This document shows positions 1-64,000 of a stretch of DNA of 64,000 bases, piece by piece. Within the stretch, counting starts at the first letter, position 1. Each line of letters opens with the position of its first letter. Source of the DNA: Bryopsis sp. KO-2023 (Eukaryota; Chlorophyta; Ulvophyceae; Bryopsidales; Bryopsidaceae); the NCBI GenBank assembly GCA_030272585.1, contig BSYQ01000007.1:1430001-1494000 (forward strand), read 5' to 3'. Below the pieces are notes generated by a model. The model was not told where the DNA came from and searched no databases. It saw only the letters and a list, made by a program, of their open reading frames with translations. The position numbers and the translations under genes are program-made.

Positions 1-1035
1 TTTCTTGTCATTTTTTGTTGTTTTTTTTGGTGAAAGGTGGGCAAGCAAAGAAGAGAGAGAAATGGAAAAAAAAAATGGCTAAAGGGCATATTTTTTTTTT
101 AACTCGTCATGGAAAAAAAAGAGCAGGAGAGGTAGAAACTAAAGAGGAAAAGACGATAGGTTTTGTCATGACAGTGGATTGACAAACTGATTCATACCTA
201 AAAAAAAGTAAAAAAAAGAACAAAGAACGTGGGGGATTGATGGAGTTTAAAGCGGCTTGAAGAAGAAAAGAAAAGCCAGTGCACGCACACAAGTGTGCGT
301 CTGCACATGAACTCTTTCTGACGTATTTTTGACAACATTTCGGTATCTATGCTGCCGCAAGATATTCGACACACACACACACACATGATATGATATGAAA
401 AAGAAAAAGAAAAGGAGGAAAAGAATGGTTTTTGCTTAATGTTTTGCTGGGTGGCACCCCCCCCACCCCTTCCCCCAAATCTGATTTTTTTTTTAAATGT
501 TTTTTCGATCCAAATGGGGTGGGGTGGGGTTGCCTTGGTGCATTTGTGCGTTGTCAGTCTATCTGTTCTCAAGAAAAGATACGAGAAAAAGAAGTTGATG
601 GACCAAAGATGTGTGCAGTGAATGCTCTTGCACCACATGCTATTTGCATCTTGTACTTTTATTATTGCAGTGTAACATTCGATGGATGCTTCTATTTCTG
701 GTGACTTGTGAAAAGACTTGTGAAAGTAGGCTGCTGATCGGCAGATAGGAAAAGTGTGGACAAAGAGGAAGCAACTCTTTCTTGGATCCCCATGATGCCG
801 ATATATGGCCTGTGTTTTACCCATGTTCTTTTTGCAGGGAAGTGCTGGCCCGCCATCTACTCGTTTCCCGTTCTATTTTCCTTTCTCACAGCAAGTCAGA
901 CCCATGCGAGAGAATCTTGAAATGAAAACGGACCAATTTTGGCAAAAAACTAAGACCGGTACAACGAAAACTAAGACCGGCAGCCCAAAAATCAAGCGTT
1001 GCAATTTGAGGATTCCTCTGTCGAGTGACATAATA
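1..1035. other. Intergenic, no gene recognised
   Basis: No convincing exon is visible. The stretch is A/T-rich with long A and T runs, a CA dinucleotide repeat near 369-385, and C/G runs near 458-480 and 518-530. It lies downstream of the AIDA stop codon and may contain its 3' UTR and polyadenylation signals. The longer open frames here run through homopolymers and resemble no protein family I know. Confidence 0.5.
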
Positions 1036-1953
1036 TCAATGCTTTTTGATTATCACTGTGAGATGGAGAAACAAAGGTTTGACCGTCAGCAGCCTGGGCT
1101 TCTTCGTCCGTTTCAGATCAGTGGGCTTCTTGTAGGATTCCAACACCAGCCGCCCCGGTTTGATTTCGTCCATCTCCATCAAGCAAAACGCCTTGATGCT
1201 CTTTTTCTTCTTTTTGGCCTTGTAGTGCTGCAACTCGAAAAAGATGGCGTGCCCCTTTTCGAATCGATTGAAGGGGGTTTGGACGTAGATTCTCTGGTCG
1301 AAAACCAAATAGCGATCCTCCACGTTTTCCGCGAAACCCGTTCCCTGGGACGCTTCCACCAGGCATCCGTTTTCGTCCACCACTGACAGTATCGCTTGCG
1401 GTCTGTAAAACTCCGAGGGGTCCTTGAAGCCCCATTTTTCCACCAGAATCGTGAGCGTGGTGTCCCCCCATTCGACCCCCTTTGGCGGCGGCAACAACGA
1501 CGAATCCTCCGTGTGTATCGAATCCCCCACGCTTTGCGAACAGTTCTCTGAAATGGGCTCCGAAAAGCGGCGCGAAAGCGATTTCACTCCGACCACTGGA
1601 AACTCAACATCATTGATCAATATGGACTCCATAAAAGTCTTGATCAAACGGATGTCGTCCAGCCCTTCCCTGAGCTTCTCGCTGCTTTGCAGTTGGCCGA
1701 TCCGCCCTCTGAGCGCAACGCACAGCTTCCCAACGTTTTCCAGTCGATTCGGTGGCAAGTCGAGATAGTTCTCTTGATATTCTTCGGTGACGGCGGCTTC
1801 CAGCTCCTGGTAAGCCTGGATTGCCTCCTCCACTTGACCCCAAGAATCGTGCTCGAACGCATCTTCGAACGCAGTGGTCCATCGCTTTCGCGTCTCCTCC
1901 ACCATCCCCTTGGGCACTTGCCCGTGGATCATGTTTGATTCCGCAATGCTCAT
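1036..1953 (-). CDS. AIDA: AIDA orthologue (axin interactor, dorsalization-associated protein)
   Basis: A single uninterrupted frame of 305 residues, almost the same length as the animal protein (about 306). The N-terminal half is helical and contains DSWGQ..EAI.AYQ, like the AIDA N-terminal domain. The C-terminal half is the AIDA C2-like lipid-binding domain, with TLLTI-type start, AIFFELQHYKAKKK, FCLMEMDEIKPG, YKKPTD.KR and a final KPLFLHL block. In animals AIDA binds Axin and blocks JNK activation; a membrane or ERAD-linked role is also reported. Those partners need not exist here, so only the fold and family are claimed. The start at MSIAES is the first ATG, with a GACGTC pair about 95-125 bp upstream. 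Identification rests on recalled motif similarity but the match is long and collinear. Confidence 0.9.
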   Translation of the reverse strand: MSIAESNMIHGQVPKGMVEETRKRWTTAFEDAFEHDSWGQVEEAIQAYQELEAAVTEEYQENYLDLPPNRLENVGKLCVALRGRIGQLQSSEKLREGLDDIRLIKTFMESILINDVEFPVVGVKSLSRRFSEPISENCSQSVGDSIHTEDSSLLPPPKGVEWGDTTLTILVEKWGFKDPSEFYRPQAILSVVDENGCLVEASQGTGFAENVEDRYLVFDQRIYVQTPFNRFEKGHAIFFELQHYKAKKKKKSIKAFCLMEMDEIKPGRLVLESYKKPTDLKRTKKPRLLTVKPLFLHLTVIIKKH

Positions 1954-2469
1954 GACGTGTTCTCAAACAGAGTGAGTGTGGGGATTCCAACTCCCCCCCC
2001 AAAGTTTCGTGCTACCCTCATCATAACCACGTGCAAGCGACGCACACGGTTAGACGTCATTTCCACCCCCAAAGACGTCGGAACCCCGAAGCTACGTTCG
2101 CTGAGTCAACGATTTGACCCTTATTCCCGCAGAGTCACACTCACCGACCCCCCCCCAAAGCAAATTCACTTTTCGATCACCTTTCCACACAGAAACATTG
2201 GTCGATTAAATCATCTGAGAGATCTGCACACTGTTGACAGAATTTGCCCTTGTGACAACATTTCTTCCTTACCCTCCCCCCCCCCTCCCTTTTCAAACAG
2301 TAACCAAATACCACCAACAATCCCGTAACATTAGATTCTAACATCGTTTTTGATTCTCGGAAGCAACACATTCACATCCCCCGACCATCGCCTCTCTGCA
2401 AAGTTATCCATCCATCCCCACGAAAAAACAAAGAAAAAAACTTTTTCATCCACTGCAGGGCTTGAACGG
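1954..2469. promoter_or_regulatory. AIDA upstream region with two GACGTC palindromes
   Basis: This spacer separates the AIDA start codon from the 3' end of the PTB-like gene. It carries GACGTC at 2053-2058 (context AGACGTCA) and at 2074-2079, 95-125 bp upstream of the AIDA ATG. The same core recurs in two other promoter spacers of this window. C-rich runs lie at 1990-2000, 2150-2157 and 2276-2290. The promoter role is inferred from position and recurrence. Confidence 0.45.
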
Positions 2470-5400
2470 TTAAGCAACCACTCCACCCGCCTGCCCAAAT
2501 CCAACATGCTCCTGCCCTGGGGCGGCTTCCTCTGATTGCTGGGCAGAAACAACCCCGCTTCCTGGTGGGACTACGCTGTCTTGTGACTCGTCGCCTCCGG
2601 TGGTAGCTGGTTGCTGTTGGATAGCAACCGGGGCTTGGTTGTGCTGAGGGGGAGGGGCATGGTGATGGATGGGGTATTGCTGGGCAGGGATATGAGATTG
2701 TGGGGGGTAAGGAGGTGGTGCCGTAGAATAGGCTGCATACGACGGGTGCACAGGCATTCCTGGAGCTAAGGGTGGAGCGTAGGGGTTGGCACCAGGGGGT
2801 GGTCCCACCTGATGCTGAGCGACACCTGTGGGGGTCCACCACGAAAACGATATCACCAGTCAGTCACTGAGACATGCTACATCAAGGATGATGCCCTCAT
2901 GCAGCCCATCCACTGAACAAACATGCAATATGGAGGGGAAAATGATATGCTGTCGGTGATTTCGATTTAACTATGGGCGGGAACAGCTGTCTAAGGTTCA
3001 GATATCAGACCTTACGAAATAGCGCGTATTCTTTAATTAAAATTTCTGTTTTTACTGGGAAGTGTTGCGTTTCTTATAATAAATGTGTAATAAAGTTTCT
3101 TATAATAAATGTATAATGTGGTGATATATGGGATGGGAAAGGAGAAAAGGCAAAGGGGGGATAAGGAAGAAAACGAACAAAAAGAAGGGAAAAAAAAACT
3201 AGAATTCGCATTGACAAAATGAACCTGGCATCATTGGCACCATTGAAGGTGGCAAAGGTCTACCACTAACAGCAGCTGCAGCAGCTCTGGCAATTTCCTC
3301 GTGGGCTCGCTCGTAATCTACCCCTGTACATTAAAAAAAACAAATAAAAATTCAATATGGCTTCCAGACAAAAGCAAGACAGGCAACTTCCAACATTCAA
3401 AAACAGAAATCCATCAAATGCTCTTCTGAAAAATAGTTTGTTTTCATTTTTTCAACAGTGTAGGGGGTGAATGTAACTGAATTCATGCCAGAAAAAAGAA
3501 AAGAACAGAAAAGTCGATGTTGAGTGGAATCTATGGAGGTTGCGAGAAACCTCTCAATCAACCTTTGTGACTTTATTTTTTTTCCCCGCACCTGACACGT
3601 GCATCTCCATTGAGGAGTCTTCTTGGGATGCATAATGGTGGTCTTGACTGGTGGCATGATATTGGCCAGCGGTGTAGTCCCAGCTCTTCTCGTTGTTCAC
3701 TTTCACGTTCAGGTCCGTGTGTTTCGAGTACAATATTCGCAACTGACACAACATCCCACAATTAAAATTCAACAAAAAAATTCCTCTCCCTCCCCCCCCA
3801 AAATAATAATAATAATAAAATGAAATAAACTAAAAATTACAGGAAACAGGCACAGAGTTTTGTAAGACGAAAACTCCAATTTGCTACAACTTGCATTTTT
3901 TATTCAAGAATCTTGGCAAAATATATTCGATCTAATCCGGTTGAAAAGACAATCTCATCTTAACTCACAAAAACAAGAAAATGAATACTTTTCTCCAAAC
4001 CACTTTGTGCAATTTTTCTTGACCTACACACTCGCATTGTTTCAGAAACGTGAAGCTTCGTAAATTTTTAAAAAATATTCTAGAAGAGAGTGACCAGAAT
4101 TTTGTGGTTTTCCTTTTTTTTTCTGTGTTACCCACCCTGTTATAACCTCCATCATAAATGGCATGACTTTCTAGGGCGCTCTTCGCGTTGTATGCACTTT
4201 GGTTGTCGCCATATTGAATCAATGCCTGCAATAGAGAGTCCAACAATGTTATCCGGCGGCCATAACTCTCCCCTCCCCCACCCCTCCCAAAAAAAAAAAT
4301 AGAAAAAAATAGAAAAAACACCCACATATTCCCAGATATCCAGCATTATTTATAACCAAATAGACAACAAGATCGAAAACTAAAAAATGAAACAGCTCAA
4401 TCACTAAAACATCAGAGCTTCACGTACACCACCGTTCGGTAGAAATCGAAATGCCAATGTGCCAATATAGAGTGCCAAATCTAGTATCAATTAGGGGAGA
4501 AAAAAATCTGAACCCTAAATGGCAGATACTGCCACGTTTTGACTCACACCTGCCAGTTTCCTTGTTTTTCGAATATGGCAACTTTTTGGACGGTGCCATA
4601 TGGAGTAAAAACTGTTGTGAGAGCGTCCACTGTCACAGGATACATCTGATTCTCGATCTAGAAAAAAAGAGAAACACATGCTTCTGTTTCCTCAACACCA
4701 TTAAAAAAAAAAAACTTCAAGAAGCAAAAGCCAATGCCCCAAGAGAGAAATACAAAAAAATAAAAAGAACTCACTCTCTCTCAAACACACTCGGGAAATA
4801 ATTGTATGCTTTATATATTTTTTCCCTTTTCTTCTGTTCATTCCCTGCTTAATATCACTTCTTTTCGTTGCTCTATTGTTCCAAGGCCATCAAGTTTTTT
4901 CCGTGTTCAATACATTTCTATTTGCCTTTTCTTACTTTCGCTTCTTCACAATTTTTCTTTTTTATCTTTTTCAAGACAATTTTTTGAACCTTCTTTATTT
5001 CTGTTCTGCATTGTGGGAGGAAATAGAGGGACTTACTTTTTTTTTTCCTGTTTTCAAAAGTAAAGTGCATCGCTAATCATCACCAGCCCTCTCTTTGAGA
5101 TTCAACACCCTACAAATTTTCCAAAGGGTGGTGTCACACCAACGTGACAGCCGATTACGATAATATTCAAACCCACGCACTTTTATTCTTTTTTTTTCCA
5201 CCATTTTATATTTTCCAGCGAAAAACGGCGGAGTCAAGATTCACACAGAATGTCCGTATATTGATTACTCGTCTCCACTTCCATTTTCCAGGGAAAATGC
5301 TTGTGAGGATATTTTTTGTCCCCCCCCCTTCGAAATCGTGTCTCAGATTTTCTTGGGTGTTTTCTTTTTTTTGGTTTGGTCAACTATCTTGAGTTAAAAG

Positions 5401-6033
5401 GGTGTCAGTTCTTTTGGGCATAATATTTTCAGCGTCAAAACAAGATTGCAGCAATGAAATTAACGATAAAGATGCCAATAATTACCGTGCATAGGAGTAC
5501 GTTTCCCTCGGTGGGGTAACGCTGCTGGCTATATTGTCCATAGTCCCTGCAAAAAAAACCAACACCACAAAAATCAACCCCAAAAAATCTAGCAATGTTT
5601 ATTTATTGGATGAGCAAATTAGTAATAAACTGGGCCGCACATATTCCAATAAATGTTTCTTTAGAAATGTGTTCAGACTTTCATAAAACAATGCAGGAGC
5701 TAAGGATATTTTGGTGCTGGAAACTATTATTGGATGAACCAAAAAAGAAAACAGCAGGGGTAAGAAAAACAAAAAACACAGCAGGGGTGTGACTCAGCCC
5801 TAATCTACAGAAATGATGCTCCTTTCTTCGTCCAGAAAAAGTACTCTCATTCCACTCCACCCTATCAACACAGAACCCAAAAAACGGCCGCTCGGAGCGC
5901 GTGCGGTTTAAGCTTTTCCATTCGACTTTCGGCGACAATCAGCGAGTTTTTGGTTTCGAAGGAATCGCTGATGAGACAAGTCGCGACTGTTCCGTCGACG
6001 GAGGAAAACGGCAACCACTTACGCGTAGCTCAT
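2470..6033 (-). CDS. PTB-like RNA-binding protein with one recognised RRM
   Basis: Seven exons join in frame to 291 residues: 6033-6023, 5546-5486, 4657-4550, 4225-4136, 3742-3592, 3323-3225 and 2825-2470. The protein starts MSYADYGQYSQQRYPTEG. It continues with an RRM typical of polypyrimidine-tract-binding proteins: NVLLCTIENQMYPVTVDAL (RNP2-like strand), VFTPYGTVQKVAIFEK, ALIQYGDNQSAYNAKSAL, IYDGGYNRLRILYSKHTDLN and the PTB-specific tail VKVNNEKSWDYT. The remaining half is low complexity: an Ala run, then a Pro/Gln/His-rich tail. PTB proteins bind CU-rich RNA and control splicing. Animal PTB has four RRMs and plant forms three or more, so this is a short version; no other RRM exon is visible upstream. 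Every junction keeps frame with GT-AG borders. The first coding exon is only 11 nt long, so the exact start is the least certain part. Confidence 0.85.
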
Positions 6034-6623
6034 CGCGCCAAGAAAACCTCGCTCTCCTTCGGTCGGTTTGGTCAATAAGCGCGTTCTCAGCTTTTCAGAA
6101 CCGATTTCTTGGACACCCCCTTTCCTAACCCCGACTGTCGGCAAAATTTCAAGTATCGGTGGAAAAACCAAAGAACCCGAGGAATTGGACACGTGGTGCG
6201 GCGTCAGCGTGAGGTGAGGGGATGTGCAAATCTTTGGAGAACAAAATGCCATTTTGCGATTTTTTCAATGTTCGATCGCGCGAATCGCTGTCAGGTGGGA
6301 GGGAGGGAACCCCTGCAATTTTCGTCAGCTTTGTTTTGAACAGACACAGTTTCTCGATAGTTTCACGATTCAAGATGTTGGGGAAAAAAACGTTTCTGCC
6401 CCCCTCCCCCCCCCCGCGAATTCCAGAGAAAAAAATAGACGTCGCTAAATCATGACGTCACTTGACGTCCGATAGTCCCTCAACGTCTTTTTTCCAAGCG
6501 TTGATAGGGTTAGTCATACATTTGGGTTTTGTGCCTAGTTTGTGAATTCCACCTCCAGATCCCCCCCCCCTGAGAAATCACCACAAGTGCCTAAATTTGG
6601 AAACCAAAAAAAACCCAGGGGAA
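6034..6623. promoter_or_regulatory. Divergent promoter of PTB-like and RING genes with GACGTC cluster
   Basis: This 590-bp spacer lies head-to-head between two genes. GACGTC at 6438-6443, TGACGTCA at 6453-6460 and TGACGTC at 6463-6469 sit 155-190 bp upstream of the RING gene start. The string AAAAAATAGACGTC around 6430-6443 closely matches one at 56305-56317 in another divergent promoter. TGACGTCA is the classic bZIP/CREB-type site. Its function here is inferred. Confidence 0.5.
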
Positions 6624-8292
6624 ATGGAAGGCGGAGGCCAACACCAGTGTGTAATCTGCTACAATCCGACGACGGATGAAGGCAGTCATAGATTGGTTTC
6701 GATAAAGTGTGGCCATGTATTCGGGGAGAAGTGTATTCGGAAGTGGTTTGACATCAAGCCAGAATGCCCACTATGCTCAGAAAAGTGAGTGCTGGAATCG
6801 TTTCCCTGCGTGCCAGGCGCCTAATATATCTATGTATATATATTTTTAGAGAGAGGAGGGGGGGTATATAATATAATACATCTGTAGTTGACATACGTGT
6901 TTTTGTGGATTCAAAGATACGATCGTGGCTTTCCCCACCGATCCCCTTTTTTTTTCAGAAGCAATGTACAAGTTTGGTATGAAATAGATTACCTATGATT
7001 GTTCATGATTGATTTTCTCAAAAGCTTTTGTACTGGAGGGTTCCTATCTGTTATGTTGCATTGCATTTTCTTAGGTTTGTTTCAATAAAAAAAGAATACA
7101 TGCGTTTCTGGTCAGTTTGGTATTTTTTGGGGATAGGCTATCGGTTCAGCATTTTGATTTCTGGTGTCAGACAGCAGGATTTTTTTTTCTTCCATTTTTA
7201 GCTGAGCATAGAGGGATGGTGAGATGTGTAGCATACTGATGAAGAAAGTTTCAATTCCAAAAGTTGTTGTCATATTTGCGTTTCGTTTGTTTTTTTCAAG
7301 ATTTCTTTACTTTCAGGTGGAAATTGCGAGATCTGAGGTACCATTATGGAACGAAAATGGGAAATGAAGATATTGATAAATTGAGGGTGCGATATGACTG
7401 GTGCACATGGTCTTTTTTTGGCTCAATTTGTTATGTTCAGGAAACATCCACTGTTTTTTTTTTAATGGATCAATCAATGGTGGAGTGCACGCTCATTTCC
7501 TTGTCTACTTTTTTTTTTCCCAGATGATGGAGGCCGAACTCAGGAAAGCAAGACAAAAGAGCACCAAAAGGAAAAGGCTATTGAAAAATGCCAAGGTATG
7601 ACTAAAGAACAAAAAGCATTGAATCACTCTTGAAACACTCTAGAAAATTACAAAAAAAAACAAGGAAAAAGGTAAATGATGAGATGAGGCTCCTGTTGAT
7701 CTTGACCAGGAGAATTTTTCTCATCATTTCTCACACTTTTTCTGTGTGACTTTTCTCGTTAGATTAAATTAGTCAATGTGAATCAGTCGCTGGCACTGAT
7801 GGCAAGCCGCAATGCAAAGTTATCAAGAGACATTAAAAAGCTCAGGTTGAAGATCACAGGTAAAAAGACCCCCCCCAAAAAAGAAAAAGAAACTGGGTGG
7901 AGAAGAAAAAACAAACAAACAAACAAAAAATCCATAACAACAATGAGCGTCTTTCCATCAACCCCTTTTTTCTGTGGGGGGGGGCTATGCGTACTTCTCA
8001 TTGCTTTGATATTTTTTTCTCAATCAAATGTGTTTTGCATGGAGGCTTTTGTTTTGCATGCATGGTTTGTCGCCCATGATCGATTTTTTTTCTTGAAAGA
8101 AAAACTCGTCAGGTGCTGTTGTGGGTTGCAGAAAAGGAAAAGATCAGGAAGGTCCCCGAAAGAAAGGAGAGCGTGTCAAGTGAATGGTCATCGAGCACCG
8201 AACCGAGTGAAACTTCCACTTTGTCGAGCAACGCGTCAAGCTCGGTGGCTGAATCTCAAACTCTGACCACGTCTTCCCTCTGTTCCAGTTGA
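6624..8292 (+). CDS. RING-finger protein with coiled coil and Ser-rich tail (RFWD3-like RING)
   Basis: Five exons (6624-6784, 7317-7386, 7524-7595, 7763-7859, 8132-8292) join to 186 residues. Residues about 9-52 form a C3HC4-type RING: CVICYN, then GSHRLVSIKCGHVFGEKC, then a CPLC pair. The spacing and the HRL..KCGH segment resemble RFWD3 more than TRAIP. A Lys/Arg/Glu-rich helical stretch follows (WKLRDLRYHYGTKM, AELRKARQKSTKRKRLL, SRDIKKLRLKI), likely a coiled coil. The tail is Ser/Thr-rich and ends SSLCSS. No WD40 repeats are present, so it is not a full RFWD3. It is probably an E3 ubiquitin ligase. The last acceptor was placed at 8131 because the neighbouring GTGCTG acceptor stops after 24 codons. 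An earlier in-frame TTG at 6597 was not used. Confidence 0.75.
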
Positions 8293-9263
8293 CATGGGAT
8301 GCATGTGGCAAAAAAGAGTGTTTCAAATATTATGTGGTGTTGAGCAGGTGTGAATGGAAGGAAAGGGGGGGGGGGGAGAGAGTGCTGGGTTGACCCCTTT
8401 CTGATGCTCTTTGGGATGTATGTATGGATATTTTGTTTCACAATGGAAATTACAAAACGATTATGGTAAGGAGGGGGGGGGGTTGCTGTACGAATGGTGA
8501 AATCAGGGTCAGCAGGTTTCATTCAACATCATTTGTAGAGATTCTTTGGGGATGTAGTTGCAAAGGTGAAATTTGGGGAGGAATGCGGCATGTAACTTGT
8601 ATCAACAGCTTTAATTAATATCTTTTCATACTTGGTTCTGTTGTAATGATTATTGCTACTAAAATGTGCGTATCGACGCTTAGCATGCAAAGCAATATTG
8701 CTGTTCCTGCAAACCAGTGTCGAAACCAGGTTTCATACATAGTTTTAAGTACAAAACTGATCAAAAAGCTCTTTTTGGACTGAAACTTGCCCTTCTTACA
8801 CGCTCGTCTCTACGGTGCAACACTCCTTTCAATTCATCTGTTCTATCAATGGCCATAGCACCACCACCACCACCTCAACAAAACAGCCATTAATGAAACA
8901 TGCTAGCACCATGTCAGCTGTGGTGAAGCTTCGCCTTCCCCACGGAAGTGTTTTTTTTGTTTTTGCTTTTTGTTTTTCCATGCACCGTGTTTTTTCTAAC
9001 ATCCTTCCTAGTTGCCCAATATCGTTGGGCTCCGCATGCAACATAATTTTCCCCACAAAATTTCCCCACGATGTCTTACGCTTCCTTCCACAACAAAGAT
9101 CCTTCACCAAATCACCAAATCTAACTATTATTCCCAGCCAAGCGAAACAAAGAACGCAAGCGAACCGGGTTCCACCACCTAGTGAGTGTGTTGTGTGTGT
9201 GTTTTCTTCTTTTTTTTTTCAACCAGAATACATCCAACAGTTGCGAATACAAACATTGAGGTT
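8293..9263. other. Convergent intergenic spacer
   Basis: The spacer lies between the 3' ends of the RING gene and RtcB. It holds G runs (8367-8382, 8470-8482), a CAC repeat near 8860-8875 and T runs. No exon joins either neighbour in frame, and no RNA gene was recognised. It should contain both 3' UTRs. Confidence 0.4.
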
Positions 9264-12200
9264 TTAGAATCCTTTGACATTGAGCAGAGGCTTCAGGCGG
9301 TGCACCACATCCACCATGTCGGTTTGGTTCTCCATTACGGTTTGCAAATCTTTGTATGCTTGCGGAGCTTCGTCCTTTACTTTCGGATGAGTGTCGCACA
9401 CGATTCCTGCCATGGCCGTCTCAAATTCGCCCTGAACACGAAAACCACCATTTTTTTCACCACCGTGCCAGGATTGCCCACACAACCAAAACACACACAG
9501 AGCTCCGACAGAAGTGGTTTGATCGTCTGCTTGCCCTAGGAATCTTTCAAAACTTGGAAACCAACAGGAGCGCAGAACACTTTCTGCCGGCGGCTTGCAG
9601 TTCATTGTCTCTATAATTATCAACATCAGAAACCGATGATTCACCTTCGATTATTAATATTGGAAATCGCTCACGAGCAGAGTTTGATTTTTTGCATGAT
9701 AAAAAAAACAAGCTTTTTTTTTTTTTTAATAAGAAAATGAGATTTTATTATAATATTTAATATCGTATAATCAATTTACCTGTGGGACCGCCTTGAATGC
9801 CTTTGTTCTCGACATTCTTCTTCCTGCCCCATGCGAACAAGAGCTCCAAGCTTTCGCCTCCCCCTTTCCTTTGGTGATGTAAGACCCCGTGCCCATGCTT
9901 CCAGGGATGATTCCGTACTGCCCATCCAAGGCGCTCGTCGCCCCCTTACGAGTCACCCACAGCTTCTTATCCACGGTTTCCCCCGTTCGAGGGTCGGTAT
10001 ACGTGCATCTTTCGCAATTGCAGTAGTTGTGGTGAATGTTGATGGCATGCTCCATGTCCGGGTCTTTTCCTGTAACCTGGCCGATCGGTCGACCATCCCC
10101 CAAAAACACAAAAACCCTGAATGCTTGGCCCATATAATACTCGAGTGCGTTGTTTCAAGAAGTGTCGAATTCTCTTCAGAAAGGAACGCATTTTCTGTTT
10201 TGTGAGCGTGCTCAGGCTTCCAGTTGGCAATTGATGCTTTTAATAGGAATCAATTTTGGCAACAATCCATTGGTGTCGATATTTTGAGATCGACGGCTCG
10301 CCCCGCCCCCCCCTTCCGAGTTGTCATGCTTACATTACTCAATCTTAACCTTCCGACTGGCTTGTCTGGCCAAACCACTGCTACAAAAGGGATTACATTG
10401 TTGGCGTGTTCCCCCCCCCCCCCTCTTTTCGAATTTTATCCAACGGAGGGTGGCTCACCTCATTGACCACTTCCACCATGATGTCTCGCATGAATGCTCG
10501 ATTTCGCATCGCGTAGCCTTGGCACCACTCCATATCCTTCAAGTACTCCTGCCCCTCTCTCGATTCGATTTCCATGTAGTTCAACCCAGGAATCTGCGCT
10601 CGCAAGCCTTTACTCCTCAACAGATTTTTCGCCACTTCGTCATGGAACTGCCAACGTCCACACCCAACACACCACAAAAATTTGGAGTGCTTCTGTGCGC
10701 AAGGAATTCTCAAGGAAAGGAAAAGGCGAACACCTTGGGCTTGCGTTTGGAGAAGGGAAAGGTTCGACACAGCACGTGCATTTTCTTTTTTTTTCTTCTT
10801 AATCCTTTTCGATTTTTGCTTCCTTTTTTTTTCTACCTGAGCACTTGTGTTGCCGACATTTCGGCTCCCCGAATGCAGCATTACCCAGACTCTGTCTAAC
10901 TCATCATAAACCACCTGGAGAACACACAACCAAATTGCCAATTACCAAATTACCAACAGAGCTTTCACTTCCCATTGCTTTAGCCCCACCCTTTGCTCCA
11001 CAATCGTCAAATACATACATATGGTTGTTTTTTTTAATTCTTTTTATATTTGAAATGTGTTGCGTACCTCCAGGAAATGATTGCCACCACCAAGAGTCCC
11101 GAGCTGGTTTGCAATTTTGGGGTTCTTTCTGAAAACGCTTTCCAATCTTTTCGTGGGAGGTTTCAGTTGGCTGATTTCCTCCAAGGCGTGTTTTGCACCG
11201 GGAAGAGGGGTTCGGTGCTGATTGAAACCTGCCAAAAAAAACCAACATTAGAAAACATCACAAAATTTGGGTATGCCCAATGCCTCCCTCCCCCTCCACT
11301 TTTAAATAAGCAAGAAAAAGCAAAACAAAGATCATAAGCAATTATTCAATTGCACCACCAATTTCATTTTTAGTTTTGCCAAGATTGTACATCATAAATT
11401 GCGTTTCTTCTATTTCTGTTTCTGTTTCCGTTTCTTTTTTTTTTTTTTTTCTGGAAGCCATGAATCCTAATGGATTGCAGATGGATGAGTCATACCCACT
11501 GGAACCCTCATTTTTAACATTTTCTGCATGCGCTCCAATTGCTGCCTTGTGACATCATGCTTGGTCAAATCTTTCACCAAAACAGCACACATTCCACAGC
11601 CAATATCCACACCGACTGCGTTCGGGCACACGTACTTCTCGCTGGCAAAAACAGAACCTATCTGCAAACCACAGGATAACAAAATCTTACTTTCTTAGCT
11701 CAACCACCTTGCTTCCAGGATGTATGAGAAAAAATGCTTTCCACAAGCAACAAGAAATAGAATCATATCCCCATGCACACACAAAAACAAGCATCAGCGA
11801 ACAAGACGCTTGTTATTTCCTGCCATTGAGAAAATTTGGAATGTACTACCACCACAGGCCAGATCTCCACCCAGTGCGCTTATCCATAAATGCTCAGGTG
11901 GAGTTAAAAAAAAAAAAATTACCTCGGTGGAGTTTGCCGGAGCGAAAAACTGAAACTCACCGTGACACCCTTCCCCAAGTGCACATCAGGCATCGCCGAG
12001 ACATACGCAACCTGCAGGTAAAATAATCGGCTTCAAAAAAAACCCATTTTTTCAATGACTCAATGTCAGGAAGATACACCTTCAGGGAAAACTGACCAAA
12101 AAGAAATGCAATTCCAAGGTTCGATGGATTTCAACCATGGGTTCCAACTACTTTATGTAAGAGGAATATATATAGCAGTGACAAAGTACAAAGATTTGAA

Positions 12201-13343
12201 ACAAAATGAGGATTCTGGCAGATTTTTAGCCTTCACCTGCCACCTTGAATGGTACCCATCGCAGCAAATGTTGAAATTAAAATTCATATTTATCTGCATA
12301 TATAGACAAGATTTGCACACTTTTTGCTTGGGTTCGATTGTGTTTTTTATACCCACCGGCAGGGGGGACTCAGCAATGCCAATCAGCTGCTTGATTGCGT
12401 CATTTTCGACCTCGTCTGGGTGAGCATACAAGTGCACCTGTAGAAAAGAAAAAAAAAAATTTAACAGAAAAGAGTTGCAAGTTAAAAATAAAATATAACC
12501 AGAATCGATGCAGGTGAACAAAACACAGCAGGTGTCTCTGTTTTTTTTGATCTTATTGACTTCGGTTTTCAGCTGGAAAAAAAAAACGAAGACTACTTTA
12601 TCCTGCCCCCCCCCAAAATAAAAAATAAAAAAATATATCTATATAATAAAAAAAATATCAATAATAATTTCACACCTTCAGGTTTCTTTTGAGTTTTCAA
12701 TTCTCAGTCCCAAATTTCTGATTGACAATCTCAGTACAAAAAATGGAAAAATGGCTGGCTTTGTGAAAAATTTGATGAAATCTATTCTCCTAATTAAATT
12801 TAAAACTTTTCCACACAATAACCTGGTGACACTCACTGGCACACCCTTTGTCTGAATGACAAAAGGAAGCTTTCCACGAGGTGGTGCTCCTGAATTGCTT
12901 TCCTGAACAGGCAAAAGGGAAAAAAAAAACCAGAAATTATGGATGGACATTTTTCAGGCATAAAAATTAGACCGTTTTCATGAAAGCTCCCCAGACAAGT
13001 GTAAGAATGTTATTTTCAAACCAAAAATCATGTGATGAAAACTCGTCTAGTTCTAACCAAAGGGGTGCGAACAGTTGATTAAAAAAATGGGCGAAAACAA
13101 CAAAAGGAAAACACCACCCCATGACAAAGGGAAGGAAATCCAAGCCCATCAAACAGCTTATCGAGATTTAACAGATAGAGCACCAGACCAATTGATCAGA
13201 GCTCAGCCAACCTGGTGGGCGGGACTGGTTTGCGAGAAAGTTCTGCTGGAGGGACCCAAGAACCCCGCAGAGTTTGGGGCGTGGCTGTGTGGGCGGCTGT
13301 GCTGAGCGATCGCCAAAACCCGTTGCAACAATCCGGAACGCAT
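9264..13343 (-). CDS. rtcB: RtcB-type RNA ligase with probable organelle presequence
   Basis: Eleven exons join to about 483 residues. RtcB ligates RNA ends bearing 2',3'-cyclic or 3'-phosphate to 5'-OH ends, using GTP and Mn2+. Visible hallmarks in order: MPDVHLGKG, the metal-binding Cys in VGVDIGCGM, VPVGFNQHRT, GTLGGGNHFLEV, MLHSGSRNVGN, INIHHNYC, RKGATSALDGQYGIIPGSMG and CSHGAGRRMSR, whose His corresponds to the guanylylated residue. The C-terminus (DVVHRLKPLLNVKG) matches the Escherichia coli-like branch rather than the HSPC117 ligase of animal nuclei. Exon 1 (13343-13212) adds MRSGLLQRVLAIAQHSRP and ends RTFSQTSPAHQ, which looks like a mitochondrial or dual organelle presequence. The ninth exon (KMRSFLKRIRHFLKQRTR) is the least certain. 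The start faces DiT1 across 175 bp. Confidence 0.88.
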
Positions 13344-13518
13344 CTTGGGACCCACAACGAAACACCACGCAGGAGAGGACGCATCCGCTGCTAAATCATG
13401 CATGCATTCGATCATCATTTCGCAAATGGCCTAAATTGATTTCGTCCAGGCAGCCACCCGCATGCCTATCCTCTCTGAATGCAACCCTCCCAGAGCATTT
13501 CCTTTTCCCACCACACAC
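13344..13518. promoter_or_regulatory. Compact bidirectional promoter, RtcB and DiT1
   Basis: Only 175 bp separate the assigned ATG codons of two divergent genes, both predicted to encode organelle proteins. Two ATGs lie just inside (13418 on the minus strand, 13462 on the plus strand) and would extend either protein, so the true spacer could be shorter. No TATA box or GACGTC motif was seen. Confidence 0.5.
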
Positions 13519-16500
13519 ATGGCAGGAGCTGCGAGCAGTTTTGCGATTCCACACCTGGCGCCTGGCGGCGGTCGTCGAGCAAGCTCCGTTGCCAATCGAC
13601 GCTTGCATGTGGCCCCACATGCATCCCGTGATGTTCGAATCGTGTCAGGGGGTTTCCCCTGCAGATCTGGTGTCCAAAAGGAAAAAAAAAGAAAGCAATC
13701 AGCAGCATTCTGTGCTGCATCCAACGCAGCCGACTACTGCCGAGAATCCGAAGAGGAGCGGGGCCCAATCGCTGCTCTGAAAACGAACTGGCCATGGGTG
13801 GTTTTGAGCATAGGACTCGTTTTTTTGTTGAGTTTGCCCGTTCCTGCGGGGATGGAAGCCAGAGGGATGCGCCTGCTGGCGATCTTTATCGCAACTATCG
13901 GTGGGTTATGATGCATCCAAGTCCATAACCCCTAAAGCTACAGTGTACCATCAATTTAATGAAAATTTTTATTTAACAATGAGCTGCTGCAATCCTTCTC
14001 CTTTGTGATGCTTTCATTAATTCATTTTGCTGCATGCAAAAATACACCTCATTCACAACCCCCCACCATCCAACCCCATTCTCACCATCCACTCATTTTA
14101 AAGATGTCAGCTTATGAGGTGTCAGGATGCCGGGCAAAAAACTTGGTTATGGCAGCGGAGAGAAAAACAGGAACCGCACACATCGATTTTATCAGCAACA
14201 CCTTGCATAAAGAACCCTCGAGACATGCTTCGTTGGTATTCTTTTTATACATGTGTGTGTTATGGTTGGTGCACAGCTGGCATTGTTGCTCAGCCGATCC
14301 CTGTGGGGGCGGTTGCAGTCGTAGGGCTTACAGCCACCCTGATTACGAGAACACTGACATTTGGAGAGGCCTTCGCCGCATTCAGTAAGTGTGTGTGGTG
14401 TTTTGCAAAGGGGCTGATGAGCAGGGAAAAAAAAAAAAAAATTGAAAACAAATGAGAAGAAATCAGCACCCACGTTGGCACTGGATTAGGGCATTGCTCT
14501 TTGCGCCAACGATGTTATAACTTCAAACGTTGAGAACCTTTCCGAAGCAAATTTTGAAGGGGTGAAAGATTGCAAATTTTGGAAGATTTGAGGGATTTGG
14601 TTTTACACCCAGGTGCACAGGTTCCGTGGTTGATTGCTTTCGCAATGTTTCTTGCGCAAGCAATAAGAAAATCAGGTCTCGGTCAAAGGATTGCTTACGT
14701 CTTCATATCGGCATTCGGGGGTTCTCCACTGGGTCTGGCATACAGCCTTGTTTTCAGGTGAGATGTGGATTCTATTTGCTGTATTTTTCTTTGGATATTC
14801 CTACAGATCCAACATAGAGATATCTGTGTCTTGATATTTGTAAGGGGCCTCATGTCTGTGAGTTCTTGATATTCCTTTGATTGGCTGTGGGCTGGAGAGA
14901 CATTTTGCTGGGCTGGGCGATTCTTTTCCTCCCCTTTCCTGTATGTTGCACTTCTGGAACTTTTATGGGTTGGATTGAATGCGACCTGATTGTGTTGCGA
15001 CATGGACACCTAATTTCATGAACACCTAAGAGCTAAACATATGATTATGACTTCCAAGAAAATCTGTGCTCTCTGCTTTCTTCTGTTTAATACATTTTCT
15101 ATTGACAACACGCCACAAATTTTTAAACCGACTGAGGGTAAATTCTGTTTTCTTTTTTTCTTTTTCTTTTTGCTTATTCCTTTCAGCGAATTTCTTTTGT
15201 CCCCGATCATACCGAGCGTTGCTGCAAGGGCAGGAGGTATAGTGCTCCCTTTGGTGAAATCTCTCTCTGAAGCATGCGGGTCCAGAGCTGGAGATGGAAC
15301 GGAAGGCAAACTGGGCTCGTATTTGCACACCACCGTGTTTCATACGGCTGCCGTGAGCAGTGCGATGTTTTTGACAGCGAATCATCCCAACCCGTTGAGT
15401 GCCAAGCTGGCAGAAGCTGCCACAAACATGGTGAGGAAGTCGCTCAAAGAAATTTATTTTTTTTTTCCCATTTCTTTTGGTTCCTGGTGGAAGACAGAAA
15501 TGAAATGCATAAAAGAGGCCCAAGCCTGTTATTTACTTGTCCCCGCTACTCGCTTTTCCCTCCCCGCGGATTTGGGGTATTATCATTTGTATTATTATTC
15601 TTATTTGCGGTGGTGTTTTGCTGTTGTTTTTTTGTTTTTGTTTTTTTCTGACTCTTCATTTTCTGTGCATATTTTTGCCAAGCCAGTCACGTGGCTCCTC
15701 TGGGCAAAGGCTGCAATCATCCCAGGACTCTGCTCGCTGGTCATCCTTCCCATAACGATTTGGTTTGCTAATCCTCCAACAGTGGCAGAGACATCATCAG
15801 CACAAAGAGTGGTAATGCCCCACTCAAAACCGCACACTCCCCAAAAAATCGTCCAAAAGGAACTCCTTTGCAAATGGTTTTTTCATCAGTTGTCGTGTCG
15901 ACACGATTTTGAAAGGTTGAGTACGATCGACGCTGGGTGCAGTCTAGGCCAAGGACAGATTGTCTGACATGGGACCGATGACTTCGGAGGAAGGCACCAC
16001 GATTTTAGCAATGCTCGCCACCATGACTCTGTGGATCGGCGAGAGGTGGTTCCAATACAATTCTGTAACTGCAGCGTTGGTGGGGGTCAGCGCTCTCTTA
16101 GTCACCAGAGTGCTTTCGTGGGATGAATGCCTGAGCAACAAAAATGCATGGAATACCATGGCCTGGTTTGCAATTCTGATTGGCATGGCTACACAGCTAA
16201 GAAACCTCGGTAGGCTTCTACTCCACCGACTTTTCTGAGAAAGTGCCCCCTCCTTTATCAGATGCATTTGCTCAATTCAGTTCGCTTTATTGGTCAGTCT
16301 GGTTTATTGGTTTGTATGCAGGTGTCATTGGGGTGTTTTCGGATTGGGTGGCTGGCGGTGTCGGAAGTTTGGGCTTGTCGTGGCAACCCTCCTTCATAAT
16401 CCTGGTTCTGGTGTATTTTTACTCGCACTATTTCTTCGCCAGCAACATCGCCCATGTCAGTGCCATGTATGCTGCCTTTCTCTCAGTGGCAATTGCCACC

Positions 16501-16719
16501 GGGGCTCCCCCCATGTTCGCCGCCCTGGTGTTTGCTTTCTTTTCCAATATGATGGGGACGCTGACTCAATATGGGATGTCGCATGCCCCCATGTACTTCG
16601 GGGAGGGGTACGTTTCGCTGAGAAAATGGCTGACTGTAGGGTTCCTGGTGAGCGTGGTCAACATTGTGGTGTGGATTCTTGTTGGGAGTGTTTGGTGGAG
16701 GATGTTGGGATTGTGGTGA
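13519..16719 (+). CDS. DiT1: Plastid 2-oxoglutarate/malate translocator (DiT1-type, DASS/SLC13 family)
   Basis: Seven exons (13519-13900, 14277-14384, 14613-14757, 15187-15430, 15683-15811, 15948-16209, 16322-16719) join to 555 residues. The transporter exchanges 2-oxoglutarate for malate across the inner plastid envelope, feeding ammonium assimilation. Residues 1 to about 90 are a basic Ser/Ala/Arg-rich leader (MAGAASSFAIPHLAPGGGRR) with no signal peptide. Membrane segments follow with family blocks: PIPVGAVAVVGLTATLITRT, PWLIAFAMFLAQAI, SPIIPSVAARAGGIVLPL, ACGSRAGDGTE, FLTANHPNPLSAKLA, DMGPMTSEE, ALVGVSALLVTRVLSW, LGLSWQPSFIILVLVYFYSH and GTLTQYGMSHAPMYFG, ending VWWRMLGLW just like the plant proteins. 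All joins keep frame. The exon 6 acceptor (CTAG before GCCAAGG) was chosen because the later AG gives a stop. Confidence 0.93.
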
Positions 16720-17575
16720 TAATCGAGGGGGGAGTGCAATGAATTGAGAAAAGATTGCAGGAGACTGAAGGGAATTGAAATTGTGTTTGACTGCCCTGAT
16801 TCTGAGAGCTCCTCCTCTTTGTTTTGGAAATCGTAGAATTGTATTTTTAGCTTTGAGGATGTAATCCACCGGACAAGAGCTGTTTGTTTCAATGTTTGTG
16901 GTGCCTTCGTTTTTGTGTCAAATTCCACCGAACCAAACTCCCATCGGATCGACAATCATCAAACATCAATCGGATTTTCGAAATCAGCACACCACCAAGG
17001 TGCCACCCACCGTGCATGCTTTTTTTTCCCCTCTTTTGGACTGCTTCAGGAATTCCTTTTTTGTCTCCCCCCCCCTTCTCCATGCCCTGGCCATGCACCC
17101 AAGCCTGGTTTTGCCCACCGGAAAAAATAAGAAGCTTCTTTCTCTCGCTCAACTCAGGTGGACTGGTGCTCTGTGGCCACCACATTTCCACACACCACAC
17201 TTTGGGACCCTGGAAGGTGGCTTGCTGCTTCACAGGTCGGTCGGACATGGCTGCCCATGTTCACAAATCCAATCTGTGTGGCCTCTCCGGCTCGCCTCCC
17301 CTGGTTGACTGACGTCCGCGTTTCATGCCAGACTGAACGACTCGTTGAGGGTGTGCTTCCATCCAGGGAACAGTGCATATGGTAGCCTCATCATCATTGG
17401 GCTGGGACACCTGGCGCGCGCTTGCTTCACTCGCGAGAGGGCTTTGGGGATCCCACGGAGTCGCGTCGACCATCTCCCTACATATTGCGCCCTGGAAGCG
17501 TCGTGTTCAGAAACGTTTGCGATCGTCTTTCCTCTTCGAAAGCAACAACAACAACTGCTGCTGCATTCGTCGAGC
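16720..17575. promoter_or_regulatory. GRP1 upstream region with modules shared by the GRP genes
   Basis: No gene is seen. The stretch holds blocks repeated upstream of other GRP genes. One, about 16915-17015, ends in CACCACCAAGGTGCCACCCA and recurs at about 20898-21003. An 82-bp block at 17201-17282 recurs at 21124-21205 with two mismatches. A proximal block at about 17405-17575, including CTCCCTACATATTGCGCCCT, recurs just upstream of GRP2. The proximal block probably contains the core promoter and 5' leader. Confidence 0.55.
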
Positions 17576-18161
17576 ATGGTCAAAACTCTGGCTGGTCTGC
17601 TCCTGTTCGCTCTCGTGGTCGCTGCCGCGCAAGCTTCCTTCGCAGGTGAGCCTGGCGTCGCACTTCGCAGTCGCTCTGACTTCGGCTTTAGATTTGGCCT
17701 CTGGCTGAACCGACCGTGCCTTGGCGTGTGTGTGTGTGTTTTTGTGCGTGCGTGTGTTCCAGACAAGCGTCGTCTCCTCGCTGAATTCGAACATGGAGGA
17801 AGAAACGGAGGTTGGCGTGGAGGCGGCGGCGGAGGAGGTGGGGGTGGAGGAGGAAAATACGGAGGTGGTGGCGGAGGCGGCGGAGGTGGTGGTGGAGGAG
17901 GAGGAGGAAGAGGAAAACGAAAAAGTGGTGACAGAAAAAGTGGGTGCCTGAAAAGTGATGTCCACCACGCCTTCCGCACCAGATGGGCCTGTTTTTGGTG
18001 ACTGGATTTGTTTTCGCTGTGCAGTGAGCCGCATGCTCCTGAGTGGAGGTGAAGGTGGGGGCGGTGGTGGTGGACCAGTAGCTCCCCCCGTCGGTGCCCC
18101 TGAAAGCGACAGAAAACGTCGTTCGGTGGTGGAGAAGAGTGTTGCTGATTGGCTCGATTGA
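17576..18161 (+). CDS. Secreted glycine-rich protein, GRP1
   Basis: Exon 1 (17576-17645) encodes a clean signal peptide (MVKTLAGLLLFALVVAAAQA, cut probably after QA or SFA). Exon 2 starts at 17762 with DKRRLL and runs into long glycine blocks broken by KYGG and WRGG. Exon 3 starts at 18025 with an SRMLL motif, a short Gly block, then a charged tail ending KSVADWLD. The donor of intron 2 is ambiguous: three AAAAGTG sites in the same phase lie within the KSGDRKSG stretch. The protein is probably extracellular (wall, scale or matrix). Glycine-rich wall proteins are one comparison, but I recognise no exact family. GRP1 has fewer and shorter Gly runs than GRP2 and GRP3. Confidence 0.7.
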
Positions 18162-18774
18162 TCAATTGTTCTGTGGATGCGCTTCCTCGCACAGTAGTGT
18201 GTGAGCGCCTGGAGGTTTCCCTGTTTCTATGTTGGGCCAGAACGGTCGCCCAATCAAGCCCCTTGGATGAATTCATTTGTTTTAGTACGGTAGTGAGCAC
18301 CACAATATTGTAAGGGTTGATCGTTTTGCGACTTGGATCGCCGGCTGCTTTTTTTGAGTGCTTTCTTTCCACACACTGGGTGGCACCCAACCCACACACA
18401 CATTCACCAAACCACAGCATGAAACCACAGCATGAAACTTGATTCTCTGCAGATTATTTCAGGTGACCGGGATCATTGAAACAGGAAACGATGAACCAAA
18501 TCCTCCCAGAATTCCAGAACCAGCCAGGTTCACAGAATATTTTTTTCATTTTTTTTAGTGTGGAGGAAAACCACATTCAAGAAACCTTTCATGAAATATC
18601 ATGTCGACACGTCCATCCCACAACTGACTCCATATATTCCCTGGCTACTAGCCTATAGTATAGGTATCGAACGCGCCCCCCCCTCTGTGGAATCCTGGAT
18701 CCCCCCCAGGACTCCCAAGGTGGTGACGATTTTCCTTGACAATCGTCAGTCGACAAAGCATCCACCTAAATCCC
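18162..18774. other. Spacer between GRP1 and the duplicated block
   Basis: No exon is recognised. The sequence after GRP1 (18180-18300) resembles that after GRP2 (20520-20690), for example GTGTGAGCGCCTGGAG against GTGCGAGCGTCTGGAG, which suggests that the 3' flanks were part of the older GRP duplication. C runs lie at 18677-18685 and 18702-18710. Confidence 0.4.
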
Positions 18775-19877
18775 CAAACCAACCCCTGATCTCTAAAAAC
18801 TGCAAAACCGTGCTGTCATTCACAGTACGAATTATCGCAATAATACAAATACAATAGAGGGAAAAAATGTGTGAAAAACACCTCAGCAATATGACAATCC
18901 CAAAAAAGAAAACCCCATGTTTCCAAGAAATTGCCTGTGAAAAAAAAAGAAAAACAAACCAGAAGAGGAGAGGAAAAAAGTTTGGGAGAAAACCCTCAGC
19001 AAAATGGCAATCCCCAAAGAGCCCTTATTTTGTTTCGCACTTGAATTCATTCTCCGCAATCTCTTCACCGGATTCAAGGTGCCACCCACCGTGCATGCTT
19101 ATCGTTTTTTTCTTCTTTTCGAAATTCCTTCCTTTTCTGTCCACTGCTCCATGTTCAGGCCATTTGCATCCCAAGCCTTCCGCTTGGTTTTGCCCACTGG
19201 AAAAAAATGAAAGAAGCTTCTTTCTTTCACTCGACTCAGGTGGACTGATGCTCTGTGACCACCACCATTTCACGGGTCAGACGGGACGTCATGCTGCAAG
19301 GGAGTCAGCCAGAGTGGGGATCACGGGGCTGAGTGACAGACTGAGTGACAGACTGACCAAAAAAGCAACCCACGCACGATGAACCTGCTGCAATCACTCC
19401 TCAATGATTGATCATTGCTACATGGCACCGTGTGTTTTGGGAGTGCAAATGAGAAGGGGGGAATCGAGTTGAGTTGGGCGTCAAGCCAGCAGTGGAGTAC
19501 CCCCGGATCAGATTTTCGCTGGTGTGGGTGCAAGGGCTGAAGAGGCAAATTGTTGTCTCATTCGACCAAGCAGAGCTTCCAGACGCACACACAACCGAAC
19601 ATATATATATAACAACCACCGAACCAGAGCAAAATTCGAACAAACAAACTACAAACTACTTTAGCCTCATCATCATCATCATCATCGTCATCCAAAAATC
19701 GGGCTGGCACACCTGGCGCGCGCTTGCTTGGCTCGCGAGAGGGCTTTGGGGATCCCACGGAGTCGTGTCGACCATCTCCCTACATATTGCGCCCTGAAAG
19801 CGTCCTGTTCAGAAACGTTTGCGATCGTCTTCCCTCTTCGAAAGCAACAACAACAACTGCTGCTGCATTCGTCAATC
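18775..19877. promoter_or_regulatory. GRP2 upstream region
   Basis: This noncoding stretch contains blocks related to the GRP1 upstream region: GGTGCCACCCACCGTGCATG near 19078-19097, CCTTCCGCTTGGTTTTGCCC, and GCTTCTTTCTTTCACTCGAC followed by AGGTGGACTG near 19214-19245. The proximal part 19709-19877 is close to 17405-17575. It also carries TGAGTGACAGAC repeated at 19330-19352, an AT run near 19604-19612 and a CAT repeat at 19670-19686. The long open frames in it have no protein-like character. Confidence 0.5.
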
Positions 19878-20493
19878 ATGGTCAAAACCGTGGCTGCTCT
19901 GCTCCTGCTCGGCCTCGTGGTCGCTGCCGCGCAAGCTTCCTTCGCAGGTGAGCCAGGCGTGGCACTTGGCACTCGCTGTGGCCGTGGCTTCGCCCTTGCC
20001 TTCGGCGTTTCTTTTTTTGGTGCCTGAACGAAGCGTGCCTTGTGCGTGTGTTCCAGACGAGCGTCGTCTCCTCGTCGCAGGTGAAGATGGAGGCAAATAC
20101 GGAGGTGGTGGCGGCGGCGGCGGAGGCGGAGGAGGTGGGGGTGGAGGAGGGAAATTCGGAGGTGGCGGCGGAGGCGGCGGGGGTGGTGGTGGAGGAGGAG
20201 GAGGAGGAGGACGACGACGAAAAAGTGGCGACAGAAAAAGTGGGTGCCCGAAAAGTGACGTCCACCACGCCTTCCACACCAGATGGGCCTGTTTTTTAGG
20301 TGACTGATTTTGTTTTCGCTGTGCAGTGAGCCGCATGCTGCTGGCAAGAGGCGGCGGTGGCGGCGGCGGTGGAAGTGGCGGTGGAGGTGGAGGAGGAAAG
20401 TTCGGAGGTGGGGGTGGGGGCGGGGGCGGAGGCGGCGGCGGAGGTGGAAAACACGGAGGTGGTGGCGGTGGCGGCGGAGAAGACTGTTGCTGA
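19878..20493 (+). CDS. Secreted glycine-rich protein, GRP2
   Basis: Exon 1 (19878-19947) encodes a signal peptide (MVKTVAALLLLGLVVAAAQA). Exon 2 starts at 20057 (DERRLLVAGEDGGKYGG) and is followed by two long glycine blocks split by KFGG, ending RRRKSGDRKSG. Exon 3 starts at 20325 (SRMLLARGGG) and has glycine blocks split by SGG, KFGG and KHGG, ending EDCC. An R-x-L-L motif at the start of each mature exon is shared with GRP1 and GRP3. The intron 2 donor is one of three in-phase AAAAGTG sites. Exon 2 starts inside the sequence TTCCAGACGAG, which is the exact empty target of the retrotransposon found in the duplicate copy. Mature protein: extracellular, structural by composition, function unknown. 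Confidence 0.72.
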
Positions 20494-22291
20494 TTGGTTG
20501 GTGATGATCAGCCCAATTGCTGTCGATGCGGCTCCTCACACAATAGTGTGCGAGCGTCTGGAGTTTATTCCCTGTTTCCCTGTTGGGCCGGCCAGAAGGA
20601 CGGCCCAACCAACGAAGCCCCTTTCATTTGTTTTAGGGTGGTAGTGAGCGCTGCACTGTAAGGGTTGCGTGTTTTTGGTGTTTTGTTCCTGTTTTTATGG
20701 TGCTTTTTTGGAAGACACGTTCGTCGGATCGCTTCCAGGGGTCGTTGAAACAGGAGACAATCAACCAAGGCCTCCCATAACTCCGGCCGGCCAGCCGGCC
20801 AGCCAGTTCCACAGAATCGGCCTGTTTTCCCGTGTGAGGGATCACATCCCATTCAAACCACCCATGCATCCCACAACTGACTACCCCAACCAGACCAATT
20901 CGAATTCCGCCAAACCAAAGTCCCAACGAATCGACGATCATCAAACATCTGGCCCAAACCAATCGGATTTGCGAAATCAGCACACCACCAAGGTGCCACC
21001 CACCCCTTCTTTTCGAGACTGCTTCCTTTTTTGTCCCCCTCCTCCATTGTCATGCCCCAAGCCTGGTTTTACCAAACCAGAAAAATACAAGTGTGCTCTT
21101 TCGTTTGCCCAACTCGAATAAAATTTGGGACCCTGGAAGGTGGCTTGCTGCTTCACAGGTCCGCCGGACATGGCTGCCCATGTTCACAAATCCAATCTGT
21201 GTGGCACCTGGTTGACTGGCGGTTGTTGACGTCAGCGCTTCATGCCAGACTGACTCGCACCGCTGGCCGGTCAGGGGTGAGTGTCGGGCCAGCGGTGTGA
21301 TGTGTTGTTATCAGCCGAACCTAAAGTGTGAGCAAACGGGAAGGAAGGAAAGCCAAGAAAATGTCTGGATAGAAAGAGCTATCAAAAGTAATACAAAAGC
21401 AAAGTAGGAACTCAAGGTACCAGGCAGAATGCAGCAAAAGAAGAAGAGGTCTTGGGGTTTTTGAAGCAAGTTACATATGGAATTGGTTTTCACATGGATC
21501 GTGGAGAACAATTCTGACCGGGTCCGTAGAGTGGATCGTCGCGACTAGGATTACGATTCGGCGGGGGTACGAATCCTACTCTCCACATTTTTTTCATTTT
21601 CACACAACAAAGAGCACCATCCCTGCAGAAGCAGCCCTCAACCTGCCTCGTCTTCTGCAGTCCTTCTTTCAAACGAAGTCGAAGAGTTCAACAAAATTTT
21701 GTGCGTGCTGACGTAAGGTTCACTGTTGAAAACATCATCAACTGGTCGTTTTTTCTTCAAACACACTCACACCTGGCTGGCACCCCGGCTGGTTCGTTTC
21801 ATTTGCGGCGCTCTTCGCTTCAACCCCCTCCCTCCCGCCCCAGGTGTTCAGATATCGTCTCTCAACCCTGGGGTGCGTTTCGATTCAGAAGAACCTCTCG
21901 ATGGCGGCGTGATCACGTGGCATCTTTGTGTGTGCACCGAAAAATGAATTGGCAAGTTGAGGTCATGTTTCTGCAACTGGCTGTGTGGGGTGTTGGGAGT
22001 TGGGTTGAAACATGGGCATCCAGATCTGGAAATTTCCACAAATGTCACACCTCCCATTCCTGGGATGAAGCCAGCACACATGAATCAATGATCGCATCAC
22101 ACATAATGCGGACATATGGCAAGAACCAGTTGGGCGCTTGGTGTTGGGATGCGACTCGGAGGAACGAAGCGTCGTGTCCACGTGGGGCTTGCTTTCCCAC
22201 AAATGCACGGGCCCTCAGCCACGCTCCACAAAAAAATCGATCCGACGATTGCTTCCATCCAGTACAGCGTTCTTGAGAGAATTTGTCAGCA
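20494..22291. promoter_or_regulatory. GRP2-GRP3 spacer and GRP3 upstream region
   Basis: Noncoding. It includes the 82-bp block shared with the GRP1 upstream region (21124-21205), a TTGACGTCAGCG motif near 21225-21236, CCGGCCGGCCAGCCGGCCAG near 20791-20810, and a tRNA-like hairpin at 21501-21586. A 191-codon open frame at 21701-22276 is kept in the duplicate but reads through promoter-like sequence and has no recognisable domain. Confidence 0.45.
21501..21586 (+). ncRNA. tRNA-like hairpin with Pol III-like signals (possible tRNA relic)
   Basis: A perfect 7-bp outer stem (GTGGAGA with TCTCCAC) closes 86 nt. Inside is GGTACGAATCC, one base from the tRNA B-box GGTTCGANTCC, and GTAGAGTGG, which resembles an A-box. 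Directly after the stem is A followed by seven T, a typical Pol III stop. A second internal stem pairs TAGGATT with AATCCTA. The distance from the stem to the A-box is about 14 nt too long, and no proper anticodon arm can be drawn, so this is not a standard tRNA. The duplicate copy at 30639-30724 looks identical. Confidence 0.25.
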
Positions 22292-22883
22292 ATGATGAAG
22301 GCCGCAACCGTTGTTCTGCTTATCGGCCTGGTCGTGGTCGCAACCAATGCTGCTCCTGACGGTGTGTCTCAGACTTCTGGTCGGCTCGCTCGCCGCGCGC
22401 TCAATTTCTGGTCTTCAGTTGGAGGTTGATTGGCGCGCCCGCCTGGGTTTTCTCATCGAATGCAGATTTCGCCGTGACACACCCGAGCCGTGACTTGCTT
22501 GGCGGCGGAGGAGGAGGCGGAGGAGGCGGAGGAGGTGGTGGAGGCGGTGGAGGCGGGGGCCACTGGAAATGGGGAGGAGGCGGCGGCGGCGGTGGCGGCG
22601 GCGGCGGAGGTGGAGGAGGTGGTGGAGGCGGAGGCGGAGGCAAGAAATGTAAGGATGAGTTCGCTGGGTCACCTGTGTAACGAACATTAGTTTCAAGGCT
22701 GCTTTAAACGACGGGGTGTGTGATGCAGTGCGTAAGCTTCTTGGCGGAGGCGGTGGTGGTGGCGGAGGCGGCGGCGGCGGAGGCGGCGGAGGTGGGGGTG
22801 GAGGAGGGAAATTCGGAGGTGGCGGTGGCGGCGGAGGTGGAGGTGGAGGTGGAGGAGGGGGCGGCGGGGGTGGCCGCAAGTAA
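22292..22883 (+). CDS. Secreted glycine-rich protein, GRP3
   Basis: Exon 1 encodes MMKAATVVLLIGLVVVATNA, a signal peptide. After intron 1 (donor ACGGTGTGTC) exon 2 encodes DFAVTHPSRDLLGGGG, two long glycine runs split by HWKWGG, and ends GKK at the donor AAATGTAAGG (near 22648). Exon 3 starts LRKLLGGGG at about 22729, has glycine runs split by KFGG and ends GGRK. The R-x-L-L motif opens both glycine exons. The mature chain is almost all glycine with rare Lys, Phe, Trp and His. Paralogue of GRP1 and GRP2 with the same three-exon plan. The start uses the first of two adjacent ATG codons. Confidence 0.75.
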
Positions 22884-24422
22884 TCGTCGATTTCTGATGT
22901 GAATGTATTTGGTCGTGTTTGTACTGTATTTTGGAGTACTTGGTTAAAACTTGTTCGGGAATATTTTTTCAGGCGTTGTGGACAGTAGGATCAGTTTTAC
23001 GTTCTGCTGTCACATTTCTGACTGAAGGCCAACCAACCTTGCTAGCAACCTGTGATATAGGAATGTAATGTAATTGAATTGAACATTGCAAGAACCTGGA
23101 GGACTGCAATTGCAGTCATTGTGAGGCATGGTGGCGTTCGTTCGCACGTATTATTCACATCTAAATCCAAGATTGCGTAGTTACATAACGGTGTGCTTTC
23201 CAGTGGCCACCATGGATGCACCTTTTGTCAAAAAAAAACACAAATTTTCGTGTTGAGGTCTGGAGGCCAGCCTGGATGGGTCGTCCACAGGGTTTCGGTG
23301 TCACAGCAAGGAGGCCTCCCAAACCAACCCCTGATCTCTAAAAACTGCAAAACCGTGCTGTCATTCACAGTACGAATTATCGCAATAATACAAATACAAT
23401 AGAGGGAAAAAATGTGTGAAAAACACCTCAGCAATATGACAATCCCAAAAAAGAAAACCCCATGTTTCCAAGAAATTGCCTGTGAAAAAAAAAGAAAAAC
23501 AAACCAGAAGAGGAGAGGAAAAAAGTTTGGGAGAAAACCCTCAGCAAAATGGCAATCCCCAAAGAGCCCTTATTTTGTTTCGCACTTGAATTCATTCTCC
23601 GCAATCTCTTCACCGGATTCAAGGTGCCACCCACCGTGCATGCTTATCGTTTTTTTCTTCTTTTCGAAATTCCTTCCTTTTCTGTCCACTGCTCCATGTT
23701 CAGGCCATTTGCATCCCAAGCCTTCCGCTTGGTTTTGCCCACTGGAAAAAAATGAAAGAAGCTTCTTTCTTTCACTCGACTCAGGTGGACTGATGCTCTG
23801 TGACCACCACCATTTCACGGGTCAGACGGGACGTCATGCTGCAAGGGAGTCAGCCAGAGTGGGGATCACGGGGCTGAGTGACAGACTGAGTGACAGACTG
23901 ACCAAAAAAGCAACCCACGCACGATGAACCTGCTGCAATCACTCCTCAATGATTGATCATTGCTACATGGCACCGTGTGTTTTGGGAGTGCAAATGAGAA
24001 GGGGGGAATCGAGTTGAGTTGGGCGTCAAGCCAGCAGTGGAGTACCCCCGGATCAGATTTTCGCTGGTGTGGGTGCAAGGGCTGAAGAGGCAAATTGTTG
24101 TCTCATTCGACCAAGCAGAGCTTCCAGACGCACACACAACCGAACATATATATATAACAACCACCGAACCAGAGCAAAATTCGAACAAACAAACTACAAA
24201 CTACTTTAGCCTCATCATCATCATCATCATCGTCATCCAAAAATCGGGCTGGCACACCTGGCGCGCGCTTGCTTGGCTCGCGAGAGGGCTTTGGGGATCC
24301 CACGGAGTCGTGTCGACCATCTCCCTACATATTGCGCCCTGAAAGCGTCCTGTTCAGAAACGTTTGCGATCGTCTTCCCTCTTCGAAAGCAACAACAACA
24401 ACTGCTGCTGCATTCGTCAATC
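22884..24422. other. GRP3 3' flank, duplication junction and GRP2' upstream region
   Basis: 22884-23319 follows GRP3 and holds no exon I can support. The tandem-duplication junction is at 23319/23320 (GAGGCCTCC joined to CAAACCAACC). 23320-24422 repeats 18775-19877 base for base as far as I could compare, including the upstream modules of GRP2. Confidence 0.6.
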
Positions 24423-24603
24423 ATGGTCAAAACCGTGGCTGCTCTGCTCCTGCTCGGCCTCGTGGTCGCTGCCGCGCAAGCTTCCTTCGCAGGTGAGCCA
24501 GGCGTGGCACTTGGCACTCGCTGTGGCCGTGGCTTCGCCCTTGCCTTCGGCGTTTCTTTTTTTGGTGCCTGAACGAAGCGTGCCTTGTGCGTGTGTTCCA
24601 GAC

Positions 24604-25089
24604 TGTGACCTGCATTTTAAGGGTCTGTGGCAGGAGAAGGGTCCAGCTCCTCTTGCAGTACTGGGAAGGACGTTCAGAAGTCCTGCTTATGTTATCAGAA
24701 ACAGTGAAACTTAGGAAACAGTACTCAGTATTTCTCACTGAGTACCTCCAATTTATAAGGGTTGGTAATAGTTAATAAAGGGTAGTTGGGTGAAGCTAGG
24801 GTATTAGAAATGGGTAGCTACGGGGTAGCTACTTTGTACAAATGAGTAGCTAAGAAGTGGCTCTTTTACCCTATAAGAGAAGGGGGTTTTTATTCTTCCT
24901 TGTAACCACTTTTTGTTCATGTTCGACTTGTGCCTCAGTCTCCACGCTTTTGGTCGTCCAAAGCTCTTGTATTCCGACCTCTCACCGAGCTCTCCTAGTT
25001 GAAACGATAAAGGGTATAAGGTTTTCGATTTGCAGCGTTTCCTGCTAAGAAACACCTGACCCATCGCCTGCAAGGCGCACCCAAAGGAT
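24604..25089 (+). repeat. 5' LTR body
   Basis: This 486-bp repeat matches 28698-29183 with no difference seen. It starts TGTGACCTGC. It contains repeated GTAGCTA units near 24813-24853, AATAAAGG near 24775 (a possible polyadenylation signal) and TATAAGGGTT near 24755. The next bases, TGGTTTCGGAGCCAGG from 25090, begin with TGG as a tRNA primer-binding site would. Confidence 0.9.
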
Positions 25090-25166
25090 TGGTTTCGGAG
25101 CCAGGTTACAGCGTTCTGGAGAACTTAAGTTTTCGTGGGAGACTACTCCAAAGACTACAAGGAAGA

Positions 25167-27137
25167 ATGGCGGGGATACCATCACCATCTCTGGATAAGA
25201 TATGTCGATATGAGACTATTACTTCCAGAAATTTCCGGTATACGTTTCAGCGCTCAAGGATCTACGCGACATATCAGCAGTTCTGCGCATCAGTGGTGGA
25301 CCACTATGTCCCAGAAGGACCCGGAGAGAATATTTTGGCAATACTGTACGAAGTTAACAATGTTCTGATGGCCGACTTCGACGCAGCGTATCCTCCAGGA
25401 TCACACGGGAGGCCCGCAGCTTCTCCAGCAGCAGTGGCTGGAAATATTGATGCGTTAAAGATGAACGTGGCAGGATTTCTCGTAACGGAAAGAGCTATCT
25501 TGGAGAGTCCTTCAGAAAAGGAAGCAGTCCTTCGCAAATGTGTCAAGAAAAAGGGGCAAACGTGGCTGCAGTGGATCGAGCAGTTTCGCCAAGAAGCAAT
25601 GGCAGTGGAACAGGATGTGGATGATGCGAAAATAAAAGAAATTTTCTTCAAACTACTTCCAAAGGATTGCAGAGTCGGAACGGCAGCAATGGTGACTGCC
25701 ACATACGTAGACGCCATCGCAAACGCAAAGGAATGGATCATCAACGTGTTTCGCCTCGAAGATACAACAGCGAAACTCCAAGGGGACGCGATGGACATTG
25801 GAGCCGTAGGAGAAGCGATGGGCAGTACTGCAACAGCAGAAACGGAAACACCTGTGAGACAGGGAGATATGCCGCCAACTGATTGGCAGCAGAAGCTAAA
25901 AGAGGTACCATTCGGCTCGCTCAAGTTTTTCATCACTCAATTGAGCAAGAGAGACAGAAGATTTCGTGGATTTTTGAGCTGGTTGGCCAGAAACGGAAGC
26001 AGCGGAAATGCAGGCAACAGTGGTTCCAGAAACACTGGAGGATACAGGAGAAGTGGTACACCATATCGTGGAATGGCCGCAAGAACGGTCCAATTCGAGG
26101 AACCCCATTTCGAAGATCACAATGATTTTGAGGGATTGGAAGAAGAAGACCTCTACCAACCCGAGACAAACTATGTCGGGACTATCTCGGTTGCATCTGT
26201 GGAGAAAGTGCCAACGAAGAAGTGGAGGAAGTCTGAAAGAACGCAGTACCGCCAGAGCAAAACTGCTACAGGACCCAAACAAAAGAAGATTCCCAAATCC
26301 ACCGGATGCGGAGGAATCACGACAAGCAAAACTTACAAAGAAGTATTGACCGTGGGGAGATCAGCAGGACTGCTTACCACCAAAATGTCCCTTGTATCCA
26401 CTGCTGCCGAGAGCGTGGAGGAATTTGCAATCATCGACACGGGAGCCGCGGTGAATGTGATGTCTTCCGGATTGGCAAAGAGATTGGGAGTCTCGCCGAC
26501 ACAAGAGGGAGGACCCGGCAAGATAAAAACTGCTGATGGCAGGACTGTGGAAACCGAAGGCAGCATTTCTTCCATCAAGATAGGCACCGAGGGGAAGAAG
26601 GTTTCCGCAGATTTTTATGTGATGAAGGAGCCCGGCTATGAGTTATTGGTTGGAATGCCGATACTCAACTCCTTGAACGCGGTTATTGATGTACGGAGGA
26701 AGAGGATCAGTATCGGATCCGGAAAAACGCTGCAGTGCATGGTAACACGGTTGCCAGAAGAAGTGGTTCTTCCAGAAAGAGAACCAGTGGAAGGAGAAAG
26801 CCTGGATCTCACTTCTGCCAAGCGTCACTTGAAGATAATCAACGTTGCCGAGAACTACTATTCAGTGCCGCTGGGGAGAAATCTCGTCCTTCGACCTCAC
26901 TCGTTGTCAACTGTGTGGATACCTATCAAGGCTTCCAAGGAAATCGAGTTGAAGCCAGTAGTGCCAACTGGGAGCAGTATCGCCATCCATGCCGGACTTA
27001 ATTATCGCGGGCAGTATTTCCGCGTGCAGATAGGGAACTGGAACGAGTTACCAGTGCAGTTGCCGAGCAATTACAAGGTTGCAACCTTTGCTCACGAAGG
27101 GGTGGTCAAGTTCAATGACCGAGAGGTATCAAACTAA
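25167..27137 (+). CDS. Retrotransposon Gag-protease polyprotein
   Basis: This 656-residue frame starts at the first ATG, MAGIPSPSLDKICRYE; the frame stays open upstream to the LTR edge. Residues 1 to about 330 are Gag-like: a helical capsid region with RKCVKKKGQTWLQWIEQFRQ and KEIFFKLLPKDCR, then Gly/Asn/Arg-rich linkers. No CCHC zinc knuckle is seen. Residues about 395-540 are a retropepsin-type aspartic protease: FAIIDTGAAVNVMS with the catalytic DTGA, then a flap-like region and YELLVGMPILNSLNAVIDV. About 140 further residues follow (NYYSVPLGRNLVLRPHSLST and onward), of a kind often found between protease and RT. The stop TAA at 27135-27137 is followed within 3 nt by a hairpin. Confidence 0.9.
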   Translation: MAGIPSPSLDKICRYETITSRNFRYTFQRSRIYATYQQFCASVVDHYVPEGPGENILAILYEVNNVLMADFDAAYPPGSHGRPAASPAAVAGNIDALKMNVAGFLVTERAILESPSEKEAVLRKCVKKKGQTWLQWIEQFRQEAMAVEQDVDDAKIKEIFFKLLPKDCRVGTAAMVTATYVDAIANAKEWIINVFRLEDTTAKLQGDAMDIGAVGEAMGSTATAETETPVRQGDMPPTDWQQKLKEVPFGSLKFFITQLSKRDRRFRGFLSWLARNGSSGNAGNSGSRNTGGYRRSGTPYRGMAARTVQFEEPHFEDHNDFEGLEEEDLYQPETNYVGTISVASVEKVPTKKWRKSERTQYRQSKTATGPKQKKIPKSTGCGGITTSKTYKEVLTVGRSAGLLTTKMSLVSTAAESVEEFAIIDTGAAVNVMSSGLAKRLGVSPTQEGGPGKIKTADGRTVETEGSISSIKIGTEGKKVSADFYVMKEPGYELLVGMPILNSLNAVIDVRRKRISIGSGKTLQCMVTRLPEEVVLPEREPVEGESLDLTSAKRHLKIINVAENYYSVPLGRNLVLRPHSLSTVWIPIKASKEIELKPVVPTGSSIAIHAGLNYRGQYFRVQIGNWNELPVQLPSNYKVATFAHEGVVKFNDREVSN

Positions 27138-27171
27138 AAAGGCCCGTCGAAAGGGGACTTCGGGCGGGCCT
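27119..27171 (+). promoter_or_regulatory. Gag-pro/pol junction: frame overlap plus hairpin
   Basis: The pol frame is in the -1 frame relative to gag-pro and is open from 27119, overlapping the end of gag-pro by 19 nt. A hairpin at 27140-27171 pairs AGGCCCG with CGGGCCT and, inside, CGAA with TTCG. It starts 5 nt after the last sense codon (AAC). Position fits a frameshift stimulator or a reinitiation structure. A canonical X-XXY-YYZ slippery heptamer is not present, the nearest being TCAAAC, so the mechanism is open. Confidence 0.45.
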
Positions 27172-27199
27172 GACTAGATCCGAACAAGAAAAAGAGTCC

Positions 27200-28702
27200 A
27201 TGGTGGAAGCGCTGAAAGAAATGGTGAGGAAACACCCGGAGGTCTTCGGGACTCTAGTACCTCCGCAGAAGACTAAAATGGCGGAAATGGCAGTATCGCT
27301 GGAGGAATGCGGCTATAGGAGAGAGCCGCCGAAGTCAAACGTCCCTCAAAGGAGTATTCAAGACCAGCGATTATCCGAAGAACAAGTGCAGAAATGGCTA
27401 AAGGAACAAGTGGAGCTCGGGTTCATTGAACCGCTGCATCGGAAGGACTACCCTCAAGGCGTATACTGGAATCCATCTCAGATAAGCTACTGCGAAAGGA
27501 GAAAGGGGCCAAGACCGATCATAGACTTCAGGAAGCTCAACACCTACGGCAGCGATGAGCATCAACCGGGCATTCAGGACGCAAGAAGACTCGTGAGATC
27601 GATTCCAAGGAAATGGAAATACTTCATCGTCGTGGATGTAGCCAAGGCATACAATAAAGTGCCGATAAAGAAGGAGGTCAAGGCACTAACGGCGTTCAAA
27701 GTGGGGAGCAAAGAGTTCGTCAATAGCACCATCCCCCACGGTACTTCTTGGTCCGTTAGAGTATTCAACGACAAGATGTGCCGTGTATTCGAAGGTTTGG
27801 AAGAGTTCCGCCGTTACATGGATGATCTGCTCATTGGCGGCGCTACTGTGGAGGAGTGCTTCCAGAATTTCGAAAAGGTCGTTTCTCGATGCAAGGAGTA
27901 TGGACTTCAGATCAACCAGAGGAAAATCGTCAGCGGAACTGAGGTAAAGTTTCTCGGATTCCATATCCAAGAAGGAAAATTCCACCCGGATATACCGTGG
28001 GAAAAAGTGAACGAAACTATTGCCAAGCTGGTGGGATCGGCAGAACTGCGGGAGATTCAGCAGCTCCGCGGTTTGCTGAATGCTTTCAAGAACTCGACTC
28101 TGGAATGGGACATGCAGCATTTCTTGGCTAAGATGGAAGCCAATCAAGTATCGCCACAAGAGGTAAAGGAAGAACTGAAAAGTAAGGTATCGCGTTGGTT
28201 GAGTCGTTGCTATTGCCGAGCATTTTCTGCCGGCGATAATCAAAGGAAGCTGTTCGTTGATTGGGCTTCTATTGACACCTCAGAGTATTTCGGGTATATT
28301 TTGACCGATGGTTCGGGAAGGATTTTATACCTCGGACATGGAAAAATAAGTGGACAACATTCAAGTTTTTTGGGGGAAGTATTGGCAGCCATGAGCGCCG
28401 TTAAGGAAATACCCGCAGATTTGTGGAGAGGAACTGCTGTTCAGATTTTCTCCGATAATTGGGCAGCAGTGAAAAGTTTATGGGCACACCTTACCCAAGA
28501 GGGGAAAGAGGCAGCACCGATTAAAGATTTGAGAACTTTGCGAGCAGTAACGGGAATCAAAGAAAATTTGCAGTTCAGCGGTTGTTCAAGTATCTCCGTA
28601 AGACACATAGATGGGAAAGCCAATTTTGTTGCAGACCATCTGAGTAGATGGTATGAAATTCGGAGTACTTCACAGTGGAAACGAAGTGGGTTACAGCTGT
28701 GA
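27200..28702 (+). CDS. Retrotransposon reverse transcriptase-RNase H
   Basis: 500 residues from the first ATG; by frameshift the product could begin at the junction. RT motifs in order: GPRPIIDFRKLN, FIVVDVAKAYNKVPI (first catalytic Asp), NSTIPHGTSWSVRVFND, and FRRYMDDLLIGG with the YMDD box, then LGFHIQEGKF and a connection with LRGLLNAFKN. RNase H follows: LFVDWASIDTSEYFGYIL (Asp), FLGEVLAAMSAVKEI (Glu), SDNWAAVKSL (Asp) and HIDGKANFVADHLSRW (His/Asp). All RT and RNase H catalytic residues appear intact. The frame ends at TGA inside the first bases of the 3' LTR. There is no HHCC or DDE integrase sequence after RNase H. Confidence 0.93.
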   Translation: MVEALKEMVRKHPEVFGTLVPPQKTKMAEMAVSLEECGYRREPPKSNVPQRSIQDQRLSEEQVQKWLKEQVELGFIEPLHRKDYPQGVYWNPSQISYCERRKGPRPIIDFRKLNTYGSDEHQPGIQDARRLVRSIPRKWKYFIVVDVAKAYNKVPIKKEVKALTAFKVGSKEFVNSTIPHGTSWSVRVFNDKMCRVFEGLEEFRRYMDDLLIGGATVEECFQNFEKVVSRCKEYGLQINQRKIVSGTEVKFLGFHIQEGKFHPDIPWEKVNETIAKLVGSAELREIQQLRGLLNAFKNSTLEWDMQHFLAKMEANQVSPQEVKEELKSKVSRWLSRCYCRAFSAGDNQRKLFVDWASIDTSEYFGYILTDGSGRILYLGHGKISGQHSSFLGEVLAAMSAVKEIPADLWRGTAVQIFSDNWAAVKSLWAHLTQEGKEAAPIKDLRTLRAVTGIKENLQFSGCSSISVRHIDGKANFVADHLSRWYEIRSTSQWKRSGLQL

Positions 28703-29190
28703 CCTGCATTTTAAGGGTCTGTGGCAGGAGAAGGGTCCAGCTCCTCTTGCAGTACTGGGAAGGACGTTCAGAAGTCCTGCTTATGTTATCAGAAACAGTG
28801 AAACTTAGGAAACAGTACTCAGTATTTCTCACTGAGTACCTCCAATTTATAAGGGTTGGTAATAGTTAATAAAGGGTAGTTGGGTGAAGCTAGGGTATTA
28901 GAAATGGGTAGCTACGGGGTAGCTACTTTGTACAAATGAGTAGCTAAGAAGTGGCTCTTTTACCCTATAAGAGAAGGGGGTTTTTATTCTTCCTTGTAAC
29001 CACTTTTTGTTCATGTTCGACTTGTGCCTCAGTCTCCACGCTTTTGGTCGTCCAAAGCTCTTGTATTCCGACCTCTCACCGAGCTCTCCTAGTTGAAACG
29101 ATAAAGGGTATAAGGTTTTCGATTTGCAGCGTTTCCTGCTAAGAAACACCTGACCCATCGCCTGCAAGGCGCACCCAAAGGATGGTTACA
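28698..29190 (+). repeat. 3' LTR with terminal heptamer GGTTACA
   Basis: The body 28698-29183 equals the 5' LTR. It is followed directly by GGTTACA (29184-29190) and then the right target duplication. In the 5' LTR the same heptamer comes only after a 14-bp insert. Immediately before this LTR is GGTTACAG, so the internal junction reads GGTTACAGCTGTGACC, the two element ends placed head to tail with 2 bp between. Confidence 0.88.
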
Positions 29191-29631
29191 CCAGACGAGC
29201 GTCGTCTCCTCGTCGCAGGTGAAGATGGAGGCAAATACGGAGGTGGTGGCGGCGGCGGCGGAGGCGGAGGACGTGGGGGTGGAGGAGGGAAATTCGGAGG
29301 TGGCGGCGGAGGCGGCGGGGGTGGTGGTGGAGGAGGAGGAGGAGGAGGACGACGACGAAAAAGTGGCGACAGAAAAAGTGGGTGCCCGAAAAGTGACGTC
29401 CACCACGCCTTCCACACCAGATGGGCCTGTTTTTTAGGTGACTGATTTTGTTTTCGCTGTGCAGTGAGCCGCATGCTGCTGGCAAGAGGCGGCGGTGGCG
29501 GCGGCGGTGGAAGTGGCGGTGGAGGTGGAGGAGGAAAGTTCGGAGGTGGGGGTGGGGGCGGGGGCGGAGGCGGCGGCGGAGGTGGAAAACACGGAGGTGG
29601 TGGCGGTGGCGGCGGAGAAGACTGTTGCTGA

Positions 29632-31429
29632 TTGGTTGGTGATGATCAGCCCAATTGCTGTCGATGCGGCTCCTCACACAATAGTGTGCGAGCGTCTGGA
29701 GTTTATTCCCTGTTTCCCTGTTGGGCCGGCCAGAAGGACGGCCCAACCAACGAAGCCCCTTTCATTTGTTTTAGGGTGGTAGTGAGCGCTGCACTGTAAG
29801 GGTTGCGTGTTTTTGGTGTTTTGTTCCTGTTTTTATGGTGCTTTTTTGGAAGACACGTTCGTCGGATCGCTTCCAGGGGTCGTTGAAACAGGAGACAATC
29901 AACCAAGGCCTCCCATAACTCCGGCCGGCCAGCCGGCCAGCCAGTTCCACAGAATCGGCCTGTTTTCCCGTGTGAGGGATCACATCCCATTCAAACCACC
30001 CATGCATCCCACAACTGACTACCCCAACCAGACCAATTCGAATTCCGCCAAACCAAAGTCCCAACGAATCGACGATCATCAAACATCTGGCCCAAACCAA
30101 TCGGATTTGCGAAATCAGCACACCACCAAGGTGCCACCCACCCCTTCTTTTCGAGACTGCTTCCTTTTTTGTCCCCCTCCTCCATTGTCATGCCCCAAGC
30201 CTGGTTTTACCAAACCAGAAAAATACAAGTGTGCTCTTTCGTTTGCCCAACTCGAATAAAATTTGGGACCCTGGAAGGTGGCTTGCCGCTTCACAGGTCC
30301 GCCGGACATGGCTGCCCATGTTCACAAATCCAATCTGTGTGGCACCTGGTTGACTGGCGGTTGTTGACGTCAGCGCTTCATGCCAGACTGACTCGCACCG
30401 CTGGCCGGTCAGGGGTGAGTGTCGGGCCAGCGGTGTGATGTGTTGTTATCAGCCGAACCTAAAGTGTGAGCAAACGGGAAGGAAGGAAAGCCAAGAAAAT
30501 GTCTGGATAGAAAGAGCTATCAAAAGTAATACAAAAGCAAAGTAGGAACTCAAGGTACCAGGCAGAATGCAGCAAAAGAAGAAGAGGTCTTGGGGTTTTT
30601 GAAGCAAGTTACATATGGAATTGGTTTTCACATGGATCGTGGAGAACAATTCTGACCGGGTCCGTAGAGTGGATCGTCGCGACTAGGATTACGATTCGGC
30701 GGGGGTACGAATCCTACTCTCCACATTTTTTTCATTTTCACACAACAAAGAGCACCATCCCTGCAGAAGCAGCCCTCAACCTGCCTCGTCTTCTGCAGTC
30801 CTTCTTTCAAACGAAGTCGAAGAGTTCAACAAAATTTTGTGCGTGCTGACGTAAGGTTCACTGTTGAAAACATCATCAACTGGTCGTTTTTTCTTCAAAC
30901 ACACTCACACCTGGCTGGCACCCCGGCTGGTTCGTTTCATTTGCGGCGCTCTTCGCTTCAACCCCCTCCCTCCCGCCCCAGGTGTTCAGATATCGTCTCT
31001 CAACCCTGGGGTGCGTTTCGATTCAGAAGAACCTCTCGATGGCGGCGTGATCACGTGGCATCTTTGTGTGTGCACCGAAAAATGAATTGGCAAGTTGAGG
31101 TCATGTTTCTGCAACTGGCTGTGTGGGGTGTTGGGAGTTGGGTTGAAACATGGGCATCCAGATCTGGAAATTTCCACAAATGTCACACCTCCCATTCCTG
31201 GGATGAAGCCAGCACACATGAATCAATGATCGCATCACACATAATGCGGACATATGGCAAGAACCAGTTGGGCGCTTGGTGTTGGGATGCGACTCGGAGG
31301 AACGAAGCGTCGTGTCCACGTGGGGCTTGCTTTCCCACAAATGCACGGGCCCTCAGCCACGCTCCACAAAAAAATCGATCCGACGATTGCTTCCATCCAG
31401 TACAGCGTTCTTGAGAGAATTTGTCAGCA
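29632..31429. other. Duplicate GRP2-GRP3 spacer
   Basis: Copy of 20494-22291 at offset 9,138. It keeps the 82-bp block at 30262-30343, with one further substitution visible (GCTTGCCGCTTC against GCTTGCTGCTTC), and the tRNA-like hairpin. No independent gene is seen. Confidence 0.6.
30639..30724 (+). ncRNA. tRNA-like hairpin, duplicate copy
   Basis: Second copy of the 86-nt structure described at 21501-21586, with the same GTGGAGA/TCTCCAC closing stem, B-box-like GGTACGAATCC and downstream T run. No difference from the first copy was noticed. Confidence 0.22.
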
Positions 31430-32039
31430 ATGATGAAGGCCGCAACCGTTGTTCTGCTTATCGGCCTGGTCGTGGTCGCAACCAATGCTGCTCCTGACGG
31501 TGTGTCTCAGACTTCTGGTCGGCTCGCTCGCCGCGCGCTCAATTTCTGGTCATCGCTTGAACACGCAGTTGGAGGTTGATTGGCGCGCCCGCCTGGGTTT
31601 TCTCATCGAATGCAGATTTCGCCGTGACACACCCGAGCCGTGACTTGCTTGGCGGCGGAGGAGGAGGCGGAGGAGGCGGAGGAGGTGGTGGAGGCGGTGG
31701 AGGCGGGGGCCACTGGAAATGGGGAGGAGGCGGCGGCGGCGGTGGCGGCGGCGGCGGAGGTGGAGGAGGTGGTGGAGGCGGAGGCGGAGGCAAGAAATGT
31801 AAGGATGAGTTCGCTGGGTCACCTGTGTAACGAACATTAGTTTCAAGGCTGCTTTAAACGACGGGGTGTGTGATGCAGTGCGTAAGCTTCTTGGCGGAGG
31901 CGGTGGTGGTGGCGGAGGCGGCGGCGGCGGAGGCGGCGGAGGTGGGGGTGGAGGAGGGAAATTCGGAGGTGGCGGTGGCGGCGGAGGTGGAGGTGGAGGT
32001 GGAGGTGGAGGAGGGGGCGGCGGGGGTGGCCGCAAGTAA
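31430..32039 (+). CDS. Secreted glycine-rich protein, GRP3 duplicate
   Basis: Intact second copy of GRP3, with the same signal peptide (MMKAATVVLLIGLVVVATNA), R-x-L-L motifs and three exons. Differences from the first copy: intron 1 has 12 more bases (CATCGCTTGAACACG region near 31551-31567), and the last glycine exon has one extra GGTGGA unit, adding two glycines. Both lie in regions prone to change, and the reading frame is kept, so the copy is probably functional. Confidence 0.72.
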
Positions 32040-34413
32040 TCGTCGATTTCTGATGTGAATGTATTTGGTCGTGTTTGTACTGTATTTTGGAGTACTTGGT
32101 TAAAACTTGTTCGGGAATATTTTTTCAGGCGTTGTGGACAGTAGGATCAGTTTTACGTTCTGCTGTCACATTTCTGACTGAAGGCCAACCAACCTTGCTA
32201 GCAACCTGTGATATAGGAATGTAATGTAATTGAATTGAACATTGCAAGAACCTGGAGGACTGCAATTGCAGTCATTGTGAGGCATGGTGGCGTTCGTTCG
32301 CACGTATTATTCACATCTAAATCCAAGATTGCGTAGTTACATAACGGTGTGCTTTCCAGTGGCCACCATGGATGCACCTTTTGTCAAAAAAAAACACAAA
32401 TTTTCGTGTTGAGGTCTGGAGGCCAGCCTGGATGGGTCGTCCACAGGGTTTCGGTGTCACAGCAAGGAGGCCTCCAGCCTCGAAACAGCCAACCAACAGC
32501 CAACTCCACCAACCAACCAGAAATCATGCAAGACATGCCAGGCCAGAGCCTATAGCATCGGGGGAAACACACCCCAAAAAATAGGACAATTCAATTTAAT
32601 TCAAAAACAAGACAAGAAATAAAATATTACAAGACAGGCCAGGCGCAGAGCTAATAAGCGAGTGAGTGCCCCACAAGTGAGTGCGCTTGTCTCGAAGAAG
32701 GTATGCTATGACAAAAGCATACTTTTCGCTTGACGCAAACGCCCCCCCCCCCCCCCCGGGTTCTGTACTCCCCTTGTTTTCGTGAGGAAGCACACGTGTG
32801 CGCCCGTTACGTAGGCAGGATCCCAACAAGACTTGCCCGATCGAGGCAGTAAAAGAAGTCTGCAACAACCTGACCTTTTGCAAAAGGGAACATTTGAAAG
32901 CGATGGCTTCTGCACATTGTAATTATTGGCTGTTGGGATAGCTTGGCCTTTAAAATAATCAGCCAAAAATTTTTTCCAGCTGTGATGGCAGAAGCACTTT
33001 CAGCCTGTGTTGGATTGACTCAGATGTGATCCCAGAAACATTTCTTTGGATTGACAGGAAAAAACAAAACTCTCTACTGCCCACCTTGAATCTCAAACAA
33101 AAAATCTTACAAAGGCAAGAAAGCTCAACAAAATCAAGTCTCCTTTCAACCACTTCATCCACTTCTTCTTCTCCACATTGTCTCACAGCTGCACACTGCT
33201 GCTTGAACTCTTTGTTGAACAATACACCAGCCCAGACTCCCCCAGCAACAGAGAGAAAACTACATCGCCAAAACGGAACAACAATTGTTGCAAGTGTTTG
33301 AGAAACGAAAAGGAATCAAGGTCCCACGAGTTACACCACGACCAACGACGTCGTGATCGACCAACGAAAAAAGAAAATTATGGAAATGAAAGCCCACACG
33401 ACCAGGACTCTAGCCAGTTGGATCGCTGAACCAACTTCGCGCTGAGTCGCGCAACGAGGCGCACATGTCCGATCTGCCATTGATATTGTGAGTTGTGTTG
33501 GGTTTTTTTTGGACGGTTACTGGTAATGACGGTTGCGTGCAACGTTTGCGATCAGTTGTGTTAACGCCAGTTAGTTATGATTGATGTCAGTGAAAAAGGG
33601 GTCCGAAGTCCTTCCATTCGGCGAGGTGAAAATAGTGGTTGACCACCCTGGCTGGTGTGGTCTACCTGAGATAACATCGGGGTGGTGCGCCTTGAGGTTC
33701 GCTTCGGCTTGAGCTGAAAATCGGTTGCTCATCCCGTTGAGGGAAAGCCACTCGCTTTTTCACGATGTGCTTGAAAACTGGCGTTTGGGCGAGCTTGGTG
33801 TAAGGAAGGAGGCCTCCTCAGTTCGAGAACGATCGTGTGCGTTCTTTTGGTCGTTAACCGTCTGTGCTTAAGACCTAGCCAGGTTTCCTACAGACGCTCG
33901 CCTCGCTGAACAGAATTCTTTTTGTGGCGAAAAGCCAAGGTGGGAGTCGCGAGTCTATTCTTCCAGCGCGTCGCTGACTGGTGAGTGAACGCTGCGAAGT
34001 TGGTTTTCCTGCAATGGGGCAGTTTTTTCTCGTTGCGACACAGATGGTCGGATTTCTCGCTTCGCTGTGTCGAAAGACGTCTTTCGACACATCATGTAGA
34101 TGCGATTGTGGACGAGGTGAAGAAACGTGGTGAAATTCGAACGGATGGAGAAGAGGTGAAGTGTGCATGTGGTGGGGTTCTCAGTCAGGATTTGAAACCC
34201 GTTCTGGAACCGGCTTTCGATTTTTTTTCGAGATAACAATAACGAAGCAGCAGTGGGGTTGGATAGGGTGTGTGTGTGTTATGGAGCTCGATTTTTGGTG
34301 GGTTTGATTGCCTTAATACAACATGAGTGTTTTGGAACCAGGCTTTTTTTGGTGCCAGCAAGTTACCTCAATGTCTTTTGCTTTTTTTTCTTTCTCATCT
34401 GCAAACAGCAGTA
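32040..34413. other. Intergenic region after the duplication
   Basis: 32040-32475 is the end of the duplicated block; 32476-34413 is unique sequence. It holds a 16-17 nt C run at 32742-32758, a Ser/Thr-rich open frame at 33026-33301, a GC-richer stretch at 33480-34250 and a perfect 26-nt palindrome at 34066-34091. CTGACTGGTGAGTG near 33973-33986 looks like a splice donor, so a 5' exon could lie here. I could not recognise a protein or RNA family. Confidence 0.35.
34066..34091. repeat. Perfect 26-nt palindrome centred on GACGTC
   Basis: Each arm is 13 nt (TGTGTCGAAAGAC and its exact complement) with no spacer. The centre is GACGTC, the core seen in several promoters of this window. It could be a dimer-binding site or part of an unrecognised inverted-repeat element. 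Confidence 0.8.
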
Positions 34414-34938
34414 CAGTAGACACCGCTTTATGCAACACATTCGGGCCACGCTTTTTCGGGCACAGTAAACGATTGTTTTACAATACGGTGTCCGACATTT
34501 CCCCTTTCCCGGTCGCGCACGCATTCGATTCGAACTCTAAAACACTCGTTAATAGTGGCCTGGCGGTTCAACCGCTGTCGAAGTAACTCCATGGCCCCGT
34601 CTTGGGCATTCTCGTACTCCTCCATCTTGTCATAGCCTCGGCGCTCCAGGCCGACTACCATCGGAACGAATATGACGTCCGGAAACAGAAGCAAACATTG
34701 ACGATTTTGTATTTCTGTGCGTTGTATTCATTCTGTTCGACCGTTTCGCATTCCTTTTGCGTCGCGCGTTCTCCGTTCGATCATTCGCGAATGAAATTCG
34801 CGATTGGTTGGGCTAATTATCCGATGGTCGGGCTGATAAAACGATGGGTTCCCCCCCCTAAAAATTCCGTTCCTGGCGATTTGGGCTTAAAAGGCGGTGG
34901 GTTTGATTATCCGGGGGCGGACAAAGCGGTGTCTACTG
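34414..34938 (-). mobile_element. Short pogo/Tigger-like DNA transposon remnant (non-autonomous)
   Basis: Perfect 16-bp terminal inverted repeats CAGTAGACACCGCTTT (34414-34429, complement at 34923-34938) are flanked by TA on both sides (34412-34413, 34939-34940). CAGTAG... ends with a TA duplication are typical of the pogo/Tigger branch of Tc1/mariner. The element is 525 bp, far too short for a full transposase. A minus-strand frame 34694-34428 (EEYENAQDGAMELLRQRLNR) may be a piece of the transposase C-terminal end, but this is weak. It is probably a deletion derivative moved by a full-length relative elsewhere. Confidence 0.75.
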
Positions 34939-36023
34939 TATTCAAACTTTGGAACACCATGAATCCCACCTACTCCCATCGACAGGGTTTCGGCGGCGAG
35001 GGCCGGTGCAAATCACATTCACATAGCTTCCTATCTGGCGTGTCTGCCAACAGCTTGCAACTTCCTGACTAATGCATATCCCACACAACAGATGCGTTTG
35101 GTTGCAATTGAAAGAAATAGCTGCAAGTATTCCAACTGAGGGATGAACCCTTCAGAGTATTTTATAACCAGAGTTTTTTGCCCCAGTTGCTCCATCAATT
35201 TGTTTTGCTGGGGCGAATGGAAAAACTTCTGAGTCATTTCAACCAGGGCAACGAGACGTCACGCTGGCTTTCTGCTTCATACTGTGAATTTCCTCAATCT
35301 TGCTTTTCGAATCTGAGTTGGTTTCACAGTAACCAACGATATTTCATTTAAACACAACAAGAAAACCAATGAATGAATGAACAGTGTCCCCCTACAAACG
35401 GACCTTTTATGATTTGAATCCAAACACCCACATACATGTTTGTCAAACTTTGAAATTAAAAAAAAACCTGTAATGATTGGATCTATTGAACAGATTCAAC
35501 CAGTTGCGTCAAGAAATTCACCCCTGATAGATTCATACGGCTAACTTAGGAAAAAACATCACTGAAAGAACTCTATTTTCATTGAAATCGTAACAGTGAC
35601 CCCCCCCCAAAAAAAAAATAAAAATAAAAATAAAGAAAATTGCCAAGAAAAAATTGCCAAAAAAAATAAAATCAAAGGTCTCCTCTGAGACGCATTGTCA
35701 CCCAGATTTTCTTATCAGAGAAAATATACCAACTCAATATTCAACAAGAATCAATAAAAACGATAAGTGCCCGCCCCACTTTTGTCGATTGCTTCCCAAC
35801 ATCCTCAACCAACAACCAAAGAAAGTCAATTTATATTTGAAGACACAACGCCTCTTCTAGAATGTCCCATCCAGACTAATCCCTGTTTTTTCTTTTTGAA
35901 ATGCAGTCCATGTCGTGCCCCTGCAACCCCCAATTTCTTTTCTTTCCATTTGGCATCTCAGAATGGGATTTGTCATCCCCAGGTTTGGTGCTGGGTTTCC
36001 TTCCTGTTGATTGCTTTAGGCAG
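34939..36023. other. Intergenic region
   Basis: No exon was recognised. The stretch is A-rich near 35460, 35605-35670 and 35750. It lies downstream of the receptor gene stop codon and probably includes its 3' UTR. Confidence 0.4.
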
Positions 36024-39000
36024 TCAAGACCTCCATCCAGATTTCTTATATATTTTTGTCTGCGTTTGGCGCCCCCCCCCCTCTTCCTCGAAGTCTTCTT
36101 CAAAACGACTCCCACCCAGGTCAGAAATTGAAACGAAATGTTGCTTTTCCGAGTCAACACTCTCGTCCACAGAGGGTCTGGGATCAGGCATGACCTCCAC
36201 ACTCTCCACAAAACTGTCCATCTTTTCCCCTCCATTTTCCAGCAATGGTTTCCTCTCCCCATCCTGCCCCAAATCACCGCAGTCCGATGGGTTGGATTCT
36301 TCATCCTCGGATATCTTGTTCAAATTCATCGAGCCCAAATTTTCATTGCTGGGGGCTGCGGAGTGGAAAGCATCCTCGGATATCATGTCCAAATTCAGCG
36401 AGCCCAAATTTTCTTCGCTGCACAAAGCAGGGGCTGCGGAGTGGAAAAGAGGTCCAGTGCCCGATCGAATTTCTCGATGAATCGAAACCTCCCTGTAGGA
36501 CTTCATGATCCCCAGCACTCCTTTCACCGTCAGCTTTTTGGGTTGCCAAGTGGAAGGTGGGGGCAATTCTCTGGAGGTGATTGTGAGGTCATTGGGTGTC
36601 ATGGACGAGCTCGACAGGGTTGACTGCAAGAAATCCTGATGAAACCAGCTTGCGCCACTCTCAGTGATCTAAAAAAAACAAAAAACAAGTTGCATTGCAA
36701 AGATCCATAATTAATCATACACATTGTGCAAGAAAATCAATTGGAAAAGCCACCCATCCTGAACAGCATTTACATCATGTGCTCGTACTTTCTTTTTTCT
36801 GGTTTCAAAATACTTCCCAGCGAAACAGGCCAGTTCAGGTCTATACTTCACACAGAAGCTGAAATTTCCCGACTCTTTCAAGTGTTGTTTTGTTTTCGAT
36901 GTCAGTCGTTGCAACCCACACGTAACATCAATTATGTGTTCTGAGGATGCAACTTTTGGGAAAAATAAAGGGAAGTTAACCAAAAAAAATGGCCGGTTTG
37001 TTTTATACATACCCCTTGAGTGAACTCATCGAATGCACCCTCATCACCACCCCTGTGAAAAAGACGGGCCACAAAGACGGTAAAAAATTTCCTGTCGCTT
37101 TCCGGACACATCGACAGCCACTGAGCAATGGGGGCCATGTCCCGCCAATTCAGCACCTTGTGGATTTGCAAGCAGTCCACCCTCTTTTTCAAGAAGTAAT
37201 CCGTGTACAATCCTTTGGCAAATTCCACAAAATGACCCCGTGTGGATTCGTCAGCGATGGCTAGAAAGTCGATGAGCTCAGGGAATTTCTCAACCAGATT
37301 TCGCCAGAATTTTGCCACATTTTTGGTGGATAAGTAAGATGTTTCCGATCCATCTGACATGAATGCTTGGAGTTTGTCGGTGAGATTATCGAAATCCAAA
37401 AAGCCTTGGTCCCAACCCCGGAGTCCGTGGAAAAGAATTTCGGGCTGAAAGGTTGTGATTAGGTCCGCACTCACCTGGTGCATTCATTTTTTGTCAGAAA
37501 TATGCTTTTTTGTGGCATGCTCAGTAAAAAAAATGAACGAAAGGTGTGAAAATGAGTTTTTCATTTCTGTCTCGCTGAATGCCCCCCCCCCCCCACACAC
37601 ACACACACCAAAAAAAAGGCCTGAAACAAACCATAGAAAAAAAGGGGAGGGGGAGGGGAAAAATTAGCACACATACATGGAACATGTAGAATGACCCCAT
37701 GGATCCTAACAGCACATGTCCACACCTCGGAGGCATCCGTCTTACTCCGGAGACCTTGGCTTCGTCCAGAGTCATCAGAGCTGGCTTTCAAAACAGCATC
37801 CACATGCATCCTTCTCAGCACATGCACATAGTACTTGCTCTTGAGCTCCGTTGCAAAGATGATAATGAAAACGAAAACCACCAAAAGAATGACAGCCATG
37901 ACCACCCACTCCATGACCTGCCGGTCCCCCTCAGCCAAATTCTCGCTGAAAAACAGCAAGCCCCCGAAAGTTTCGAACATTAACGCGACCAACAGGAAAC
38001 TGAAAAGCACATCCAGGTAGGTGTCCACGTATGGAGCACTGTAAACATGGATCATCAGAGAGGAGGTGGACAGGACGGCGAGCGCAGTCACTTGAAAAGC
38101 TGGGCTGTCCATGAACACCCACACGGCCACAAAAGCTAGTCTCCTTGCCAGGGAAAGGATGGACATCCAAACATACCCAGGTTCAAATTGTGTGTACAGG
38201 AATCCATAGCGTCGAATGTTTTCTGGCAAGGCGAAGGCCCTGTGTTTGTGCATTTTGAACAGCTTGATGCTGACGAATGCCATAAATCCCACCAAGTAAA
38301 AGAGGATTCCAACGACGGAGACGAACACCAAGAAATTGTGCTCTGGGCTGTGGCACAGTATGTCTGGACTTGCAGAAAGAACCTACAGATGCAAAAAAAA
38401 GCAGCTTACAGAAATAATGTCACAAATACTCTCTTCTCAAAAATGTCACAAAGACACTAGCACTTGCATCCCGGTCATTGAATTCTTTACCTTCCATTTC
38501 ATTCTTTATGATATTCCGTTTTTTTAAAAGGCAGGATTTATTTCCATAGGTACCTGAAAAAGCAAAAAAAATCCATGCCACCGAAAAACAAAAACAAAAA
38601 CAAAAATCCTATGAACTCACCCTATCTCCTGCAATCACCATGCACTTGAAAACACGGAACAGGTGCCTCGCAATCGTGATGTAGCTGACCTCTATGGAAG
38701 ACAGAGTTGCAGCGATGGTGGAGTCCCATTTGTGAGATAACTCATTTTTATTCAATGGAACAGAAATTATGTATTGGAACCAGCGAAGTTTACGACTTCT
38801 GCAAATGACAGCAGCACGTCCCAGCTTTCAGATATTTTTTTTCTTAAGAGTTTGGATCAAACAGACCTCATCATAAGAATCACCAATGCTCTATTCTTTT
38901 TTTTTTTTGGGGGGGGGGGGGGACTACAGTCCAGTCTTTTGGGGGGACCACATCCAATTTTTTCTTCCTTCTTTTTCAGAAATAAATTATTTTACTTATT

Positions 39001-41883
39001 TACCTATTAATTTAATGTGTTCATTGAAATCGGTTTTTTTTCGGGATTTTGCTTGGCTGCAACTCACCTCGATGGAGGAAGCAATTGACTGTGGTGGGAT
39101 TTATGATAAGGTGTGAATACATTTACTGACTCTTTGTTTCAAAAAAGAACATTCAGTTTTAATAATATTTTGATGACTAATAATGCACTCCTGCATGCAT
39201 GTCACACATATCTCACCTGCGATCGACATTCTTTCCTTCTATTAAAGAGAAAGCGATCATTGACAGAAAATAGCCAAACAGCGCCATCAGCCCCATCATC
39301 AAGGGAAAAAGCATCTGGACATAAAAATTATCCGCAAAAGACCACTGGGCAACCACGCAGCTAGGCCACAGAATGTCCAGATCGAAACTGAGGATGTTGG
39401 TTATGCCAAAGGTGTTGGTGATTATGGAGGGCCAGTTCAATGCCAAACCGCCGATAACATTTGACAGCTGGAAGAAGCTGAGAAGCATCCCCAGCGAGGT
39501 CACGCTGTCGGACACCACCATGTTTGCAACATACCATGTGAGGTAGAGCAGAATCAACATCGTGGCGAATTCGACCTTGCCGAAGCATTTTTTGCAAGTG
39601 TCACCAAGCTTGAAATGATTTTCTTCGCAAAGGGAGCACATTCTGAAAGCGCATGCAAAAAACTCAAATATTTTGAAAATATGTATGGCTTTGACGAGCA
39701 CCCCCAAAAGTGAAAAATCAACCACTCCAAGCAGGTATCACAATATACTGTCTTGTTTCCAGAAGATTGGGATAAATCACCTCGTTATGGACGGCCTTCG
39801 TTGAGCAAGTTTGCCTAATGTAAATTGAACATTCATTCATTCATTCCAGCAGATTATCCTCGTGTCTTTTTTCATGATGGCATAGTTTTTTTCTTATTCT
39901 ATTTCTATATACATACTCACATCCCATGTCTGCCTTGGGCACATCGATGACCCAAACATGACGAAGGCAAATCACACTTGTACACATCCACTGTGTCTTC
40001 ATCCATCCAGTAGCCAGCCTTGGGCACAGGCAAAAGCAAGCCACCAGCACAGTTTGCCTCGAGCGGGCAATCGCAGCACCCCTCCTCATCACAACTCGTA
40101 TGGTTGAAATATCCATTCACACAATGGCAATCGAGAACTGTCGTGGAGGCCTTGATGGTGGTGGTGGTGTGTGCGGGGCATTTGATGCATTCAGACATGC
40201 TTTCCTCTTCCCCGTAATAACCGATGCCACACGGAAGGCACTTGGATGCATCGATGGTGTCCGAATAGAACCCCACAGGGCAAGGCTTGCAGGGATGGTA
40301 GAAGTCTTCCTTGTTGGTGACCTCTCCTTGCTGACAGGTCGGTTGATAACGATTTTTTGCAGGGTATTGCAGGGCATTTTGGGTTACAGGCAGAACGATG
40401 TTTGCTTTCTTTTGCTCGTCCAACTGGATGGTGAAGGGATCCCCCTTGTTTCTGCCATCCTTTCCGAATGAAACTGGCCCGATGATGGTAGTGATGTCCA
40501 GCTCCAGCAAAAAATCAGCAATCAATCCGTTGCCCCCCGCCTCTCCAATTTTGTTCCCGCATTCCAGAGACCTATTGCCCTTCAGAAGCTCATTTGCATC
40601 GATGGGGGAGGCCCCCCCCACTGGGTTGCATGTTGAGAACGCCTTCCTGAGCGATCTGGCCAACAGATATCCTGAAATAGATGATGCTGCCGTGGTGCTT
40701 GAGGGGGTGTAGTTCTTTCCAAAGCGGTTTCTCAATCCTTTTATGTACTTGCCCGGTGTTTCAAAGATATCGTCTGTCACAAAAGTATGGCTGTCGGCCA
40801 GCTGCGTGGCAGAGAGGAAGCCGACAGCGAGATCCCCCATCTTTTCCACCCATTCCGGGTTCCCAGGTCCATCGGTCAGGAAAAAGGCTTTCAAGGGGTA
40901 TCTGAGGGATCACGTCACAACCAACCACTCAATAATTACAGATGATTGAGAATGGTCAGCCCAAAAGGGAAATTAGCTTCGCAGACGTTGGAGCAACCTG
41001 AACCCCATGTGGTAGTAATACATTGAAAGAAAAATTGGGTTTTTTTTCCCTGAGGGGGCTGTTCTCTGGTTTAAAGGGGCCTTGCAATTGTCAGTATTTA
41101 CTTTTGTTGATCCACTGCTCTAGCCAGTTGCTCCCCCTGCTCCTCCGGCAAACACGCAATAATGGCTTCCCTCTCGTTCCTCCTTATGTCAGAAGCCAGC
41201 TGTGTGAAGTCAATTTTGGAGTCGTCCCAATCATTCACAGAAAATGACATGGCATAGGCACGCAGATCGAAAAAATCACGGAACAGGCTGATGGCGCCCT
41301 GGCACGCATTCACGTGGAAAGGATCTCCCCATTTATAGAACACGGCCAGGTTCCTCACAGGCTGCATAATGAGCGAGCGCAACAGCCCCTCGATGTAGTT
41401 TTCGCTGGGAGGTCTGACATCGAAAATGCGTTTGTCGTCGTTGTCCCGATCGGGGTTTTCGATGGAGCAGCATCGCACCAGTACCGTGTCGTGGTCGCCA
41501 GCTGCCCGTGCCTCCAGCTCCGATGCCGCGGAATCGAGTCCTCCCGCCTCCACAAGAAAATGCAACGATCCGATCTTGTCCAGTAACTCCTGTTCGCTGG
41601 AAATCTCCACCAATTCGAATTGGAACGGGGTAGGGGGATGGTCCCTCCATTCGATGTGCTGTTTTTCACGATTGACAGTCTCCACTAGATATTGAAAACC
41701 TCTCCGAGAATCTTGGAGTTTGTGGATCGTTTCTGAACGCTCCGGAGCGAAAAAACCGATTCTGAATCGTATCACGTCGACACTCGCCGCCGCCGCCGCG
41801 TCTGAGGCGTTGAGTTCAGAAACGCCACCCACCACAAGCACCATCGCCAAAATGGCAATGGAAAGCATGCCAATCGCTGCCAT
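36024..41883 (-). CDS. Large receptor-like membrane protein: PBP1-like ectodomain, GCC2/GCC3 Cys-rich region, polytopic membrane domain
   Basis: Eight exons (41883-41102, 40901-39921, 39642-39217, 39088-39068, 38798-38621, 38382-37726, 37444-37013, 36668-36024) join in frame to 1,373 residues. The start MAAIGMLSIAILAMVLVVGG is a signal peptide. Residues about 40-480 look like a periplasmic-binding-protein type 1 (Venus-flytrap) fold: FRIGFFAPERSE, NLAVFYKWGDPF, KAFFLTDGPGNPEWVEKMG. Residues about 480-590 are Cys-rich with GCC2/GCC3 spacing (CPVGFYSDTIDASKCLPCG, CIKCPAHTTTT, KAGYWMDED). About eight hydrophobic segments follow, first after CSLCEENHFKLGD. The cytoplasmic tail (about 370 residues) has a helical segment, then an acidic Ser-rich part with a duplicated ENLGS(L/M)NL motif. 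Probably a surface sensor. Ligand and family are not known; the order recalls class C GPCRs, but the membrane part does not obviously match them. Confidence 0.82.
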
Positions 41884-44800
41884 CCTGGACGATTGAGGCG
41901 TGCACCCCGACAACACTCGGGAGTTTAAAAAAAAACAATATGGCCCCATCCGCTATTTCTCACATCGTCCTCCCTACATACCCCGAAGTACGCGGCACTA
42001 GAAAAGACAGTGAAAGTGCATTGTACAGTACTTAACTTTGGTAACCCCACCAACCTCGTTGCAGACTTTTCTGTGTCGAGCTGGGGCGGCGGAGGGAAGG
42101 TGGTTGTGGGGCCGCCTGGTTTTGCTCAATCAAGAATTTCTTGCTTCCTTCTTATCTGAATATTCAGATAAGAAATAAGAATAAGATATTCAGATTTTAT
42201 TAATAAAATCTGGCTGGGAGGTGGCAGTGTCAATGTTGAAAAAGACGTGGAAGACCCACCATCTGTTGCAAAACAACCGACTTCCTGCATGAAGCTTCGT
42301 TCCCCACACAGTTGTGTCCACCCAAAGAACGTCGACAACTCTGATGAAAAAACAGCGGGACCTTGCTTAGACTGACATCGGGTATAGCAGATCTCCAGGT
42401 AAAAGCAAACAGGAGGTTTGTCGATCGATTTATCTTAGACAGGGTTCTGTGCATGCTAAACCGTTCTGCCTCACCGAGGTTGGTTTCCACAAAGCACAGC
42501 ACATAATTTTTTGATGTGCCAGGAACAAAAATTTCTGATGGACGGCTGTCTCTGAGAGCAGTAGGGGAACAGGTCACTGGTGGTGGTGGAGGTGGTTTTT
42601 GTGGTGAAAAGCTTGAAGAGTACTTGTGTTGCATGTGAGGGCTTCACCCTTTCTTGATTCGATCATTTTTTTGGAAAAAAAATGATCGAACACTCGGTTT
42701 GCCAGTGTTTGGTGTCCAGTCACGATCATGAATTGTTTTATTTATCCTTGCTTGGCCCATGCAGTGAGAAAACACTTGTGGGGACTGGGCAATGCTTCCA
42801 CCCGATATTGCATGTCACCAAAAACACAGAAGAAAAACATCCAAAAATAAGATCGTTTCATTCGATTGTCTGGCAATCTGTTTTCCAGTAGGCCTTGTTT
42901 TCCAACATCGTCTTGACCATGAGGTCCCCAGTTCTTCCACATTTTTCGGCCACCCTGAATGGACCCATCTCTCGGATCCACCATGTTGCATTTCCCATAA
43001 AATCCCCCACCAGCTTCAAAAGAGGAGAATCATAGAGCCAGATTCAGTTCAAATAGAAATCAGATGGTTGACAGGTGGTTGCATTTCAAGGATGTTGGGA
43101 GCAAAGCAGACACTTTGTTTTCAATTGTTTTGTTATATAATTCAATCAGGCATTAACACACCACCTTACATAGATCATAGCCGGATAGACTTCCAACACA
43201 TCCATTTTTTTTTGTTCTTGATTCTCTATTCCATATACACCATCTGGTCAAAACAAAACACTCAGCGTAGCTCATCTTCAATGGACTTCCCAACACATCA
43301 TCCATCTTATCTTGATCTTTTTTTTTCTTTTTCTCAATCTCTATTTTCAATGGATACCATCAAGTAAAAAAATGCATTCCACTCATTATTTCCAGATTCT
43401 CAAATTTTGGATGTGTCCACATTCCATATGAACACACCATACACCCTTTCTTTTTCCCCTTTCATGGAAAAATTTTCCAGCTCTCCTAGCTTCATGATGA
43501 TCAATTTTTTCTTTTTGCTTTTACCATCCTTCTTGCACAAAATTTTGTCACTCTGTATTTCCTGTAAGAAAAAATATATAGAAAAAATATATAAATAAAA
43601 TCAACCGAAAATCAACCTACTCTCTCTCCATTTAGCCAAAAAACGACATTGTGCCATGATCATCAAAGAAAACATAGAAGAAATTTAAAAACAGCTGGAA
43701 CAGAAAGGGGAAAAAAAACACACAAAAGACTCGTACATACACACACAAAAAAAAAAAGTTTTCAACAAACTCCAGGGTTGGTCCTCAAAAAGTTTGTCGA
43801 AATATATAATTCCCATCAAGAGTTCACATAAACACACACAACAGTTCTATTGTCAGAAAATTCAGTGCCCATCAAGAATTCACAAACAGTTCGTCCAAGT
43901 TCTCTCTCTATATGTTTTTTTTTATTTTTAAAAACGATTTACAGTGCTAGGTCTCAAGAGCATTCATTAAGCTCAGACCTAGAAAAAGACAAAATGCCCA
44001 GTCATAAACACATCGAACATAATCCATTTTCTTCTTCTTTTTTTTTGGGATACCCCACCCTCCCCTCAATTTATCTATATCAAAAACCATACACAACCCA
44101 TATTTTTTTGGAGTCCAAATCCAGCTTCTAAGAAAAAAACAAACAAAACAGTACACAGAAAAAGACATAATAGTTCCTCCCAAAAAACACCCTCAAAGAA
44201 AAACAAAAACGTATATGTAGCTTGCCATCCCATTCTGTGTATTTACAGAGCTAGGGATAGTAAGACTGGGACAAACCAGCATTGTTTGTTGACCAGTCTC
44301 ACGAAGCAAACTGAAATTTTCACAGGAAAAAAACACCAGTTCCGAGCAATCCGAACACAGCAATGCGATTGCAATATCAGCTTATGCAAAACAGAATCAA
44401 ATTTTCGCTATTCAGAAACCACCGACGATTTCCCCCGCACAGTTCCATCTTTTTTTTTTTAGGTTCAATTTATCTGTTTCTTTTTTCCTGCCCCCCACCC
44501 AAGAGCTCAAAAAGACTGCGACCCCAAAACCACCCAAAGAAAAACTATGGCAAAAGGGATTTTTTTTTTTTTTTTTCCTTTATCAAATCAGAGCGAATCA
44601 AAAAACAAAAGAAACACTTTTGAGAAGACTTCCCCATTTCAATCAACAAGAAAGTTTTTTTTCAACCCCAGTTTCTTTTTTCTTCTTTTAGAATATGAAA
44701 GAAGCATATATCTAAATAATCAATTCGACCCTGAGAGCCTCTGTACGAGACAGCAGTGAGCTCTTGGGATTTTCCATTTCAAAACCCCCCAACCATCCCA

Positions 44801-45965
44801 ATACTTTTTCCCCCCCCCCCTGAACCCAATTTCTCTCTATTGAAAATTTTCAAACTGCCTGCATAAATCGATGTCTAGCTGGAGGTCAGACACTCGGAAG
44901 TGATGCCATTACTAAGCACAAGACGCACACAAAGATTGGCCAAAGCAAGAAAACTCCCCTTGCGATGGACCACAGAGATTATTGTCAAAATCATCAACCT
45001 GATTTCTGAGTTTCTTCTTCCCCATCAGTATAATTTTTTCTTTTTTTTTTTCCGGCTGCTCACAGTTCATTGTATCAATTTTTTTTGTCAAAGAGTTCAA
45101 ATTCTCAAGATTTCTTTCGGGAAAGCGATGCTTGATCCCTTGTTCTTATCCCCAAATTTAGATTCAAGCTTGAAATTGATTTTTTTGACGCTCAGACTAT
45201 GGGTGATATTGCATCCAAGCGACAGCTAAGCCCCACCATGCCAGTAAAATTTCTTTTAGTTTTTTTTCTCTCCTGAAATTCCCTCTCATATATTTCTTTA
45301 ATTTTTCTAAGTTTTTTTTTGTCAATTTTTCACTCAAATCATATATTTTCTAGGATCCTAAAAAAAGAGCATGAACTACTCACGAAGATATCAACATTAG
45401 CTCTTGGGCAGTTGAGAATTTGGAAAAAAAAATCTCATTTACCCATTTTTCTTATGCCTTTGTCAATATCAACGTATAGACTTTCTTTTCCCCCAAAATA
45501 CTCCACTGGATTCATATCCATCATAGAAACGAGGTCAAAATCCTATATCTATCTATCGAACAACAAACTTGGTTTTTCGACACCGCTCAATCCAAGCAAG
45601 AGAACATTTATTGCTGCTCTCTTCCTAAAAGAAAACAACTCAGAAAAATAAGCGAAACGAAAAAGAAACAAAAAAAGCAATTCTCCCAGCTATGAAAAGA
45701 AGCAGTGCTGCATTTTCATCTCCATAATGTAGAGAGAACAAAAAAAAATAAAAACGACAAAAGAGAGATGTAATGCACAATCCACCAAGCAACGAGAAAA
45801 AAAAACACTACCTCCCTACCCACATGTAAATATATATATATCTGTACGTACAATTCTTGAATCGAGAGTTCAGAAGTAGTTCTTATTGAGGCTATTTTTA
45901 GAATGGCATGTTGGAATTACTGTCGCATGTCCATAGCTGAATCATCAGGAGCTCCTCCTATGATT
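41884..45965. other. Gene-poor A/T-rich region
   Basis: 41884-42120 is the receptor promoter side. 42151-42211 holds two perfect palindromes. A Pro-rich minus-strand frame (42634-42230) could be an exon but has no family match. From about 43000 to 45900 the sequence is strongly A/T-rich with poly-A and poly-T runs and no exon I can defend. It may be a long 3' UTR of the PPR gene or plain spacer. Confidence 0.4.
42151..42211. repeat. Two adjacent perfect palindromes
   Basis: 42151-42172 is a spacer-free 22-nt palindrome (arm CTTATCTGAAT). 42192-42211 is a spacer-free 20-nt palindrome (arm AGATTTTATT). They are 19 nt apart and share TATTCAGA. They lie upstream of the receptor gene and could form cruciforms or mark a degraded inverted-repeat element. 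Confidence 0.8.
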
Positions 45966-47048
45966 TCACAACTCGTTGACGGCGGCCTTCGACGCCAAGA
46001 TCGTCTTGATCAAAGCATCGTTCGCGTCGTAAGTCAACTCGATCCCCGCCTCTTGCATGGACCGCCAGAGATCGACGGCCATGTCCGACCGACGATCAGC
46101 CTCGAAGCACCGCATCAGGGCTGCGCAAATCGCAGAGTCGGGCTCATTACCCAGCATCTGCATGGTGAGAAACAAGTCCAGAGCTTTCTCCGCGCCGCCA
46201 GCCACCGCTCCGTGGTCCAAGAAGATCTTGTAAATCCTGCTGCTCCCAGCGAGCCCGTATGAATGCATGCTGTCCAACATCTCTTCAGCGATATCCCATT
46301 GCTTGGTTTGGACGCAGACTTCGATCACGGACAAGAAAACGACACGATCCGGACGGATTCCGTCCTGGATCATCTCTTTGAAGAAATGCACGGCGGTGTC
46401 GGCCTCTTGCCCCTTCTCGCATGCAGCGATCGCTGAGCTGTAGGAGATCAAGCTGGGTTTGCATTGCGGATCGGTGCGTGCAACTTCCTTCATCTCAGCG
46501 AACACGCTCAACGCCTGCTCCCACATACCCCCGTTGCCCAGTGCAAAGATCAGGGCCGAGTAGCTGTATGCATTTGGCCTGACCTTGGAGTTCTGCACTT
46601 TCATGGCTTCGAAGACTTCCAAAGCTTTCGCGGAATCGCCCGCACGACCGCACAGGGTGATGAGCTTGGTAAACGCCTGCACTCTGGGCTGAAACACACA
46701 GCTGCTGATCACACGCTGGACCTCCCCGGTGCCGGTGGGTGCCCAGAGAATAGCGGTCTCGAGTTGGACCATGTCTCTAATGGGCTGGACTGGAGCATAT
46801 GGAGATCGGGATCTGGCGCCGGGTTTGGCAAATCCGTGGTGGTGGGAGAAGTGGCTGGCGATGTGGCATCCAGGATGAGCGAGCATCTTGACAATCAAAG
46901 CTTTCCACTCCCTTCTTCTTCTTCGAGCAGGAATCGCGGATAAGAATTTCTTTTCTTGCAACTTGCACTCCTTGGGGCAAAAGACTGTGGGTGACCGGTA
47001 AAAAAAAAGAAACAAAAAACGAGGAGAATAACCAGACAACAGTGCCAA
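45966..47048 (-). CDS. Pentatricopeptide-repeat (PPR) protein
   Basis: The frame encodes up to 360 residues, with PPR units from about residue 110: QAFTKLITLCGRAGDSAKAL, NAYSYSALIFALGNGGMWEQ, LISYSSAIAACEKGQEADTA, VVFLSVIEVCVQTKQWDIAE and further weaker units to the end. PPR proteins bind RNA in plastids or mitochondria and act in editing, splicing or stability. The N-terminal end is unsettled. The ATG at 46886 (MLAHPGCHIASHFSHHHGF) would give a 307-residue protein with a possible presequence; an acceptor (CCACAG) near 46986 could join an upstream exon. The repeats look like the P type. No DYW domain is present. Confidence 0.85.
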   Translation of the reverse strand: MALLSGYSPRFLFLFFYRSPTVFCPKECKLQEKKFLSAIPARRRRREWKALIVKMLAHPGCHIASHFSHHHGFAKPGARSRSPYAPVQPIRDMVQLETAILWAPTGTGEVQRVISSCVFQPRVQAFTKLITLCGRAGDSAKALEVFEAMKVQNSKVRPNAYSYSALIFALGNGGMWEQALSVFAEMKEVARTDPQCKPSLISYSSAIAACEKGQEADTAVHFFKEMIQDGIRPDRVVFLSVIEVCVQTKQWDIAEEMLDSMHSYGLAGSSRIYKIFLDHGAVAGGAEKALDLFLTMQMLGNEPDSAICAALMRCFEADRRSDMAVDLWRSMQEAGIELTYDANDALIKTILASKAAVNEL

Positions 47049-48088
47049 TCAATATGGCTCTCTGTGGGTCAAGTGCTTTTTCACAAACGGAAATTTTTTT
47101 TCCGAAGAAGAGCTCCCGCCGCCAGTTTAAATACTTTCTGGACGCCACCTGTGACGATCACCATGAGCCTCTCGCGAGGGTCCGATGTCGGCATGCTAAA
47201 CGAAACGCATCCATCAATCAGCGTCGGTCGCGATGCAATCTGGTGAAAGATACTCGTGGCTCTGCGTCAGCTGAGGAGAAATGCCAGCCGCCACCAACCC
47301 TAACGATGTTGGACATTGGTTTTTCCTGTCTGACTTCTTCTGTTTCGTGCTCTTGCAGTCAATCAACCAATCGATGATTCCAGTCATGCAGTACGTATTG
47401 GGGTACACGACCAGACATGATTGACAGACAGGAGCGAGGCATTTGGGCTCGATTTTCGAATGAGTTTTTGTGTGGCGCGAGCATGGTGAAGTTGGCTGGT
47501 AAGCAAATCCAGGTATAATTCTCACAGCCCAACGTCATATCTTCTTGCTTGCAACTACAATTGTTTCCTATCTGTTCTAGATCAATGTCAAAGTAATTAG
47601 TAAATCATAATTAGGAATTCCAGTCAGGATCAGTCTCGAGCCTTGGATCGGTTGATGTCCTTGACAAAAAGAATAGAACAGAACAGTCAATTGTTTCTGG
47701 GGAAGTTGTTTGAGTTGATGCCCTCCCACGTTCTCTGGATTCTGTTATAACCTTTTTCGATTCACCAACGCTGTATTTCTCTGTCCTCATTCATTTTTTC
47801 GCTAAAGCTTCCAGCTTGGTTTTCAAATTGAAAACCAAAACATTCTGCGTTATCATAATTGGCATTGGGGCTGAGGAATATGATGGCATCCTTTCATTTC
47901 CCTGAAAGCTAAGATCCATCCAGACGGGAAAAAAACTGAATTGCCCAAAAGCATCCTTAGAAAACCCTTGCATCTACACATATACATTCAATCAATTTCC
48001 CTACTGTTCATCTCTGCCCTGTATTAGTCATGGAATTCATTTGGCAGACAACCTGTGCACTCCACAAAATTCCCTTCAGACGATAAAG
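47049..48088. other. Intergenic region
   Basis: No defended exon. The stretch lies upstream of the PPR gene and downstream of the Myb/SANT-like gene. CTTTTGAATCG-type and pyrimidine-rich stretches occur, but no clear motif or RNA gene was seen. Confidence 0.35.
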
Positions 48089-48951
48089 CTAACCCTCCCC
48101 GATTCTCTTCAGCTCGTCCTTCAGTTTACCCTTCTCATCGACCAGCACCCCTCCTTTCCAACACCCCAGCCTTTCCCCTATTTCCTTGTTCTTGGCACGC
48201 TCCGAATCCACCGTTTCTTTTGTCATTTTCTTTCCAGTATATCGAGCAACACTCTGGCTGCCTAGCAGCCGTGCTGCTTTCGCTCGTAATTCCTGTTCAT
48301 TCCATTTCGGAAGGCAGTTTTTCGAAATTTCCTTCCATGAGCCCACCCCATAGGATTCTAGCCCTTGGTACAGCAAAGCCCGTTCTTCGTTGCCCCAGCT
48401 CCTTTGCTCAGCGATTACCACCTGTTTCCGCCCCCATGTGCCAATCATTACAAAACACCATTAAACCAGGACACCAGCCCAATCAATCAATCAATCAACG
48501 ATTACATGTTGCCTGAGGAGCCTGTTGCAACCCAATACCAACAATCACCTCATCAAAAAAAATAACCTGGATCCTGAAGCCCTTTTTCAAGAAACAAACA
48601 AAAAACAAACATGAAAATTCCCTCCCAAGCCACATACCCATTTCACATCCAAACACCATTTTCTATAAAAAAAAAGTAATTACAAAACCGTTGCCAAAAT
48701 GACAACAAACTGCATTTATGAGATGCGTTTGGGATCACACATGCCTTGGTTGGCTTGAAAAACTCCTGCTTAATTGCCCCATCTTCGAAGAGAATCTGCT
48801 TTGGGCTGAATTTTAAGCGCATTTCCCTGGCCCAGCGTGCCGCATCGCTCTCTGGCTCCCCTTCCATCGAAACGCACGACTCCCCAACGGAATGCTCAAC
48901 CAGGATTTGCATCCCAGTCCCGAAGAATGCCAATCCCACCTGCTCTTCCAT
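48089..48951 (-). CDS. Myb/SANT-like domain protein
   Basis: Two exons (48951-48739 and 48421-48089) join in phase to 181 residues. The first half has no recognised domain. The second half begins VVIAEQRSWGNEERALLYQG, then LESYGVGSWKEISKNCLPKW and NEQELRAKAARLLGSQS, a Myb/SANT-type three-helix pattern with spaced Trp residues. A Lys-rich tail follows. It may act in transcription or chromatin, but SANT-like folds also occur in other contexts. The donor GTGATC is weak, but it is the only one that keeps the frame. The start faces the NUMOD3 gene across 188 bp. Confidence 0.68.
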
Positions 48952-49139
48952 CTTTGCACCCCTCTGATTTCATTCTCACACCCATCAAATTTTGAAAAAT
49001 GTTTTTTTTTTTTTTCCCAACAACGTTACTTTGTTTTGCGCTTCCGTCGTGCGTGATCAACCCCGTCTGAGCGAGACGCAAGGCGTCGGAACGTCGATAA
49101 CGCGCGCACTGCCACGGGGGGGCCATTCATTTCGAGACG
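48952..49139. promoter_or_regulatory. Compact divergent promoter
   Basis: 188 bp separate the assigned starts of the Myb/SANT-like gene and the NUMOD3 gene. A 14-nt T run lies at 49004-49017. GACGTC occurs at 49149-49154, just inside the NUMOD3 coding start. No TATA box is clear. Confidence 0.4.
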
Positions 49140-52100
49140 ATGTTCCCGACGTCCATCCACGTTGGGCCCCAGTCGGTCGCCCATCCCCCCTGCCTTCGTT
49201 CTCAACCGTCTCTGCGACGGGGGGAAACCTCGACTTCCGGGAGGTCCCTGCCGCTTCATGCGCTGACGAAACACGACAGTGGATGCGTCAGACGATGGAG
49301 GGTGAAATCATCCAAGCCATACGCGCAAGAAGCGTACCTGAGTTCAGGCACGGACATTTTGCAACCCGAAACCACCGAAAACTCGGAAACACCCGAAAAT
49401 TGCATCGTGTTGGACGGGGAGCTGGTGGAAGTACCGGAAAGATACAAGGGACTTCCGGAGAATGAGCTTTGCCGTCGACTTCGAATTTCGCGAAGGAACA
49501 AGGGCAATCGACCGTGGAACAAAGGAAGAAAGCACTCGGAAGGTGAGTTCCAGTTTCTTTCTGTGGAAGCAACTTTTATTTTATTTAGTTTTTTTGCCCC
49601 AGCTTTGGTTGATTAGGATCAACACCGCCTTCGGATATAGTTTTTTCTTTTTTATGGAAAATCTGGGTTGTGGAGGGAAGTTATGCTTGGATTTCTGGAA
49701 GCATTTTGGGTGGGTTCTGTACATGGTCGTTACGTTTGTATTTTTTCGGCATCTATGGGGGTTGATGCTCTCTTTTTTGCCTCACTGTAAATATTGGCTG
49801 AAATATCACTGCTGTCAAAAAAGAAGGAAAAGAATTCTTTGAATAAATCCTGCTCAAAACATTTGTCACGCAGCAACCAAAGAGCTCATCCGGGAAAAGA
49901 CTAGAAAAGCGATGCAACGGGATTCCGTCCTTCAAAAATGCAGAATCCATTATAATTCCAGACAGAAGTTGAGCGAAGAAAGAAAGGCAAGTTTCGTCCG
50001 AAAAAGAAAGAAAGAAATAAAGAAAGAAATTGGATGCTTCGGATATGTTGCTTTTTGTTTCTATTTCCTCCCACAGTTCGTGATTTATTGAAAGAATTTA
50101 AAAAAAAATTAAAATTGTTAAAATTGTGTCACAATTAGTTCATAGTGTTGGGATTCTGGTGGAAGTATCGACACACACAAAAAAAAAACAGAAGGGTTGA
50201 TTGGGATGAAAAGAAACTCATTATCAAATTTATCATCCATGAGTAATATTGAACACCCGAATTTTGGTACTATTTGAAAAATAATAACCCAACAAAAACT
50301 TACTGAAGCTTGCCATACAAAAGCTAAGAGATGAAAGAATACAGGAGTTATTGGTAAAATCATATACAAGTGGATTAAAAAAAGTCTGAATTTTTTTCAA
50401 CACCATTTTTTTTTTCTCAAAGAAAGAAAGCAAAAAAGAATTGGACGGTAGTATGTTAGCGTATCACTGGCAAATTCCGCCCGGAGTTACTTTTTCTAAA
50501 ACAGCTTCATAATAGGATATTATATTTGTACATTATTTGTATTGTTTGTATTATTTGTACATTATTATTTTACTGGCATCTTACTAGGCTGATGATTTTT
50601 TGTTTTGATGATGTTTTGCAACAGGCTCAAATCAGCGCATCGATGAAAGCAGCCATTCGGGCTAAAAAAGTTAAAGAAAAAGTCGACAACTTTCTCACCC
50701 CCAAAGGTCTTGACGAGGACAAAAAAAAGGTAAAATTATTTTTATTTTTATTTTTAATCTTGGTTTGCAAGATGATCACCGTTTGGATGCATAGAAATTT
50801 ATTCGTGAAAATTTTTAAGGGATGAAAAAGCAAGAAAGAGAAATAGCAAATATTTTCAACATCATTAAATTTGGACATGTTTTTATTTTTTTACAAAGAA
50901 ACAAAGAAAAAGGAAAGTAAGTAGAAAGACTTGTAACGTCATTATTTGGTCAAAATGAAAAAAAAGGGAAGAAAAAGGAAAAGTAATTGGATAGAATGAT
51001 ATCAATGCTCCTTCCCATGATAAACGAGTTTTCATAAAAATACAGATGAAAACTGTAATCAGGTTCAATTTTGGACAGTTTTTGTTGGAGCGGAGCAAGT
51101 CTGACTGGTCCACATTTCCCGTTGGTGCAGAAAGCAGAGATAGTAGCGGCCAAGGTGGAAAAGGTGAAAAAAGTCAAACCTGCGAAACCCTCCAAACCGG
51201 CAAAATCCCCTCATGACCCCAAGTCAGACGAACATCGTGCCAAAATCGCAGGTAACAAAAAATAATCCGAACAAAATCATTTTGGACAAAAAAATTCTAT
51301 GAACAGCAAATTTGCTTTTTTTTTCACAGCTTCCTTGCAGTATTAATGTACATTCAGCTCCTGCGATGGTTGGTGCTTTGGATGTGCATTGACTTGTTGA
51401 AAACTGTTGAATGGGGTCAGCCAATTGAATGGATACCATCATTTGGAAAACCTGGAACAGTGAAGCGGTTTTTTTTGGTTTGATTTTTTCTTTTTTTCTT
51501 TTTTGGGTTTAAAGCTGAAGTGGTGAGGTGTGCAGTGTAAAAATTATGCTCATTTTATTAAAGGATCGTTTTCGTTTTGGATGCAGAGGCTATTCGCCGG
51601 AAGTGGAGGGATCCGGAGTATCAAATGAAACAACGGATTGGATGCAAGAATGCCAGAGAAAGAACCGAGGGCATGGTGAGTTTCTCCCCCCCCCTCTCCC
51701 CTCTTTTCTCCAGGAAATGTAAATAGTGTTGATGCCTTTTTTTCTTCTTGGGCCCAGCAGCAGTTTTTTTTTTTAATCCGTAATTTCAGGATTTTGACAT
51801 CGAAACAACACATCTACACAGCGATTGATTTGATTGCAAATTCTGCGCAGTGTTTTTTCCCCTCCCTCCTCGCCAAAAAAAACAAAAAAACAAAACACCA
51901 GTGAACATGCGTTGAGGAAGTCTGAGGAATGTTGAGTTGTGCTTACTGGGGCTGTTTTTGTTTTTTAATTCTGTTTAGCCCAGGAGACCGCGATCCGGAT
52001 CTGGACATAACAAGGAACAAGAAAAAAAATACCTTGAAGTTGTGAAACACATCAAACAACTGCAGACTGGCATCCGAGATTTAGAAAACCAGGTCCGTTC

Positions 52101-52713
52101 GTTTTTCTTTCTAAAAAAAAAGCACAACGCACAGTTGCTTTTTGTATATACAATTTTTGTATGTATCAATGCGTTCACTCGCTTGCTCCGCTGATCTCTC
52201 AAGTGGCGATTCAAAAGTTGTGCGATTTGGGAGGGTTCATGGTCAGACCTAGGGTTTCCCTTGCTGTGTCAGAGTGGTCCCCACAATGTAGTTTTGTACA
52301 TATACATCTGTGAGAATTTGTCTTTTTGGTTATCGAAGGAACATCTGGCAATATCAGTGTTCAGTGTTTTGTTTCTCCAAACTCGGAAGAAAAGAAAATC
52401 CTATAAATAGCAGCATGTGTTTCACTATCTTTTGTGGGAACTCGTGCAAACATCCTTCAAGCATCTGTGCATGTATTTCCATGGTCAGTCTTTGATCGAC
52501 TTTTTTTCTTACGGTTTTCAGAGGGATTTGCTGTCGAATGATGGGGAGTCCGTTGAAGAAATTCACGACCTCCTGGAGGAAACCACAAGCATTCTGTCCA
52601 ACGTTTTGGAACAGGTCAAACCCATCCACGAGAAACTGGGGCCCAAGCTCGGCGTCGAAATCTCCTTCAACGTGAAAAAAGTTCAGCGGCCAGTCGCCTC
52701 TCAAGAAAATTGA
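49140..52713 (+). CDS. NUMOD3-repeat protein, plant type, possibly plastid-targeted
   Basis: Seven exons (49140-49542, 49874-49986, 50625-50729, 51131-51251, 51587-51675, 51979-52092, 52522-52713) join to 378 residues. The leader (MFPTSIHVGPQSVAHPPCLR and on) is basic and Ser/Pro-rich. Residues about 125-190 carry NUMOD3 motifs: NKGNRPWNKGRKHSEATKEL and AQISASMKAAIRAK. A third unit lies near residue 250, AKIAEAIRRKWRDPEYQMKQ. A Lys/Pro/Ala linker lies between them, and the C-terminus is coiled-coil-like (YLEVVKHIKQLQTGIRDLEN, then VEEIHDLLEETTSILSNVLE). NUMOD3 is a DNA-binding module of homing endonucleases; plants have nuclear-encoded NUMOD3 proteins with no nuclease domain, and none is seen here. 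Intron 2 starts with GC (AAAG then GCAAGT), a rare GC-AG intron. Confidence 0.8.
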
Positions 52714-53578
52714 TGGGAGCAGATGTTTATTGGAGAGAAATTCAAACTAAGTTTCATTAGTGATGGCCCCCCATATATACACTCACCTGGATTTTTGTTT
52801 GTATTTTTGGTGAGAATGACTTGACCTGTCCTCGAAAAGGAAAAAGGAAGTGGATGGGTTTGGGGAAGGATCACTTCCAACAGGCTCATTTTTTCGGAGT
52901 CTGTTATTTTTGTTATTTAAATTGCTGTTAAGGCTAGAGTTTGATTTCCAAATATTATTGAATGTGACAATGAGCGGCTTGATGGGCTTGCATTTGCGGA
53001 GCTCTCTCTGGGTTGTAGGTATTTTGTCAGAATGAGAGGTCATGGAGAACTAGTTAGGAACTGGGGAGTTGGGAAGTACATGTCGATGGATACCGGGACA
53101 TTTGTTCTGTAAGTTTTGCTTTTGCTCTTGTTGGAACCTACCTTACAATAGGGCAGGGTGCCGTGTCCATATCAGAGGATGGCTGCCTTTCTTGCTTTTC
53201 CTCATCCTTTTGATTTTCATCCAGCAAGTGGTGGGTTCGTCAACCCTATTGGGTTCGTCTTGTTGTGAATGTATGCGTGTGCGAGAAAGACCCATGTGGA
53301 TGGCAAATTTGACAGAGAAGAGTGGAAGTATGTTTATTTTATTTTTTTGGGGGGGGGGCGGGGAAGCTGAAGAACCAAGTAGGCCCACTTCCATGGTGCC
53401 TGAGCTGTTTTTTGGCATAAGCCTCTCTGGACAATTGTTACAAGAAATCTTCAAAATTTGCTCATTTTCTTTCCTTATCAGCACCGCTCATCACCATGCA
53501 CCTGACTCATTCATGACTGTATCAATTCTAAACTCCACATCTCCTCTTCCAAGGCCTTATATATATATTCACACATCC
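52714..53578. other. Convergent intergenic spacer
   Basis: Between the 3' ends of the NUMOD3 and oxygenase genes. It has a G run at 53349-53363. An open frame at 53069-53629 on the plus strand runs through the convergent UTRs and shows no domain. Nothing else was recognised. Confidence 0.4.
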
Positions 53579-56206
53579 CTATTTCTTCCTTGCTTTCTTG
53601 GGAGTCTTCCCCTTGGACCCATTTTCTGAAGGAAGCGTGGAAATCATACCATCCTCCCACAAGGCCGTTACACATCCCATTTTCAGCTGATCCGTTTCCA
53701 ATTTCAAGCTCCTCACAGGAACCCCCTGCGACCCAGCCCCCAGGATCTGCTGCACAGCCTCAGTAAAACTGCTTTCCAGAACCAGCACTTGTGAACCATC
53801 CTCATCCTCATCTATTTCCACATCCTCAATACTCCCCTCTGCCAACTCTGCCCCTGCTGGAGGACCAGCCTTCATTTTCTCATCTTTGGATTTTTCGCTC
53901 GGACAACAAGCTGTGATCTCACATTCCTCATCCTCATCCTCCATCATTTCCTCGAAGTCCGAATCGCAATCAGAAGGAAGGCCAGCGATCATGTGCTTGT
54001 GAACTGGGTTTTTCAAACAGCTGACCAGTTGCACCATACTGGGATCCACTCCTCCCTCGTCAGACTCCACTGGCATCAGTCTAAACAACCCAGTTCCTCG
54101 CACTCTCACGGAATCCCGCAGAGTGGGGGCAGCACCTGCATTCCACGCAGGAGCAGGGGGGAAACCACGTCAAACCAATGTTCGTCAGTGAAGAGGCCGA
54201 GATTCTTAAGTCAAAATTGAGACGAGTTCAACCAACTCCCCAGCTGCAAAAATTTACAGGAATCAGTGAATGCTGGATAGGAAGGATCGTTGTCACCTTT
54301 TTCTGGCATTTGCTCCTCCAGGGGTGGCATTCTGCCAGAGATCACGTCCTCGGCCATGCTGTCGACTGCCACTCTGAACAGAGATTCCTTCTTTTCGACG
54401 GCATCAGCCAAAGCATGGAGTCGTTTGGCAAGCTCCTTCATTCCAACTTGCACCGCTGATGATTTGCCGGTGAGAGCCCCACTGGTGTTGACAAACCCAT
54501 GTGGCAATCCTTCTCTGAGTGCGAGCGGAGCACCGATGACTGGCTCCTTTGCCTGGAGGAAAATAGAAATAAAAAACCCATCACAGTCAAAATAAGTTTT
54601 TGAAGGGACAAAGTTGACGAAGCTGTCCATCGATGCCTTTTTTTGGGAGGGGGGGTTGAAAAAGGAGAAACACATTCATTTGGGCTCAGGGATCTGCCAG
54701 AAGAAATGCAAGTTACGACCTACAAACATTTTGAGACAGATTTTGAGACACCAAAAGAAACGACCCAACCGGGAAATGCATCAAAGGGGGCATGCAAATC
54801 TCCTACAGTGATCTGATCTGAGTTCACATGATCTGATGATGGGCTGTGTACCCTAAAAAGTTAAAAAAAAAAAAAAAGTCTATTTATTTCCTCACCGTCA
54901 TGGCATGTTGCATCAAGGTCAGAGCGAGATCGCCCCATGACCATCGTTGGTATGTCGATATCGTCAAATGCACTGAATTTGCTTTCTGAGCTACTGCTTG
55001 ATGAACAGTCCCCTTGGGCATATAGAGCACATCCCCAACATTCAGTGTAACTTCTTTGATGGGCTCTCCGGCTTCCTCTTGACTCAGATTTCCGCTGGGC
55101 AGGGCAGGCAGGGAGTAATTGTTGATGGGTGTGTGCAGGCGCCATGTCTTGGAGCCTGAACTTGAGTATTTAACAAGAAAGAAAGAGTTCATCAAATCCA
55201 CGTTCCATCGTTGAGGCAAGCCACTGGTCTATGTTTCTGGATGCAACAGAATTGCCCTTGTTCAATTCTCATGGGGAACGAGAGAATTGAATCTACCCCC
55301 TGCGAATGACGAATAGAAACATGCATTGTTCAAGATCTGCATCCCCCTCGTACCTTCAGTCTGACATATGAACAATTCCACATCGTCGTGGTGGGGTGCC
55401 AGGCCCTGGGTGCCTTTGGGAGTTATGTATGCATTGCATCCCACCAGACAACCCAATTGCGACTCCAGCGCAGCGCAAAGAGCTCGAAGATTTTCCTGAA
55501 ATCTTTGAGGCTGGATAAATTGAAGCGTTGCCCCTTTCTCAAACAAACCCCACACAGTCTCCGAATCCCCTACCTGCAGATACAACAGAAATGCTGAAAT
55601 CATACAGACCCATACGGATCCTGAAAAGAAAATTTAGGGCATGGAATTTCCTCTTCTGGATTTGCAATTAAGCATTGCATGCATTGTTTCAAACTGATGG
55701 ATCTTCTGATTTACTTTTCTCTGTAGAGTTGCATCACGTAATCTGTACTACCTCTCCATTTGGCGTCTCCCTCACTCCATTCACATACATGGCTGCGTTC
55801 AGGTCTATGCCAAAATTCAACGGCCCCGCTCCGCCCAGAGCCTCCCTCTCCTTCAGAATATTTTTCAAAGAGTCGCACGTGAACAAACCATCGAAAACCT
55901 TCTTTTTCTCGCCAGTCGCCTCGAAAACGTGCGGCTTCTTTTCCCAACACTCCCCCACGAACCACTTCAGATCCTGCAACCAGCCCCCCCAAAAAAAACA
56001 AAAAACAGAAAGAACGAGTCAGCAAGATCGCTGCTGAACTACACGGAGGGTAATATCTGTCTACTTTTGCGAAAAGGGAAAACAAACTCGCTCTGCCGCC
56101 TATCTCAGCGAACAGGACGTCTAGATGACGTTCAGATGGCGGCCCACACCTTTGGGCTCGTCAAGAACTGCAGAGGATTGGAGTCAGGTGCGCCCCAGTG
56201 CTCCAT
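53579..56206 (-). CDS. RIOX: JmjC ribosomal oxygenase (NO66/MINA53 type)
   Basis: Six exons (56206-56150, 55973-55752, 55573-55354, 55155-54896, 54552-54297, 54135-53579) join in frame to 523 residues. These Fe(II)/2-oxoglutarate enzymes hydroxylate a histidine of a large-subunit ribosomal protein in the nucleus or nucleolus; histone demethylation has also been proposed. The N-terminus MEHWGAPDSNPLQFLTSPKD leads to WFVGECWEKKPHVF, a family hallmark. The double-stranded beta-helix shows ITPKGTQGLAPHHDDVELF, with the first His and Asp of the iron triad, and YMPKGTVHQAVAQ, with the distal His. The following helical dimerisation region and the winged-helix end (TLRDSVRVRGTGLFRL) fit the family. 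A very acidic insert (EEMMEDEDEECE) and a Lys-rich tail ending KKARKK are additions. The 57-nt first exon was found by frame and similarity. Confidence 0.9.
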
Positions 56207-56548
56207 CGCTGTCCCTCAGAAACTCGAGATAGAGAGTGGACGAGTTTTGCGTTTTAAGTACACTGCGGGTGATGTCCAAAAGATAACGTCATGACGTCTT
56301 TAGAAAAAATAGACGTCATCGCGCCGCCGACATTCTGCCAGCCCCCTTTGCCTTCTGGAAACGGTAAGGCAATCGTCAGTGGGGAAACTGGACGCACTGC
56401 AGGTGGGTCGCAAGAATCCTGCACGCTCAGATCCCCCACCATTACTGGCGGCGGCTTTAAATCAGTTCATTTTGCCAGGTCTGACTGTGGGTGGCTACAA
56501 GATATCTTCGATTCCCTCCACCATATCCCAACCATCAAAACAAGAAAG
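56207..56548. promoter_or_regulatory. Divergent promoter, oxygenase and plastid pyruvate kinase, with TGACGTC pair
   Basis: TGACGTC at 56292-56298 and GACGTCA at 56312-56318 lie 86-112 bp upstream of the oxygenase ATG and about 235 bp upstream of the pyruvate kinase ATG. The intervening string AAAAAATAGACGTC also occurs near 6430-6443. An in-frame ATG at 56291 exists, but the sequence after it looks like 5' leader. Confidence 0.5.
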
Positions 56549-59500
56549 ATGCTTGCGTCCAGCGGGAGAGTCGTGGGCCGATCGTGGTGCCTTCGCCCAC
56601 AGAGGGGGGCGATAAGATGCAACGCCCCTTTGGTCAGGCAGGAGGCTTGCTTAGCACCACGTTTCAGGTCGGGCTGGTTTTTTGTTTTGTTTTTTGAGTT
56701 TCTCTGGCTGTTTGAAAGGCGCAGGGATGCTGAATCTCCGGGTGTTATTTCATTTCCTTTGCAGAACCAGCGTCCTGCACGCTCTCGCCGACGAACGACA
56801 AGAGGAGGAGGATAAATCTGAAAAAGACACGTACACGTAAGGTCGATATGTCAGTGTGGTCCGTATGACTGACTGACTGACTGACAATACTCCGAAAAAC
56901 AAAACGAAAACCGAAACAAGAAACGAAATACATGAAACCTTTTTTTGGAGGGGGAAAAGTTGGAATTTTTTGGAATGATGCGAGTGGAATTTCTAATATC
57001 AATCCAGGGACGAAGTCGGGATGGATGAAGAGGATCTTTTCAGCCACAGAATGTGAGTCTCTTTTTTTTTTCTTGCCAAGTTTTTTTTTTTCCTTCTGAA
57101 TCTAGATCCAATCAAGGCACCCCTGCTGCATAAAATTGCCCCCATATCCACGAAGTCGATTTTCCGAAGTTCTGGATACTGACTGAACTTTTCTTTTTCT
57201 GACTGGAACAAGTCGTGGCCGTAGAGAAAATAGAATTGATTGAAAACATTTTGTCATCTGAAATTATTGCATGCACCGTTTCTGCTCTGATTCCTGCTCA
57301 AATGATTTTTTAGTTGATTTTCCATATTGCTGAAACGTTGAGAATGCAAAAGCCTGTGTCCTTATCACTGCCCATCCCCCCAACCCCCCTCCCTCCACCT
57401 TACTTTCCAAAATAGAGGAAGTCCCTGATTTTCATTTACATGCATCAATGAAAAGACTTGGAGACACCGTTGCACATGGAAGTGAACAGGAAATTAAAAC
57501 GTCAATAACCCAAGTCGAGTTGATTTTTTTGGCCATCGCAACAGTGGTGTTGATCCGGAGGGTCATTCTGCCAGGCCGGCGGACGCCATCCTTGAACTGA
57601 GTGTGACAGATGACAGCTCTGCGCTGAACATGAGGAAAACGAAAATCGTTTGTACGATCGGACCGGGTACTTGCACTCGAGAGAGGCTGTTTGAGCTTGC
57701 AGATGCTGGAATGAACGTGGCGAGGTTGAACATGTCTCATGGGGACCACGATTCACACAGAGAAGTGGTGGATTTGATTAAAGAATACAACGCTCTGGGT
57801 CGAAGCAATGTGGCCATCATGTTGGACACGAAGGTGCGAATTTGAATATTTTGATTTTAATTTAATTTAATTCTTTTTTTTAATATGATTTCCACATGGG
57901 AAGTTCGAATCCTCTCGCTTCTGTTTCCTGCCATATGCGGCGGCTTGCGCGAATCCTATATATGACAATGGCAGTCCAATTTCGGATGAAAACGCGTTGG
58001 AATCACGACCTGTCACACCTGATCAGCTTGAGTGAAAAGCCCGGGTGGGAATTCAGGGGAGGGAGGTTTTAAAAAAAGGAGGAAATTTCTTTGTGGTGTG
58101 GTGCAGGGTCCGGAGGTCAGGAGCGGTGATTTGCAAGCACCCATTGATATGAAGCCCGGAGAGACTTACACCTTCACCATCACGGAGGGTGCCAATGGCA
58201 CAGACGGAAGGATATCCGTTAATTATGATGGCTTCATTTCGGATGTTGGAGTTGATGATATTCTGCTTGTGGATGGTGGATTGATCAGCTTTCAAGTCCA
58301 AAAAAAAACTGACACCGATGTTGTGGTGGGTATCCTTGATCTACAGCTTTTTTCTTTTTTTTTTAAATGCATATCGAACTTCAAACACATTGAGGTTTTG
58401 GGCGAACCCCATGGTTTTCTTATCAATCATCTTATAAGGGATGAAATCTTTCCGTTTGGACATGTTTTCTTTGTGCTTTCCATGCAGGTGGAGGTCATTG
58501 ATCCTGGAATGATGGCATCTCGACGGCATTTGAATGTCCGTGGAAAATCAGCCAATCTACCAGCCATCACTGACCGGGACTGGCTCGACCTCGAGTTTGG
58601 TGTGGAAGTCAGTGTGGACTTTTATGCTCTATCGTTTGTCAGGGTATGCACATGCTTCTCAGCACAGCTGGTTTTTTTTTTGTCGAGGTCGAAAATGGAA
58701 AGAAAGGAGAATACTTGGGCTTTCAGCAGAACTGATGCGACTTGATATGGTTTTTTCAGGATGCAAAAGTGATATACGATTTGAAAAAATGGCTGTCAGC
58801 GAGGCGAGCCAAGATCGGAGTGATCGCGAAAATTGAAGCTGCGGAGAGCATTGAAAATCTGGAGGATATTCTGGACGCTATCGATGGAGCGATGGTTGCC
58901 AGGGGGGACCTTGGAGCTGAATTGCCTTTTGAGAAAGTGCCATACTGGCAATCCCAGATCATCCAGGGCTGCAGGTATGGTGTATCCATCATTGGGGAAT
59001 ATCCATCTGAGGAAAAGTCGACTTCGTTGTGGATTGGAAAGTATCCTGATGAAATTCTGCAGTCTGTCATGAGAACAAGTAAAATGATGAGAGTGGGGCA
59101 TGCTGTTGCACAAGAACAAGCAACCCTATGGTATGCTATCTAAGTCCCCACATTTCTCATTTGATTTGTTTCGATACGATGTTCTGAAGGCGCCGTGGAA
59201 AGCCCGTCATCGTTGCAACCAACATGTTGGAGTCGATGATCGAGCATCCCACCCCCACTAGAGCAGAAGTCTCAGACATTTCCATCGCTGTTCGTGAGGG
59301 GGCCGACGGCATCATGTTGTCCGGAGAAACAGCCTACGGTAAATTTCCGTACAAGGCTGTGGCTGTGATGGACGCAGTCTCCAGACGGACAGAGAAGTCG
59401 ATGCGATCGTACGCCGGTTCAAGGAGGTTCGGGAGTGCAGAAGCTCCACCCATCGACTGGATCATTCCACAAGGTCGAAGAGAGGGCAAGCAAACGAATC

Positions 59501-60569
59501 CTTATCTGTCTGAGATGTTCGCCTTCCATGCGACCACAATGGCAAACACTGTGAGGTGAGGAGGGAGTTGGCAATTTGGGATGAATGTCACTCTTTCTTC
59601 CCACTTTTTTTCACTTTTTCACTTTTTTTACTTTTTTTTACTTTTTTCGCTTTTTTCGCTTTTTTCGCTTTTATCACTTTGAATTCCACAGTGCGTGCCT
59701 CAGTTTATTGTGTGCTTCCCTACACAGGACATCGCTGGTCGTGTTCACTCGTAAAGGAAACATGCCTGCTCTGCTCAGCCACTACAGACCCGATTATCCT
59801 ATCTTCGCCTTCACTGAAAACTTGACGATTCAGTGTCGGCTTGCTGTGTACCACGGTATCACTTCGATCAAAATGGAGTTTGCTGATAATGCTGACGAGA
59901 CCTTTGAAAGGTAGGAATTTCCGTATTTCTTCGGGAATGTGTTGGTTCGCCTTTTTGTTGTGTTAAGCTTTCATGGTCGCGTTCGGTTGATGGATCAGTG
60001 AAAAGACATTCCGCAGGGTTAAAAAGGAAGAAGCCATTAGTCACAGCATTTTTCAAAAGTGCATTGAATGAGAGGGTGTCCATAGGAATCCTGCCACATC
60101 TGAGTGCGGGTGAGGGTTTCAGCAACTGTGGGCTTTGGAATGATCCACCACTGATCGAGTTGGTGTCGTTGTTTAAACAGGGCGATTGCAGAATTGAAGA
60201 GGCGGGAATATGTGAAAGATGGAGAATTCGTGGCCATTGTTCAGAGCGGAAGGAGACCGATTTGGCGAAGCGCATCCACCCACACCATTCAGGTCAGCAG
60301 AACTTGTGCTGCACACTCACATTGTTGAGGTATCTGTGGCACACAAAAAAGAATAACTACTACAGTGCCATATTGTCTGAACTACAACTTGAGTTTTCCT
60401 GTACTGGTGCGTCGAATGAGTTTCTTTTTGACCAAAAAACCTACGATGAAAGGTTAAGTTGTCTGTTTTTGGTGTTCAGGTCCGGGAGGTTTTGGGTCCA
60501 TCCATCACCGACAGCATCGAAGAAGATGACTCAATTGTCGATGTGCAGCGATATCTTGAAAAGAACTGA
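56549..60569 (+). CDS. Plastid-type pyruvate kinase
   Basis: Eleven exons (56549-56667, 56765-56836, 57008-57052, 57545-57833, 58107-58325, 58488-58643, 58760-58974, 59190-59555, 59728-59910, 60181-60292, 60480-60569) join in frame to 621 residues. The enzyme turns phosphoenolpyruvate and ADP into pyruvate and ATP. The leader [20 protein letters not shown] to about residue 45 is a transit-peptide-like basic region, followed by an acidic linker. The core shows [73 protein letters not shown] (catalytic Lys region), [35 protein letters not shown] and [17 protein letters not shown]. The C-terminal region with [20 protein letters not shown] and [16 protein letters not shown] resembles the plant plastid beta (PKp2) type. 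The C-terminus extends about 28 residues past the usual end. Start choice: ATG at 56549; an upstream ATG at 56291 would add 86 unrelated residues. Confidence 0.93.
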
Positions 60570-62712
60570 AGCTGCTCCCTCATCAAGGCCCTGCTTAGAG
60601 TTTCTGGCAGGAAATCACAAATGTGTGTGGGGTGTCTGGTCAGACAAATTTTCAACGAAGTCTAACTCACTCATGCAGTGTTGCAATTTTGATTCATTTG
60701 TTCAGGATATCATCGAGAGGAGTACTTTTCAGCAGTTTGGTTTTTGTCAATGTATGATCATATCTTTGTAATTATTTTTTTGATGTTTGGATGCCATCAG
60801 GGTCTAAATTATGTTCAGCACATGCGCTTTGTGGGATGGATTTTTTTTTTAATAAGATATATATATAAGTGACCACAGTTTTTCAGAAGAATTTTTCAGG
60901 GCACTTTATTTCTGGTGTTTTCCAAGCTAATGTGAGCCGATCGATTATGCATGACTTTGACTAGGTCCCTCCTGCCATCCTAAGAACAAAACACCTGCAC
61001 CTACATATTATTTCCCTGGTCCATTCTCAACATGTCTGGAAAGAATCTATTTTCAAAGGATCTATGAGAATATATTCCTTGGTGGCAGCAGGTTGACTGA
61101 AAAAAAAAAATCACCAGGAAAATCACCCAAAATAAGTGCCATGTTTTTACTTTTACCTATCATTTCCTTCTTTTCGAATCCTGATGGTGGTCCATCTGCT
61201 GATTGGTTTTTCCCATCCCACGACAGAACGAAGTTATTCCTTACACATGTGCAATGTCACATAATCATAATCATCAAAAACTTTCGTACTTGCACTTCGA
61301 CAAAATACACGAACCCAATTTGACCACCACCCAATATCAAAATATTACACTCACTCTTTTTTTTTTCGGACTCCACCCCACTCACCCCAATCTAAACCAC
61401 GATGAATGAAAACACCCCTATGGATGGGAAAAATCAAGAGCATCAAGTTTTTCTTTTTTCCCCGCCCATGTACAAATCCCAAAGTGACGAAAAACGCCCC
61501 CGTCCCTATTTTCTCTACTCATTTTTTTTTTAAACCTTCCAGAAAGACTATTTTTCTTTTTTTTTTGGGGGGGGGGCTTGGGATCTTTGGTCAGGTCCTA
61601 CATACCTTACAAGACATATGGCAATCATTCAAAAAAAAAAAAAAAGACAAAAGAGTGAGGGCATCGTCTTTTATAATTTTCAAACCAACGAACATACTGT
61701 GATAGGGGCGGGAATTTTCTGTAGCGTACTTGCCACACCACTTCTTTTTCACAATGCTCCAGATTTTTGTGGGTTTTTTCTCCTTCATCCTTTTTTTTTT
61801 GGTTTTGTTTTAAATTACAAAAAAAGAAAAAAACGCGATGACAAAAAAAAAAAAAGAGGCAAACCAGAAAGTAAAAAAAAAAGGTTTCTTTTTTAATATT
61901 ACGTTGAAAGAAAATTTGATTGTGCAGCCCCCACGACATTGTAACTTTCTTTTTATGACTGACAATTCCTTCTCTCTTTTCCGTTCACCAACTTGCGAGA
62001 GTGTGTACAAACGTGTTTTTTTTTTTTCCTCACCCACTCTATCGAACACAATATATTCAGTCCTTTTCAAATATTTTTTTTCTTACCCAAAAGCCCATTC
62101 ATGCAGGGGGAAAACTATCCCTCAACCCCTCCTATCTTCAAAACACCCTTTCCAATCCTCCTGTTTCTTCCCCCCACACCCAGCCCCACCCCCAAACCCA
62201 TCATCATTTCATATCTGTGCTATATTTCAAGCTCCACCATACACACACCCTCGGCTCCTCAAAACGTGCCACCCAAATCACCAGGATATCCCCCTGTTTG
62301 CAAAAAAAAACACTCTCTGTCTCTTCTCCCGTGCACTTTATTTTCCTTTTCCCCAATCCCAGCCCAAGTACCCCTCCCCCCCCCCACCCAAACCTCTCCA
62401 AATTGAAACAAACACACGGACACGCAAAATCCATACACATTTCAACCTGCCACCAAAATGACGCTGCACAATACAAACAAAAACGGCTCCTAGAACCAAA
62501 CACAAACAGTTTTTCTGAAGGGTTGATTTTTTTTTTCTCTTTCTCTGACTCTTGACTCTCTCTCTTTCTCTCACTTCCCTTCCCTGTTTTTCCTTTTTTT
62601 CCTTCTTTCAACTTTTCCTTTTCTGCAGTAAGATATGGACTCCAATCTCCTCCCTGGTTGCTTGTCTTTACCTTCCCTATTTCCAAGCTGGGTGCCCCCA
62701 CCCACCCTCTAT
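60570..62712. other. Convergent A/T-rich intergenic region
   Basis: Between the 3' ends of pyruvate kinase and the F-box-like gene. Long A and T runs (61095, 61348, 61561, 61630, 61790, 61845, 62030), C runs (62374-62384) and pyrimidine tracts (62530-62620) dominate. No exon, RNA gene or repeat family was recognised. Confidence 0.4.
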
Positions 62713-63711
62713 TTAAATTCGCTCCTTCCTTCCAGGTTTGAAGCTTTCGTCCATATCCCAAGGCATTGAACATAACTCCAGCTGGACCTTGAGGGTCCTC
62801 CTGAAAATCCCCCTTCTAGCGAACACAAATTCCGCGTCTGGTTGACTTTCAAACATAACTAGCACCGGTCTCCTGGGGCTCCTCACACCAGGTTTCTTTT
62901 TCTGCGTCTCGGAGAATCGCCAGGGAACGTCACCCCCGACCTGCGCGGAGTTCACGTTCAAGCGATGCGCCCCTCGCACCTCCAGAGACTTCTTCGCGTG
63001 CTTGCAAATCATGTTCGACATTCGCAGTTTTAACTTTGGGGAATCCTCGTTCGGGCCGGCCTCGGGGACGTTTCGAAACACCAGCATCGACTTGCAAGCA
63101 GAAACCCGTTGCACGGGAAAGTAACAGAGTTTCAAGAACCTTCGCACATCCTCCTCTATCTCCCTGGCGACGTGCCCCTCAGGATTCACGAGCGTCGACG
63201 TGTTGGGATGCACTTTTATTTTCGCCTTCTCGTCACCCGAGTCGAAACACCCTTGAGCACGCGGGGTGGCCAGGGGTCCGTCCGCGAGCGCCTTCAACAC
63301 GACGAGATTCGGAGCATCAAAGTTTTCGTTCGCGTAACGAAGCGCGGTGGATTTGAGCTTCGTCCAGAAGGCTGTCGTCTGCGCAAGGTTGCGCAGGATG
63401 TCCCGGTGGGTTCTGGAAACCAAAGCAAAACTCTGCAACGTTTCCGCGTGAACGTAGCGCGACGCCAGGAGTTCCCACACGATGTATTCTCCGCTGGAGA
63501 GCTCTGAAGTGTCCGGCCTGGTCGATTTCTTTCCCAAGGGGACTTTTGGGGGGTGGTTCTCGATTGTCGTCGCCGTTGATATTGATGACGGTGCCCGCAG
63601 GGGCATTCCAAAGTTGAAGCCGCACAGCTTTCTCAGGAACTCCTGCAGAAAGTCGAGGTATCGCCCAGCCTCCACCAGCACTGCGCGTATGAAGAGGCTC
63701 ATCGACTCCAA
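62713..63711 (-). CDS. F-box-like protein of unknown target
   Basis: A single frame of 332 residues. Residues about 72-120 fit an F-box pattern: EYIVWELLASRYVHAETLQS, then FALVSRTHRDILRNL and a Trp (TAFWTKL) near the end. F-box proteins link targets to SCF ubiquitin ligases. The C-terminal 200 residues contain basic and Pro-rich stretches and a beta-rich end (RRPVLVMFESQPDAEFVFAR), without LRR, Kelch or WD40 repeats. I cannot name a family. The start at MESMSLFIRAVL is the first ATG of the frame. The very compact gene has higher G+C than its flanks. Confidence 0.6.
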   Translation of the reverse strand: MESMSLFIRAVLVEAGRYLDFLQEFLRKLCGFNFGMPLRAPSSISTATTIENHPPKVPLGKKSTRPDTSELSSGEYIVWELLASRYVHAETLQSFALVSRTHRDILRNLAQTTAFWTKLKSTALRYANENFDAPNLVVLKALADGPLATPRAQGCFDSGDEKAKIKVHPNTSTLVNPEGHVAREIEEDVRRFLKLCYFPVQRVSACKSMLVFRNVPEAGPNEDSPKLKLRMSNMICKHAKKSLEVRGAHRLNVNSAQVGGDVPWRFSETQKKKPGVRSPRRPVLVMFESQPDAEFVFARRGIFRRTLKVQLELCSMPWDMDESFKPGRKERI

Positions 63712-64000
63712 CGGCGGAACTCGACGATTCTTGCCAAACTACACCACCCAGAGCCAACAACATACCGCATCCGAACGTGGCGATAAACGTAATTTTAGTG
63801 CATGACTGTCTTGTCAACCGCATAATCGTTCCTGTCAACAGAAACCCGAAGACAGAATCGTCTGTTCGCGCTTCTGTCCAGCGTTTCGTTCCGCCGCCAG
63901 CTCACATGCGGAGCGCCTCGCCAGCAGGAACGCGTGCGGATTTCCCTCTATATGTCGCTTCGCAGAGAACGCGCCCGTCCAGCGAAAACAGGATCCCGCA
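63712..64000. other. Upstream region of the F-box-like gene, window edge
   Basis: G+C-rich sequence that probably contains the promoter of the minus-strand gene. The overlapping plus and minus open frames here are shadows. No motif was recognised and the window ends at 64000. Confidence 0.35.

Follow-up and report, generated by a model that had tools for sequence, protein, structure and literature searches.

In the green alga Bryopsis sp. KO-2023, a clade of LTR retrotransposons retains reverse transcriptase (RT) and RNase H and lacks a recognizable integrase. We think it probable that these elements copy themselves, borrow an integrase in trans and integrate through the junction of a two-LTR (2-LTR) circle. 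The anatomy of the elements, their copies and target site duplications (TSDs), the ends they share with an integrase-bearing Ty3/gypsy family (the partner), the tRNA match and the co-variation of two short sequences, B1 and B2, are observed directly; the integrase supply, the circle and the plus-strand start we infer. A sequence-only reading of the same DNA had proposed an integrase from a partner element or an unusual insertion route, and the evidence points to both without proving either: the genome contains an integrase-bearing family whose termini, primer site, TSD length and target preference are the same, and the right end of the element bears the mark of a circle junction.

The element and its coding capacity

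The window analysed here is the 64,000-nt stretch C7:1430001-1494000, and the genome searched comprises 91.09 Mb in 28 contigs. The LTR retrotransposon previously recognized at 24604-29190 is real, and its limits are exact by TSD, LTR identity and an empty site. Its features are the following, in window coordinates.

24598..24603, no strand: left copy of the 6-bp TSD, CCAGAC (direct repeat at 100%)
24604..25089, plus: 5' LTR (A1), TGTGACC...GGAT, 486 bp, by LTR comparison
25090..25107, plus: primer binding site, 18 nt complementary to the host tRNA-Met(CAT) 3' end plus CCA
25104-25110, plus: GGTTACA again, straddling the primer-site end
25167..27137, plus: gag-protease, starting at the first in-frame ATG of a frame that is open from 25020
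about 26427-26669, plus: protease (PF13975)
27128..27137, plus: A UCA AAC UAA at the gag-pro end, a possible -1 frameshift region
27119..28702, plus: pol frame (RT, RNase H; no integrase), stop codon inside the 3' LTR
about 27503-27967, plus: RT (PF00078), YMDD at 27815-27826
about 28244-28651, plus: RNase H (weak PF13456, conserved residues)
28677..28688, plus: purine-rich tract GGAAACGAAGTG, ending at the B1 start; putative plus-strand primer
28689..28697, plus: B1, GGTTACA and the 2-nt spacer GC, immediately 5' of the 3' LTR
28698..29183, plus: 3' LTR (A2), same as A1 (486/486)
29184..29190, plus: B2, GGTTACA, the right terminus, not in the 5' LTR
29191..29196, no strand: right TSD copy
20053..20058, no strand: empty target site, CCAGAC, in the neighbouring tandem copy of a host gene

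The LTRs, which had been described as visually identical, match at 486/486 bases, and the 6-bp target duplication was borne out by CCAGAC on both flanks. The empty-site paralogue matches the left flank at 1059/1059 bases and the right flank at 999/1000. Overlooked until now were bases 29184-29190 (GGTTACA), which lie outside the 5' LTR sequence. TG...CA ends and a TSD of the Ty3/gypsy 4-6 bp kind are present, the CA being supplied by B2 and not by the LTR proper. Caulimoviridae-like pararetroviruses are not known to have LTRs or to leave a TSD on integration; the window element has both, and this candidate was rejected. The host gene is present in tandem copies with a unit of about 4.5 kb (about 17300-18500, 20000-24600 and 29190-32300), and its product begins with what resembles a signal peptide and goes on with long glycine-rich stretches. 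The insertion site (window 24493-24603, 29184-29200) resembles the 3' splice site of the first intron of a host gene. The acceptor AG is part of the TSD CCAGAC, so that a TTACACCAG acceptor is re-formed on the right side of the element, and the element might be removed by splicing along with the host intron.

Both open frames described by the sequence-only reading, Gag-protease and RT-RNase H, were found again, in a -1 relation to each other. Pfam recognizes the protease (PF13975, E 4.9e-12) and the RT (PF00078, E 1.9e-21) of the window element and, weakly, its RNase H (PF13456, E 0.076). Across four aligned pol proteins, the residues of catalytic type in RT and RNase H do not vary, including the RNase H D, E, D and D that had already been visible by eye. 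Neither frame of the window element contains an rve domain at E<=1, its gag-pro hides no integrase at the same threshold, and the gag of L043 and L044, which represent two diverged lineages, has no integrase domain at E<=0.1; a RexA match in these two lineages (E 0.028) fell under its own cut-off and was disregarded. A tyrosine recombinase domain is likewise absent from the window element (E<=1) and from L043 and L044 (E<=0.1). RNase H does abut the 3' LTR, as had been noticed: the third base of the LTR is the first base of the pol stop codon. Integrase 3' of RNase H, a Ty3/gypsy trait, is thus missing in the window element, as it is in its copies, L043 and L044. The gag-pro frames of relatives end in A AAA AAC UAA and G GGA AAC UGA, compared with A UCA AAC UAA here. 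Set against Ty3/gypsy elements, the order gag-pro-RT-RH, the tRNA primer, the LTRs and the TSD are alike, whereas the integrase is absent and a terminal B2 has been added.

The primer site is complementary to host tRNA-Met(CAT) at 18/18 nt in the window element, in the L026 copy and in the partner, and at 12-14 nt in L024, L043 and L044; this match fixes the U5 end independently. ARAGORN read the tRNA gene as tRNA-Met(cat), and its GGG/CCC anticodon stem makes it look like the initiator. Self-priming from the LTR was rejected, as one 7-nt match was obtained in one of six LTRs tested (with the LTR ends of the window and L049 trimmed a few bases off) and the tRNA fits instead. The tRNA-Met genes stand in regular arrays near contig ends (C5:6912072-7047807, C9:5578813-5671152, C10:5077324-5128482), spaced by about 11 kb on C5 and C9 and about 25 kb on C10, and are perhaps part of a larger tandem repeat.

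Copies, diverged lineages and the RT tree

A search of the genome with the pol protein, in which 82 of 1549 candidates were scored and counts are lower bounds, returned at least 22 full-length copies, 93-100% identical and without stops; the remaining matches are fragments or other families. We examined 8-kb loci around 20 of the other 21 copies (L021-L040; without C3:7938256), which makes 21 including the window. At all 21 loci, the junction GGTTACAGC/TGTRACC overlaps the pol end at an equal offset. Perfect 6-bp TSDs flank 17 of the 21 copies, none being obtained for L029, L034, L036 and L039, and A1 is identical to A2 in 16 of these 17, L028 differing at one base. The overlap in every copy and the identity of A1 and A2 indicate that the lineage has been active very recently, in agreement with the earlier reading, and that integrase is missing at the level of the lineage. 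A window-type LTR was not found in any integrase-bearing element, all 10 places found being elements of its own subfamily, and no relatives were found on viral contigs. In the protein database, with about 8000 candidates scored in each search, there are at least 6 weak relatives of pol, at least 13 for the four-row profile and at least 4243 for the partner RT. One window-type copy (L022 1098-5686, 6-bp TSD CACGGC) has inserted into the RT frame of a gypsy element from a second subfamily resembling the partner.

The pol proteins of L043 and L044 are 44-45% and 38-39% identical to that of the window, respectively. Their layout is that of the window element, gag-pro followed by RT-RH in the -1 frame, and the LTR begins about 65-80 bp after RT-RH, with no integrase found. 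In an RT tree of 20 rows, the four integrase-less rows form one group at 100/98. Closest to them are L048 and P0007, both RT-RH-INT, and the six group together at 98/93; the partner RT lies on the opposite side of the tree, which has a midpoint root only and in which P0007 is on a long branch. The sequence-only reading had suggested placing the RT among Ty3/gypsy, DIRS and related groups; the part of this that stands is the grouping with two RT-RH-INT proteins, in a tree without named DIRS or gypsy reference RTs. The simplest history would be a single integrase loss preceding the split of the integrase-less lineages.

Non-autonomous LTR elements are common, and the RT sister L048 carries integrase, as might be expected if the elements described here were simple deletion derivatives of an integrase-bearing parent, briefly amplified by that parent. 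Copies with an integrase would have pointed this way according to the reading, which had recommended looking for them; the check was run, and integrase is present in 0/21 copies read and in neither the L043 nor the L044 elements. The ends also match a different RT lineage, the loss is common to three diverged lineages, and the copies read retain long open frames. We consequently disfavour such derivatives as improbable and retain an integrase-less clade as the better description.

In the L043 and L044 lineages the ends read TGTATC/TGTTTC...GAAACA, and a 5-bp TSD (GGTAC, TGACT, GTACC) flanks all three of their copies with both ends read. Because this length differs from the 6 bp of the window lineage, it suggests another integrase. 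A candidate donor for the 5-bp lineages is the rve match at C2:776983 (459-aa frame), situated between two L044-like LTRs 3.4 kb apart. When the L048 integrase served as query (123 of 1491 candidates scored), neither C2:776983 nor the other GAAACAGTTGTTTC sites were among the matches listed. Four gag-protease relatives of L044 (C2:6869269-6870867, C9:2205937-2207523, C2:504711-506348 and C5:3147317-3148900), three of them with a GAAACAGTTGTTTC junction 1.5-2.2 kb downstream, have no RT of the integrase-less clade among the 82 scored pol matches; they are candidates for further clade members or donors.

The right end and its joints

Ordinary LTR elements finish on the right with the end of U5, the sequence that adjoins the primer site. 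The integrase-bearing relative L048/L049, a control of a single copy, reads AACAACA/TGGTTTCGG at the 5' LTR and AACAACA/CTTG at the right end; it has ordinary CA-ending LTRs, a 4-bp TSD (CTTG) and no B2. The integrase-less elements have a 5' LTR that ends GGAT (or TTTGT, TTTGG) immediately before TGGTTTCGGAGC, and in the window lineage the right LTR has GGTTACA appended, which the 5' LTR lacks. At the inner side of the 3' LTR, the window element reads GGTTACA-GC-TGTGACC, a near-palindrome. B2 equals the local B1 minus its 2-nt spacer in three versions, GGTTACA(GC) in the window, GGCAAGAAACA(GT) in L043 and GGACTGAAACA(GT) in L044, and all three elements carry the split direct repeats A1-B1-A2-B2. 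Because the GGCAA part of GGCAAGAAACA falls outside the inverted arms, palindrome selection alone is insufficient to account for B2 = B1. B1 starts at GG directly after a purine-rich tract (GGAAACGAAGTG in the window, GAAGCGAAGTG in L043, GGAAACGAGGTG in L044 and AGGGAGGAGGGGAGT in the partner). A similar tract is common to all three integrase-less lineages, and from it the start of B1 would be the expected start of the plus strand. With B1 at the plus-strand start and the U5 end defined by the tRNA, B2 would lie exactly at the position where the ends join in a 2-LTR circle.

The mechanism that we favour concerns a clade in which gag, protease, RT and RNase H persisted but integrase was lost. 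Reverse transcription would be primed by host tRNA-Met, presumably with the element's own enzymes, and plus-strand DNA would begin 9 nt upstream of the LTR (13 nt in L043 and L044), at the GG with which B1 opens, to give a linear cDNA of the form B1-LTR...B1-LTR. Joining of the cDNA ends would create U5/GGTTACA-GC-TGTGACC/U3. A DDE integrase acting in trans would then cut after CA on both strands of the near-palindrome, with loss of the 2-nt spacer and insertion at a 6-bp stagger; for the window lineage its likeliest source is the abundant Ty3/gypsy family that ends in the same motif. Cut in this way, the circle junction would leave the right LTR ending in the local B1 sequence. The same junction would also arise in a linear head-to-tail dimer.

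Could B2 instead arise without a circle? Integrase may act in trans on linear cDNA, with B2 added in reverse transcription by template switching or end repair that copies B1, or by a slip over the GGTTACA of the primer site. The 39 right ends tallied (21 window lineage, 12 partner, 3 L043 type, 2 L044 type and 1 nested non-coding element in L036) include 35 exact joints, a regularity greater than end joining might yield. Two joints have an extra T (L059 and the L036 pol copy) and two an extra A (L044 and the nested element in L036); the U5 end was borrowed from sister copies for L029, L036, L039, L068, L070, L072 and the partner ends except L047. The primer site was seen in 18 copies, and in 12 of them, the window included, GGTTACAGC straddles its end 14 nt past the 5' LTR; this recurrence of GGTTACA also speaks for linear cDNA, and in these 12 copies alone B2 might be thought a 14-nt skip at the primer site. 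However, the six others (L023, L024, L027, L034, L035, L040) have no GGTTACA there and still end in it, and in the partner, L043 and L044 the primer site is likewise free of a B sequence, although the right end of each is its own B. Moreover, no template puts B1 beside the tRNA-defined U5 end in a linear cDNA. The extra T is the base that a retained terminal A (A76) of the tRNA would template. The four joints with a single added base resemble end joining, which fits them better than templated copying. We therefore consider the linear route unlikely and prefer the joining of cDNA ends in a circle. The nested element (L036 146-3684) is 3.5 kb long, in reverse orientation and without a sense frame >=150 aa; its ends, primer site and split repeats are those of the window lineage and it has a 6-bp TSD, so that it is apparently a third, non-coding user of the common integration ends.

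PAT/Ngaro retrotransposons, which encode a tyrosine recombinase, have split direct repeats A1-B1-A2-B2 as well (PMC4157794, in part). Here, B is only 7-11 nt with a 2-nt spacer. The same repeat layout, together with tyrosine recombinase genes in the genome (at least 18 matches), could be taken to mean that our elements insert by a tyrosine recombinase. PAT/Ngaro elements are not known to make a target site duplication, as opposed to the 17 perfect TSDs among 21 copies; a DDE enzyme is indicated by the TG...CA ends and by duplications of 6 bp or 5 bp that are clean and occur at a variety of targets, and the element has no tyrosine recombinase domain at E<=1, which renders this route extremely improbable. 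Circle joining followed by DDE cutting has a counterpart in foamy virus, whose integrase reportedly cleaves the palindrome at a 2-LTR junction and removes no more than the nucleotides that separate the two CA ends (PMC1180852, in part). The LTR-LTR junction with inverted ends and the loss of 2 nt between CA ends are alike here; the foamy virus proposal rests on mutants and biochemistry, whereas in the present elements bases of the left end stand on the integrated right end itself. HIV-1 integrase has reportedly been found, in one paper, to cut a palindromic retroviral sequence (PMC1905944). Whether 2-LTR circles are integration precursors has been argued over since the 1980s, a matter that the foamy virus work took up again (PMC1180852).

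A partner with integrase and the wider meaning

Where, then, could the integrase come from? In the genome, GGTTACAGCTGTRACC is matched 128 times forward and 131 times in reverse, with a perfect palindrome counted twice; the reversed control of this pattern has no match. From an rve search (150 of 1443 candidates scored), we considered 18 matches of one rve group on C1-C5: in 17 of them a palindrome site lies 3.4-3.9 kb away, downstream and on the matching side, and in the remaining one at 1.2 kb. Two members of this partner family were read; both have RT-RH, and the integrase frame measures 1169-1184 aa (rve E 3.9e-14, H2C2 E 1.3e-12). At L042 1824-5375, the integrase frame runs several hundred residues further without a Pfam match at E<=0.1 and has a hydrophobic stretch and a cysteine-rich end. 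The split repeats of the partner are alike, with a 531-bp A1 before the primer site and an identical A2 followed by GGTTACA; this 531-bp LTR pair may not be one insertion, because its flanks (TGCGCT, CACGGG) differ. Nine more partner LTR pairs were read, out of 40 places listed: seven have a perfect 6-bp TSD, L066/67 agree at 5/6 bases and L050/51 is an LTR-LTR junction. At L041 1252-1600, an LTR and primer site are fused directly to the middle of an RT gene, apparently a gag-deleted gypsy derivative such as template switching would make.

The partner and the integrase-less lineage have in common the terminal motif, the 18-nt primer site and the 6-bp TSD length, and the TSD centre is YR in 15/17 integrase-less copies and 7/7 partner pairs. 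The first 39 bp of the partner LTR are identical to the L026 subfamily at 35/39 positions (90%) and to L024 at 82%, with no further similarity to either beyond them at E<=1e-3. Between the LTR of the window element and that of the partner, the terminal motif is all that is shared, and the 10 places where the window-type LTR was found all belong to its own subfamily; for these reasons, the immediate donor for the window subfamily may be another gypsy subfamily.

Our criteria for cross-mobilised LTR elements were taken from wheat, where borrower and donor share the primer binding site (PBS) and LTR termini and trans enzymes are inferred for RLG_Quinta/RLG_Cereba (PMC11302176, in part) and for RLG_Sabrina and RLG_WHAM/RLG_Wilma (PMC9744471, in part). 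The Quinta-type partner trait, a PBS and LTR termini shared with an autonomous family, is present here, the window subfamily sharing a short terminal motif only. As described in these parts of the two sources, the wheat borrowers are without RT and integrase, whereas the clade here lacks integrase only, keeps RT and RNase H, and has an RT of another lineage than the donor's. Among the known borrower LTR elements that we found in the literature, RT is lacking as well as integrase, and the top-ranked papers contained no integrase-less, RT-bearing Ty3-type clade and no split repeats with DDE-type TSDs. A still broader proposition, in which a stable integrase-less clade switches donors (6-bp TSDs with TGTRACC ends in one lineage, 5-bp TSDs with TGTWTC in two) and its genomic copies record obligatory DDE integration from a 2-LTR circle junction, seems to us evenly poised between right and wrong.

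Finally, we would like to consider what such elements mean for the biology of LTR retrotransposons. Copying and insertion, the two halves of the life cycle, would here fall to different lineages, and the loss of integrase has outlasted divergence to about 39% protein identity. The right ends suggest a route via a DNA circle, one usually doubted for this class of jumping gene. B1 acts as a sequence tag, expected on the left end of the linear cDNA and found on the right end of integrated copies; because it marks the two forms in this way, new insertions and extrachromosomal DNA offer a direct reading of the circle-precursor question, and the integrated elements would be a genomic record of 2-LTR junction cutting.
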